Shown piece after piece: positions 1 through 46,550 of a stretch of 46,550 nucleotides of DNA. The first letter of the stretch is position 1. Each line of letters begins with the position of its first letter. The translations under genes were made by a program, and so were the position numbers. The stretch comes from Bifidobacteriaceae bacterium (GTDB lineage: Bacteria > Actinomycetota > Actinomycetes > Actinomycetales > WQXJ01). The notes below the pieces were generated by a model, which ran no database searches, was not told where the DNA came from, and saw only the letters and a list, made by a program, of their open reading frames with translations. The stretch lies in assembly GCA_031272885.1 (NCBI GenBank), contig JAISSX010000071.1:1-46550 (forward strand), given 5' to 3'.

Positions 1-261
1 GGCCGCCGCCGGATCCGTCGCATAGAGCTGCACCGACCATGGGCGCGGTTCGGCCGGCGCATGGGCGGCGGCGTGGAGCGCGGCCGGCTGGCGCTGGGCC
101 AGGGCCCGGGCGCTGACCATCTCGGAGACGTAGAGGCCCGGCCCGTAGCCGGCACATAGGGTGCGGAACGGCGCGTTGGTGACCCCCGCCATCGGCGCTA
201 AGACCACGCGGGACGGCGCGGTCAGGGGGCCGAGGCGCAGCGGCGTGGCACGGTCCGCCAT
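1..261 (-). CDS. dus: tRNA-dihydrouridine synthase, N-terminal part (runs off window)
   Basis: The first 87 codons of a Dus-family flavoenzyme, which reduces specific uridines in the tRNA D-loop using FMN and NADPH. Visible family signatures are the N-terminal LGPLTAPSRVVLAPMAGVTN stretch (start of the TIM barrel, FMN-binding APMAGVTN) and the following PFRTLC and VSEMVSA segments. The reading frame is open to the window edge, so the active-site Cys and C-terminal helical domain are not visible. The ATG is 7 bases downstream of the glyQS stop codon on the same strand, so the two genes are probably cotranscribed. Family assignment is firm; the DusA/B/C subclass cannot be decided from this fragment. 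Confidence 0.9.
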   Translation of the reverse strand, partial: MADRATPLRLGPLTAPSRVVLAPMAGVTNAPFRTLCAGYGPGLYVSEMVSARALAQRQPAALHAAAHAPAEPRPWSVQLYATDPAAA

Positions 262-268
262 CGGGCTC

Positions 269-1645
269 CTACAGGCGCTGGGCGAGGTAGCCGCGCACCT
301 GGTCCAGCGCGACCCGCTCCTGGCTCATCGTGTCGCGGTCACGCACGGTCACGGCCTGGTCCTCGAGCGTGTCGAAGTCCACCGTGAGGCACAGGGGCGT
401 GCCGATCTCGTCCTGCCGGCGGTAGCGGCGGCCGATCGCACCGGCATCGTCAAAATCGACGTTCCACGTGCGGCGCAGATCCGCCGCCAGGTCGCGGGCC
501 TTGGGCGACAGGTCGGCGTTGCGGCTGAGGGGCAGCACGGCCGCCTTGACGGGCGCGAGGCGCGGATCGAGCTTCAACACCACGCGCTTGTCCACGCCGC
601 CCTTGGTGTTGGGCGCCTCGTCCTCGCGGTAGGCGTCCACCAGGAACGCCATGAGGGAGCGGGTCAGGCCGGCCGCGGGCTCGATCACGTAGGGCACGTA
701 GCGGGTGCCGGAGGCCTGGTCGAAGTAGCTCAGGTCCGTGCCGGAGTGCTCCGAGTGGGTCGTGAGGTCGAAGTCGGTGCGGTTGGCGATGCCTTCCAGC
801 TCCCCCCATTCGCTGCCCGTGAACCCGAAGCGGTACTCGATGTCCACGGTGCGCTTCGAGTAGTGGGACAGCTTCTCCTGCGGGTGCTCATAGTGGCGCA
901 GGTTGGCTCGGTCGATGCCGAGGTCGACGTACCACTCGGTGCGATGGTCGATCCAGTATTGGTGCCATTCCTCGTCGGTGCCGGGGGCGACGAAGAACTC
1001 CATCTCCATCTGCTCGAACTCGCGCGTGCGGAAGATGAAGTTGCCGGGCGTGATCTCGTTGCGGAACGACTTGCCCACCTGCCCGATGCCGAACGGCGGC
1101 TTCTTGCGCGCCGCCATCACCACGTTGGCGAAGTTGATGAAAATGCCCTGCGCCGTTTCCGGCCGCAGGTAGTGCAGCCCGGATTCATCTTCGACCGGGC
1201 CCAGGTAGGTGCGCAGCAGGCCGGAGAATTGCTTCGGTTCGGTCCATTGGCCCTTGACGCCGCAGTTGGGGCAGGGCAGGCCGGCCAGGCCGCCCTCCGG
1301 CGCGTGGCCCTTGCGTTCGGCAAATTCCTCTTCCAGGGTGTCCTGGCGGAACCGCTTGTGGCAGCCCAGGCATTCGATCAGCGGATCGGTGAAGACGGCC
1401 ACGTGGCCGGACGCCTCCCAGACTTGCCGCGGCAGGATTACCGAGGAATCCAGTCCCACAATGTCATCGCGTGACTGCACCATGGCACGCCACCATTGGC
1501 GTTTGATGTTCTCTTTCAGTTCGACACCCAACGGGCCGTAGTCCCAGGCGGACCGGGTGCCGCCGTAGATCTCGCCGCACGGGAACACAAAACCGCGGCG
1601 TTTGGCCAGGGAAATAACGGTGTCGATGGTGGATGGGGCTGCCAT
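269..1645 (-). CDS. glyQS: glycyl-tRNA synthetase, single-chain dimeric type
   Basis: Class II aminoacyl-tRNA synthetase charging tRNA-Gly, 458 residues, the usual length for the alpha2 type. Visible are the N-terminal [12 protein letters not shown] start, the class II motif 2 region ([23 protein letters not shown]), [12 protein letters not shown], and the C-terminal anticodon-binding domain ending in LAQRL. A CxxC pair (ECLGCHKRF and CPNCG) near residues 95-140 suggests a zinc-binding insertion. I chose the ATG at 1645 because GGAGGAG lies 6 bases before it; an in-frame start 26 codons upstream would add a non-conserved tail. A TAGACT -10-like box on this strand at 1730-1735 implies a leader of roughly 80 bases. 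Confidence 0.97.
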
Positions 1646-1792
1646 GGCGGTCTCCTCCGGACTAACAGAGCGGCCCGGACACTGGCTGTGGCCGGGTTTG
1701 GTTGCGGCTGGCGCCGAAGCCAAGGGCCAAGTCTAACCGCCCCTCCCGTGCCCGATGCCGCCCGGTCGCCCCGGGCGCCCACAGCACCTGGA

Positions 1793-2674
1793 TCAGTACA
1801 TCACGGGCGCCGTCTGGTAGTCATGCATCCACAAGCTGGCCAGCTCGCTCAGCTTGCCTTGGTCGCGCAGTTCCTCGATGGCCTCCGAAACGGCCGCCGT
1901 CAAACCGGAACCTTTCGGCAGCACAAACGCCAACTGCTCCTTGGCCGCCCCGGTCTGCGGGCTGAGCTGCCCCACCACCAGCCCGCCGTACACCGCGTAG
2001 TTGGCCATATAGACGGCCCGCGGCAGGTCGGTCACCAGGGCATCGATCTGGCGCGAATCCAAGGCCGCCACCAGCTCCTCCCGGCTGGCGTAAACGGTGA
2101 TGGGCGTGGCCGGCGCGATCACGCTTTCAACCACGTTGGCGCTGGTAGTACCCTTTTCAACCCCGAACCGAACGTCCTTCAACTGCTCAACCGAAGTGGC
2201 GCCATCGGCCGGTGAACCGATATAGGTGACCACGGCCTTGGCGGTGGTGTAGTACGACGAAGAAAAGTCGACCAGGGCCCGCCGCTCCGTGGTGATCGAA
2301 TACTGCTGCACCGCAATATCCCATTCCTTGGCGCCGGTTGTCAGGGCCTCGTTGAACGGGATCCGCACCCAGGTGACGGCGCTGGGCGGGAAGCCAAGGC
2401 GGCCGGCCACGGCGTAGACCACGGCCGCCTCGAAACCGCGCTGGCTGGTGGGGTCGTTGTCCTCGATCCACGGCTCGGTGGCCTGTTCGGCCGTGGCCAC
2501 GGTCAGTTGGCCGGCCACCACGGTGGGCAGGTCCGGCGCCGAACTGCGGGTTGGCTCCAGCCGCACCACTTCCATCGGTTGGCTACAGCCGCCGATGGCG
2601 CCCATCAGGCCGAGCCAGGCAGCCGTCAGCAGGGCGGCCCGCCGGCCGCGCCACCTGCCCGTCCTGCCCTCCAT
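1793..2674 (-). CDS. extracellular solute-binding lipoprotein (family 3, amino-acid type)
   Basis: A 293-residue periplasmic-binding-protein-like lipoprotein. Residues 1-30 are a lipoprotein signal with an Arg-rich N-region and lipobox AIGGC, Cys30 being the lipidation site. The mature part has the bilobed SBP_bac_3 pattern: LTVATAEQATEPWIE at the first strand, GFEAAVVYAVAGRLG, WDIAVQQYSIT, and a C-terminal SEAIEELRDQGKLSELASLW segment typical of the family. No permease or ATPase gene is adjacent, so it is an orphan receptor here. The start at 2674 is preceded by AAGG with 9-base spacing; a GTG three codons upstream has no usable spacing. Substrate is unknown; polar amino acids are the common guess. 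Confidence 0.85.
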   Translation of the reverse strand: MEGRTGRWRGRRAALLTAAWLGLMGAIGGCSQPMEVVRLEPTRSSAPDLPTVVAGQLTVATAEQATEPWIEDNDPTSQRGFEAAVVYAVAGRLGFPPSAVTWVRIPFNEALTTGAKEWDIAVQQYSITTERRALVDFSSSYYTTAKAVVTYIGSPADGATSVEQLKDVRFGVEKGTTSANVVESVIAPATPITVYASREELVAALDSRQIDALVTDLPRAVYMANYAVYGGLVVGQLSPQTGAAKEQLAFVLPKGSGLTAAVSEAIEELRDQGKLSELASLWMHDYQTAPVMY

Positions 2675-2770
2675 GGCCCACACCCTTCTCGCTCTGCTGC
2701 GGCCGGTGGCGGTTAGGGGCCCGCCGCCTTGGGGTCAATGCCGCTTGGTACAGCCAAGGATTACGCCACC

Positions 2771-2830
2771 ATCCTACGTCTGGATGGGACGAGTTGACCT
2801 GGTTTTCCAAGAAAAACTACGACACCGTAG
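2771..2830 (-). promoter_or_regulatory. candidate promoter and palindromic operator upstream of the solute-binding lipoprotein
   Basis: On the minus strand a TAGGAT -10-like hexamer occupies 2771-2776. Further upstream, 2817-2830 reads CTACGACACCGTAG, a perfect 5-4-5 palindrome. Nearly the same palindrome occurs at 4794-4807 before the acyl-CoA synthetase gene, so one regulator (a TetR-type protein would fit the shape) may bind both. The promoter assignment is inference. Confidence 0.35.
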
Positions 2831-2848
2831 GTCAACCGGCCGCCGGAC

Positions 2849-3199
2849 CTACATCGGGGCTGTGGCCAGGCAGAACTGGTTGCCTTCTGGATCGGCCAGC
2901 ACCACCCAGCTATAGCTTTCCATCTCGTGGCGGCGCAGCACAGCCGCCCCCAGGTCTTGGAGGCGCTTCAACTGGTCATCGGCGGCCACATCGGCCAGGT
3001 CCAGGTGAACCCGGTTCTTGCCCGGTGTCGGTTCCGCCACCGTGCGGAAACCCAACTGCAGCCCTTGCGGCAGTTGCACCGCCACCACGGCGGCTCCTGG
3101 ATCGGACACCACTTCGCCACCCAGGGCGTCGGCCCACCAGGCGGCCAAGACTGGGGCGTCCATGGCGTCGAACGTGACCATCGACACGTGAAGGTCCAC
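2849..3199 (-). CDS. VOC (glyoxalase-like) family protein
   Basis: A 116-residue single VOC module of the glyoxalase_6 type. It shows two beta-alpha-beta-beta-beta repeats: VTFDAMDAPVLAAWWADALG in the first half and the typical ending VVLADPEGNQFCLA. A His in the first strand (MDLHVS), VHLDLA in the middle and the DPEGNxF motif near the end are usual metal-site or fold markers. The start is a GTG with no Shine-Dalgarno sequence and a TAGCCT box 6 bases upstream, consistent with a leaderless transcript. The family covers glyoxalases, resistance proteins and dioxygenases; I cannot pick a substrate. Confidence 0.85.
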   Translation of the reverse strand: MDLHVSMVTFDAMDAPVLAAWWADALGGEVVSDPGAAVVAVQLPQGLQLGFRTVAEPTPGKNRVHLDLADVAADDQLKRLQDLGAAVLRRHEMESYSWVVLADPEGNQFCLATAPM

Positions 3200-3205
3200 G
3201 GGACA

Positions 3206-3211
3206 AGGCTA
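3206..3211 (-). promoter_or_regulatory. leaderless-type -10 box of the VOC gene
   Basis: TAGCCT on the minus strand, exactly 6 bases before the GTG start, so the transcript should begin at or next to the start codon. Confidence 0.45.
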
Positions 3212-3260
3212 GACGCCCCAAAGCCCCTGGTCCTGGGCCTTTGGTGCGAATTGTTTGGAC

Positions 3261-4025
3261 TCAATTGGCCCCGCCAAAACGGCGTTCCCGGGCCGCGTAT
3301 TGCTCGATGGCGGCCCAAAGGTCCCGCCTGTCCACCTCCGGCCACAGGGCGTCGCTGAAAACCAATTCGGCGTAGGCGGACTGCCACAGCATGTAGTTGG
3401 ACAGCCGCTGTTCGCCGGAGGTGCGCCAGAACAGGTCCACATCCGGCAGTTCACCCACCGGCAGGTGGGCGGCCAGCAGGCGTTCGTTGATGCGGGCCGG
3501 GTCCAGGCGGCCCATGGCGGCCTCGGCCGCCATGGCGCGGGCCGCCGCCGTGATCTCGGCCCGGGCCCCGTAGTTGACGCACAAAGTCAGCACCATGCCG
3601 GTGTTTTTCCTGGTCATGATCTCGGCCTGGGTCAGCTCGCGGATCACCGACGGCCACAGGCGCCCCCGTTCGCCGGCCCAGCGCACCCGCACGCCCCAAC
3701 TGCTGAACAGGTCTCGCCGGGCCCGCAGCACGTCGCGCGAATAGCCCATCAAGAACTTGACTTCGGCCGGGCTGCGTTTCCAATTCTCGGTCGAGAAGGC
3801 GTAAACGGTCAGGTATTCGACGCCAATCTCGATGGCGCCGGCCACGACATCAACCAAAGCGGCCTCGCCGGCCCGGTGGCCCTCGGTGCGCGGCAAACCC
3901 TGTTTCCCGGCCCATCGGCCGTTGCCGTCCATCACCACGGCGACATGCCGCGGCACCCGCTCGGGTGGGACTTTGGGCGGGGTTGCGCCGCTCGGGTGCG
4001 GTGGCGGCGAAACTGGGCTCTCCAT
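3261..4025 (-). CDS. uppS: isoprenyl (undecaprenyl) diphosphate synthase
   Basis: A cis-prenyltransferase of 254 residues that condenses isopentenyl diphosphate onto an allylic primer to make the lipid carrier for cell-wall synthesis. The hallmark motif HVAVVMDGNGRWA (catalytic Asp and P-loop) is near residue 30, followed by GHRAGE, YLTVYAFSTENWKR, CVNYGARAEI and the C-terminal DLFWRTSGEQRLSNYMLWQ substrate-binding region. Residues 1-25 are a Pro-rich extension. It lies 11 bases downstream of recO on the same strand, the conserved actinobacterial recO-uppS order. Longer in-frame starts overlap recO and are rejected. Chain length (C50 or C55) cannot be told from sequence. Confidence 0.96.
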   Translation of the reverse strand: MESPVSPPPHPSGATPPKVPPERVPRHVAVVMDGNGRWAGKQGLPRTEGHRAGEAALVDVVAGAIEIGVEYLTVYAFSTENWKRSPAEVKFLMGYSRDVLRARRDLFSSWGVRVRWAGERGRLWPSVIRELTQAEIMTRKNTGMVLTLCVNYGARAEITAAARAMAAEAAMGRLDPARINERLLAAHLPVGELPDVDLFWRTSGEQRLSNYMLWQSAYAELVFSDALWPEVDRRDLWAAIEQYAARERRFGGAN

Positions 4026-4036
4026 AAGCCCCAAAA

Positions 4037-4774
4037 CTACCGCTCCAAGTGCCGCAGTGCCCGGATGGCGCGCTCCATGTGCCACTGGGCAAAGGCGGCC
4101 ACCAACCCGGCCGCCTCGTGCCGGGCAGGCTCCCCGGCGGCGTCGGCCACCGCCCAGTCGCCTGCCAACAACGCGCCCAACAACGCAACCGTCGCCTCCG
4201 CCGGGGCGGCCGAACCGGGCGGACGGCAATCGCCACAAACCATGCCACCGGCCGCCGGCGAGAACCACCGGTGTGGCCCCGGCGCACCACACTTGGCGCA
4301 GCCCCCCAGCGACGGCGCGTAGCCGGACAGGGCCAGCGACCGCAGCAGATATGAATCCACCACCAGCCCCGGCTGGTGGGCGCCACGGGCCAAGGCGGCG
4401 AAGGCCCCGGCCGTCAGCAGGAAGAGCTGCAGGGCCGGTTCGCGTTCCTCCGGGGTCAGCTTGTCGGCCGTTTCGGCGATGGCGGCCGCAGCGGTGTAGC
4501 GGGGATAGTCGGCTGTGATGGCGTCCGCGTAGCCGCCCAGGGTTTCAACCTGGGTGACGGTGTCCAGGTTGCGGCCTTCGTAGAGCTGAAGGTCAACGTG
4601 CATGAACGGTTCCAGCCGGGCGCCGAAGCGGGATTTGGTGCGCCGCACGCCCTTGGCCACGGCCCGCACCTTGCCGTGTTGGCGGGTCAGCAGCGTGATG
4701 ATGCGGTCCGCTTCGGCCAGTTTGTGGGTCCGCAGCACCACGCCCTGGTCCCGGTACACCGCCACGCGGGCCAT
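4037..4774 (-). CDS. recO: DNA repair protein RecO
   Basis: A 245-residue RecF-pathway mediator that helps load RecA onto SSB-coated single-stranded DNA and anneals strands. The N-terminal OB-fold is clear ([24 protein letters not shown], then [24 protein letters not shown]). The central helical part contains a zinc finger near residues 158-182, CAKCG and CGDC. Length matches the family. It is divergent from the acyl-CoA synthetase gene across about 97 bases containing a palindrome, and heads the recO-uppS unit. Confidence 0.96.
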
Positions 4775-4793
4775 TCTCCCAGACCAGACCTGG

Positions 4794-4822
4794 CTACGGC
4801 ACCGTAGGTTTACCTATAGGAT
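4794..4822 (+). promoter_or_regulatory. candidate operator plus -10 box of the acyl-CoA synthetase gene
   Basis: CTACGGCACCGTAG at 4794-4807 is a perfect 6-2-6 palindrome. A TAGGAT -10-like hexamer follows at 4817-4822, so a protein on the palindrome would sit over the -35 region. The same palindrome with slight changes lies at 2817-2830. A fatty-acid-responsive TetR-type repressor is a reasonable but unproven guess. Confidence 0.4.
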
Positions 4823-4871
4823 GACCCTGAACAACGGCGTTCACCCCTCCCGAGAGCACCAAGAAGGAAAT

Positions 4872-6716
4872 ATGGATACTGTCTCCACCCCGCCCAATGT
4901 CACCGTCGACCCGTCGTGGAACATCAACCACCTCCAGTTGCGCCGGCTCGAAAAGGAACCGGACGCGGTCGCCATCGAGCGCCAACAGGCCGATGGCACC
5001 TGGCAGCCGATGACGGTCAAGCAGTTCGACGATGACGTCGTGGCAGTCGCGAAAGGCCTGGTGGCCCTGGGTATTCAGCCCGGTGACCACGTGGCCATCA
5101 TGTCCCGCACGCGCTACGAGTGGGCCTTGTTCGACTACGCGATTTGGGCGGCCGGGGCCGTCTCCGTGCCGATCTACGAGACCAGCTCGGTGGAGCAAGT
5201 CCAGTGGATTTGCTCCGATGGCGAGGTCACGGCCGCGGTGGTGGAGAACGCCGCCCACAACCTGGTGATAGACGCCGCCCGCAGTTCGCTGCCCAAGCTG
5301 ACCCAGGTCTGGCAAATCGAACAGGACGCCGTGGCGGCCCTCAAGGTGGTTGGCCGGGGCGTGCCGACAGCCGAGATCGACCGCCGCCGGCTGCTGGCCG
5401 TTGGTGACGACCTGGCCACCATCATCTACACCTCTGGCACCACGGGCCGGCCCAAGGGCACCGAACTGACCCACGGCCACTTCGTCCGGCTGACCGACAA
5501 CACCCAGTTCGACCAGACCGACCTGACGGTGGTGCCCGTCATCGCCGCCCCCGGTTGCCGCACCCTGTTGTTCCTGCCGTTGGCGCACGTCTTTGCCCGC
5601 TTCATCCAGGTGATCGGCCTGGCTTCAAGCACCGTTGTGGGCCACTGCCCGGACGTCAAGAACCTGGTGCCGGCCTTGGGCTCGTTCAAACCCAGTTTCA
5701 TCCTGGGGGTGCCGCGGGTGCTGGAGAAGGTTTATAACGCGGCCGAGCAGAAGGCCGGCCACGGTATCAAGCTGAAGATCTTCCGCTGGGCCGCCAAGGT
5801 CGCCATCGTCTACTCGCGGGCCATGGATACGGAGAAGGGTCCGTCCGCCTGGCTGACGCGGCAGCACAAGCTGGCCGACAAGCTGGTGTACGGGTCGCTG
5901 CGGGCCGCCATCGGCGGTAATACTACCTACGCCGTGTCCGGTGGGGCCGCCCTCGGTGAGCGGCTGGGGCACTTCTACCGCGGCATCGGGCTGACGGTGT
6001 TGGAAGGCTACGGCCTGACCGAGACTACGGCACCGATTCTGGTCAACCGGCTGCAGGTGCAAAAGATCGGTTCAGTGGGCCTGCCGTTCCCCGGCTGCAC
6101 GGTCAAAATCGCTGATGACGGCGAGATTTTGCTCAAGGGCATCAACGTCTTCTTCCGGTACCACAACAACCCCAAGGCCACCCGCGAGGCGCTCAAGGGG
6201 GGCTGGTTCCACACCGGCGACGTGGGCTATCTGGACGACGAAGGCTACCTGTTCATCACCGGCCGCAAGAAGGAACTGATCGTGACGGCGGGCGGCAAGA
6301 ACGTGGCCCCGGCCGTGCTGGAGGACCGGCTGCGGGGACACCCGTTGGTGTCGCAGGTGGTCGTGGTGGGTGATGGCCAGCCGTTCATCGGCGCGTTGGT
6401 CACCTTGGACCACGAGATGCTGCCCGGCTGGCTGACCAACCACGGCAAACAGCCGATGTCGGTCGATGCCGCCCGGGATGACCCTGACGTGATAGCTTCG
6501 CTGGTCAAGGCGGTGCAGCGAACCAACCAGGCGGTGTCCAGGGCGGAGTCGATCCGCAAGTTCGTGATTCTGCCGGGAGACTTCACGGAGTCGAACGGCT
6601 ACCTGACGCCGTCGCTCAAGGTCAAGCGGTCGCTGGTGCTCAAGGACTTTGCCGACACCGTCCAGAAGTTGTATTCGGACGGTGACACGGGCCACTCGGT
6701 GCCAACCGATCAGTAA
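4872..6716 (+). CDS. long-chain fatty acid-CoA ligase (AMP-forming), FadD15-like
   Basis: A 614-residue member of the ANL superfamily that activates fatty acids to acyl-CoA through an acyl-adenylate. Core motifs in order: the P-loop IIYTSGTTGRPKGTELTHGH around residue 185, the linker motif GYGLTETTAPI, GWFHTGDVGYLDDEGYLFITGRKKELIVTAGGKN with the hinge Asp and Gly-Arg-Lys-Lys, and a C-terminal SNGYLTPSLKVKR containing the catalytic-type Lys. Length and ending fit the FadD15/FACL branch. The start ATG is preceded by AAGGAA at good spacing; an in-frame start 90 codons upstream runs through recO antisense and is rejected. Control by the upstream palindrome is plausible. Confidence 0.93.
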   Translation: MDTVSTPPNVTVDPSWNINHLQLRRLEKEPDAVAIERQQADGTWQPMTVKQFDDDVVAVAKGLVALGIQPGDHVAIMSRTRYEWALFDYAIWAAGAVSVPIYETSSVEQVQWICSDGEVTAAVVENAAHNLVIDAARSSLPKLTQVWQIEQDAVAALKVVGRGVPTAEIDRRRLLAVGDDLATIIYTSGTTGRPKGTELTHGHFVRLTDNTQFDQTDLTVVPVIAAPGCRTLLFLPLAHVFARFIQVIGLASSTVVGHCPDVKNLVPALGSFKPSFILGVPRVLEKVYNAAEQKAGHGIKLKIFRWAAKVAIVYSRAMDTEKGPSAWLTRQHKLADKLVYGSLRAAIGGNTTYAVSGGAALGERLGHFYRGIGLTVLEGYGLTETTAPILVNRLQVQKIGSVGLPFPGCTVKIADDGEILLKGINVFFRYHNNPKATREALKGGWFHTGDVGYLDDEGYLFITGRKKELIVTAGGKNVAPAVLEDRLRGHPLVSQVVVVGDGQPFIGALVTLDHEMLPGWLTNHGKQPMSVDAARDDPDVIASLVKAVQRTNQAVSRAESIRKFVILPGDFTESNGYLTPSLKVKRSLVLKDFADTVQKLYSDGDTGHSVPTDQ

Positions 6717-6775
6717 GAATCTGGGCTATCCTTGAGTGAAAGTACTCTAACCAAGACTGATGGAAGGCCCCCGGA

Positions 6776-7501
6776 ATGACCATGCTCCGAGCCCGGACCG
6801 TTCTCGCCTGTGCTGCTGCCGCCCTGGTGGCGGCCACTTTGACCGCCTGCGGTGGTGACTCGGGCGACTCGCCCGCCGTCGAGGATCAAGGCACCGTGCC
6901 ACCGGCCGTGTTGCCCTCCTTCACCGCCCCTTCTGGGCAGCCCACGCCGGACGATCCGCTAGAGGAGAAACTGGAATCCGGCTCGCAGGTGCAAGAGGGC
7001 TGGGTTTCGGCCCCATGGGGCCTGGCCGCCCCGGTCACGTCCGACACCACCGAATTGAAGATCGTCTACGTGGCCGGTGAAACCGTCTGCTACGGACCCG
7101 GCGGCTTCACCGTCAAGGAAGAGTCCGGCAAGGTCACCGTGGGCGCGTACCTGGAGAAGGTGGCCGAACCGGCCGGTGAATGCCTGGTGGGCCAGTGGGC
7201 CTACAAGTGGGGCACCATCACGTTGTCCGAGCCGCTTGGGTCGCGCGAGCTGTACCACGCCGGGGTGGACCAGATGTTCGACGGCTTCGTCTGGGACCCG
7301 TGGGAGGGCACCGAGACTACCGTTGAGACGCCGGAACCCGAAGAGACCAAGTACGAGACGCCGGCCGATGAGGCTCCGGCGGACGAGACCCCGGCGGACG
7401 AGACCACTACAGACGAAACGCCGGCCGACGAAACAACCGCAGACGAAGCGCCGGCCGATGAAGCCAGCACGCCAGCCGATGAGGAAGGTGCAGCGGAATG
7501 A
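6776..7501 (+). CDS. lipoprotein with acidic degenerate-repeat C-terminus
   Basis: A 241-residue secreted lipoprotein I do not recognise. Residues 1-25 form a lipoprotein signal ending in lipobox LTAC, with Cys25 as lipid site. Residues 26-185 are a globular, unassigned region containing two Cys (VCYGPGG and GECLVGQW) that could form a disulfide. The last ~55 residues are about eight imperfect copies of (A/E)DE(T/A)PA, a highly acidic, probably unfolded tail. GGAAGG gives a clear ribosome binding site. The stop codon overlaps the next start as ATGA, so it is translationally coupled to the small RAM-domain gene. A TATCCT box at 6727-6732 could be its -10. Confidence 0.8.
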   Translation: MTMLRARTVLACAAAALVAATLTACGGDSGDSPAVEDQGTVPPAVLPSFTAPSGQPTPDDPLEEKLESGSQVQEGWVSAPWGLAAPVTSDTTELKIVYVAGETVCYGPGGFTVKEESGKVTVGAYLEKVAEPAGECLVGQWAYKWGTITLSEPLGSRELYHAGVDQMFDGFVWDPWEGTETTVETPEPEETKYETPADEAPADETPADETTTDETPADETTADEAPADEASTPADEEGAAE

Positions 7502-7779
7502 TCACCGCCGTTGTCATGATTACTGCCGATGCCGCCCAGATCCCCGAGGCGGCCCAGGCCATCGCCAACCTGCCCGGCGTGTCCGAGGTCTACTCGGTCA
7601 CCGGCGAGGTCGACCTGATCGCGGTGGTCAAGGTGCGCCAGCATGAGGACCTGGCCGGGGTGATCGCGGACAAGATGTCGAAGACGCCGGGCGTGGTCTC
7701 CACCCAGACGTTCATCGCCTTCCAGACCTTCTCCGCCCAGGACCTCGACTCGGCCTACTCCCTCGGCCTCGACGACTAA
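7498..7779 (+). CDS. stand-alone Lrp/AsnC ligand-binding (RAM) domain protein
   Basis: A 93-residue protein that is just the ligand-binding alpha-beta sandwich of Lrp/AsnC regulators, without any helix-turn-helix. The pattern is VVMITADAAQIPEAAQAIANLPGV, then EVYSVTGEVDLIAVVKV and PGVVSTQTFIAF, the usual RAM strands with the conserved Gly-Glu/Asp-Asp turn. Such small proteins are common in actinobacteria and archaea and probably oligomerise and bind amino acids, or modulate a full-length Lrp protein; the exact role is unknown. Its start overlaps the preceding lipoprotein stop, and a type A palindromic element begins 15 bases after its stop. Confidence 0.9.
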   Translation: MITAVVMITADAAQIPEAAQAIANLPGVSEVYSVTGEVDLIAVVKVRQHEDLAGVIADKMSKTPGVVSTQTFIAFQTFSAQDLDSAYSLGLDD

Positions 7780-7793
7780 CCCCCCTCCCTCCC

Positions 7794-7903
7794 CCTCGCG
7801 AGAGTACGGTTATGTAGGTGGACCGAATTATGGTCAACTCTCTGACCTGCGAAAATGTACGAGGTCTCTCGACGTCAAGCTACACAACCGTACTCTCGCG
7901 AGG
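7794..7903. repeat. palindromic element, type A, copy 1
   Basis: A 110-bp element bounded by 24-bp inverted arms (left 7794-7817, right 7880-7903; 23 of 24 match). Arms begin CCTCGCGAGAGTACGGTT. An internal conserved motif, CTGACCTGCG followed by A-rich bases, starts 50 bases from the left end. It lies just after the RAM-domain gene and could also act as a hairpin terminator. Other copies: 9046, 11453 and 33026; relatives with different inner arms at 17250 and 23313. Confidence 0.9.
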
Positions 7904-7995
7904 GAGTCTTGGCCGATACTGAGTAATTCCAATGATCCACAGGCCAAGCGGCACTTGGCGCGACACCAACTGGGCATGGAGCAGACTGCCCAAGC

Positions 7996-9069
7996 ATGCG
8001 ACACAACGACCACACCACATCCGACCCGACACCATTTCTCGGCTGCTGCCGCGGCGGCGTTGAACCAGGCGCGCGCCTGTTCCGTGGCGTCTACACCGAG
8101 CACCTACTCGATGATGCGCTGGCTGCGTTGGCTCAGCGATGTCAAGCTGCCCTACTCACCGCCCCGGCGGGATCAGTGATCTGCGGGTCCACCGCTCTTG
8201 CGCTCCTGCAGGTGGCCTTGCCTTCGCAGTTCGAAAGGGAAGCCAACCAGCGGATCCACTTGCTATGCTCCACCAGCGCAAGGGCTACTCGAAGGCCTGG
8301 CATTGTGGTTCATCGGGCAGACCACCACCCGCAGGTTTTCGGGGATGTCCTTGGGGTGCCCCTTGCGGACCCAATCGTCTGTTGGCGCCAGTTGATCAAC
8401 TGTTGGCTTTCAGCCAAGGCGGTTGGTACTCCAAGAATCGCATCCCGTTTGGGCTTCATAGTTGACCCGACACTGGTGCCCTTGGCCTGGTCCAACCTGC
8501 AGGTCGAACCGCAGCCCTCTGACGCGTATCGCCTACCGCCGCCCGGCTACTTCACCACCCCCGGCAAGCGCCTCTTCCTCGGTTTGGTGCAGGTCGGAGA
8601 TGGCTTGATGCGCCGCCAGAATCCGCTGCTCAAGCACACAGACGTCATTGCCGCCCTTGACAAGGACAGCGGTAGCAGAGGAATTCGCCTAGCCAGGCTG
8701 ATCTGCTCTCACATGCGGGAAAACACGGATGCACCAACCGAAACTTGGGCCCGTCTTGTAGCAGTCGACGCCGGATTCCCCGTCCCTCGAGTCAACCATC
8801 CGATCACCGGACCATGCGGCAATGCTCTCTTCTACCTTGATATGGCCTGGCTCAAGCGCAAGACCGCCTACGAATACCACGGCAAGTGGCACTTCGAGGC
8901 GACCGACAAGGCGTTGGCCGATCAGGCCCGCAGAAACGAACTGCAACGCTTGGGCTGGCGGGTGATCGAAGTTACGGCTGAGGACTTAGTCCACCCGGAC
9001 AGCCTCATCTCCCGTCTCGATGATGCCCTCACCAGCCACTCCCACACTCGCGAGAGTACGGTTATGTAG
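7996..9069 (+). CDS. DUF559/AbiEi-like protein with a C-terminal PD-(D/E)XK-type nuclease-like domain
   Basis: A 357-residue protein of an actinobacterial family with an AbiEi-antitoxin-like front and a DUF559 (very-short-patch-repair-like) C-terminus. The front has the typical VICGSTALALLQVALP segment followed by a middle domain ending in VPLADPIVCWRQL. The C-terminal domain shows LFYLDMAW, TAYEYHGKWHF, and LQRLGWRVIEVTAEDL, equivalent to the Asp, Glu-x-x and strand positions of the nuclease fold. The last residues, about TRESTVM, and the TAG stop are encoded by palindromic element copy 2. The gene lies exactly between element copies 1 and 2 and looks less GC-biased than its neighbours, suggesting acquisition. 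The start is uncertain because no good ribosome binding site is visible; activity is unknown. Confidence 0.7.
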   Translation: MRHNDHTTSDPTPFLGCCRGGVEPGARLFRGVYTEHLLDDALAALAQRCQAALLTAPAGSVICGSTALALLQVALPSQFEREANQRIHLLCSTSARATRRPGIVVHRADHHPQVFGDVLGVPLADPIVCWRQLINCWLSAKAVGTPRIASRLGFIVDPTLVPLAWSNLQVEPQPSDAYRLPPPGYFTTPGKRLFLGLVQVGDGLMRRQNPLLKHTDVIAALDKDSGSRGIRLARLICSHMRENTDAPTETWARLVAVDAGFPVPRVNHPITGPCGNALFYLDMAWLKRKTAYEYHGKWHFEATDKALADQARRNELQRLGWRVIEVTAEDLVHPDSLISRLDDALTSHSHTRESTVM

Positions 9070-9155
9070 GTGGGCCGAATCATGGTCAACTCTCTGACCT
9101 GCGCAAACACAAACAGCGCCGCCCGCCGAACCTACACAACCGTACTCTCGCGAGG
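9046..9155. repeat. palindromic element, type A, copy 2
   Basis: 110 bp with arms at 9046-9069 and 9132-9155. Its left half is nearly identical to copy 1 for about 59 bases, pointing to a recent common origin. The left arm overlaps the end of the DUF559/AbiEi-like gene and supplies its stop codon (9067-9069). It separates two convergent genes (that gene and sodA) and could terminate both transcripts. Confidence 0.9.
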
Positions 9156-9191
9156 ATGAGGAGAGGGGCGGGCGGCGCGAGGGCTTCTGCG

Positions 9192-9809
9192 CTAGAGGAG
9201 GCCGGCCGTCTGAGCCTGGGCGCGCACCAGCCGAGCCGCCACGTCCTCCCAGTTGACGATATTCCAGAACGCCGCCACATAGTTGGCTTTGACGTTCAGG
9301 TAGTCCAGGTAGAAGGCGTGCTCCCACATGTCCAGCACCAGCAGCGGCACCGAGGCCGCCGCCAGGTTGGCCTGGTGGTCGTAGAGCTGGTTGATCAGCA
9401 ACTGCCCACCAAGGGGCTCGTACACCAACTGGGCCCAGCCGGAGCCCTGGATGCCGGTCGCCGCCGCCGTGAAGTGCGCCTTGAAGGCCTCGAACGAACC
9501 AAACGCGCCGTCGATGGCGCTCGCCAATGCGCCGGATGGCCCGCCGGCCGAGGCCGGGGTCAGGTTCTGCCAGAAGATGGTGTGGTTGACGTGCCCGGCC
9601 ACGTTGAACGCCAGGTCCTTCTCCAGCTTGTTGACCGCACCCAGGTTGCCGGCTTCCCGGGCCGCCGCTAGTTGCTCAAGGGCGGTGTTGGCGCCGGTGA
9701 CGTAGGCGGCGTGGTGTTTGTCATGGTGCAGTTCCATGATGCGGCCGGAGATGTGAGGCTCCAGGGCGGCGTAGTCGTAGGGGAGATCGGGCAGTGTGTA
9801 GACAGACAT
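9192..9809 (-). CDS. sodA: superoxide dismutase, Fe/Mn family
   Basis: A 205-residue cytoplasmic Fe/Mn superoxide dismutase converting superoxide to O2 and H2O2. Metal ligands are visible: His in [12 protein letters not shown] near residue 28, His in [13 protein letters not shown] near 76, and the Asp and His of [12 protein letters not shown] near 159-163. The N-terminal domain begins with [19 protein letters not shown], and length is typical. AGGAG sits 4 bases before the ATG. Metal choice cannot be settled by eye. It is convergent with the DUF559-like gene across a palindromic element and would protect an organism that also makes O2-sensitive hydrogenase. Confidence 0.97.
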
Positions 9810-9913
9810 GACACTCCTTTTGCCGTTAGCTTGCGGGACTCATATCCCATCATGACACTTTCCACCGGCCTGGTCATGGGCCGGTTGCCGAGCAGGACGC
9901 CCATAGCGGCGGG

Positions 9914-9919
9914 TAACAT
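9914..9919 (+). promoter_or_regulatory. leaderless-type -10 box of the receiver gene
   Basis: TAACAT, 7 bases before the ATG at 9927, with no Shine-Dalgarno sequence between. This supports the 9927 start over longer frames that run through sodA antisense. Confidence 0.45.
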
Positions 9920-9926
9920 CGTCCCC

Positions 9927-10358
9927 ATGACCACCACCGATTTGGCCCCTTCGCGCAGCGCTGTCGGCGCCTCGGCCACCGCCGCCATCCTTGTGTACAG
10001 CGACAACGCCGCCATCCGGGCCCAGGTGCGGGGCGCCATCGGCGACAGCCTGGGTGGCCGGGCGGTGGAACTGACCGATGTCGCCACCTCCAAGCAGGCC
10101 ATGTTCCTCGCCGAAGAGAACCACTACGACCTGGTCATCATGGACAACGAGACCACCAAGTGCGGCGGCGTGGGCCTGACCCGCCAAATGCGCAACGAGT
10201 TGACTAACCAACAGCCGCTTGTGTTGTTGCTGCTGGCCCGGCAACAGGACGCCTGGCTGGCCGCTTGGTCAAGGGCCGATGCCGCGGTGGTGCGTCCCGT
10301 CGATCCGTTCGAGTTGCGCCGCATTGTGGCTGGTTTACTCCACCTCGAAGCCGACTGA
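9927..10358 (+). CDS. atypical response-regulator receiver domain protein
   Basis: A 143-residue protein consisting of a CheY-like receiver fold with no DNA-binding domain. Strand 1 is [16 protein letters not shown], where SDN replaces the usual acidic pair; the phospho-acceptor strand is [10 protein letters not shown] with Asp in the right place; the C-terminal strand ends [14 protein letters not shown]. At that last site Arg-Pro stands where receivers normally have the conserved Lys-Pro, so phosphotransfer may be weak or absent and the protein may be a pseudo-receiver. No histidine kinase is nearby. It precedes trpD by 26 bases on the same strand, although trpD has its own promoter-like box. 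Confidence 0.75.
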
Positions 10359-10371
10359 CCGGTTCACTAAG

Positions 10372-10377
10372 TACACT
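10372..10377 (+). promoter_or_regulatory. leaderless-type -10 box of trpD
   Basis: TACACT, 7 bases before the ATG at 10385; no Shine-Dalgarno sequence is present. Confidence 0.5.
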
Positions 10378-10384
10378 TCTGCCT

Positions 10385-11476
10385 ATGCCTGTTGCCGAAA
10401 CCCCCACTTGGCCTGCCCTCATCACCGCCCTGATCCAGGGCCGCGACCTGACTGTTGACCAGGCCGCGTGGGCCATGGACGAGGTCATGGGCGGCAACGC
10501 CAGCCCCGTCCAGTTGGCTGGTTTCCTGGTGGCACTGCGCGCCAAAGGCGAAACAGTCGACGAACTGCACGGCCTGGCCGATTCGATGCTTGGCCATGGT
10601 GTGCCGGTTGATCTGCCAACGGATGCGATCGACATCGTCGGCACCGGCGGCGACCGGGCCTTTACGGTGAACGTTTCGACGATGGCGTCCCTGGTGATTG
10701 CGGGTTCGGGCGCCAAGGTGGTGAAACACGGCAACCGGGCGTCATCGTCCAAGTCCGGCTCGGCCGATGTAATCGAGGCCCTTGGCGTGAACTTGGCCCT
10801 GCCGGTGGAGGCCGTGGTCGAGGTGGCGCATGAGGTTGGCATCGCCTTCCTGTTTGCCCAGGTGTTCCACCCTTCGATGCGCCACGCGGCCGTGGCCCGG
10901 CGCGAACTGGGTGTGGCGACCGTATTCAACTTCCTGGGCCCATTGACCAACCCCGCCAAACCGCGGGCGGCCGCCATCGGCTGTACTGACGCTGTCATGG
11001 CGCCCCTGATGGCGGGTGTGCTAGCGGCCCGCGGCGTGGGCGCCCTGGTGTTCCGAGGCCAGAACGACGGCCTGGATGAAATGGCTGCCACCGGCCCGGT
11101 GCAGGTGTGGGACGTGCAGGGCGGGCAGGTGGAGGCGTCAGTGATTGACCCCGTGGCTCAACTAGGGCTAGACCCGATCACGGTGGCCGACCTGCGCGGC
11201 GGCGACGCGTCCCATAACGCCGCGGTCGCCCGGTCCGTTTTGGCTGGTCAGCCCGGCCCGGTGCGACAGACCGTGGAATTGAATGCGGCCGCCGGCCTGG
11301 TGGCTCTGGGTGCCCGGCCGGAACTGAGTGATGGCCCGCTGGTTGGCCGGTTGAGCGCCGGGTTGGCGCTGGCCAGGGAGTCGATCGATTCCGGTGCGGC
11401 TGCGGGGGCGCTGGCGCGCTGGGTCGAGGCCACCCGCCGTTTCGCCCAGTCCTCTCACGAAAGTACGGTTGTGTAG
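10385..11476 (+). CDS. trpD: anthranilate phosphoribosyltransferase
   Basis: A 363-residue enzyme that transfers phosphoribose from PRPP to anthranilate, second step of tryptophan synthesis. The helical N-terminal domain has [19 protein letters not shown]; the PRPP-binding motifs are [17 protein letters not shown] and [32 protein letters not shown] and [14 protein letters not shown]-type residues (here [14 protein letters not shown]) follow. It stands alone, without other trp genes. The last residues, about SSHESTVV, and the TAG stop are read from the left arm of palindromic element copy 3, so the natural C-terminus appears to have been replaced or extended by the element. The ATG start fits a leaderless transcript. 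Confidence 0.97.
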
Positions 11477-11562
11477 GCGTGGCCAATTTGGGCCAACTCT
11501 CTGACCTGCGTAAACACTAGTAGTCGCTCGACATCGAACTACATAACCGTACTCTCGCGAGG
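11453..11562. repeat. palindromic element, type A, copy 3
   Basis: 110 bp with arms 11453-11476 and 11539-11562. The left arm is the most diverged of the type A arms (TCTCACGAAAGTACGG) and resembles type B at its outer end, linking the two subtypes. The conserved CTGACCTGCG motif is again 50 bases in. The left arm encodes the trpD C-terminus and stop codon. Confidence 0.9.
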
Positions 11563-11618
11563 AGTGGGGGCGGGTGATGGGGCGAGGAGTGGGGGCGGGT
11601 GATGGGGGCGGGTGATGA
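11557..11618 (+). repeat. G-rich tandem repeat before tatB
   Basis: A 24-base unit (GCGAGGAGTGGGGGCGGGTG plus ATGG) occurs at 11557-11580 and 11582-11605, followed by shorter GGGCGGGTGATG fragments. It starts inside the right end of element copy 3. Runs of G could form quadruplex structures, but no function is evident. Confidence 0.6.
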
Positions 11619-11704
11619 GGGCGGGCAGACCGAAACGGTAGGATCGGTGGCGTCAGCCGGACGGTCCGGCCACGGCCACAAGGTCAGCGCTGATCGAGGG
11701 AGCG

Positions 11705-12031
11705 ATGGAACTGTTCGGCATCAACACCGGCGAGTTCCTGGTGCTCGTTGTGGTAGCCGCGCTGTTGATCGGCCCCAAGTCGGTGGTACAGGCCATGAGC
11801 CTGTTCAAGCGCTTCATCGCCTGGTTGCGCTCCCTCAGCGCCAAACTGCGCGAAGAGACCGCCCGCGGCGAACACGCCGGACTGGCCGAAATCGACTTGA
11901 GCGGGCTTGACCTGCGACAATACGACCCCAGGGCATTGGTTCGCCAAGCCGTCAGAGAAGAAATGGAAGCCTGGACCAAGGCCACCGCCGCTCCCGGCAG
12001 CCAAGCACAAACGCAAGGAGATAGCTCATGA
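11705..12031 (+). CDS. tatB: twin-arginine translocase subunit TatB
   Basis: A 108-residue Tat receptor component. It has one N-terminal membrane helix preceded by Glu in INTGEFLVLVVVAALLIGP, an amphipathic helix after the GP hinge, and the actinobacterial TatB signature LDLRQYDPRALVRQAV around residues 70-85. That motif, rather than gene order, separates it from TatA. A TAGGAT -10-like box lies at about 11639-11644. The gene starts the tatB-tatA-tatC unit and overlaps tatA by 4 bases (ATGA). Confidence 0.9.
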   Translation: MELFGINTGEFLVLVVVAALLIGPKSVVQAMSLFKRFIAWLRSLSAKLREETARGEHAGLAEIDLSGLDLRQYDPRALVRQAVREEMEAWTKATAAPGSQAQTQGDSS

Positions 12032-12321
12032 AACCGTGGCACATTGTGGTGTTGGTGCTGGTGGTGCTCATCATCTTCGGCGCGGCCAAGCTGCCGGACA
12101 TCGCCAAGTCGGTGGGCCAAGCCTTGAAGGTGTTCAAGAAGGAAGTCAAGGAACTGCAAGAGGACGAGCCCACCACGCCGGCAACGTCGGCCACCCCTGC
12201 TGCCCCCGCCGCGACCGAAACCCCGGCCCAAGCCGCCCCAGCCACCCCAACCACTCCCGCCCCTCCGGCCGCCGCCGCGACCGAAACCCCGGCCACGCCA
12301 TCGGAACCACCGGCCGCCTAG
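12028..12321 (+). CDS. tatA: twin-arginine translocase subunit TatA
   Basis: A 97-residue pore-forming Tat component. Residues 3-18 (PWHIVVLVLVVLIIFG) are the membrane helix, followed by the FGAAKLPDIAKSVGQALKVFKKEV amphipathic helix with the conserved Phe-Gly and Leu-Pro. Residues 50-97 are a low-complexity Ala/Pro/Thr tail. AAGGAG precedes the ATG and the start overlaps the tatB stop. Together with TatB and TatC it exports folded proteins such as the hydrogenase small-large subunit pair encoded 5 kb away. Confidence 0.93.
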   Translation: MKPWHIVVLVLVVLIIFGAAKLPDIAKSVGQALKVFKKEVKELQEDEPTTPATSATPAAPAATETPAQAAPATPTTPAPPAAAATETPATPSEPPAA

Positions 12322-12339
12322 CCAACCAGCAACAGCGCC

Positions 12340-13107
12340 ATGAGGCTGCCCCGCGACCCGGACAATCCTGAAAAGGTCATGTCGATCGCGGCTCATCTAC
12401 GTGAGCTGCGCAAACGCCTGATCTTGGCGTTGATTGGCCTGGTCCTGGGCGCCGTGGCCGGCTGGTTCTGCTACCACCCGGTGATGCGTTTCATCACCGA
12501 TCCTCTGCTGGAGTTGAGCGGCGCCGAGCCGCGCCTCAACTTCCAGACCATCGGCGGCGCGCTTGACTTGCAGTTCCGGGTGTCGCTGTGGCTTGGCCTG
12601 CTGCTGTCCAGCCCATGGTGGATTGCGCAGGCGTATGCGTTCATCGGGCCAGGCATGAAGCACGGCGAAAAGGTGCATGTCGTCACGTTTGGCCTGGTGG
12701 GGATGGTGCTATTCGCGGGCGGCGCCGCGTCCGGCGTCTTCTTCGCTCCCCGGGCGGTGGAGGTGCTGGTGGCCTTTGTGCCCGATGACGCCCTTGTCCT
12801 GCTCAACGCGGCCGACTATGTGCGTTTCTACACCTATCTGGTAACGGCTTTCGGTCTGAGTTTCCTGCTGCCGGAACTACTGGTGGCGCTCAACTTCTTG
12901 GGGGTGGTGACCGCCCGGGGGCTGCTGCGCGGCTGGCGAGTGGCCGTCATCGTCGCCTTCACGGTAGCCGCCGTGATCAACCCGTTACCCAGCCCACTGC
13001 CGATGATCCTGCAGGCCCTGGGCCTACTGGTGCTGTACTTCCTGGCGGTGCTAGTGGCCCATATCCATGACCGGCGCAAGACCAAAGGCCAAGCCGAACC
13101 GGCCTAA
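12340..13107 (+). CDS. tatC: twin-arginine translocase subunit TatC
   Basis: A 255-residue, six-helix membrane protein that recognises twin-arginine signals. The N-terminal cytoplasmic segment MSIAAHLRELRKRLI carries the conserved His-Leu-x-Glu-Leu-Arg motif. FIGPGMKHGEK, the helix with GVFFAPRAVEVL, and the helix pair at VAFTVAAVINPLPSPLPMILQALGLLVLYF with the family's Pro pattern are all present. The ATG at 12340 is used; an internal ATG 13 codons later is possible. It ends tail-to-tail with hypD, the two stop codons overlapping by 4 bases. Confidence 0.96.
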   Translation: MRLPRDPDNPEKVMSIAAHLRELRKRLILALIGLVLGAVAGWFCYHPVMRFITDPLLELSGAEPRLNFQTIGGALDLQFRVSLWLGLLLSSPWWIAQAYAFIGPGMKHGEKVHVVTFGLVGMVLFAGGAASGVFFAPRAVEVLVAFVPDDALVLLNAADYVRFYTYLVTAFGLSFLLPELLVALNFLGVVTARGLLRGWRVAVIVAFTVAAVINPLPSPLPMILQALGLLVLYFLAVLVAHIHDRRKTKGQAEPA

Positions 13108-14231
13108 GCGAACGCGGCGGCGGCCTCGCGGTGCAGGCGGCCGTAGTTGAAGTAGGCGGCGCAGGCGCCTTCGGGCGAGACCATGCAGGTGCCGATCGGG
13201 TCTTCCGGCGTGCAGCCCTTCCCGAACACCCGGCACTCCCACGGCTTCAACTGACCGGTCAGGACCAGTCCGCACTGGCAGGCCGGGTGGTCCGCCTGGC
13301 GCCGGCCGGGCACCTGGAAGCGGCGTTCGGCGTCAAACCGTTGGTAGCGCGGCGCCAACCCGTAGCCGGACAGGGGAATGTAGCCCAGGCCGCGCCATTC
13401 GAAGGTCTCGCGCAGCGTGAAAACCTCGCCGAGCAGCCGCAGCGCCTCCGGGTTGCCACCGGGCAGCACCACCCGGGCGTACTGGTTCTCCACCTCGCAG
13501 CGCCCGTCGCGGTATTGGCTCAGCAGCATGTCGACGGCCTGGAGGATATCCAGCGGTTCGAAACCGGTGATGACGATGGGCAGGCCGTGTTCGGCCGGGA
13601 TGAAGCGGAAATGATCGGACCCCACCACGGTGGCCACGTGTCCCGGCCCGATAAACCCGTCCAGTTGCAGCCCACCGGTCCCAAGGATCGCCTCTAGCGG
13701 CGGGCGGATCAGGACGTGGTTGGAGAAGACCGAGAAGTTCTCTACCCCCAGCCTGTCCGCCTGCACCACGGTCACCGCGGTGGAGGGCGAAGTAGTCTCG
13801 AACCCCACGGCGAAGAAAACCACCTGCCGGTCCGGGTTGTCGCGGGCGATCTTCAGCGCGTCCAGCGGCGAATAGACAAACCGCACGTCCGCCCCCGCGG
13901 CCTGGGCCTGCAGCAGCGACGCCTTGTGCCCACCCGGCACCCGCATCATGTCGCCGAAGGTGGTCAGGATGACGCCGGGTTGCGCCGCCAGCCACAGCGC
14001 GTCATCGACCCGGCCCATCGGGATGACGCAGACCGGGCAGCCGGGTCCGTGAACGAATTCGACCGCCTCGGGCAGGAGCTGCTCCAGCCCGTGACGGTAG
14101 ATGGTGTGGGTGTGACCGCCGCACACCTCCATGAAGCGCAACTTGCGGCCAAGCCGGTCCGACAGCCGCTTGATAGCAACGATCAGTTCCTTGGCCGCCT
14201 GAGGGTCGCGGTATTCGTCGACGAACCTCAT
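13104..14231 (-). CDS. hypD: hydrogenase maturation factor HypD
   Basis: A 375-residue [4Fe-4S] scaffold protein on which, with HypC, the Fe(CN)2CO unit of the NiFe site is built. Conserved motifs: Cys37 in EVCGGHTHTIYRHGL, GPGCPVC with Cys65 and Cys68, FAVGFETTSP, FIGPGHVATVVG, VITGFEPLDIL, and the C-terminal cluster Cys set in CQCGLVL, WECRVFGKGCTPEDPIGTCMVSPEGACAAYF. Length and motifs are complete. It is the last gene of the minus-strand hypF-hypE-hypC-hypD unit and overlaps the hypC stop by 4 bases. Confidence 0.97.
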   Translation of the reverse strand: MRFVDEYRDPQAAKELIVAIKRLSDRLGRKLRFMEVCGGHTHTIYRHGLEQLLPEAVEFVHGPGCPVCVIPMGRVDDALWLAAQPGVILTTFGDMMRVPGGHKASLLQAQAAGADVRFVYSPLDALKIARDNPDRQVVFFAVGFETTSPSTAVTVVQADRLGVENFSVFSNHVLIRPPLEAILGTGGLQLDGFIGPGHVATVVGSDHFRFIPAEHGLPIVITGFEPLDILQAVDMLLSQYRDGRCEVENQYARVVLPGGNPEALRLLGEVFTLRETFEWRGLGYIPLSGYGLAPRYQRFDAERRFQVPGRRQADHPACQCGLVLTGQLKPWECRVFGKGCTPEDPIGTCMVSPEGACAAYFNYGRLHREAAAAFA

Positions 14232-14488
14232 CTGATTTGGGTCTCCGAATAGGCTTCGATCTCCTCATCCCACACCCGGCCAAGCCGTTTGACCTGGTCA
14301 AGCGTGGCGGCGGCCTCGGCTTCGTCGATCTTGCTGAGCGCGAAGCCCACATGCACCAGAACCCAGTCCCCCACCGTGACGCCGTCTAACAGGCCAAGCG
14401 AGATGTCCCGCCGCACACCGCTGACCGCCACGGTGGCCAGGTCGCCATCGTGCAGTTCGACTACCTCACCGGGTATGCCCAGGCACAT
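14228..14488 (-). CDS. hypC: hydrogenase maturation chaperone HypC, first copy
   Basis: An 86-residue HypC/HupF/HybG-family chaperone. The N-terminal MCLGIPGEVVEL contains the essential Cys2, which holds the iron unit in transfer between HypD and the large subunit, followed by VSGVRRDISLGLL and VGDWVLVHVGFALSKIDEAEA. AGGAG lies before the start. A second, more divergent hypC is at 24826, next to the HupK-like gene, so the two copies may serve different partners. Confidence 0.95.
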   Translation of the reverse strand: MCLGIPGEVVELHDGDLATVAVSGVRRDISLGLLDGVTVGDWVLVHVGFALSKIDEAEAAATLDQVKRLGRVWDEEIEAYSETQIR

Positions 14489-14521
14489 TGCTTGCTCCTT
14501 CGTGTCGCCTTGGTCGGTCGC

Positions 14522-15529
14522 TCAACAGATCCGGGGTAGCGGGTCACCCACCAGCATGTCCACCAGCCGCGTGCCACCGAAGGCGTTGCGGATCGCCACC
14601 ACGCCTTCCGGCCCGGGGCGGATCTGCCCGATGACGCCCGGTTGCGGCGCGCCGGCCGCCTGCAGGGCGCTGACCGCCGCCTGGGCGGCATCGTCCGCCA
14701 CCACCGCCACCAGCCGGCCTTCGTTGGCGACATACAGCGGGTCGATACCGAGCATGTCGCAGGCGCCCCGCACGGCCGTTTCGACCGGGATGGCTTCGTC
14801 TTCCAGCAGCACGGCGTGGCCGGACCCTTTGGCCAGTTCGTTGGCCACGGTGGCCAGACCGCCGCGGGTCGGGTCGCGCATCCAACGCACGTCGCCCGGG
14901 TCAAGGGCCTGGTAGAGGGCCTCGACCAGGTGGTTGATGGGCGCCGAATCGGTCCTGATGTCTGCCTCCAGCGCCAGGTTGCCGCGGGCCAGCATGACGG
15001 CCATGCCGTGGGCGGCGATGGGCCCGGACAGGATGACCGCGTCACCGGGTTGGGCGCGCGTGGCACCCAGTTCGCGGCCTTCGGGGACGGTGCCCAGGCC
15101 GGCTGTGTTGATGAAGAGTTGGTCCGCCGCGCCCTTCGGCACCACCTTGGTGTCGCCGGTCACGATCCGTACCCCGGCGGCAGCGGCGGCGGCCGCCATG
15201 TCCGCCACGATGGCGCCCAGTTCTTCCATTTCTAGGCCCTCTTCGATGACGAAGCCGGCCGACAGGTACTGGGCGATGGCGCCGCTGACGGCCAGATCGT
15301 TGACGGTGCCGTTGACGGCCAGGTCGCCGATCGACCCGCCCGGGAACCGGATCGGCGAAACGACGTAGCTGTCGGTGGTGAAGGCGGAGCGGGCACCCGT
15401 GGCGAGAACCGCGGCATCGGCCAGTTCACCGGGGTTGGCGGCGCCGAAGGCGGTAATGAACACCTCGTCGATCAGCTTGGCGGTGGCCTTGCCGCCCGCC
15501 CCGTGGGCCAGCGTGATGACCTCGCTCAT
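14522..15529 (-). CDS. hypE: hydrogenase maturation factor HypE (carbamoyl dehydratase)
   Basis: A 335-residue PurM/ThiL-fold enzyme that dehydrates the thiocarbamoyl group made on its C-terminal Cys by HypF to give thiocyanate, the source of the CN ligands. The start has LAHGAGGKATAKLI and FTTDSYVVSP; IVTGDTKVV and MRDPTRGGLATVANELA are ATP-site signatures; and the protein ends in PRIC with the essential terminal Cys. The ATG overlaps the hypF stop (ATGA). A longer in-frame ORF extends upstream through hypF antisense and is rejected. Confidence 0.97.
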   Translation of the reverse strand: MSEVITLAHGAGGKATAKLIDEVFITAFGAANPGELADAAVLATGARSAFTTDSYVVSPIRFPGGSIGDLAVNGTVNDLAVSGAIAQYLSAGFVIEEGLEMEELGAIVADMAAAAAAAGVRIVTGDTKVVPKGAADQLFINTAGLGTVPEGRELGATRAQPGDAVILSGPIAAHGMAVMLARGNLALEADIRTDSAPINHLVEALYQALDPGDVRWMRDPTRGGLATVANELAKGSGHAVLLEDEAIPVETAVRGACDMLGIDPLYVANEGRLVAVVADDAAQAAVSALQAAGAPQPGVIGQIRPGPEGVVAIRNAFGGTRLVDMLVGDPLPRIC

Positions 15530-18006
15530 GCGGCCCCGCTTTCTAATGTCAGGTATCCGGCCAGTGCCTGACCCAAGGCTAGCCCCCCGTCGTTGGCCGG
15601 AACCACGTGGTGGGTGACGGTGGGGTGGCCTTGGTTGGCCAGGCGCTCGGTTAGGTCGCCGACCAGCAGGCGGTTGCAGGCCACACCCCCGGTCAGGCCG
15701 ATGGCGGCGCCTGGGGCGGCGGCGGCGTGGGCAGCCTCGGCGCAGATGGCGGCGAACCCGGCCTGGAAGGCGCGGGCCAGGCAGCACGGTGGGCGATCGG
15801 CGTGGATGCCTTCGACCAGGTTGCGGACCAGTGCGGCGAGCGGGTCTGGCTCGGTCACGGCCGATGACGGGTGGCCGGGTTCGCGGTGCTGGCAGCGGCG
15901 GGCGGTGGCTTCCAGTTCCATGGCAGCCTGAGCCTCGTACAGCACGGTGTGGCGCAGGCCTATCAGGCTGGCCACGGCATCGAACAGCCGGCCGGCCGAG
16001 GTGGTGCGAACCACGGTCACCTGATTGTCCAATTGCGACCTGACCAGGCGGAACTCCTCGGCTGGGGCGGCCAGGGCCGGGGGCAGGCCGGCCGGGTCCA
16101 GGCCGTATTCGTGGAGCAGGGCAAGGGCACATTTCCAGGGGTGTTTGATGGCGCTGTCACCGCCCGGCAGCCAGAAGCCGGGCAGGTGCCAGGCGCGCCG
16201 GTAGTCCAGCGGGTCTTGGCCCAAGGTCAACAGTTCGCCGCCCCAAATGGTGGCGTCGTCGCCATAGCCGGTGCCGTCCAGGACCAGGTAGGTGCTGGGC
16301 GGGGGCGGCGGGGCGGGCCGGCCGGGGGCGGCCGGCCCGCCCTGGGTTTCCGCCAGCAGTGACAGGGCGTGGGCGTGGTGGTGCTGCACCGGCAGCACCA
16401 CCACGCCCGTGCGTTCCGCCCAACGCTCAGCCCAGGCCCGTGTTGCATAACCGGGGTGTTTGTCGCACACCACCACCTCCGGCCGGCGCCGGTGCATGGT
16501 CAACATCTGGGCCACGGATTTTTCGAAGGCGGCCTGGGTTTCCAGCGACCCCATGTCGCCAATGTGCGCTGACATAAAGGCCAGCCCATCTCTGACCAGC
16601 GCAAAGGTGTTCTTCAGTTCGGCGCCTACCGCTAGCACCGCGTGGTCGGCTTGGCCCAGGCGCACCGGTAGGGGCGCGTAGCCGCGCGAGCGGCGCACGG
16701 GCCCGGCCCCACCCAGCACCGAATCCTCCACCGGCACATGGATGGGCCGGTTGTGGGTCAAGAACAGGTCAACAAATGCCAGGTCGCGGTCGGCGTCCTC
16801 GTTCAGGTAGGTGAGCGGCAGCGAACTGGAGTTGGCGCTGGTGGCCACCAGCACGTCATCGGGCGCCAAGAGGAGGTGATGTACGGGGGCGTATGGCAGC
16901 ATCAGGCCGATCTCGTCCAGGCCGGGCGCTACTTCCGCGGCCAGGTCGTAACCGGGTGCCATTGGCGCCAACACGATCGGCGCGGCCGCGCTGGTCAGGT
17001 CGTTGAGCTGACTATCCGATAGGATCGCCAGCCGCCGCGCCGCCGACGGCGAACCGGCCATGACCGCCAGGGGTTTGGCCGGGCGGCGCTTGCGCCGGCG
17101 CAGTTCGGCCACGGCCGCCGCATTCCGGGCATCGCACATGATGGTAAAGCCGCCTATACCCTTAACGGCCAGGATTTTGCCTTCGGCCAGGGCCGCCCGC
17201 GCGGCCTGGAACGTCTTGGTCGCTACCGCCTGGCGGGATGTTCCGCTCTCCTCACGAAAGGTCAATTCCGTTTCCCGGGGCGACCGGGCGCCATCGGGCA
17301 CAGGCCGCTGACCTGCGGAAACGCTGGCGCCGTCCGCGCTCACCGCGGCAGAATTGACCTCTCGCGCAAGATTATTGACCTTTCGCGAGGAAGGGGGGCC
17401 GGAAGGAGGGGGGCCGGAGGGAGGGGCCGGGGGGGTCTCCAGCCACAGGAGTGGACCGCAATCCCAACAGCTGATCGGCTGGGCGTGATAGCGCCGGTCC
17501 GCCGGATCCTCGTATTCGGCCCGGCAGGCCGGGCACATCGGGAAGTCCGCCATGGTGGTCAGGGGCCGGTCATAGGGTACGTCGCGGATAATCGACAACC
17601 GCGGCCCACAGTTGGTGCAGTTGATGAACGGGTAACCGTAGCGCCGGTCGCCAGGGTCCCGCATCTCCCGCAGGCAATCATCGCAGGTGGCCACGTCCGG
17701 CGAGATCAGCGTCACCGCCCCTGCCACCCGCCTGGAGGGCACGATGGCGAACCCCACCTCCCCCGGCACCACCGGCAAATCGCTCTCCTCCACCCAGGCG
17801 ATCCGGGCTAGCGGCGGTGCCTCGGTGCGGACGGCCGCCAGGAACCCAGCGACATCGGGCACCCGGCCCTGGGCCTCCACGAACACGGCCACGTCATCGT
17901 TGCCGCAGAAACCGGTGAGCGGGAACCGGGCCGCCACCCGGGCCACGTGCGGCCGGAAACCCACCCCTTGCACCACCCCGGTGATGACGGCCCGCCTGCG
18001 GATCAC
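15526..18006 (-). CDS. hypF: carbamoyltransferase HypF with an in-frame 47-codon palindromic insert
   Basis: HypF makes the carbamoyl adenylate that modifies HypE. Domains in order: acylphosphatase (residues 1-90, GVVQGVGFRPHVARVA), two zinc fingers (CDDCLREM, CTNCGPRL, CPACRAEY, CWDCGPLL, about 108-184), YrdC-like (about 264-445, KILAVKGIGGFTIMCDA) and Kae1-like carbamoyltransferase (about 490-826, QHHHAHALSLLAE, LDGTGYGDDATIWGGE). Residues 206-252 are encoded exactly by palindromic element type B copy 1, giving 826 residues, longer than the usual 750-780. The insert lies in a Pro-rich linker, so function may be retained. I chose the GTG at 18006 where family homology begins; no good ribosome binding site is visible and longer starts are possible. 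Confidence 0.93.
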   Translation of the reverse strand: MIRRRAVITGVVQGVGFRPHVARVAARFPLTGFCGNDDVAVFVEAQGRVPDVAGFLAAVRTEAPPLARIAWVEESDLPVVPGEVGFAIVPSRRVAGAVTLISPDVATCDDCLREMRDPGDRRYGYPFINCTNCGPRLSIIRDVPYDRPLTTMADFPMCPACRAEYEDPADRRYHAQPISCWDCGPLLWLETPPAPPSGPPPSGPPSSRKVNNLAREVNSAAVSADGASVSAGQRPVPDGARSPRETELTFREESGTSRQAVATKTFQAARAALAEGKILAVKGIGGFTIMCDARNAAAVAELRRRKRRPAKPLAVMAGSPSAARRLAILSDSQLNDLTSAAAPIVLAPMAPGYDLAAEVAPGLDEIGLMLPYAPVHHLLLAPDDVLVATSANSSSLPLTYLNEDADRDLAFVDLFLTHNRPIHVPVEDSVLGGAGPVRRSRGYAPLPVRLGQADHAVLAVGAELKNTFALVRDGLAFMSAHIGDMGSLETQAAFEKSVAQMLTMHRRRPEVVVCDKHPGYATRAWAERWAERTGVVVLPVQHHHAHALSLLAETQGGPAAPGRPAPPPPPSTYLVLDGTGYGDDATIWGGELLTLGQDPLDYRRAWHLPGFWLPGGDSAIKHPWKCALALLHEYGLDPAGLPPALAAPAEEFRLVRSQLDNQVTVVRTTSAGRLFDAVASLIGLRHTVLYEAQAAMELEATARRCQHREPGHPSSAVTEPDPLAALVRNLVEGIHADRPPCCLARAFQAGFAAICAEAAHAAAAPGAAIGLTGGVACNRLLVGDLTERLANQGHPTVTHHVVPANDGGLALGQALAGYLTLESGAA
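17250..17390. repeat. palindromic element, type B, copy 1, inside hypF
   Basis: 141 bp, exactly 47 codons. The left arm 17250-17270 (CCTCACGAAAGGTCAATTCC) is matched by two inverted right arms in tandem, 17351-17370 and 17371-17390. The motif CTGACCTGCG with following AAACGC is 60 bases from the left end. In the hypF frame the element reads without stops, with outer peptides like SRKVNN and ELTFREE. Its outer 11 bases match the type A arms. Confidence 0.9.
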
Positions 18007-18168
18007 AGGGAAGAGTATGGCAGGCCTCCGGTTTCTTATCGTTCTCCCTAGTGGCGGTACCGGATTGGTAAAGAACCCTTGATAGAGTATGCGCCAAGTG
18101 CCCGTTGCCGGGCGTCTTGGTCTCACCCCAACGCAGGTCACAGGATCAAACGAGGAGAGGCGGTTACA
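18007..18168. promoter_or_regulatory. divergent promoter region hypF / hyaA
   Basis: About 160 bases between two divergent hydrogenase operons. For hyaA a TAGAGT -10-like hexamer lies at about 18083-18088, and the gene has GAGGAGAGG before its GTG. A TTGAT half-site resembling an FNR/CRP half lies just before TAGAGT, but no matching second half at proper spacing is visible. I could not identify a definite hypF -10. Confidence 0.35.
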
Positions 18169-19461
18169 GTGTCGTATCGCATGGACGGCTGGCAAGAGCC
18201 AACGCTGGGCGAAAACCTAGCCCGGGCCGGTGTCAGCCGGCGCGACTTCTTGGCTTTCTGCGGCGCCCTCACAGCCATCTTCGCCACCGGCGCGGTGTCC
18301 GGTAAGGCCAACGCGGCCGAAGTCGAAGCCCTGGCAGCCGAACTCAGCGCCGTCACCAAACCCAATGTGGTGTGGCTGCAACTGCAGGAGTGCACAGGCT
18401 GCATGGAATCGGTTCTGCGCTCTGGTGGCACCACGGTCGAAGAAGTAGTGTTGAACCTGCTGTCGGTCAACTACAACGAGTTGGTCATGGCGGCGGCTGG
18501 AGAGGCCGCCAACACGGCCCTTGATGAGACCAACAAGGAACCCCACATCTTGGTGGTCAACGGCTCGGTCCCCCGAGCCGATGGCGGCATCTACTGCACC
18601 ATCGGCGGCAAGACGGCCGAAACGGTGCTGAAGGAGGCCGCCGAGCACGCCACCGTCATCCTGGCCGTGGGCGCCTGCGCGGTGTGGGGCTCGGTACAAG
18701 CCTCCAAGCCCAACCCCACCGGCGCCGTGGGCGTGGACCAGATCATCAAGAACAAGACGGTCATCAACGTGTCCGGCTGCCCGCCCATCGGCGAGGTCAT
18801 CACCGCCGCCGTCGCCTACCTGCTGACCCACGACGACCCACCCAAGCTGGACGCCGAAGGCCGGCCGCTGTTCGCCTTCGACCAGCGGATTCACGATTCT
18901 TGCCCCAAGCGGCCCCACTTCGACGCCGGCCAGTACGTGCGGACATTCGACGACGAGGGCGCCCGCAACGGCTGGTGCCTGTATGAGATGGGCTGCAAGG
19001 GCCCCAGCACCTTCAGCCCCTGCCCCATCTTCCAGTGGAACCTGCACACCAGTTGGCCCATCGGGGCCGGCCACCCGTGCATCGGCTGCACCGAGAAGGA
19101 CTTCTATGACCGCTTCACGCCCTTCTACCATGTGCTGCCCAATGTGGAGGGCTTCGGCATCGAGGCCTCAGCCGAGAAGCTGGGCTGGGGTCTGGTGGGC
19201 GTGACGGCGGCCGGCGTGGTCGCCCATGCCGGCGTGACGGCGCTGCGCAACGCCACCGCCCGCAAGGCCCACCACGAGGACGAGCCGCTGGCGGCGTTCG
19301 GCGATGCCGGGGCGGAGCCCGTGGAGGTTTACTCCGGCCCGCAGTCCAAGCCGGTCAAGGCGGTGGTGGCCCAAGCAGCCGCCGAGGCCGCCGAGGCCGC
19401 CGAAGCGGCCGAAGCGGCCTCAACGGCAGAAGGCCCTACGGGCCCCGAGGGGAAGGAGTGA
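18169..19461 (+). CDS. hyaA: [NiFe] hydrogenase small subunit, Tat-exported, group 1-like
   Basis: A 430-residue electron-transfer subunit with three Fe-S clusters. The Tat signal has SRRDFLAF (Arg24-Arg25) and a hydrophobic stretch to KANAAEVEA. Proximal cluster ligands: LQECTGCMES, VGACAVWGS and VSGCPPIG. Distal and medial clusters: HDSCPKRPHFD, GWCLYEMGCKGP, CPIFQWN and HPCIGCTEKDF. CTGC, without the extra Cys of O2-tolerant enzymes (CTCC), suggests a standard O2-sensitive proximal cluster. A C-terminal helix (LGWGLVGVTAAGVVAHAGV) anchors it to the membrane; a further ~75 residues end in an (E)AAEAAEAAEAA low-complexity tail. The GTG start is supported by GAGGAGAGG. Confidence 0.95.
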   Translation: MSYRMDGWQEPTLGENLARAGVSRRDFLAFCGALTAIFATGAVSGKANAAEVEALAAELSAVTKPNVVWLQLQECTGCMESVLRSGGTTVEEVVLNLLSVNYNELVMAAAGEAANTALDETNKEPHILVVNGSVPRADGGIYCTIGGKTAETVLKEAAEHATVILAVGACAVWGSVQASKPNPTGAVGVDQIIKNKTVINVSGCPPIGEVITAAVAYLLTHDDPPKLDAEGRPLFAFDQRIHDSCPKRPHFDAGQYVRTFDDEGARNGWCLYEMGCKGPSTFSPCPIFQWNLHTSWPIGAGHPCIGCTEKDFYDRFTPFYHVLPNVEGFGIEASAEKLGWGLVGVTAAGVVAHAGVTALRNATARKAHHEDEPLAAFGDAGAEPVEVYSGPQSKPVKAVVAQAAAEAAEAAEAAEAASTAEGPTGPEGKE

Positions 19462-19464
19462 GCC

Positions 19465-21228
19465 ATGGCTGAACGGCTGGTCATCGACCCGATCACCCGC
19501 ATCGAGGGCCACCTGCGCCTGGAGCTGGAAACTGACGGCGGCAAGATCTCCAAGGCCTGGTCCGAAACCACCCAGTTCCGCGGCATCGAGACCATCGTCA
19601 AGGACCGCGACCCACGGGACGTTTGGGCCTTTGTGCAGCGCATTTGCGGCGTCTGCACCGGCGTCCACGCCATCGCCTCGATCAGCGCGGTGGAGGACGC
19701 CATCGGCTCCAATGTCCCCGAACAAGCCAGGCTGATCCGCGACATGGTGCTGGGCTCGCAAGAGGTCCAAGACCACGTAATCCACTTCTACCACCTGCAC
19801 GCCCTGGACTTTGTCAACGCCGCCAACGCCGCCGATGCGGACCCGGCCAAGGCGGTGGAGTTCGCCGAGGCGATCGGCTCACATTGGCGTGGCAACACCC
19901 TGCAGCGCATGACCGAGGTGCGTGACACGGTCAAGGCCATTGTCGACTCCGGCCAACTGTCGGTCTTCACCGGCGGCTACTGGGACCACCCGGACTACCG
20001 GCTGCCCCCGGAGGCCAACCTGATGGCGGTGGCCCACTACCTGGACGCGCTGGAGTTTCAGCGCTCCATGATCCGCATCGGCACCGTCTTTGGCGGCAAG
20101 AACCCGCACCCCAACTTCCTGGTGGGCGGCATGGCCTGCACCATCGACCCGAACAAGTCTGAGTCGATCAACCAGGTGCAGATTGACCAGATCCAACAGT
20201 GGGTCGATGAAACCTACGACTTCGTGGTCAACTGCTACGTGCCGGACGCGATGGCGATTGCTGGCGTCTACAGCGACTATTTCGACATCGGCGCCTCCAC
20301 CCCCAACTACCTGGCGGTGGGCCTGTCCGGGGCCGTCTTCAGCGGCAACCCGGCTGAGTCCCGCGCCACCTCGGCCCACACCGCGGTGGCCCCGGGCGTC
20401 ATCTATGACGACGATTTCGGCACGGTGCACCCGTTCGATCCGGCCAAGATCGAAGAGTGGATCACGTCCGCCTGGTACACCTACGAGGGGGGCGACATCG
20501 GCCTCACCCCGGACAAAGGCGAAACCACGGTGGCCTACACGGGTCCCCAACCGCCCTACACCGGCGCCCCCAACGACGGCCTGCCGTGGCTGGCCGACCA
20601 GGAAAAGTACACCTGGTGCAAGGCGCCGCGCTACGACGGCCGGCCGATGCAGGTGGGCCCGGTGGCCCGCGTCCTGCTGGCCTACGCCCGCGGCCACGAG
20701 TTGACCAAACAGTTGGTGGACGATGCCGCGGCGACTTTGGGTATTACGCTCTCCCAGATCAACTCGACCATGGGGCGCACGCTGGCCCGGGCGGTCGAAT
20801 GCCTGATCTCGGCCAAGGCCCTGAAGGAGGAAACCTTCCCCAACTTCGTTGCCCGCCTGCGCTCCGGCGACATCGACGTGTTCGACTCCACCCGGTGGGA
20901 GCCGTCGAGTTGGCCGGCCGAATGCTCCGGCTATTCGTTTGTGGAGGTGGCCCGCGGCAACCTGAGCCACTGGGTCACCATCAAGGGCGGCAAGGTGGAG
21001 CGCTACCAGGCCGTGGTGCCCACCACTTGGCTGGCCGGCGGGCGCGATGCCCAAGGCCAGCAGGGCCCCTACGAGGAGTCGCTGGCCGGCAACGGCCAAC
21101 ACCCGCTGGTGGATGCGGCCAAGCCGTTGGAGCCGCTGCGTACCATCCACTCGTTCGATCCCTGCATGTCCTGCGCGGTACACGTGTTGGACCCGTCCGG
21201 TGAGGAATTGCAGGCGGTGGTCGCATGA
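19465..21228 (+). CDS. hyaB: [NiFe] hydrogenase large subunit
   Basis: The 587-residue catalytic subunit that oxidises or produces H2. Both NiFe-binding motifs are intact: RICGVCTGVHA with Cys61 and Cys64, and DPCMSCAVH with Cys567, Cys570 and His573. The remaining 14 residues after His573 are the propeptide that HyaD would remove once Ni is inserted. The N-terminal VIDPITRIEGHLRLE is typical of group 1. All four ligand codons are TGC or TGT, so this is not a selenoenzyme. It lacks its own export signal and would travel with HyaA through Tat. Three bases separate it from hyaA; the stop overlaps hyaC by 4 bases. Confidence 0.97.
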   Translation: MAERLVIDPITRIEGHLRLELETDGGKISKAWSETTQFRGIETIVKDRDPRDVWAFVQRICGVCTGVHAIASISAVEDAIGSNVPEQARLIRDMVLGSQEVQDHVIHFYHLHALDFVNAANAADADPAKAVEFAEAIGSHWRGNTLQRMTEVRDTVKAIVDSGQLSVFTGGYWDHPDYRLPPEANLMAVAHYLDALEFQRSMIRIGTVFGGKNPHPNFLVGGMACTIDPNKSESINQVQIDQIQQWVDETYDFVVNCYVPDAMAIAGVYSDYFDIGASTPNYLAVGLSGAVFSGNPAESRATSAHTAVAPGVIYDDDFGTVHPFDPAKIEEWITSAWYTYEGGDIGLTPDKGETTVAYTGPQPPYTGAPNDGLPWLADQEKYTWCKAPRYDGRPMQVGPVARVLLAYARGHELTKQLVDDAAATLGITLSQINSTMGRTLARAVECLISAKALKEETFPNFVARLRSGDIDVFDSTRWEPSSWPAECSGYSFVEVARGNLSHWVTIKGGKVERYQAVVPTTWLAGGRDAQGQQGPYEESLAGNGQHPLVDAAKPLEPLRTIHSFDPCMSCAVHVLDPSGEELQAVVA

Positions 21229-22466
21229 CCACCCTTGACCATCCGGACGCCATCCCGGCCGGCCCGGCCGGCGAAGGTGGCTATCCGCCGCTGACCGTAG
21301 GCGGCGCCTACACCATCGGCAAGCTCAGCTCCAGCCAGGTGATGGCCCTGGCGGCAGCCGCTCCCTGGGACAGTTCCGACCCGGTGGACGCCGCCGTGGC
21401 CAAGGCCCTGCGCGCCGAGCGGCCGGACATCCCGATTCCCGATGTCGGCCCTTGGGACGTCGATCCGGCCAGCCCGCAGCGCCGTTACTCGGTGGCCCGC
21501 ACCCGCTCGTTCGACATGGGCGGCGGCGAGACTAGCGACTTGGTGGTGCTGCGCGGCGAATTGAACGCCGTCCTGGCCAAGGTCAAGACGACCCGCGAAA
21601 CCCGAGCCGTGCTGAAGCGCAACGCGGCCCACAATAACCGCGCCGGCTGGCGGCCGCTCCTGGTGGCGACCGCCCCGGTGGGCCCGGGCGACCAAGTGGG
21701 CGAGTTCACATTGCAGGGCTTCGTCACCATCGGCATCGGCGCCCGGCAAGGCGAGGTGTTGGGCGGGCCGTCCAACTGGTCCCGCGTTAACGTTTGGTCC
21801 ATTTCGCTGCGTTTCCAACACTGGCTGAACGTGGCCGTTATCTTCACGCTCAGTTGCACCGGCTTCCTAATCATGGACCCGCTGTTCCGCTCCTCCGCCT
21901 ACGAGGGTGAGCAGACCGGTTTCGTGATGGGTTGGATCCGCTTCGTCCACTTCGGCGCCGCCTTCCTGTGGGTGGTGATCGGCCTGACCCGCATTGTCAG
22001 TGCCTTCACCTCACGCGACCCGCACCTGCGCTGGCCGGTGTTCTGGCCGTTGAAGAAGAAGCAGGACGTGCGCAACCTGGGCCAGGTGGTGCAGCACTAC
22101 CTGTTCATCAAGCACGAGGCGCCGCTCTATCTGGGTCACAACCCGCTGCAGCAATTGGCCTACACCGGGTTGTACGCGCTGTGTGCCGTCCAGATGGGGA
22201 CCGGTTTCGCGCTGTTCGGGTTGTACCACCAGTCCAACTGGTTCTGGGCCTTGATCTCTACCCCTTGCCACTGGTTCGGGGTGCCGTTGGTGCGGTTGTT
22301 CCACTCCATCATCATGTTCCTGATCTGGTGTTTCGTCATCGGCCACGTCTACCTGGCAGTCCGGGCCGATTCGCTGGAACGCCACGGCGGCATCTCGTCG
22401 ATGATCAACGGTGGCGTCTGGCTGCGGCGTGGCGCCCAGCCGGTTGACGCGCCGGAGATTGGGTGA
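21225..22466 (+). CDS. hyaC: hydrogenase cytochrome b subunit with N-terminal P-type-ATPase N-domain-like extension
   Basis: A 413-residue HyaC-type protein. Residues 185-400 are the membrane cytochrome: RFQHWLNVAVIFTLSCTGFLI, FVHFGAAFLWVVIGLTRI, a third and fourth helix ending LFHSIIMFLIWCFVIGHVYLAV, with His in the expected haem-ligand places, so electrons pass to quinone. Normal HyaC is about 230 residues. Here residues 1-184 are extra and resemble the nucleotide-binding domain of plasma-membrane H+-ATPases: WDSSDPVDAAVAKAL, VDPASPQRRYSVAR, VVLRGELNAVL (compare KGAPExIL) and AGWRPLLVATAP then FTLQGFVTIG. No phosphorylation motif (DKTGT) or transport helices are present. Cytochrome assignment is firm; the domain reading is my inference. 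Confidence 0.9.
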   Translation: MTTLDHPDAIPAGPAGEGGYPPLTVGGAYTIGKLSSSQVMALAAAAPWDSSDPVDAAVAKALRAERPDIPIPDVGPWDVDPASPQRRYSVARTRSFDMGGGETSDLVVLRGELNAVLAKVKTTRETRAVLKRNAAHNNRAGWRPLLVATAPVGPGDQVGEFTLQGFVTIGIGARQGEVLGGPSNWSRVNVWSISLRFQHWLNVAVIFTLSCTGFLIMDPLFRSSAYEGEQTGFVMGWIRFVHFGAAFLWVVIGLTRIVSAFTSRDPHLRWPVFWPLKKKQDVRNLGQVVQHYLFIKHEAPLYLGHNPLQQLAYTGLYALCAVQMGTGFALFGLYHQSNWFWALISTPCHWFGVPLVRLFHSIIMFLIWCFVIGHVYLAVRADSLERHGGISSMINGGVWLRRGAQPVDAPEIG

Positions 22467-22945
22467 ACGCGCCACCTTCCGGCCCGCCCATCATGGTGTT
22501 GGGGGTGGGCAACCCAATCATGTCCGATGACGGGGTGGGGCTGGCGTTGTTGGCCCGCCTTGAGCAGGCTCGGCCTTCCCACCGCGTTGCGTACGTCGAT
22601 GGCGGCACCGGCGGCATGTCGTTGTTGCCGGAGGTTGAGGCGGCTGCGCGCCTGTTGGTGCTCGATGCCGTGGCGGGCGGGCAGCCGGGTGAGGTGCGCC
22701 ACCTGAGTGGTGACGAGATTCCCAGGTTGTTGGCCTCGAAGCTGTCGCCACATCAGATCGGGTTGTTGGACGTCTTGACGGCGGCCAGGCTGCGCGGGGC
22801 GGAGCCGGCCCTGATCGAGGTGGTTGGCGTGGTGCCGGCCTCGGTCGAGTTGGCGATCGGCCTGACGGAACCGGTCCAGGCCGCCTTGGATGAAGCCACC
22901 GCCCGGGCCTTGGCGGTGTTGGACGCCTGGCTGGCGGAGGTGTGA
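22463..22945 (+). CDS. hyaD: hydrogenase maturation endopeptidase HyaD
   Basis: A 160-residue Ni-dependent protease that trims the C-terminal 14 residues of HyaB after metallocentre insertion. The family motif VLGVGNPIMSDDGVGLALL contains the Ni-binding Asp/Glu position, followed by VDGGTGGMSLLPEV, LLVLDAVAGGQPGEVRHL and KLSPHQIGLLDVL, where the His is the second metal ligand. The GTG start overlaps the hyaC stop (GTGA). It is the last gene of the hyaABCD unit and faces hypA at 5 bases. Confidence 0.95.
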   Translation: MNAPPSGPPIMVLGVGNPIMSDDGVGLALLARLEQARPSHRVAYVDGGTGGMSLLPEVEAAARLLVLDAVAGGQPGEVRHLSGDEIPRLLASKLSPHQIGLLDVLTAARLRGAEPALIEVVGVVPASVELAIGLTEPVQAALDEATARALAVLDAWLAEV

Positions 22946-22950
22946 CCGTG

Positions 22951-23301
22951 CTAGGTACCGGTCAGGTCTGCCCAGGTGACTTGGAATTCGCGTCCGTGGA
23001 CCAGTTGGCCGCTGGGGGTGGCGCAGATGGGACAGGTCAGGGCGTAGAACTGGTCGATCTCGACTTCGGCCTGGCAGCCGGGGCACCAGATGGCGGCGGG
23101 CAGCGGTTCGATCTCCAGGCGGGCGCCCTCCAGGATGGTGCCGGCCGTGGCCAGCGGCCAGGCGCCCTGCAGGGCTTCCGGTACGGCGCCGGTCAGGGCG
23201 CCCACTTGCAGACCGACGGCCTCGCAGCCGGTGGCGCCGCGTTGGCTGGCGGCCTCTACCACAGCTGGCACCACGCCGCTGAGCAAACCAAGTTCGTGCA
23301 C
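22951..23301 (-). CDS. hypA: nickel metallochaperone HypA, first copy
   Basis: A 116-residue Ni-delivery protein with the N-terminal Met-His-Glu start (VHELGLLSGVV, GTG start) needed for Ni binding, and a zinc site of two CxxC pairs, WCPGCQAE and TCPICATP. Its sequence is clearly divergent from the second HypA at 25067. It is convergent with hyaD and divergent from the HupK-like gene. The upstream GAGGAG ribosome binding site lies in or at the edge of palindromic element type B copy 2, and the reading frame stays open through that whole element, so a longer fusion form cannot be excluded. The GTG is preferred because His2 is functionally required. Confidence 0.9.
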   Translation of the reverse strand: MHELGLLSGVVPAVVEAASQRGATGCEAVGLQVGALTGAVPEALQGAWPLATAGTILEGARLEIEPLPAAIWCPGCQAEVEIDQFYALTCPICATPSGQLVHGREFQVTWADLTGT

Positions 23302-23312
23302 TCCCTCATTCT

Positions 23313-23453
23313 CCTCACGAAAGGTCAATTCCGTCGCCAGCCCGGCCGAGACGGAAATTGGCCCATGCCTGTGACCTGGGCAAACGCTCCGGGACAATTT
23401 GTTGGGCGTGACGGAATTGACCTTTCGCGCCGGGGAATTGACCTTTCGCGAGG
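23313..23453. repeat. palindromic element, type B, copy 2, in the hypA/hupK-like divergent region
   Basis: 141 bp, the same length as the hypF copy. Left arm 23313-23333; two tandem inverted right arms, 23412-23431 and 23433-23453, each containing GAATTGACCTTTCGCG. The motif TGACCTGGGCAAACGC is 60 bases in. It fills most of the 166 bases between two divergent start codons, so promoters of both genes must lie in it or at its edges. Read on either strand its ends give ELTFRE peptides. Confidence 0.9.
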
Positions 23454-23467
23454 GAGGTGGGGGCGCT

Positions 23468-24826
23468 GTGAGTGAGCGGGTGGGGCTGGACCGGGCCCAG
23501 CGGCTCATGGTGGACCGGGCCCAGCGGCTCATGGCGGACCGGGCCCAGCGGGTGGTGTTGGAGTTGGGGATCGATACTGCCGGGGCCGGTGTGCGCGTGC
23601 GGCGGAATGCCGCCGGTGCAGCCATCGACGCCCGGCTGGACCTGGCCGCCCTGCCACGCATCGAGCCGCTGCTGCTGGGCCGGCCGGTGGCCGAGGTGCC
23701 CTCATTGGTCGAACGCCTCTGCGGCGTCTGCCCCGTGCCTCACCACCTGGCCGGCGTCCAGGCCCTCGAAGCCATGGCCGGGCTGCGGCCCGGCTCGCTG
23801 CCCGCCACAGCGGACACGGCCCGGCGCCTGTTGCACCACGCGGCCGTGGTCGAAACCCTGGCCGTCCCCTTTGTCGGCACGGCCCGGCCGGCCGTCCTGG
23901 CCGCCCGGGCCTGGGCCAAAGCCGCCAAGGCGGCCGTCGGTTCACCCGGCCATTTCCCTACCACCGCGGTCCCGGGAGGCGTGATTGACGCGGTCCCCAG
24001 TGCCGCCGCCTGGGCCGAGGCGGCGGCACTGGCCCCGGCCGCCCTCCAGGCCGCCGAGGAACTGGTCGCCGCCGCCACGGGCGCCCCACCGGACCCCGCC
24101 CAACCCGCCTGGGCCGGCGCCGATGCCGCCCTGGTCGATGCCCTGGGCCACCCCGACCCCTTGGGCGGCTGGCTCAAGGTGGTGGCGGCGGACGGCTCCG
24201 TCTTGGCTGAGGGCGCCACACCGGACCAGTTCGCCGACCTGGTGGCCCTGGCCGCCCCAACCGACGCCGCCCCACGCCCCTACCTGCGCGCCCTTGGACC
24301 GGCAGCCGAGCGCTACCGGGTGGGCCCGGTCGCCATCCTGCGGACGGGCACCCTCGACACGCCGCGCGCCGCGGCCCACCAGGGTGCCTGGCTCGCGGCC
24401 GGCCCCGCCGCTCTTGCGGGAGGCGCCGCCACCGCCCGCGCCATCTTCCTGCTGCACTGCCTGGAACGCGCCGCGGCCATCCTGGCGGCCCCCGCCCCCA
24501 CCGCGCGCAGCCAACACCGCCTGCCCCACCTCAACCCCAAGGAAGGTTGGGGCGTGGGCTGGGTGGATGGTCCACGCGGCCTGCTGGTCCACCGCTACGA
24601 GGCCGAGGGCGCCCCGCCCGCACTGACCAACGCCACCATCCTGACCCCCACGGCCCAGAATGAACCCTGGCTGGCCGACCTGTTGACGGACGCCATCGGG
24701 CAACCCGATCCCACCCGCCAACAGGCCCTTGAAGCCGCCCTGCGGGCGGCCGATCCCTGCCTGCCCTTCCTAGCCGCCCCGCCTGGCACCATGGACATAG
24801 CCATCCTGGAGGAGGTGCAGCCCTGA
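23468..24826 (+). CDS. HupK/HoxV-like degenerate hydrogenase large-subunit homologue
   Basis: A 452-residue protein related to NiFe large subunits but not a catalytic one. It keeps an L1-type motif, ERLCGVCPVPHHLAGVQALEAMAG (Cys85, Cys88), and PHL-type segments, yet the C-terminal CxxCxxH is reduced to a single Cys in ADPCLPFLA (about Cys431) and there is no protease-cut tail. This is the pattern of HupK/HoxV, accessory proteins thought to act as scaffold or carrier during iron-centre assembly. A second hypC and hypA follow with overlapping starts, suggesting a dedicated assembly module. Start GTG 23468 has GGGAGG before it; residues 6-30 include a three-fold DRAQRLM repeat. Name by similarity pattern only. 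Confidence 0.75.
   Translation: MSERVGLDRAQRLMVDRAQRLMADRAQRVVLELGIDTAGAGVRVRRNAAGAAIDARLDLAALPRIEPLLLGRPVAEVPSLVERLCGVCPVPHHLAGVQALEAMAGLRPGSLPATADTARRLLHHAAVVETLAVPFVGTARPAVLAARAWAKAAKAAVGSPGHFPTTAVPGGVIDAVPSAAAWAEAAALAPAALQAAEELVAAATGAPPDPAQPAWAGADAALVDALGHPDPLGGWLKVVAADGSVLAEGATPDQFADLVALAAPTDAAPRPYLRALGPAAERYRVGPVAILRTGTLDTPRAAAHQGAWLAAGPAALAGGAATARAIFLLHCLERAAAILAAPAPTARSQHRLPHLNPKEGWGVGWVDGPRGLLVHRYEAEGAPPALTNATILTPTAQNEPWLADLLTDAIGQPDPTRQQALEAALRAADPCLPFLAAPPGTMDIAILEEVQP
23488..23551 (+). repeat. 24-bp tandem repeat at the 5' end of the HupK-like gene
   Basis: Units start at 23488, 23512 and 23536 (third incomplete), each beginning GGACCGGGCCCAGCGG. They encode DRAQRLMV, DRAQRLMA and DRAQRVV. 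Near-identity of the units implies recent slippage; the number may vary among strains. Confidence 0.85.
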
Positions 24827-25074
24827 TGTGCGTCGCCATTCCCGCCCGTATCACCGCCATCCGGCCCGGGCCGCTGCCCATGGCCGAAACCGACCAGGCC
24901 GGCGCCACCGTCACCTGTTGCCTGGCCTACGTTCCGGAGGCGCAAGTGGGCGACTATGTGCTGATCCAGCAGCACTTTGCCGTGCAGGTGCTCGATGCCG
25001 CGTCCGCCGCCCTCTCGCTGGCGGCCTTCGCTGAACTGGGCTACCCGGTCGAGGGCGGTGGCCCGGATGCATGA
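24826..25074 (+). CDS. HypC/HybG-family chaperone, second copy
   Basis: An 82-residue HypC-family protein starting MCVAIPARITAI with the essential Cys2, then VTCCLAYVPEAQVGDYVLIQQHFAVQVLD. It differs strongly from the first HypC (14228), including an extra CC pair near residue 31. Its ATG shares one base with the stop of the HupK-like gene, and the next hypA overlaps its end, indicating tight coupling. By analogy with organisms carrying both HypC and HupF, it may protect or load one specific partner; that is inference. Confidence 0.9.
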   Translation: MCVAIPARITAIRPGPLPMAETDQAGATVTCCLAYVPEAQVGDYVLIQQHFAVQVLDAASAALSLAAFAELGYPVEGGGPDA

Positions 25075-25402
25075 GTTGTCGCTCTGCCGTTCCATCGCTG
25101 CGATTGCCCACCGCGCCGCCGCCGGTCGTCAAGTCAAGGTGATCGAACTGGACGTGGGCGCACTGCGCCAGGTGGTGCCGCACGCCTTGGAGCATTGTTG
25201 GCGGCTGGTTTCGGCCGCCACCGACCTGGCCGGCGCCCAACTGGCCGTCAACCAGATCCCGGCCCGGCTGGCCTGCCGGGAGTGCGGTGAAACCACGGAC
25301 CTGGACGATCTGCCGGCCATGGTGTGTGGCCCATGTGGTTCGACGAATGTGCAGGTGACCAGCGGCGATGAGTTCCTGGTCAGATCTTTGGAGGTGGTGT
25401 GA
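25067..25402 (+). CDS. nickel metallochaperone HypA, second copy
   Basis: A 111-residue HypA with MHELSLCRSIAAIA, the ELDVGALRQVVPHALEHCW core and zinc-binding CRECGETTDL and CGPCGSTNVQV. The start ATG is 8 bases inside the end of the second hypC, and the stop overlaps the GTG/ATG region of hypB, so hypA-hypB are translated together as a nickel-insertion pair. Presence of two hypA genes in one island is unusual; this copy, adjacent to hypB, is the likelier main partner of HypB. Confidence 0.94.
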   Translation: MHELSLCRSIAAIAHRAAAGRQVKVIELDVGALRQVVPHALEHCWRLVSAATDLAGAQLAVNQIPARLACRECGETTDLDDLPAMVCGPCGSTNVQVTSGDEFLVRSLEVV

Positions 25403-26238
25403 TGGGTAGGTTCCACAGACATGACGACGGCACGGTGCACAGCCACGAGCACGACCACGATGGCCATCAACACGGCGAGCATGCTCCCGGCGAACCCGAG
25501 CACCCGGAGCATGCTCACGAGCACGACGTGGGCGATCATTCGGGCTATCAGACCGGCACCGAGCGTATCGAGGTGCTGGAGCGCATCTTCGATGAGAACG
25601 ACCACGCGGCGGCCCACAACCGCGAACAGCTCGAAGCCAACGGTGTGGTGGCCGTCAACATCATGTCCTCACCCGGATCGGGTAAGACCAGCCTGATCGC
25701 CCGCAGCCTGGCCGCCCTACAGGGCCACGTGCGGTTGGGCATTGTGGAGGGCGACATCGAGACTGCCATCGATGCCGAACGGCTGGGCGGTTACGGTGCG
25801 CAGGTGTCGCTGCTCAACACCGGGGCCGGCTTCGGCGGCGAGTGCCACCTGGACGCCCCAATGGTGGCGCACGCTCTAACAGGCCTGGACCTGGGCGCCA
25901 TCGACCTGCTGCTGATCGAAAATGTGGGCAACCTGGTCTGCCCGGCGGAGTTCGACGTGGGCGCCCACAAGCGCGTCATCGTCGCCTCTGTCACGGAGGG
26001 CGAAGACAAGCCGCTCAAGTACCCCGTCATGTTCCGGGTGGTGGACGCGGTGGTGGTCAACAAGACCGACCTGCTGCCCTACCTGGACTTCGATCTGGAC
26101 CAGTTTCTGGCCAATATCAAGCTGGTCAATCCCACCGCCAGGGTCTTCCTGGTCTCGGCCAAGACAGGCGAGGGCCTGCCGGAGTGGCTGGACTGGCTGC
26201 ATGACCTGGCCCCACATACACACGTTGGTAACGACTAA
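25402..26238 (+). CDS. hypB: nickel-inserting GTPase HypB with His-rich N-terminus
   Basis: A 278-residue SIMIBI-class GTPase that delivers Ni to the hydrogenase large subunit with HypA. Residues 5-50 are strongly His/Glu/Asp-rich (HSHEHDHDGHQHGEHAPGE and on), a nickel-storage region. The GTPase domain has Walker A MSSPGSGKTSL, switch region IVEGDIETAIDAERL, LNTGAGFGGECHLDA with the conserved metal Cys-His, ENVGNLVCPAEFDVG, and VVNKTDLLPY for guanine specificity. GGAGGT precedes the start; a GTG one codon earlier is an alternative. Confidence 0.97.
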   Translation: MGRFHRHDDGTVHSHEHDHDGHQHGEHAPGEPEHPEHAHEHDVGDHSGYQTGTERIEVLERIFDENDHAAAHNREQLEANGVVAVNIMSSPGSGKTSLIARSLAALQGHVRLGIVEGDIETAIDAERLGGYGAQVSLLNTGAGFGGECHLDAPMVAHALTGLDLGAIDLLLIENVGNLVCPAEFDVGAHKRVIVASVTEGEDKPLKYPVMFRVVDAVVVNKTDLLPYLDFDLDQFLANIKLVNPTARVFLVSAKTGEGLPEWLDWLHDLAPHTHVGND

Positions 26239-26243
26239 TCCCC

Positions 26244-26249
26244 TAGACT
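26244..26249 (+). promoter_or_regulatory. -10-like box before the small membrane-protein pair
   Basis: TAGACT, 27 bases before the ATG at 26277, with GAAAGGAG between as ribosome binding site. This suggests that the two membrane genes can be transcribed independently of hypB. Confidence 0.35.
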
Positions 26250-26276
26250 GCTGCTCAAGCGAAAGGAGCCCATCCC

Positions 26277-26666
26277 ATGGCATGTTTCCTGGCTACAACC
26301 GCTGCGGCCGTGGCCGTTGGCGCCGTTAAGTCCGCCCACAAGCCCGCCAGCGACGCCGCCGCCGCCCAGCCCCAGGCCACGCCCCACCACAAGGTGCCGT
26401 GGCGCACCCGCCTGACCTGGCTGTTCAACCTGTTCGCCGGGGGCTCCGTGCTCCTGGCCCTGGAGCACATCTGGCACGGCGAAGTGACCTTCACCGCGCC
26501 GTTCCTGACCGCCATGAACAGCCCCGAAGAGACCGCCACGATGTGGCGTGAGATCGGCACCGTGGGCGTGGGCATGGTGTTAATCATCCTGGCGGCTTGG
26601 GGCCTGATGGTCTTCTTGACCGAACGGGTGGCGGTTTTCAACCGCCTCGCGGTGCGGGCCAAGTGA
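26277..26666 (+). CDS. small membrane protein of unknown function, hydrogenase-island associated
   Basis: A 129-residue protein I cannot assign. The N-terminus MACFLATTAAAVAVGAVK is a short hydrophobic segment with Cys3, followed by an Ala-rich linker and HHKVPWRTRLTWLFNLFAG. Two clear membrane helices follow: LFAGGSVLLALEHIWHG and EIGTVGVGMVLIILAAWGLMVFL. The loop between them has LEHIWHGEVTFTAPF, with two His near the membrane that could bind haem or metal. GAAAGGAG precedes the ATG, and the stop overlaps the next gene. Position suggests a role in hydrogenase electron transfer or nickel supply, but nothing in the sequence proves it. Confidence 0.75.
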   Translation: MACFLATTAAAVAVGAVKSAHKPASDAAAAQPQATPHHKVPWRTRLTWLFNLFAGGSVLLALEHIWHGEVTFTAPFLTAMNSPEETATMWREIGTVGVGMVLIILAAWGLMVFLTERVAVFNRLAVRAK

Positions 26667-26959
26667 CCCTGCTGATCACCGCCCTGGCTGGGCTGGCCGC
26701 CGGCGCCGTGCGCCTGGCCAAACCGGCCTTCGCCACCGCTTGGCGCCTGGGCGCCCTGGCCCTGATGTACCTGGGCGCGGCGCTGATGTGGTGCGTTGAC
26801 GGCTTTGCCGGCTTGGCCGAGGGCGAGGGTTTCATCGAGTTGCACGATGCCGCGGCGATGCGCGATGACGCCCTGCTGGGTTTGGCTGTGGTCGCCTTGG
26901 GCCTGGTCATCTGGGGCGTGCTGATACTGGCCGGCCGGCGCCGGCGCGCCGCCGCGTAG
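26663..26959 (+). CDS. small membrane protein, partner of the preceding gene
   Basis: A 98-residue protein starting at a GTG that overlaps the previous stop (GTGA). It has three predicted membrane helices: LLITALAGLAAGAVRLA, WRLGALALMYLGAALMWCVDGF and LLGLAVVALGLVIWGVLIL, ending in a positively charged RRRRAAA tail. No family is recognised. Tight overlap with the preceding gene suggests a two-subunit membrane complex. An upstream in-frame extension overlaps the previous gene and is rejected. Confidence 0.7.
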   Translation: MTLLITALAGLAAGAVRLAKPAFATAWRLGALALMYLGAALMWCVDGFAGLAEGEGFIELHDAAAMRDDALLGLAVVALGLVIWGVLILAGRRRRAAA

Positions 26960-26988
26960 GGCCGCCCCAACCCCAGGCTGACTCGGGT

Positions 26989-27342
26989 TCAGCCGCAGAA
27001 CGAGTGCCCGCAGGCGCACCCTTGGGTGGCGTTGGGGTTGTCGATCGAGAAACCCTGCGACTGGATGGTGTCCTCGTAGTCGATGATGGCGCCGTTCAGG
27101 AACTCGGCCGAGTACTTGTCCACCACCAACTCCACGCCATCGAACTCGGTCACCAGGTCGCCTTCCAGCAACTGGTCATCGAAGCCCAGGTCGTACTGCA
27201 GGCCGGCGCAACCGCCCGGTTCCACGGCCAGGCGCAGGCGCAGCCCGGGCTTGTCCTCGCGGGCCAGCAGTTCCGCCACCTTGGCGGCGGCGGCCGGGGT
27301 CAGCGTGACGCCGTGGGTGGTCCTGGTTTCGATTGCGGTCAT
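26989..27342 (-). CDS. erpA: A-type iron-sulfur cluster carrier (ErpA/IscA family)
   Basis: A 117-residue A-type carrier that passes Fe-S clusters to apo-enzymes. The three ligand Cys are visible: GGCAGLQYDLGFDD and, at the end, QGCACGHSFCG (Cys-x-Cys). The fold signature LTPAAAAKVAELLARED and LRLRLAVEPGGCAG is typical, and length is usual. It is transcribed away from the alpha/beta hydrolase region and may support cluster assembly for the hydrogenase and respiratory enzymes, as an inference from family role. Confidence 0.93.
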   Translation of the reverse strand: MTAIETRTTHGVTLTPAAAAKVAELLAREDKPGLRLRLAVEPGGCAGLQYDLGFDDQLLEGDLVTEFDGVELVVDKYSAEFLNGAIIDYEDTIQSQGFSIDNPNATQGCACGHSFCG

Positions 27343-27379
27343 ATTAGGGTCTCCAAACTATGGGCTTGCCGGGCCCACA

Positions 27380-28135
27380 TTACTTGACGTCAAGACATTT
27401 GTGAAGGAAGGCCCCCGCCAGCGTCGCAGCCACCACCGGCCGCTGCACCGGCACCATGTGGCCGGCGCCCTGGATCTGCACCCACTCGCCGCAGGGCACG
27501 GTCCGCGCCACCAGTAGCGATTCCCGGCGAGGGACCACGTCCCACGCCCCTGCCATCACCAGGCTGGGCACGGCCATGCCACGCAGGTCCGCCAGCCGCA
27601 CCAGCGGCTGGCCCATCATCACGCGCCACTGATCGAAGCGCCGCCGCGCACCCCCGTTGAACAAGGCCTCCAGCCCCAGCACCGCAAACCCGGCCCACAG
27701 GCCGGCGTGCACCGCGGGCCGCACCACCCCGGGCCGCCGGTTGCCGCCCATCAACACCTGCCCGGCCAGTTCCGAAGGCCGGTGCAAGGCCAACTCAAGG
27801 GCCACGTTGGCGCCGTCGGAGAATCCCACCACGCCAAACCGCCCAGCCCATCCGGTCAACCGCCGGTAGGCCGTCAACGCCCGGGCGGTATCGACCGCGA
27901 ACTGGGTCAGCGACATCGGGCAGCCGCCCCGGGGGCTCAACCCGTGCCCGCGGGAATCCAGCCGGATGACGGTGAAGCCGGCCTCCACCAACCAAGGCGC
28001 CATGCCGTCGAACAACGACCGGTCCTCGCCGTTGCCGTGCAGCAGCACCACGGGCGGTCCGGAGCCTTCGATGGTGGCAGCCAGGGGCCCCAGGAAACAC
28101 TCGCCCGGGCCGGTGTTGCCGCCCGATTCACTCAT
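27380..28135 (-). CDS. alpha/beta hydrolase
   Basis: A 251-residue alpha/beta-hydrolase fold protein. The oxyanion motif VVLLHGNGEDRSLF is near residue 30, the nucleophile elbow is GFSDGAN (Ser near residue 115), the acid is probably in AGAWDVVPRRES, and the catalytic His in GAGHMVPVQRP. A helical lid lies between. Substrate is unknown. The ATG lies 8 bases inside the end of the M20 peptidase gene, so the pair is coupled. A longer in-frame start upstream is antisense or overlapping and rejected. Confidence 0.88.
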   Translation of the reverse strand: MSESGGNTGPGECFLGPLAATIEGSGPPVVLLHGNGEDRSLFDGMAPWLVEAGFTVIRLDSRGHGLSPRGGCPMSLTQFAVDTARALTAYRRLTGWAGRFGVVGFSDGANVALELALHRPSELAGQVLMGGNRRPGVVRPAVHAGLWAGFAVLGLEALFNGGARRRFDQWRVMMGQPLVRLADLRGMAVPSLVMAGAWDVVPRRESLLVARTVPCGEWVQIQGAGHMVPVQRPVVAATLAGAFLHKCLDVK

Positions 28136-29489
28136 CGAGCGTGCCGCCCAGGCGGGCCAGGAAGATGGCCTCCGCCAGGATCGCCTTGCGCAGCATCTCC
28201 AGCGGCACCGACTCGTTGCCGGAATGGGCCCGCGAATACTGGTCCTCCACGCCCACCAACAGCACCTCGATGTCAGGGAAAACGTCCACAATCTCGTTGG
28301 CCAGCGGGATCGAGCCGCCTTGACCCAGCAGGGCCACCGGCTGCCCGAAAGCCTGCTCCAACGCCACCTGGTAGGCGCTGGCCGCCGGGCCATTGACATC
28401 GGCCACAAAGCCCTCACCCGTGGCGCCCGGCACAATCTCCAGGTGCGCCCCGAACGGAGCATGCTCCTCCAGGTGGCGGATCAGCGCGGCCTGCGCCGCC
28501 ACGGCATCGGCCCCCGGCGGGATGCGCAGCGACAGTTCGGCCCGCGCCACCGGCGCAATCGTGTTGGAGGCCAGGTCAACCGACGTGGCGTCGAAGCCGA
28601 TCAGCCCGATTGCCGGGTAGTGCCACAACTGCTGGGCCAGCGTGCCGGTACCCGCAAACGCAACCCCTGGCAACAGGCCCACCTCGTCCCGCACCCGTTC
28701 CGCCGGGTAGTCGAAGTCGGTCGAACCAACCGGCTCCAGGCCCGCCACGGCCACGTCCCCGGCCTCGTTGTGCAGGGTGGCGATCAGCCGGGCCAGCAGC
28801 AGCGGCGCATCCAGAATCGGCCCGCCGTACATCCCCGAATGGACGGCGTGCTCGGCGATGCGCAGCGTCACCGTCAGCGAGGTGACGCCCCGCAGCGACA
28901 CCGACAAGGCCGGCACGTCCGCGCTCCAGTTGTCCGAATCGGCCACCACCACGGCATCGGCCCGCAAACGGTCTTGATGCTCCGCCAGCAGGCGGGCAAA
29001 AGTGGGCGAACCGGACTCCTCCTCGCCCTCAATGAAGACGGCCAGCCCCACCTTCAGGTCGCTGCCCAGCGCGGCCAGGGCGGCCAGGTGCACCACTACC
29101 CCGGCGCCATCGTCCGCCGCACCCCGGCCGTAGAGGCGGCCGTCCTTGACCACCGGCTGCCACGGGTCGGTGTCCCAGTCACTCGTCACCGGCTGGACGT
29201 CGTGGTGCGCGTACAGCAGAACCGTCGGGCTGCCCGCCGGCCCCGGGATACGCCCGATGACGCCCGGCCCGCCTTTGGTTCCGTCCGGCAGGGTGCCGTG
29301 CACGATGGCGACATCCGAGACGCCGACGGCGTGCAACCGGCCGGCCACGTATTCGGCCGAGCGCCCCAAGGGATCGCCCTCTTGGGGGTACGCGCTGATG
29401 GAGGGCAACCGGACCAGATCTTCCAGGACCTCGACCGCCCGGGGGAAGCCGGCTTCGACCCGCCGGCTGAGTTCCGCAATCGTCACCAT
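28128..29489 (-). CDS. M20-family metallopeptidase (dipeptidase type)
   Basis: A 453-residue M20 zinc peptidase. Metal and catalytic positions are visible: VLLYAHHDVQPV (His and Asp ligand region), YGRGAADDGAGVV (bridging Asp), IEGEEESGSP (catalytic Glu and metal Glu), DSDNWSADVPAL, and HSGNESVPL near the end with the last metal His. A dimerisation domain lies at about 190-310. It resembles the CNDP-like or DapE-related dipeptidases; the substrate cannot be fixed. It is transcribed together with the alpha/beta hydrolase. Confidence 0.93.
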   Translation of the reverse strand: MVTIAELSRRVEAGFPRAVEVLEDLVRLPSISAYPQEGDPLGRSAEYVAGRLHAVGVSDVAIVHGTLPDGTKGGPGVIGRIPGPAGSPTVLLYAHHDVQPVTSDWDTDPWQPVVKDGRLYGRGAADDGAGVVVHLAALAALGSDLKVGLAVFIEGEEESGSPTFARLLAEHQDRLRADAVVVADSDNWSADVPALSVSLRGVTSLTVTLRIAEHAVHSGMYGGPILDAPLLLARLIATLHNEAGDVAVAGLEPVGSTDFDYPAERVRDEVGLLPGVAFAGTGTLAQQLWHYPAIGLIGFDATSVDLASNTIAPVARAELSLRIPPGADAVAAQAALIRHLEEHAPFGAHLEIVPGATGEGFVADVNGPAASAYQVALEQAFGQPVALLGQGGSIPLANEIVDVFPDIEVLLVGVEDQYSRAHSGNESVPLEMLRKAILAEAIFLARLGGTLDE

Positions 29490-29558
29490 GGGAAAACGGT
29501 ACCTCGCTGGGCGAACGTCTTAGTGGGGACCCGAAGCCCCGGTGCGGTCCCGGGCCGG

Positions 29559-29564
29559 TAGGCT
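29559..29564 (+). promoter_or_regulatory. leaderless-type -10 box of the DUF3043 gene
   Basis: TAGGCT, 7 bases before a GTG at 29572. This supports that GTG over an in-frame ATG ten codons upstream. Confidence 0.5.
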
Positions 29565-29571
29565 TAGCGGC

Positions 29572-30180
29572 GTGTTGCGCAAATCCAAGGCCGAGCCGGT
29601 CGCAGTAGAAGAAGAGGCCACGCCCAAATCCGGCAAGGGCCGCCCCACCCCCACCCGTAAGGAGGCGGAAGCCGCCCACAAGCGGCCTTTGGGCGGGGTG
29701 GGCACCCGGACCGCCACGGGGGCGCCGGCCGCCAAACAGACCAAGGAAGAGCGCAAGGCGGCCCGCGAAGAGGCCCGCCGCCGCTACGAACTGGCGATGC
29801 AGCGCGGTGACGAACGTTACATGCCGGCCCGCGACAAGGGCCCGGTGCGGCGCTGGGTGCGTGACTACATCGACTCACGACGGTCGTTGGGTGAATACGT
29901 CATGGTCGGCTCGCTGGTGGCGCTGCTGATTCTGATGATAGGGATGCAGGCCTTTCCGCTGGTTGCGCTCTACATGATCCTCGCCATGTACCTGCTGATC
30001 TTCGTGGTGATTGGGGACCTGATTGTCCGGTCGCGGCGGTTGAAGAAGGCGCTGATTGAGAAGTTCGGCGAGGACCGCATCGGCAAGGGCACGGTCTGGT
30101 ACGGCATGATGCGCTCGATGCAGATCCGGCGCTCCCGCATGCCGAAGCCGCAGGTGGAACGCGGCCAATACCCCAAGTAG
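29572..30180 (+). CDS. DUF3043 family membrane protein
   Basis: A 202-residue actinobacterial conserved protein. Residues 1-80 are charged and probably cytoplasmic, with the family pattern GKGRPTPTRKEAEAAHKRPL and KEERKAAREEARRRYELAMQRGDERYMPARDKGPVRR-type residues. Two membrane helices follow (YVMVGSLVALLILMIGMQ and LVALYMILAMYLLIFVVIG), then a basic tail RSRRLKKALIEKFG ending GQYPK. Function is unknown; conservation suggests an envelope-related role. A leaderless GTG start is likely. Confidence 0.93.
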   Translation: MLRKSKAEPVAVEEEATPKSGKGRPTPTRKEAEAAHKRPLGGVGTRTATGAPAAKQTKEERKAAREEARRRYELAMQRGDERYMPARDKGPVRRWVRDYIDSRRSLGEYVMVGSLVALLILMIGMQAFPLVALYMILAMYLLIFVVIGDLIVRSRRLKKALIEKFGEDRIGKGTVWYGMMRSMQIRRSRMPKPQVERGQYPK

Positions 30181-30206
30181 GCCGCTGGCGCTGCAGCGCG
30201 GCGGCC

Positions 30207-30325
30207 TCAGCCGGCTCTAAGCCGCTGAACCCGACCCGTGTCGACGAGCGCAGCGTAGGAGACGCGGCTAGCCAGCATGGCCGTGGCCGGCTTGGGTTCA
30301 GCCGCCTCTAAGCCGCTGAACCCGA
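30207..30325. repeat. 28-bp direct repeat spanning the pyrD 3' end
   Basis: The 28-mer starting TCAGCCGGCTCTAAGCCGCT at 30207-30234 recurs with one mismatch at 30298-30325 (period 91). The second copy encodes the last residues of pyrD (VQRLRGG plus stop); the first encodes an equivalent VQRLRAG plus stop out in the intergenic DNA. The ~90 bases in between, GC-rich with CTGAACCCG palindromic parts, hold no gene that I can support. Confidence 0.7.
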
Positions 30326-31329
30326 GACGGCCAAAGGGGACCCTCGTAGATAAACGCCGTATAGGCCTGCACCAAGGTGGCCCCGGCCGCCAGGTAGTCG
30401 CGGACGTCATCGGGCGTCGTTATACCACCCACGCCGATGATCACCGGCCCTTCACCTAGCCGGTCCCGCAGGCGGCGCACCACCGCCAGGCCACGGGCCT
30501 TGAGCGGCGGGCCGGACACCCCGCCGGCCCCCAGGTCATGGGCCACCGTCGTGTTGACGGCCACCAGCCCGGCAAGGCCAAGGCGCACCGCCAGGTCCGC
30601 CACCGCGTCCACGTCTTCGTCGCTCAGGTCTGGGGCGATCTTGACCAAAATGGGCAGGTCATCCGGCCGGGCGGCTTCCCGCCGGCCGGCCGCCGCACCT
30701 TCCTGGGTGGCCTGGATGATCGGCTCCAGGGCTTCGACCGCTTGGAGGTCACGCAGGCCGGGCGTGTTGGGCGAGGACACGTTGATGACCATGTAGTCGG
30801 CATAGGGAGCCAGCAGTTGGGCGGCCGCCCGGTAATCCTCCGGGGCTTCGGCCGCCGGGGTGACCTTGTTCTTGCCGATGTTGACGCCCACAATCGGCTC
30901 CCAGCCGTGCCGTCCTGCCCGCAGCTTGCGCAGGGTGCGGGCGGCGGCCTCGGCCCCGTGGTTGTTGAAGCCCATGGCGTTGCGCAGCGCCCGCTGGTCC
31001 AACAGCCGCCACAGGCGTGGCTTGTCGTTGCCGGGCTGTGGGCGGCGCGTGATGGTGCCCACCTCGACAAACGAAAAACCCAACATGGTCAGCCCGCGCA
31101 CCCCGCGGGCGTCCTTGTCGAAGCCGGCCGCCACGCCCAGCGGCCCGGGGAAGGTGCGGCCGAAGGCGTGCACCGGCTGGCTGCCGCGCCCGGCCCCAAC
31201 CACCTTGCGCACGAGCGCCCGCAGCGGCGGCACCGCCGCCACCGCCCGGATGCCGCGGAACGCGCCGGTGTGCGCCTTTTCGGGGTCGAAGTGGACAAAG
31301 ACGGCTTTGAACAAGGCGTGGTACAGCAC
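30298..31329 (-). CDS. pyrD: dihydroorotate dehydrogenase, class 2 (quinone-dependent)
   Basis: A 343-residue flavoprotein oxidising dihydroorotate to orotate and passing electrons to quinone at the membrane. Class 2 features: an N-terminal amphipathic segment (VLYHALFKAVFVHFDPEKAHTG), FPGPLGVAAGFDKDA, FVEVGTITRRPQPGN, RAMGFNN-type segment (NAMGFNNHGAEA), VGVNIGKNK, INVSSPNTPGLRDLQ with the catalytic Ser, LVKIAPDL and GVGGI near the phosphate site. The GTG start at 31329 has TACGCT 7 bases upstream, so a leaderless start is preferred over a longer in-frame ORF that overlaps pepA. It is divergent from pepA. Confidence 0.95.
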   Translation of the reverse strand: MLYHALFKAVFVHFDPEKAHTGAFRGIRAVAAVPPLRALVRKVVGAGRGSQPVHAFGRTFPGPLGVAAGFDKDARGVRGLTMLGFSFVEVGTITRRPQPGNDKPRLWRLLDQRALRNAMGFNNHGAEAAARTLRKLRAGRHGWEPIVGVNIGKNKVTPAAEAPEDYRAAAQLLAPYADYMVINVSSPNTPGLRDLQAVEALEPIIQATQEGAAAGRREAARPDDLPILVKIAPDLSDEDVDAVADLAVRLGLAGLVAVNTTVAHDLGAGGVSGPPLKARGLAVVRRLRDRLGEGPVIIGVGGITTPDDVRDYLAAGATLVQAYTAFIYEGPLWPSRVQRLRGG

Positions 31330-31336
31330 ATAGGCG

Positions 31337-31342
31337 AGCGTA
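31337..31342 (-). promoter_or_regulatory. leaderless-type -10 box of pyrD
   Basis: TACGCT on the minus strand, 7 bases before the GTG at 31329. Confidence 0.45.
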
Positions 31343-31394
31343 CTGGACCGCCTGGCTGCCGCCTGGTTCACATGGCGGCGCCCGGCCCGCCCAG

Positions 31395-31400
31395 TAGAGT
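31395..31400 (+). promoter_or_regulatory. leaderless-type -10 box of pepA
   Basis: TAGAGT, 6 bases before the GTG at 31407; no Shine-Dalgarno sequence. Confidence 0.5.
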
Positions 31401-31406
31401 TGGCTT

Positions 31407-32996
31407 GTGCGCTACGTGACGTTGATTCAGGCCGATCCCATGACCGTTGCGGCCGATGCCGTCCTGGTACCGGCGTTCCAGGGGTATGCTCCCGTTTTGG
31501 CCCCTGTGGTTGGGGTTGGGGCCGCCGATGCCGCCTCCGGGCCCGCCGCTGCGGCCGCACCCGCCGTGGTCGCTGCCGGCACCGTCGCGGCCGAGGCTGC
31601 CCTGGGCGACCCGGAACAGGGCTCCTTGGCCGACACCTTGGCGGCGCTGGGTTTCGAAGGTAAGGCCGGCCAGGTGGTCAAGCTGCCCACCGCCGCCCTG
31701 CCGGGCGAATGGGCCGCACCGGTGCTGGCCGTGGTTGGCCTGGGGCCGGCGCCCGATGCGACGCCGGAGCCGACCCCCCTTGACGAGATCCTGCGCCGGG
31801 CCGCTGCCGCCGGGGTGCGCGCCCTGGCCGGCACCAACACGGTTGGCCTGGCCTTCGGTTACGACCAGCCAGGCCAGTTGTATGCCATTGCCTTGGGCGC
31901 CCGGCTGGGCGCCTACCAGTTCACCGAGTATCTGCGCCCCGACAAGTTGGCGCCGGCCCGGTTGCTGCTGGCCGTGGCCACGGCCGGCGGCAAGCCGACC
32001 AAGGAACAGGACGCTGCCGTCAACCGCGCCACCTCGGTGGCGCACGCCGTGCGGGACGCCCGCGACCTGGTCAACCTGCCGGCCGGTGATCTCAGCCCCC
32101 TCCAGGTGGCGGATAAGGCCAGGGCTATCGCCAAGTACGCCGGGCTGAAGGTGCGCGTTATTGAAGGCAAGGACCTGGCTGAATACGGCGGCATTATCGC
32201 CGTGGGCCAGGGCTCCGCCAACCCACCGTGCCTGGTCAAGGTGCAGTACTCCCCCAGCGGCGCCAAGACCCACATCGCGCTGGTGGGCAAGGGCATCACG
32301 TTCGATTCCGGCGGCCTGTCGATCAAGACGGCCACTGGCATGTCGACCATGAAGACCGACATGGCCGGCGCGGCGGCGGCTTTGGGTGCCATCCGGGCGG
32401 CGGCCCGCCTGGGCCTGAAGGTCAAGGTGACGGCCTACCTGGCCCTGGCCGAAAATATGCCTTCGGGCAGCGCCACCCGGCCGGGCGACATCATCACCAT
32501 GAAGGACGGCCACACGGTAGAGGTGCTGAACACGGATGCGGAGGGTCGCCTGGTGCTGGCGGACGCCATCACCGAAGCGAAGGCGGACAAGGTCGACGCG
32601 ATTGTGGACATCGCCACCTTGACCGGCGCCCAAATCGTCGCCTTGGGCCACCGGGTGGCGGGCGTGATGGGTACGCCGGCTGAACGGGACGCCATCGTGC
32701 AGGCCGCCGGCGTGGCGGGTGAACCGATGTGGCCCATGCCGCTGCCGGAACACCTGAAGTCCGGCCTGGAGACCGCGGTGGCGGACCTGGCTAACGTCAA
32801 CTTGAAGGAGCGTTCCGGCGGCATGGCGGTGGCGGGGCTGTTCTTGCGGGAGTTCGTGGGTGAAACGCCGTGGGCGCACCTGGACATTGCCGGCCCGGCC
32901 TTTAACGAGGGCGAACCCTATGATGACGTGCCGGCCGGCGGCACCGGTTTCGGGGTCCTGACCCTGGTGGCCTACCTGCAATCCAAGTCCGCCTAG
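31407..32996 (+). CDS. pepA: leucyl aminopeptidase (M17)
   Basis: A 529-residue M17 aminopeptidase, a two-zinc hexameric cytosolic enzyme releasing N-terminal amino acids. Catalytic-domain motifs are complete: VGKGITFDSGGLSIK (metal Lys and Asp), MKTDMAGAAAALG, NMPSGSATRPGDI and the signature EVLNTDAEGRLVLADAI. The first ~180 residues are the variable N-terminal domain. GTG start, leaderless type. A perfect 24-bp-arm palindromic element begins 30 bases after the stop and separates it from a convergent small gene. Confidence 0.96.
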   Translation: MRYVTLIQADPMTVAADAVLVPAFQGYAPVLAPVVGVGAADAASGPAAAAAPAVVAAGTVAAEAALGDPEQGSLADTLAALGFEGKAGQVVKLPTAALPGEWAAPVLAVVGLGPAPDATPEPTPLDEILRRAAAAGVRALAGTNTVGLAFGYDQPGQLYAIALGARLGAYQFTEYLRPDKLAPARLLLAVATAGGKPTKEQDAAVNRATSVAHAVRDARDLVNLPAGDLSPLQVADKARAIAKYAGLKVRVIEGKDLAEYGGIIAVGQGSANPPCLVKVQYSPSGAKTHIALVGKGITFDSGGLSIKTATGMSTMKTDMAGAAAALGAIRAAARLGLKVKVTAYLALAENMPSGSATRPGDIITMKDGHTVEVLNTDAEGRLVLADAITEAKADKVDAIVDIATLTGAQIVALGHRVAGVMGTPAERDAIVQAAGVAGEPMWPMPLPEHLKSGLETAVADLANVNLKERSGGMAVAGLFLREFVGETPWAHLDIAGPAFNEGEPYDDVPAGGTGFGVLTLVAYLQSKSA

Positions 32997-33025
32997 ACGC
33001 CCCCACCCCCTCCGCCCCCAAACTT

Positions 33026-33134
33026 CCTCGCGAGAGTACGGTTATGTAGATCTCTCGATGTCGAGCTATTGCGTTTGTGCAGGTCACAGCGCTGCCCAAT
33101 TTTGTTGGAGCTACATAACCGTACTCTCGCGAGG
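33026..33134. repeat. palindromic element, type A, copy 4
   Basis: 109 bp with perfect 24/24 inverted arms (33026-33049 and 33111-33134). The conserved CTGACCTGC-like motif is on the minus strand here (read GCAGGTCACAG on plus), 49 bases from the right end, so this copy is inverted relative to copies 1-3. It separates convergent genes pepA and the small gene at 33156. Confidence 0.9.
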
Positions 33135-33155
33135 AATGAGGAGTGGGAGAGGGGG

Positions 33156-33485
33156 CTAGCGGCGCTTGGCTTCGCGGCGCCGGGCCTCATCCCAGTCCCG
33201 CATGCGCTGAGGGTAGCCGGTGAAGTTGACGTCGTAAACGGGAATTCCCAGGTCAGCCGCCATCTGCCGGGCCACGCGGGCGTCCGCCACCTTGCGCCTG
33301 GTCCACTCCCCCGTGGTGGCGATCAGCAGCAGCGTGGTTTGGATCTGGTTGGTGGGCGGTTCGATGTACGCCTCCACGCCCACCCGCGTGGCGACGAACT
33401 GCCGCAAATGATCAAGGGCTTCGTTCTGGGCCGCCCGGCTGACGGGGGCGGTGCCGGGGGCCTTCTTGCGACGGAACAAGCTCAC
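33156..33485 (-). CDS. conserved actinobacterial small protein of unknown function
   Basis: A 109-residue protein recognised as an actinobacterial family without known function. It starts SLFRRKKAPG (basic), then FVATRVGVEAYIEPPT, TTLLLIATTGEWTRRKV and LGIPVYDVNFTGYPQRMRDWDEARR, the last stretch being the most characteristic. A single alpha/beta domain is likely. The GTG start has TAGTCT 6 bases upstream and is probably leaderless. It is convergent with pepA and divergent from lpd. Confidence 0.85.
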   Translation of the reverse strand: MSLFRRKKAPGTAPVSRAAQNEALDHLRQFVATRVGVEAYIEPPTNQIQTTLLLIATTGEWTRRKVADARVARQMAADLGIPVYDVNFTGYPQRMRDWDEARRREAKRR

Positions 33486-33491
33486 GCGCCA

Positions 33492-33497
33492 AGACTA
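33492..33497 (-). promoter_or_regulatory. leaderless-type -10 box of the small conserved gene
   Basis: TAGTCT on the minus strand, 6 bases before the GTG at 33485. Confidence 0.45.
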
Positions 33498-33630
33498 ACG
33501 TCCAAGGGACGGAAGGGACACGCCAAGGCCCCGCAAACATGCCAAGATAGTGTCTTGAAAACCCCAAGAGTTTCCTAACCGCGGCCCGCTGCGACCCGCG
33601 GCGGCCTGGCAGACAGAGGTGAAGCTAACG

Positions 33631-34998
33631 GTGTCATTCGACGTGGTAGTTCTGGGCGGCGGCAGCGGCGGCTACGCCACGGCCCTGCGCGGCGCCCAAC
33701 TGGGCTTGAACGTGGCCCTGATCGAGGCGGACAAGGTGGGCGGCACCTGCCTGCACCGCGGCTGCATCCCCACTAAGGCGATGCTGCACGCCGCCGAAGT
33801 GGCCGATGCCGTCCGCGAAGCCGGCAAGTTCGGCGTCGGTGCGCAGTTGACCGGGGTGGACATGACCCAGGTCAACGCCTTCAAACAGGGTGTGATCGAC
33901 CGGCTGTATAAGGGCCTGACCGGCCTGGTGTCCGGCCGCGGTGTCACCCTGATTGAAGGCTGGGGCACCCTGGTGGCAGCCAACGCCGTCCAAGTCGGTG
34001 ACCAGCGGATAGAGGGCAAACATGTGGTGTTGGGCACGGGGTCCTACGCCCGGTCCATCCCTGGGGTGGAGATCGGCGGCCGGGTCATCACCTCGGACCA
34101 GGCGCTGCAGATGGACTACGTGCCACAGAACCCGGTGGTGCTGGGCGGCGGGGTGATCGGCCTGGAGTTCGCCTCGGTCTGGACCTCGTTTGGTGCCAAA
34201 GTGCAGATTGTCGAAGGCCTGCCGCGGCTGGCCCCCAATGAGGACGAAGCCGTGTCCAAAGCCTTGGAGCGGGCCTTCCGCAAGCGCGGCATCGGCTTCA
34301 AGACCGGCGCCATGGTGGCTGAGGTGTTCCAGGACGAAAACTCGGTCACGGTCAAGCTGCAGAATGGTGAGACGGTCTCTGGCGACATTCTGCTGGTGGC
34401 AGTGGGCCGCGGCCCGCGCACGGCCGACCTGGGCTACGAGGCCCAAGGCTTGCCGATGGACCGGGGCTTCGTGCTGACGGATGACCGCCTGCGCACCGGC
34501 GTGGGCAACGTCTGGGCGGTCGGTGACATTGTGCCTGGCCTCCAACTGGCCCACCGCGGCTTCCAGCAGGGCATCGCCGTGGCGGAGCGCATCGCCGGCC
34601 TGAACCCGCCGCCGCTGATCGAAGCCAACATCCCGCGCGTCACCTACTGCGAACCGGAGATCGCGTCGATCGGCCTGACGGAGGCGGCGGCCAAGGCGGC
34701 CTACGGCGAGGACGCCATCGAGACGGTGGAATACAACCTGGCCGGCAACGGCAAGTCCCAGGTGCTCCAAACCCAAGGCTTCGTCAAGGTGGTCAGCCTG
34801 AAGGGCGGCCCGGTGCTGGGTATGCACATGCTGGGCAGCCGGGTGGGCGAGCTGGTGGGCGAGGCTCAACTGATCGTCTCCTGGGAGGCCCACCCCAGCG
34901 ACGTGGCCGAACTGGTCCACGCCCACCCCACACAGGACGAAGCCATCGGCGAGGCCTTCATGGCCCTGGCCGGCAAGCCCCTTCACGCCCACGCCTAA
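33631..34998 (+). CDS. lpd: dihydrolipoyl dehydrogenase (E3)
   Basis: A 455-residue FAD/NAD disulfide oxidoreductase that re-oxidises dihydrolipoyl groups in 2-oxoacid dehydrogenases. FAD motif VVVLGGGSGGYATALRGAQL, redox disulfide GGTCLHRGCIPTK (Cys40, Cys45), NAD motif VVLGGGVIGLEFASVW, FAD-binding TGVGNVWAVGD and the C-terminal VHAHPTQDEAIGEAF with the catalytic His-Glu. I prefer the GTG at 33631, which has GAGGTGAAG at proper spacing; an in-frame GTG four codons earlier is possible. The E2-like gene follows 24 bases after. Confidence 0.96.
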   Translation: MSFDVVVLGGGSGGYATALRGAQLGLNVALIEADKVGGTCLHRGCIPTKAMLHAAEVADAVREAGKFGVGAQLTGVDMTQVNAFKQGVIDRLYKGLTGLVSGRGVTLIEGWGTLVAANAVQVGDQRIEGKHVVLGTGSYARSIPGVEIGGRVITSDQALQMDYVPQNPVVLGGGVIGLEFASVWTSFGAKVQIVEGLPRLAPNEDEAVSKALERAFRKRGIGFKTGAMVAEVFQDENSVTVKLQNGETVSGDILLVAVGRGPRTADLGYEAQGLPMDRGFVLTDDRLRTGVGNVWAVGDIVPGLQLAHRGFQQGIAVAERIAGLNPPPLIEANIPRVTYCEPEIASIGLTEAAAKAAYGEDAIETVEYNLAGNGKSQVLQTQGFVKVVSLKGGPVLGMHMLGSRVGELVGEAQLIVSWEAHPSDVAELVHAHPTQDEAIGEAFMALAGKPLHAHA

Positions 34999-35022
34999 GA
35001 GTCCATAAGGAAAGAAGGAATC

Positions 35023-36342
35023 ATGTCGCAGCCAGTGCCGATGCCGGCCCTTGGTGAATCCGTCACGGAAGGTACCGTCACCCGGTGGCTCAAGGCCGTG
35101 GGTGACACGGTGGCGGTGGACGAACCCATCGTCGAGATCTCCACCGACAAGGTGGACACCGAGTTGCCCTCCCCCGTGGCGGGCGTCCTGCTGCAGATCC
35201 TGGTGGCGGAAGACCAAGTGGCGCAGGTGGGCGACATTTTGGCTCAGGTGGGCGAACCGGGTTCGGTGCCCGATGCCGCCCCCGCCGCTCCGGTTGAGGC
35301 GCCGCCTGCGGCACCTGAGCCGGCGGCGCCGGTGCCCGATGCCGCCCCGGCACCCCAACCTGTGGTGGCGCCGGAGCCTGTGGTCGCCGCGCCTGTGGTT
35401 GAACCCGAACCCGCCCCGGCGCCATCGGCGGCCGCGCCTGAACCCGAACCCGCCCCGGCGGCATCGGGCACCGAGCCCGGCTACGTCACCCCGCTGGTGC
35501 GCAAACTGGCGGCCGAAACCGGTGTGGACCTGTCCACGGTGGTGGGCACCGGCGTGGGCGGGCGGCTGCGGCGCGAGGACGTGCTGGCGGCGGCGGCCCC
35601 AGCTCCGGCCCCTGCCGCGCCGGTGGCCCCCGTGGCCCCAGCCCCGGCCGGCGGCGACCCGCGTCTGCCGCGGCTGCGCTCCATGACGGCCGAACGTGAA
35701 CTGCAAGACGCCCGCGTGGTGCAGCGGACCTCCGTGGCGGAGGTCGATGTCTCCACAGTGGTGGCCGCCATCGGGCGGGCTAAGGAAGCCTTCCGCCAGC
35801 GCGAGGGCATCGAACTGACCGTGGCAGCCTTCTACGCCAAGGTGACGGTCGAAGCGTTGAAAGCTAACCCGGTGTTCAACGCCGCCATCATCGACGACGA
35901 CATCACGTACTACGCGCAAGAGAACCTGGCCGTGACGGTGCCGACGGCGGCGGGGGCGGTTTCGGCCGTCATCGGGAACGCGGGCACGCTGGCGCTGGTG
36001 GGCATGGCGCACGCGCTGGCCGCGGTGACGGCTCGTGCCCAGGGCGGTGCCCTGCTGCCGGACGACCTGCTGGGCGGCACCTTTACGCTGACCAGCCCGG
36101 CCAGCCCAGACGTGATGCTGGAGTATCCGGTGGTGGACCCGCCACAGGTGGGCATCTTGTCGATGGCCCAGCCGCGCAAACGGGCTGTGGTGGTGGGCGA
36201 CGGCATCGCCATCCGGTGGACCAGTTTCGTGTCGCTGAGCTATGACCCGCGGTTGTTGGATTCGTCCGATGCCGGTGCGTTCCTGGGGCACATTAAGGAC
36301 CGCCTGGAGGGCTCTACCTGGGAGACCGAGCTGGGGCTGTGA
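35023..36342 (+). CDS. lipoyl-domain E2-like protein (SucB/AceF family) lacking the catalytic His
   Basis: A 439-residue protein with E2 architecture: one lipoyl domain (1-76, lipoyl Lys43 in EISTDKVDTE), a Pro/Ala linker (78-150), a peripheral-subunit-binding domain (154-190, YVTPLVRKLAAETGVDL, GRLRREDVL), a second linker and an acyltransferase-type domain (about 215-439). The active-site region, normally YDHRxxDGAxA, reads YDPRLLDSSDAG: Pro409 (codon 36247-36249) replaces the catalytic His and Ser414 the Gly. The TNxGS-type segment is also altered to TSPAS. As transferase it should be inactive, but it could still carry lipoyl groups and bind the E3 encoded upstream. Which 2-oxoacid complex it serves is unknown. 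Confidence 0.85.
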   Translation: MSQPVPMPALGESVTEGTVTRWLKAVGDTVAVDEPIVEISTDKVDTELPSPVAGVLLQILVAEDQVAQVGDILAQVGEPGSVPDAAPAAPVEAPPAAPEPAAPVPDAAPAPQPVVAPEPVVAAPVVEPEPAPAPSAAAPEPEPAPAASGTEPGYVTPLVRKLAAETGVDLSTVVGTGVGGRLRREDVLAAAAPAPAPAAPVAPVAPAPAGGDPRLPRLRSMTAERELQDARVVQRTSVAEVDVSTVVAAIGRAKEAFRQREGIELTVAAFYAKVTVEALKANPVFNAAIIDDDITYYAQENLAVTVPTAAGAVSAVIGNAGTLALVGMAHALAAVTARAQGGALLPDDLLGGTFTLTSPASPDVMLEYPVVDPPQVGILSMAQPRKRAVVVGDGIAIRWTSFVSLSYDPRLLDSSDAGAFLGHIKDRLEGSTWETELGL

Positions 36343-36365
36343 CCTGGGCTGCCTCTGTTGTTCAG

Positions 36366-36371
36366 TAGAAT
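36366..36371 (+). promoter_or_regulatory. leaderless-type -10 box of the DUF4191 gene
   Basis: TAGAAT, 8 bases before the ATG at 36380; no Shine-Dalgarno sequence. Confidence 0.45.
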
Positions 36372-36379
36372 TGGGGATC

Positions 36380-37159
36380 ATGGCATCGAAATCCCCGGCA
36401 ACCGATCCTTGGGCTGAACCACAACCCACCGGCCTGAAGGGCAAGCGGGCAGCCAAGAAGGCTGCCAAGGCGGCGAAGGAAAAGAAGACCCGCTGGTACA
36501 AGCAGATCTGGCAGGTCTACAAGATGACCGCCAAACAAGAGCCGCTGATCTGGGTCAAGATGCTGATCATCGCCGTGGTGGTGATTGGCGCCTTTGCGCT
36601 GTTCGGGGCGTTTGTCTGGAAGGGCCACGTCATCTACCTGACGGTCATCTCGGTGCCGATGGCGGCCCTAGGCATGATGATCCTGTTGGCCAGGCGGGCC
36701 CAGCGGGCCGCCTACAAGCAGATCGAGGGCCAACCAGGCGCGGCCTATGCGGCCTTGGGGCAGATCCGGCGTGGTTGGACCACTGAGGAGCAGCCGGTGG
36801 CGGTTGACCCGCGGGGTCAGGACATGATCTTCCGCACCCTGGGGCGGGGCGGCATCGTGCTGGTTGGTGAAGGCGACCCGGGCCGGCTGGCGAAGATGTT
36901 CAAGAAGGAAGTGCAGAAGCTGAACCGGGTCGCTCCTGGCGTGACCGTCATTGAACTGGTGGTTGGCGACGAGAAGGACCAGGTGCCAATTGCCAAGCTG
37001 GCCTCGAAGGTGCAGCGCCTGCGGCCGGTCCTGTCCAAGGCCGAGCTGGCCGTCGTGGCACAACGGCTCCGGTCCTTGGGTGGGTTGAACCTGCCCATCC
37101 CCAAGGGCGTGGACCCGATGCGCGTCCGCCCCGACCGCAAGGCCATGCGCGGCCGCTGA
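36380..37159 (+). CDS. DUF4191 family membrane protein
   Basis: A 259-residue actinobacterial conserved protein. A basic N-terminus (KGKRAAKKAAKAAKEKK) precedes WYKQIWQVYKMTAKQEPLIWVKML, then two membrane helices (LIIAVVVIGAFALFGAFVW and VIYLTVISVPMAALGMMILL), ARRAQRAAYKQIEGQPGAA, and a cytoplasmic domain with RRGWTTEEQPVAVDPRGQDMIFR and RGGIVLVGEGDPGRLAKMFKKE. The last part ends in LPIPKGVDPMRVRPDRKAMRGR. Function is unknown. In many actinobacteria it lies near lipA/lipB or glnA, as it does near glnA here. Confidence 0.93.
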   Translation: MASKSPATDPWAEPQPTGLKGKRAAKKAAKAAKEKKTRWYKQIWQVYKMTAKQEPLIWVKMLIIAVVVIGAFALFGAFVWKGHVIYLTVISVPMAALGMMILLARRAQRAAYKQIEGQPGAAYAALGQIRRGWTTEEQPVAVDPRGQDMIFRTLGRGGIVLVGEGDPGRLAKMFKKEVQKLNRVAPGVTVIELVVGDEKDQVPIAKLASKVQRLRPVLSKAELAVVAQRLRSLGGLNLPIPKGVDPMRVRPDRKAMRGR

Positions 37160-37170
37160 TTCTCCTCGCC

Positions 37171-37220
37171 TCACGTCATCCCGGCCTCGCTTCACGTCAT
37201 CCCGGCCGAAGAGCCGGGAT
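37171..37220. repeat. REP-like hairpin with a duplicated CACGTCATCCCGGCC unit
   Basis: TCACGTCATCCCGGCC occurs at 37171-37186 and 37192-37207; the second continues to ATCCCGGCCGAAGAGCCGGG, an 8-bp stem hairpin (37199-37220). It may end the DUF4191 transcript and resembles GTCATCCCGGC-type intergenic repeats seen in many bacteria. Not related to the type A/B elements. Confidence 0.65.
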
Positions 37221-37252
37221 CTTGCAGTGCCCGATGGCGCCCAGTCGGACAT

Positions 37253-37326
37253 GCGGAGAGACTTTCGGTTGTTCCAGCACCCGTCGAACCCGATCCGGCC
37301 TGGTTGACTACCGAAAGTCTCTCCGC
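37253..37326. repeat. 74-bp element with 17-bp perfect inverted arms
   Basis: GCGGAGAGACTTTCGGT at 37253-37269 is exactly inverted at 37310-37326, with a 40-base centre. The layout (GC-rich outer end, AGAG, then CGGTT) faintly recalls the type A arms, but the internal CTGACCTGCG motif is not inside it. It may be a distant relative or an independent element. Confidence 0.7.
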
Positions 37327-37530
37327 CTGGGGTGCGGCGTTACAGGAGGTTACAGGAGACGGTGCCGGCTCTTTGGCGCAGACCTGGTGGTTCGCATCGC
37401 TGCTCGAGTCGATGACGCTGTGGACAAGCCGCCTGACCTGTGCGGTTGACGCTCCCGTTTGCGACTGGCAGCATCCTAGGCACGAACCGCTCGATAGCAA
37501 CCGACTAAGCCCCTGGGAGGTGCAGGCGTC

Positions 37531-38307
37531 GTGATGGCAGGCCGGCCTGGTGATGTCAGCGCGGCAGTGGAGTGCCGGGACGTGAGCTTTGCCTACGGCC
37601 GCACCGAAGTGCTGCAGGGCATCAACCTGACAGCCGGCGGTGGCATCACGGGCCTGCTGGGACCGAACGGGGCCGGCAAGTCGACCCTGTTGGAGATTCT
37701 GGCCACGGTCAAGGCGCCCAAGACGGGTACCGTCCAAGTGGCCGGGGTCGAGGCGAGCGGCGGATCGAACATCAAGGCGATCCGCCGCCGCCTGGGCTAC
37801 TTGCCGCAGCGCTTCGACCTGATGATGTGGTCAAGTTGCCGCCGCAATGTGGCCTACGCGGCCTGGTGCAACGGAGTAGATCCAGATCAGGCCGATGACG
37901 CCGCCCTCGCCGCCCTGGCTGCGGTCGACCTGGCGGATCGCCGCGACGTCAGGGCAGGGGCACTATCGGGTGGCCAACGGCAACGGCTGGGCATCGCCTG
38001 CGCCATCGCCCACCGCCCGGCAGTGCTGCTGTTGGATGAGCCAACCGTGGGCTTGGACCCTGGCCAGCGCCTGGAAATCAGAGACCAGTTGCGCCAATAC
38101 GCCGCCGACGCCTGCGTGCTGGTGTCCACCCACATTGTTGAAGACCTGGCGGTGGTGGCGTCCAGCGTGGTGGTGATCAACCACGGCGAACTGAGCTATC
38201 AAGGCACGGTTGAAGGCCTGGCGGCGGACCAATCCGAAGTGGATTCTCGTTTCCAAAGCCCCTTGGAGGCGGGTTACCTGGCTCACCTGCGGCGGAGCGA
38301 GAAGTGA
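37531..38307 (+). CDS. ABC transporter ATP-binding protein
   Basis: A 258-residue ATPase of the ABC-2/drug-export type. Walker A LLGPNGAGKSTLLEIL, Q-loop GYLPQRFDLM, signature LSGGQRQRLGIACAIA, Walker B AVLLLDEPTVGLDP and H-loop VSTHIVED are complete. GGGAGG lies 10 bases before the GTG; an ATG one codon later is an alternative. The gene heads a three-gene unit with two membrane proteins (GTG overlap, then a 3-base gap). The Gln after the Q-loop is followed by an atypical MMWSSCRRNVAYAAW segment as in bacitracin or lantibiotic-type exporters. Substrate unknown. Confidence 0.93.
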   Translation: MMAGRPGDVSAAVECRDVSFAYGRTEVLQGINLTAGGGITGLLGPNGAGKSTLLEILATVKAPKTGTVQVAGVEASGGSNIKAIRRRLGYLPQRFDLMMWSSCRRNVAYAAWCNGVDPDQADDAALAALAAVDLADRRDVRAGALSGGQRQRLGIACAIAHRPAVLLLDEPTVGLDPGQRLEIRDQLRQYAADACVLVSTHIVEDLAVVASSVVVINHGELSYQGTVEGLAADQSEVDSRFQSPLEAGYLAHLRRSEK

Positions 38308-39593
38308 GCCAACTGCCCGCAGTTGCAGCGGCACCCACGGGCCGCACTTTCCGCCCGGTCAGATGGGGGGAACTGGCAGTCCTAGCTGCGGTCGTCGCCC
38401 TGGTGTCGTTTGGAGTTACCGCCTCTCAGTTAACCGACTGGGGACCTTCACTGTGGACTATCACTTCGGCCGACTTCCGCCAGGTTCAAGCTATCGCCGG
38501 CCCCCTGATCGCTGCCTGGCTGGCCTTCAGCGCACGCTTGCGTTTCACGGCGGCCTGCGGGCGAGTCCCGGGGCGTGGCTATGCCAGCATCACAATCAAC
38601 CACTTGGGCCGACTATGGCTGGCCGCTGCAACCGGGCTGGTCGTTGGGCTGCTCCCCGTGGTGATCCGCACCGCCTTAAGGGCAACCGCGGGTGGCCCGG
38701 ATTGGTTGGTGATCGTTTCGGGTTTGGCCCAAACTGCGGCCTGGGCCGCCTGCGGCTACCTGGTCGGCGCGGTTCTGCGCTACCCGTATTCGGTTGCATT
38801 AGCCCTGCTCGGGTCCCTGGCGTTGGTGTTCTTGCTGGCCGGACTCGGCTACGAGGCCGGGGGCGGCGAATGGCGGATTCTGGCGCCGTGGTGGAATGAG
38901 GAGGTCTATTTCGCGGAGCACGAACTGCCCGCAGTGTCGGCTTTCCGCTGCTTGGAGTGGTTGGCCCTGGCCGGCGCTTGCGCCTGGGCATTGTCCTGGC
39001 TGGATGAACGCAGCCAGGGCCGATGGCGCAGGCTGGGCCAGGCGGCCGTGGCGTTCGTGGCACCCGCGGCCCTGATGGCCGGCGGCCTGGCGGTCAATCC
39101 TTGGGTGTTCGCCGATGACGACCAAGCTTCAGTCGAGTGCGTCACCTTGACTAGTGGCTCCAACCTTTGCCTATACCAGGAGGCCTCCGATCTACTACCG
39201 CTGGCGCAGGAAGCGGTCGATGGCGTCATCGACCAGTTCGGTGACGCCGCCCTCAAGGCCGATTTCGGACCTGACTGGGTGTTGAGCCACAGACGCGGCG
39301 ACAGCCAAGCGACGGTGCGTGAATTGGTCCAGGGCAACTATGTTGGCGCTGCCGTCTTCGGGGAGACGAGCTGCGCTTTGCCGGATGGCACGCCAACCGA
39401 TGCCAGCCAACTCCAGTCAAACGTCTACTCGTCGGTCACCGGCCGCCTGGCCGGCCAGGAACAGGTCTTCTTCGAAGGCGCAGAAGACACTGCGATGGTC
39501 CGCCTGGCCACCATGACCGACGCCGAACTCAAGGCCTGGCTAACCACCAACGGACCAGCCCTGCGAGCCTGCCAACTGACGGATGTCGAGTAG
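38304..39593 (+). CDS. ABC transporter membrane subunit with large extracytoplasmic C-terminal part
   Basis: A 429-residue integral membrane protein; its GTG start overlaps the ATPase stop. The first ~260 residues hold about six helices (ELAVLAAVVALVSFGVTA, LGRLWLAAATGLVVGLLPVV, GLAQTAAWAACGYLVGAVL, ALLGSLALVFLLAGLGY, LEWLALAGACAWALSWL, VAFVAPAALMAGGLAV). The remaining ~165 residues appear to be outside the membrane and contain four Cys (VECVTL, NLCLYQ, SCALPDG, RACQLTD) that may pair as disulfides. It is not a standard ABC-2 permease by motif; the role as transporter is inferred from operon context. Confidence 0.75.
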   Translation: MSQLPAVAAAPTGRTFRPVRWGELAVLAAVVALVSFGVTASQLTDWGPSLWTITSADFRQVQAIAGPLIAAWLAFSARLRFTAACGRVPGRGYASITINHLGRLWLAAATGLVVGLLPVVIRTALRATAGGPDWLVIVSGLAQTAAWAACGYLVGAVLRYPYSVALALLGSLALVFLLAGLGYEAGGGEWRILAPWWNEEVYFAEHELPAVSAFRCLEWLALAGACAWALSWLDERSQGRWRRLGQAAVAFVAPAALMAGGLAVNPWVFADDDQASVECVTLTSGSNLCLYQEASDLLPLAQEAVDGVIDQFGDAALKADFGPDWVLSHRRGDSQATVRELVQGNYVGAAVFGETSCALPDGTPTDASQLQSNVYSSVTGRLAGQEQVFFEGAEDTAMVRLATMTDAELKAWLTTNGPALRACQLTDVE

Positions 39594-39596
39594 CCG

Positions 39597-40373
39597 ATGA
39601 GGCTTGGGCACTTGTCCCGCTACTTCAGCGGCCGTGCACCCTTCTGGGTGCTGCTAGCTATCTGGCTCGCGGCAGCTTTGGCTTCGGCCAGGCTGTGGGG
39701 CACCGGCATCAGCTTCTTCGGCATCGAAGACGGCTACCAACGGTCGATGTCGGCCAAGGAGGCTCTCGATGGCGTCGCCATGCTCGCGTCCGCCTGGTGC
39801 CTGGTTCCTCGGATGGCAACCTGGGAGGCCAGCGGCGGGTCCCGGCCCAAGAAGGCCGGCGGCCTGGCGCTTGGCCTGACCGCAGCCCTGGGCGCAGCCA
39901 GCAACGTAGGCGTGGTCTACCTGTTTCCATGGCTGCCGAACTGGCTGGCCCCAGCCTGGGATGAGTCGAACGGCCCGGCAGACTTCTGGGTAGTCGACTC
40001 CTGGCTACCAACCATCACCCGGATCTCGCTGGTCGACATGCTCCTGATGGGCGCTCTAGCCTTCATGGCCATCGGCCTGCTCGGCCGGGTGGTCGGCTCG
40101 ATCGCCTGGCTGGTGGCCTATACAGGGTTGATCTGGCTCCAAGGAGTCGAGTCCGTCTGCGGCCGCTCCCCCTACGGCTATTGCCTGGGAGCCGACTTCG
40201 ACCCGGGCTGGTGGCAGTGGGCCGGCGCCGCGGCGGCCTGGATGCTGGCCATTCTCGTCTGGACCCGCACCGGCGGCAACGAACGGCTCACCCGCGGCAG
40301 GGCTCTGGGCTGGGCCGGAAACCAGGTCGTAACACGAAGGTCACGGCGGGGTCACGGTGTCCCCCTAGGTTAA
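39597..40373 (+). CDS. integral membrane protein of the ABC transporter unit
   Basis: A 258-residue membrane protein with about six helices ([97 protein letters not shown]). No family is recognised. It begins 3 bases after the preceding gene and is probably the second membrane component of the exporter. Its last ~15 codons overlap the candidate GlnR-type repeats that belong to the glnA control region, so the true C-terminus carries a dual role in DNA. Confidence 0.7.
40329..40355 (+). promoter_or_regulatory. candidate GlnR-type operator upstream of glnA
   Basis: Three pentamers GTAAC, GTCAC, GTCAC start at 40329, 40340 and 40351, an exact 11-base period. The actinobacterial GlnR box has the form GTnAC-n6-GnAAC repeated at 11 bases. 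The position, about 57-83 bases before the glnA start, fits nitrogen control. Two of the three sites match the a-type half better than the b-type. Confidence 0.45.
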
Positions 40374-40411
40374 CGGTGTTCCATCGCCGAACACTGACCC
40401 AAGGAGACAAA

Positions 40412-41833
40412 TTGTTCACCACCCCAGAAGAGGCCGTTGCTTTCGTCCGCGGCGAGGGTGTGGAGTTTGTTGACATCCGCTTCTGCGATCTACCAGGCGT
40501 GATGCAGCACTTCACCATCCCGGCCAAGGCCTTCACGGAGGACGTCTTCGCCGACGGCCTCATGTTTGACGGTTCTTCGATCCGCGGCTTCCAGCAGATC
40601 CACGAATCAGACATGAAGCTGATGCCGGACGTGAAGACGGCTTTCGTTGACCCGTTCCGCAAGCGCAAGACGCTGGTGATCAACTTCTCCATCGTGGACC
40701 CGTTCACGGGCGAAGCGTATTCACGCGATCCGCGCAACGTGGCCGCCAAGGCCGAGGCCTACCTGGCTTCGACCGGCATTGCGGACACCGTCTACTTCGC
40801 CCCCGAGGCCGAGTTCTACATCTTCGACGACGTCCGCTACACCACCAACGAACACGAGTCGTTCTACTACATCGACTCGCAAGAGGCCGTGTGGAACATG
40901 GGCCGCGATGAGGGCCCCAACCAGGCCTACAAGACCCGCATCAAGGGCGGCTACTTCCCGGTGCCGCCGTCGGATCAGATGGCTGACCTGCGTGATGACA
41001 TGACCGCCTACCTGGCCGCTTCAGGCCTGGAGCTGGAGCGGGCGCACCACGAGGTGGGCACGGCCGGCCAGCAGGAGATCAACTACCGCTTCTCCACGCT
41101 GCTGCACGCGGGTGATGACTTGATGAAGTTCAAGTACATCATCAAGGAGACGGCCTTCCTGGCCGGCAAGACGGTCACCTTCATGCCGAAGCCGATCTTC
41201 GGCGACAACGGCTCGGGCATGCACTGCCACCAGTCGCTGTGGCTGGACGGCCAGCCGTTGTTCTTCGATGAGCGCGGCTACGGCGGCCTGAGCGATCTGG
41301 CCCGCTGGTACATCGGCGGCCTGCTGCATCACGCTCCCGCGGTGCTGGCTTTCACCAACCCCACGGTCAACTCGTACCACCGCCTGGTGCCGGGCTTCGA
41401 GGCGCCGGTCAACCTGGTGTATTCGCAGCGTAACCGCTCGGCCTGCATCCGCATCCCGGTGACTGGCTCCAGCCCCAAGGCTAAGCGCATCGAGTTCCGC
41501 GTGCCGGATCCCTCGTCCAACCCGTACCTGGCCTTCTCGGCCCAGTTGATGGCCGGCCTGGACGGCATCCGCAACCGGATCGAGCCGCCGGAGCCGGTGG
41601 ACAAGGACCTGTACGAGCTGCCCCCGGCGGAGCACGCCCTGATCAAGCAGGTGCCGGGCTCGCTGCCCGAGGTCTTGGCCGCCCTCGAGGCCGACCATGA
41701 CTTCCTGACCGAGGGCGACGTCTTCACGCCGGACCTCATCTCCACCTGGGTCGAGTACAAGCGCAGCCGCGAGGTTGATCCGCTGCGCCTGCGCCCGCAC
41801 CCGCACGAGTTCGAGCTGTACTACGACATCTAA
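40412..41833 (+). CDS. glnA: glutamine synthetase type I
   Basis: A 473-residue dodecameric GSI enzyme making glutamine from glutamate, ammonia and ATP. Motifs: [130 protein letters not shown] carries the Tyr that GlnE adenylylates, so activity is probably controlled post-translationally. The start is a TTG at 40412 with AAGGAG 5 bases upstream, giving the family-typical [11 protein letters not shown] opening; longer starts are not conserved. Transcription may be controlled by the upstream 11-bp repeats. Confidence 0.97.
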
Positions 41834-41855
41834 GCCGTAGTCACGCCCCAATGGG

Positions 41856-41895
41856 GGGCGGCCGGCCGGGTTTCCGGTCTGGCCGCCCTTCGTTG
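41856..41895 (+). terminator. rho-independent-like terminator after glnA
   Basis: GGGCGGCC (41856-41863) pairs with GGCCGCCC (41881-41888), with additional CCGG pairing inside; the 3' side continues TTCGTTGTTT. It begins 23 bases after the stop codon. Confidence 0.65.
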
Positions 41896-41902
41896 TTTAA
41901 GT

Positions 41903-41953
41903 TCCCGATGCCGCCCGCCCGACTGGGCGGCGGTAGGTGCCCGATGCCGCCCG
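41903..41953. repeat. short dispersed CCCGATGCCGCCC repeat, two copies around a hairpin
   Basis: CCCGATGCCGCCCG occurs at about 41904 and 41940; between them GCCGCCC (41910-41916) pairs with GGGCGGC (41925-41931). The 17-mer GTGCCCGATGCCGCCCG at 41937-41953 is identical to 1748-1764, also intergenic. Confidence 0.55.
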
Positions 41954-42000
41954 TTCACCTGCGCGCCTACCCCTAGACTTGGGTGCAGGAACCGCCAGCT

Positions 42001-43428
42001 ATGTCCCCATCGAGCCAGGAGCCGCCGCCAATGCCGCACGCGCAGCGCCAGAACCCTGAAATCGGCCATGTCTCGAGGCCCGGCTATGGCGTAGCCGAAG
42101 GCCATGAACCGACGGGTGCGAGCGCCATCTGGCATCGGGCCACCCCGCCGGCCTGGCTGTGGCGGGCCTGTCTGACTGTGGCCTTGGTCGCCATCGGCGC
42201 CTTGTTGGCCTGGCAGGTCGTGTCGCAACTGTTCGACCTGATCATGCTGCTGGTCTGCGCCCTGTTCGTCTCCCTGGCTATTGAGCCGCCGGTCAACTGG
42301 CTGGTCAAGCGTGGTTGGCGGCGCGGCTTGGCCACCGGCGCGGTGATGGTTGCGGTGCTGGCGGCGTTCGGTGCTGCGGCGGCGGCGCTGGGCCAGATGT
42401 TCGTCAGCCAGATGATCCAACTGGTCAAGCAGATACCGCACATGTATGAGCAGGTGGCGGACTGGGCCACCAAGCACTTCGACGTCGATATTCCGACCCA
42501 GAACGAGGCGCTGACCCAACTGGCCAGGAACTGGGGCAACAACTTGGCGGGCACGGCCTGGGCGGCCGGCACCACGTTGTTCTCGGCCTTGATTTCGGCG
42601 CTTGGCCTGTTGTTGTTGGTGTTCTATTTCTCGGCCAGGGGGAAGGACTTCCGGGCGGCCATTTGCGCCCCGCTGCGCCCAAGACAGCAGATGATCGTGC
42701 TGCACGTGTGGGCCACGGCGCAGGACAAGACGGCCGGCTACATCGCCTCGCGTGTCATCTTGGCGCTGATCAATGCCACCGCCACCGCCATCTGCCTGAT
42801 GATTGTGCGCGTGCCGTATGCGCTGCCGCTGGCGCTGTTCTGCGGCGTGGTGTCGCAGTTTGTGCCCACGGTGGGCACCTACCTGGGCGGCGCCGCGCCG
42901 GTGCTGTTTGCCCTGGTGCAGTCCCCGGTGCGCGGGCTGATTGTGTTGGCCTTCATCATCGCCTACCAGCAGGTGGAGAATTTCTTGCTGGCTCCCAAGC
43001 TGACGTCGAAGACGATGGAGATCAACCCGGCGGTGGCGTTCATCTCGGTGATTGCCCTGGGCACGGTGTTGGGCCCGATGGGCGCGTTCCTGTCGCTGCC
43101 GTTGGTGGCCACCTTGCAGGCCGTCATCTCCACCTATATCAACCGCTACGAGTTGATCGATGACGCCCTGTTGCGCGAGGATCCGCCACCGCCTCACCAC
43201 CCGCGGCCGGAACCTGACCGGCCGGTGGCGCGGCCGGCCGATCCGGCGCACACCAAGAGCCCGGACGAGGTGCTGGGCGATCTGCCCACGGAGGCCACCG
43301 GCTCGGCGGGCCTGCCGGCCGGCCTGCCGGCCGCCTCGGCTTTCGGCTCACTGCGACCCGCCGCGCGCGTGGGGGACTTGTCCCCATCGCGCGCCGTTTT
43401 TCTTCTCGATATGGTGATCAAGCGTTGA
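42001..43428 (+). CDS. AI-2E family transporter
   Basis: A 475-residue AI-2E (TqsA/PerM-type) membrane protein. Membrane helices include ACLTVALVAIGALLAWQVV, LIMLLVCALFVSLAIEP, LATGAVMVAVLAAFGAAAAAL, SALISALGLLLLVFYFSARG, VILALINATATAICLMIV and LALFCGVVSQFVPTVGTYLGGAAPVLFALV. The family signature AYQQVENFLLAPKLTSKTMEINPAVAFISVIALGTVLGPMGAFLSLPL-like region is present around 325-370. A Pro-rich cytoplasmic tail follows residue 395. I chose ATG 42001 with CAGGAA before it; a GTG at 41983 lies too close to a TAGACT box. Substrates vary; signal export or ion antiport are known in the family. Confidence 0.9.
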   Translation: MSPSSQEPPPMPHAQRQNPEIGHVSRPGYGVAEGHEPTGASAIWHRATPPAWLWRACLTVALVAIGALLAWQVVSQLFDLIMLLVCALFVSLAIEPPVNWLVKRGWRRGLATGAVMVAVLAAFGAAAAALGQMFVSQMIQLVKQIPHMYEQVADWATKHFDVDIPTQNEALTQLARNWGNNLAGTAWAAGTTLFSALISALGLLLLVFYFSARGKDFRAAICAPLRPRQQMIVLHVWATAQDKTAGYIASRVILALINATATAICLMIVRVPYALPLALFCGVVSQFVPTVGTYLGGAAPVLFALVQSPVRGLIVLAFIIAYQQVENFLLAPKLTSKTMEINPAVAFISVIALGTVLGPMGAFLSLPLVATLQAVISTYINRYELIDDALLREDPPPPHHPRPEPDRPVARPADPAHTKSPDEVLGDLPTEATGSAGLPAGLPAASAFGSLRPAARVGDLSPSRAVFLLDMVIKR

Positions 43429-43504
43429 TCCTCCGCCACGGAGACACCCCGCACAGTGGTTCAACGCAAAGACGTGGGCCGATCCCACCTGCCACGGCCC
43501 ATTT

Positions 43505-43547
43505 GGCTGCCCTTCCTGCCCGCTACCTCGGGGCAGGAGGGGCAGCC
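43505..43547 (+). terminator. strong hairpin terminator after the AI-2E gene
   Basis: A 17-bp stem with one mismatch: GGCTGCCCTTCCTGCCC (43505-43521) with GGGCAGGAGGGGCAGCC (43531-43547), 9-base loop, followed by CCCCGTTTAAGG. It lies about 75 bases after the stop. Confidence 0.7.
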
Positions 43548-43584
43548 CCCGTTTAAGGCTTTCCTCGCACACCCCCAACCCCAC

Positions 43585-43590
43585 TAGAGT
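43585..43590 (+). promoter_or_regulatory. leaderless-type -10 box of the Thr/Ser-rich anchored protein gene
   Basis: TAGAGT, 6 bases before the ATG at 43597. Confidence 0.5.
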
Positions 43591-43596
43591 TGAACC

Positions 43597-44424
43597 ATGC
43601 GCCCCGCCGCCAAGGCCTACCTGCCGCCCGCCGTCCTGGGCTTCACTTCGGGCGTCCTGGTGTTGTGCGTTGTCCTGGTGGTGGCCCTGTTTACCGCCCC
43701 CGCAAGCGGTCCGGCCACGGCGGCCGGCGCCAGCGGCTCGCCATCGGGCACTGTGGTGGCCGGCCCCACTGCGGCCGATGGCGCCACTACCGCCGGGCAG
43801 ACCGGCAGCGGTCAGGCGGTGGAGGCCACAGGCTCGGGCGACGAAGGCGCGGACGGCTCCACCGAAGGCACCGAAGGCAGCGGCACTGAGGCAACCGACA
43901 AGCCCGATGACGGTTCCACCGACGGCGGTGACGGCACCACCGACGGCTCCGGTACCAGCGGTGAAACGCCACAGCCCGAAGGCCAGACCGACGGCGCCAC
44001 GCCCACCACGGACCAAACCAAGGAAGCCGACCAGACGCCTACCGCCACGGCCGCCGACACGGCCAAGGCCACGTCATTGGCCACCCCCACGGCGACACAG
44101 GCCACCCAGTCAACCGCCACCAATGGGGCCACTTCATCGTCTACTCCCACCGCCCAGGGGGTGGATGAAACCCTGATGTGCGCCTACCTGACGTTTGTCA
44201 TCATGCCGGACCCGGAAGACCCAACCTGGGCTCACGCCTTCCGCCTGGGTGCCACGGTGGCGCCGGCCGATTTGGCGGCGGACCTGATCTACGTGGCGGA
44301 CACCATGGATGCGGCCGAGGCCCAGGGCTTGGGCCCGGGCAGCCCGTATGAGAACTACTCGGATGAGTTCACCGAGAAGGCGGGCCGTGTCATGTCCGTG
44401 ATCGAGGGCTGCCTGACCGAATAG
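43597..44424 (+). CDS. membrane-anchored protein with Thr/Gly/Asp-rich stalk and small C-terminal domain
   Basis: A 275-residue protein of unknown function. Residues 10-34 form an uncleaved signal anchor (PPAVLGFTSGVLVLCVVLVVALF). Residues 35-185 are a low-complexity Thr/Gly/Ser/Asp/Glu stalk (GTEATDKPDDGSTDGGDGTT and similar), probably exposed and possibly glycosylated. Residues 188-275 form a compact helical domain, beginning DETLMCAYLTFVIMPDPEDP and ending VMSVIEGCLTE; its two Cys could be disulfide-bonded. The start is supported by a -10 box 6 bases upstream. Confidence 0.75.
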   Translation: MRPAAKAYLPPAVLGFTSGVLVLCVVLVVALFTAPASGPATAAGASGSPSGTVVAGPTAADGATTAGQTGSGQAVEATGSGDEGADGSTEGTEGSGTEATDKPDDGSTDGGDGTTDGSGTSGETPQPEGQTDGATPTTDQTKEADQTPTATAADTAKATSLATPTATQATQSTATNGATSSSTPTAQGVDETLMCAYLTFVIMPDPEDPTWAHAFRLGATVAPADLAADLIYVADTMDAAEAQGLGPGSPYENYSDEFTEKAGRVMSVIEGCLTE

Positions 44425-44622
44425 GGCACCTCCAGTAGAGGAACCAATTCAGCCTCTGGCAAATCAACTGGCTTTCGGCCGATAGCTATGTAAGCTGGAC
44501 CGCGACATCAGGCCCCGTCTCACACCGGATGCCTGCCTGCCATTCTTCCCCAACAGTCCTGCCCGGTATGGGCGCGCCGGTCCCATGGCCGCCGCTCCCC
44601 CGCCGGTCTTGAAGGAGGTCCC

Positions 44623-46550
44623 ATGCGCCAAGCTCACCGGCGCATCGTTGCCATCGCCCTGTCACTGGCGTTCGCCGCCGGCGGCAGCCTCACGGCGTCA
44701 TCCCACAACGCTGCCGAAGCGGCCGGCGGGTCTTGGATCATCGACAACTCGGTGGGCACCCGCATTCTGCCGGATTATGGCGCCGGCTGGTGCTCCAATG
44801 GCACCACCTATAGCGGCGATTCACCAACCCAAAAGCAGTCCTGTGAAACGGCCGGCTCCACTTGGGTCTATTCGCTGACCGACAATTCGGCGGGCAGTTT
44901 CAACCGCACCTATGCCATGGTGACGGACCCGGTCTGCTGGGTCACCGCCGGCCCGGAGACATTCAGCCTGGACGGGGTGAGCCAGGCCGGCTGCGCCGGG
45001 CTGACCACCAACTGGCACGGGACCACCAGCGCACCCCAGTGCGATATCACCGTTGGCACCTTGACCGTGGCCCGGGCTATCCAACAGCCCGCCTGTGCCG
45101 CCGTCAGTACCCGTTGGGGCCAGCCGGCCAACTTCGTGGCCCATGACTTCACCTATCAGGTCAAGGATGCCGCCGGCAACAACGTCATCACCACCGCCAC
45201 CAAGACGGGCACCGCGGGTGCCACGGACCTACTGAGCGGCGCCACGGTGGACAGCACGTACTACGAGCCGGTGTGGCAGGGCTGGACGACCTGCTCGGAC
45301 GGCAGCAACGTCTACAACACCGCCTGCCCGGACGGGCAGGCTCCGGCCTACTACTACCGGGGTGGCGGTGCCTCCGGGCTGTTGACCCTGCCCCGCTACG
45401 ACGGCATGATCTACGGTTTTGCGGGTGCCGAAATCGCCGGGCAGATCGAGGCCGACGTCAACACCCATGACACGGAAAGCGGCACCAATTCCCTGGTTCA
45501 GCCACTTGCCATCAACGTGGACCAGCCCAGCTCCTACACCACCGCCGCCAGCGTGCTGGGCGCCTCCACCACGGTCAGCACCCAGAACGGCTTGGATACG
45601 GTGGCCACCAGCGAGGTGGACAAGTCCATCACGGTGCTAATCACCCCCCAGGCCACCACCGCCGGGCGCTACACCACCGCCTTCTACACCCAAGACTGGA
45701 TGTACTGGGGCTCCGAAGCCCGTGACCAGTCCAACGCCTCGGCCGCCAAGTGGACCACCGACGACCCGTTGACCAACCCGGAGAACCCGACCTTCCAGGC
45801 TTCGCAACTGGTGACCGAAACCAACCCGGACGGCAGCACGGCCGTCGCCGCACTGTATGGCACGGCATCGGACAACGACGGCCTGATCTGGCTGGGCGGC
45901 CTGGGTCGCGGGGGTGCCAATACCCCGTACTACCTAGCCAATACGAACCAGGCGACCAGGGCGTACGCCCTCAACTCGGCCTGCGCCAACACCTACTACG
46001 TGGCCGATGACGTCAAGTTGCGTTTCGCCTACCCGGCCGGCAAGGAGCAAGAGCCGGTTGAGCACTACTACTACCCCATCGCGTTGTACCAGGACACCGG
46101 TCAGCCGCTCTACAGCACCGGCAGTAACGACGGCGCCGGGGTGTATGACTACAACTGCGGCTTGTCGCTGTACGGCGACCAGAGCGACAATTCCGGCGCC
46201 ATGGCGCCGTGGGACCAGCCGTTTGTGCGTACTGTGGGTACTGCCGCCGGGGATGGTTGGACCTATGACCGGGCGGCCGCCACCACCGACGTGTCGGACC
46301 GGGCCAAGGAATCCAACCTGCACCCGGGCGACCAGTTGCCCACCACACAGGTCGGCTTCATCTCCAACGGCGAGGATTCGGGCACCCTGCCCGGGGCTTC
46401 GGCCGCCAGCGTGGGCGAGGCCGACACCAGTACCACCGGCTGGCGGGACAACGTTGGCGCAGACATTGTGCCCGATCCATCCGTGGCCGTACTGGTCGAT
46501 TCGCTGGGCCGGGCCCCGGCCGATCCCTATGACGACCCCCAGTATTGGTA
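44623..46550 (+). CDS. large secreted or surface protein, N-terminal part (runs off window)
   Basis: An open frame of 642 codons continuing past the window edge. GAAGGAGG lies 4 bases before the ATG. Residues 1-35 are a Sec signal (RRIVAIALSLAFAAGGSLTA, cleavage probably near AEA/AGG). The mature region is rich in Thr, Tyr, Asn, Asp and Ser, with about ten Cys in the first 260 residues, e.g. GWCSNGTT, QSCETAG, PVCWVTAG, GCAGLTT, WTTCSDG, consistent with disulfide-rich extracellular beta-sandwich domains. Aromatic stretches such as YYEPVWQGWTTC and EHYYYPIALYQD recall adhesins or carbohydrate-binding proteins. I recognise no family. The 198 bases upstream hold no riboswitch or tRNA I can identify. 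Confidence 0.8.
   Translation, partial: MRQAHRRIVAIALSLAFAAGGSLTASSHNAAEAAGGSWIIDNSVGTRILPDYGAGWCSNGTTYSGDSPTQKQSCETAGSTWVYSLTDNSAGSFNRTYAMVTDPVCWVTAGPETFSLDGVSQAGCAGLTTNWHGTTSAPQCDITVGTLTVARAIQQPACAAVSTRWGQPANFVAHDFTYQVKDAAGNNVITTATKTGTAGATDLLSGATVDSTYYEPVWQGWTTCSDGSNVYNTACPDGQAPAYYYRGGGASGLLTLPRYDGMIYGFAGAEIAGQIEADVNTHDTESGTNSLVQPLAINVDQPSSYTTAASVLGASTTVSTQNGLDTVATSEVDKSITVLITPQATTAGRYTTAFYTQDWMYWGSEARDQSNASAAKWTTDDPLTNPENPTFQASQLVTETNPDGSTAVAALYGTASDNDGLIWLGGLGRGGANTPYYLANTNQATRAYALNSACANTYYVADDVKLRFAYPAGKEQEPVEHYYYPIALYQDTGQPLYSTGSNDGAGVYDYNCGLSLYGDQSDNSGAMAPWDQPFVRTVGTAAGDGWTYDRAAATTDVSDRAKESNLHPGDQLPTTQVGFISNGEDSGTLPGASAASVGEADTSTTGWRDNVGADIVPDPSVAVLVDSLGRAPADPYDDPQYW

Follow-up and report, generated by a model that had tools for sequence, protein, structure and literature searches.

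A high-copy, MITE-like repeat with helically spaced sites lies in frame within hypF of a Bifidobacteriaceae bacterium

The analysed window (the whole stretch of 46,550 nucleotides from contig JAISSX010000071.1 of a Bifidobacteriaceae bacterium) contains an intact hypF gene (15526-18006, minus strand), which encodes a carbamoyltransferase HypF of 826 aa. The assignment draws on Pfam HypF domains, on a profile search in which the protein scored 649 bits against TIGR00143 (hypF; cut-off 466), and on a motif check in which both zinc motifs (CxxC-x18-CxxC) and the HHHAH motif were found to be kept. No internal stop interrupts the frame from 18006 to 15526. The start codon is the pick of a simple Markov gene finder, and the codon numbers given here follow this predicted start. 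Searching the genome with the HypF protein returned, besides copies of the repeat described below, no further match; hence, hypF appears to be present in a single copy.

Within this gene lies a copy of an inverted-repeat element (17250-17390, minus strand, 141 bp) with the ends CCTCACGAAAGGTCAATTC and GAATTGACCTCTCGCG...ATTGACCTTTCGCGAGG. It begins at the second position of codon 206, ends at the first position of codon 253 and supplies 47 in-frame codons within SRKVNNLAREVNSAAVSADGASVSAGQRPVPDGARSPRETELTFRE; the coordinates, length and residue placement proposed in the initial annotation were accurate. One left-end site (17255-17269, minus strand), reading CGAAAGGTCAATTCC on the plus strand (the complement of the TTGACCTTTCG motif), is paired with two right-end sites on the plus strand: an inner one, TGACCTCTCG (17355-17364, with GAAT just before it), and an outer one, TGACCTTTCG (17376-17385), 21 bp from the inner. 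A central site, TGACCTGCG (17309-17317, plus strand), is found at an offset of 54 from the left site, and a G-rich tail (17391-17440), from which the hypF strand encodes TPPAPPSGPPPSGPPSS, adjoins the two-site end. A second copy, intergenic and on the plus strand (23313-23453), shares the length of 141 bp and the site layout, and aligns to the hypF copy without gaps over 141 bp, the arms being conserved and the middle diverged. It had been described as the same element some 6 kb off; its length and its position outside genes stand, but at ~70% identity it is a diverged sister copy. Close by, three tandem 24-bp repeats (23475-23562) occupy the start of a predicted gene (23468-24826).

In most relatives, ~15 residues separate the YrdC-like domain from the last zinc motif; the count is 12-14 in PDB 3vth and 4g9i, as compared with 76-81 in the present HypF. 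The segment is missing from these distant orthologues and from the same-family ones; that orthologues of distant genera might share it, which the initial annotation had named as an argument against an insertion, is thus not the case. Relative to orthologues, the ~61-62 extra residues comprise the 47 element codons and ~15 Pro/Ser/Gly residues from the G-rich tail, and this Pro/Ser-rich stretch beside the element is likewise missing from most relatives. The alignment therefore confirms the insertion, at a size larger than the clean 47-residue indel that had been anticipated. A nucleotide-level empty site for hypF was not found, the nearest HypF being ~60% identical.

The G-rich tail has counterparts elsewhere: over 43 pooled copies, the flank contains 57-59% G in its first 20 bases and ~33-35% by 80 bases, and the left flank is C-rich. 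Judging from these flanks, the tail probably goes with the element and not with the old HypF linker. Considering that ~15 of the inserted codons derive from this tail, the Pro-rich linker is itself probably not ancestral; the element had been placed correctly between the zinc-finger and YrdC domains, while the linker taken as its surroundings is probably the G-rich tail seen beside many copies. As the frame reads, the element should be translated as part of HypF.

In order to survey the element, we used the arm motif GAATTGACCTTTCGCGAGG (<=2 mismatches), which gave 114 matches in the 2.95-Mb genome versus 0 in a backward control, so that the repeat is by no means confined to this locus, a case that the initial annotation had named as a refutation. 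In 52 stretches around motif matches (~590 kb, or 637 kb including the window) there were 60 clusters of at least two sites, 50 of which span >=60 bp and were taken as element copies; as the copies were gathered via the arm motif, its apparent conservation is inflated. The lengths (from first to last site) fall mainly into classes of 121, 131-133, 142-144 and 152-153 bp. The element is short, non-autonomous and high-copy, and carries terminal inverted repeats, all of which are traits of MITEs. Several copies have long similar flanks in common (up to ~300 bp in all), which points to a mobile unit without a fixed boundary.

The variable length of HypF linkers in some relatives (L034) would agree with the segment being an ordinary fast-evolving HypF linker that merely resembles a repeat. 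This is hardly conceivable against the number of motif matches, the gapless agreement with the intergenic copy and the DNA matches of 75-79% that the hypF element as a whole has at several other loci. Genome-wide repetition and absence from orthologues support the earlier view of a formerly mobile repeat that is no ordinary hypF segment.

Other repeats were observed in the same genome. A separate short repeat, CGGGCGGCATCGGGCAC, and its variants (1745-1775, 37227-37247, 41937-41959 and elsewhere) occur alone or as a module within or beside elements. Intergenic arrays with a unit around CCGGAGAGACTTYYGGTAGT (L089, last 700 bases; L094, 5184-5537; L070, 6824-7169) represent one of several such families, and a palindromic repeat, GGGGACGGTTCCGTGTAACATGGGTGACGCC, is common to several contigs (L064, last 300 bases; L065, 7065-7336; L100, 3199-3388).

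The distribution of the element appears narrow. The arm motif had 0 matches in one same-genus genome (69% complete, and therefore weaker evidence) and in 16 other same-family genomes, and 1 weak match among 41 other same-order genomes. A looser two-site pattern, with 65 matches in the genome, gave one match each in six genomes out of 395 others from the order; these six were rejected as relatives of the element, the sites being in tandem with no inverted partner nearby. Across 84,980 species genomes (a set from which the window's own or very near records may be omitted), only 2 loci were recovered, neither with the element's layout, and no relatives were found in viral contigs. A match in Anaerolineae SJ719 was set aside as a 10-bp tandem repeat, the rest of that genome being without clear excess over the backward control; there, a long tandem array with the 10-bp unit CGAAAGGTCG lies at a contig end (L113, 1-350). 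In Herbiconiux daphne (L114, 7610-7947), ~three units carry inverted arms, TCGCGAGAGGTCA and TGACTTCTCGGCG, that are 47 bp apart and resemble the arm motif.

Gene placement relied on the simple Markov gene finder, which called 87.5% of the sequence coding. The genome search suggested by the initial annotation yielded ~50 structured copies, of which 5/50 were placed in genes: three internally (HypF, an ABC-F ATPase and a CbiQ-like transporter protein) and two at gene ends, where a BirA-like gene (L061) and an ApbE-like gene (L089) terminate within a copy. By sequence comparison, the in-frame insertion in the CbiQ-like protein (L073) is clear, as ~27 residues are missing there from a 77%-identical protein of the same genus. 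The ABC-F ATPase (L093) probably carries an in-frame copy too, in the stretch that joins its second ATPase domain to the C-terminal one; this case is less clean, since the linker is long and variable among relatives as well. We rejected misassembly of the in-gene cases, since the two halves of each protein are found on either side of the element, in the correct order and without a frame change. That the element is an exact multiple of three and leaves the hypF frame open is correct as a fact but weak as evidence: at least one frame is open through 40 of 46 copies (the three internal ones set aside), and copies that survive inside genes are necessarily in frame. The particular frame used by HypF is open in 12 of the same 46.

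Each element contains three or four conserved sites (TTGACCTTTCGCG) and, usually, the central TGACCTGCG in either orientation. The usual layout is one left site and two direct right sites 21 bp apart, while three copies have two sites on both sides. The gaps between sites fall into narrow classes ~10.5 bp apart (34/44-45/54-55; 37/47-48; 27/37-38/48-49; 33-34/44-46), and these steps hold although the intervening DNA differs between copies; two copies (gaps 61 and 68) are off this grid. Since copies are related, the phase test was run on a reduced set, in which each group of interiors with similar sequence was represented by a single copy of each length. The score came to 0.85, whereas 20,000 random draws averaged 0.34 and did not exceed 0.70; the period is loosely fixed (anything from 10.5 to 11.5 fits). 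In the 121-bp class (16 copies), the left site and the inner right site were the most conserved (0.93-0.97), followed by the outer right site (0.90), as compared with 0.68 for the interior; the motif itself having been used to find the copies, only AATTC, by which it is extended, and the variant of the outer site give unbiased evidence of conservation. Multi-site helical spacing is a trait of Tn7/Mu-type ends (~20-bp sites), those of the Tn7 type reading TGT...ACA, and the element shares it; helical dependence on end spacing is also shown by short IS50 derivatives. A search of the literature (with incomplete coverage) turned up no description of bacterial MITEs with quantised lengths.

A looping DNA-binding protein would likewise be expected to go with helically phased and conserved sites. 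The sites may thus be targets of a host protein with an architectural or regulatory role (e.g., a nucleoid organiser or a looping repressor), and the array may owe its upkeep, and even its spread, to a host function and not to mobility; that neither a transposase nor a target duplication was found speaks in the same direction. We regard this as unlikely, given that unrelated genes contain copies internally or at their ends, that relatives lack the copies, and that copies tend to be rare between divergent genes, the place where a regulator would be expected (7 observed versus 14.8 expected for this and a sister family together; p = 0.018 over three classes).

The sister family has arms CCTCGCGAGAGTACGGTTATGTAG and a length of 109-111 bp, and has the central TGACCTGCG site and the G-rich outer flanks in common with the element. 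Four copies lie in the window: 7794-7903 (110 bp, central TGACCTGCG), 9046-9155, 11453-11562 and 33026-33134 (central site in the opposite orientation). In all, 7 of 14 placed copies of this family lie between convergent genes, as would suit an element acting as RNA, i.e. a stable bidirectional gene-end hairpin (a terminator or mRNA stabiliser, in the manner of BIME, BOX and ERIC) whose in-gene copies would be accidental. The hairpins are indeed strong (z = -4.0 and -5.9), and the C-rich 5' and G-rich 3' flanks lengthen the stem. The element's own arms, however, are conserved as sequence: the sole variable position (A/G) shows no co-variation between arms (34 agreements versus 33.4 expected), although a G-U pair could absorb this change. 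No Rfam family was matched at gathering score, and the 10.5-bp length steps are left unexplained by a hairpin function, which we therefore hold to be improbable, more so than a host looping protein. Both explanations lose ground through the arms without co-variation and the scarcity between divergent genes.

We consider it likely that the 141-bp segment belongs to a non-autonomous, MITE-like element of high copy number that is specific to this lineage, that it was inserted with its G-rich tail into the HypF linker with the frame kept, and that the element is recognised by a protein complex sensitive to helical phase. The site pattern fits a complex in which sites on the same side of the helix are brought together, and there are precedents: in the CAST transposon VchCAST, altered spacing of the TnsB sites affects activity with a periodicity of 10 bp (PMC10201428), and the short, transposon-derived IESs of Paramecium have lengths with a 10-bp period, attributed by the authors of that study to loops that join the two ends (PMC3408717). 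We therefore favour the view that a non-autonomous element transposed in the past. Copies would have spread through a protein, most likely a recombinase of the transposase type (now perhaps lost, unassembled or not recognised), which bound the central site together with three to four sites of ~16 bp. If its complex worked only with the sites facing one side of the helix, only phase-compatible interior lengths would have multiplied. One such copy, with its tail, would have entered between the zinc-finger and YrdC-like domains and added the ~61-62 residues, an insertion that HypF presumably tolerates, as the linker lies between domains and already varies in length among relatives.

What counts against transposition is the absence of target duplications and of a fitting transposase. 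No target-site duplication rose above multiple-testing noise (lengths 2-12, all offsets up to 29); many MITEs lose theirs with age. In the genome (95% complete, 81 contigs), we found no Y1/RAYT transposase (PF01797; five control genomes gave matches in the same search), no DDE_Tnp_1 transposase (PF01609) and no cognate transposase of the TnsB/MuA type. The sole rve match was to the istA of an IS21-type istAB pair (L177, ~5950-8070), whose ends are unrelated to the element and whose flank repeats read GCAGACCGCGTCAGCGCCGGTCGAAAATGCAGCC. Within these transposase families (PF01797, PF01609 and rve), no autonomous insertion sequence with the element's ends came up.

Among known systems, Tn7/Mu-like ends (e.g., VchCAST) resemble the element in having several transposase sites, unequal at the two ends, and 10-bp spacing effects (PMC10201428); they differ in that here no fitting transposase was recognised, there is no cargo, and the ends are not TGT...ACA. 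As in BOX and BIME, the interiors are modular, with several short repeat units exchanged between copies, whereas the RAYT (Y1) transposase of REP/BIME systems is absent from this genome. Coxiella QMITE1/QMITE2 (PMC5896051) and enterobacterial ERIC/RU (PMC2759123) are likewise MITE-like repeats of ~100-400 bp in many copies, mostly intergenic and in some cases read in frame; QMITEs have direct repeats at their ends, and none were detected here. The Rickettsia RPEs, as described in a review (PMC10969869), are palindromic repeats of ~150 bp in several families that lie in frame within unrelated protein genes and elsewhere. Here too, a palindromic element was inserted in frame into unrelated intact genes and is missing from orthologues (clearly in HypF and the CbiQ-like protein, likely in ABC-F). 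The host differs, genes are touched by ~5/50 copies as against nearly half of RPEs, and phased multi-site arrays do not figure in that description of RPEs.

The Rickettsia precedent invoked by the initial annotation was thus apt in kind but overstated in rarity, given QMITE, ERIC/RU and, in this genome, two further internal and two C-terminal cases. In-frame insertion of this sort is already known; the phased multi-site structure appears to be new, and the family and its host genes are new as well. HypF, the CbiQ-like transporter and probably the ABC-F ATPase join the short list of proteins with a translated mobile repeat. As helical phase sets the gap length in ~50 natural variants but leaves their sequence free, these variants make it possible to test directly which geometry the putative recombinase or binding protein requires. 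The nearest parallel in length periodicity is that of the Paramecium IESs, which are excised from the somatic genome, whereas the element shows no sign of being excised and leaves the gene open. We propose tentatively, as a serious possibility that falls a little short of probable, that this bacterial short-repeat family needs all its binding sites on one helix face, for its spread or for a present function, and is accordingly quantised in length by ~10.5 bp: a bacterial counterpart of the IES periodicity, some copies of which would have been adopted as protein linkers.
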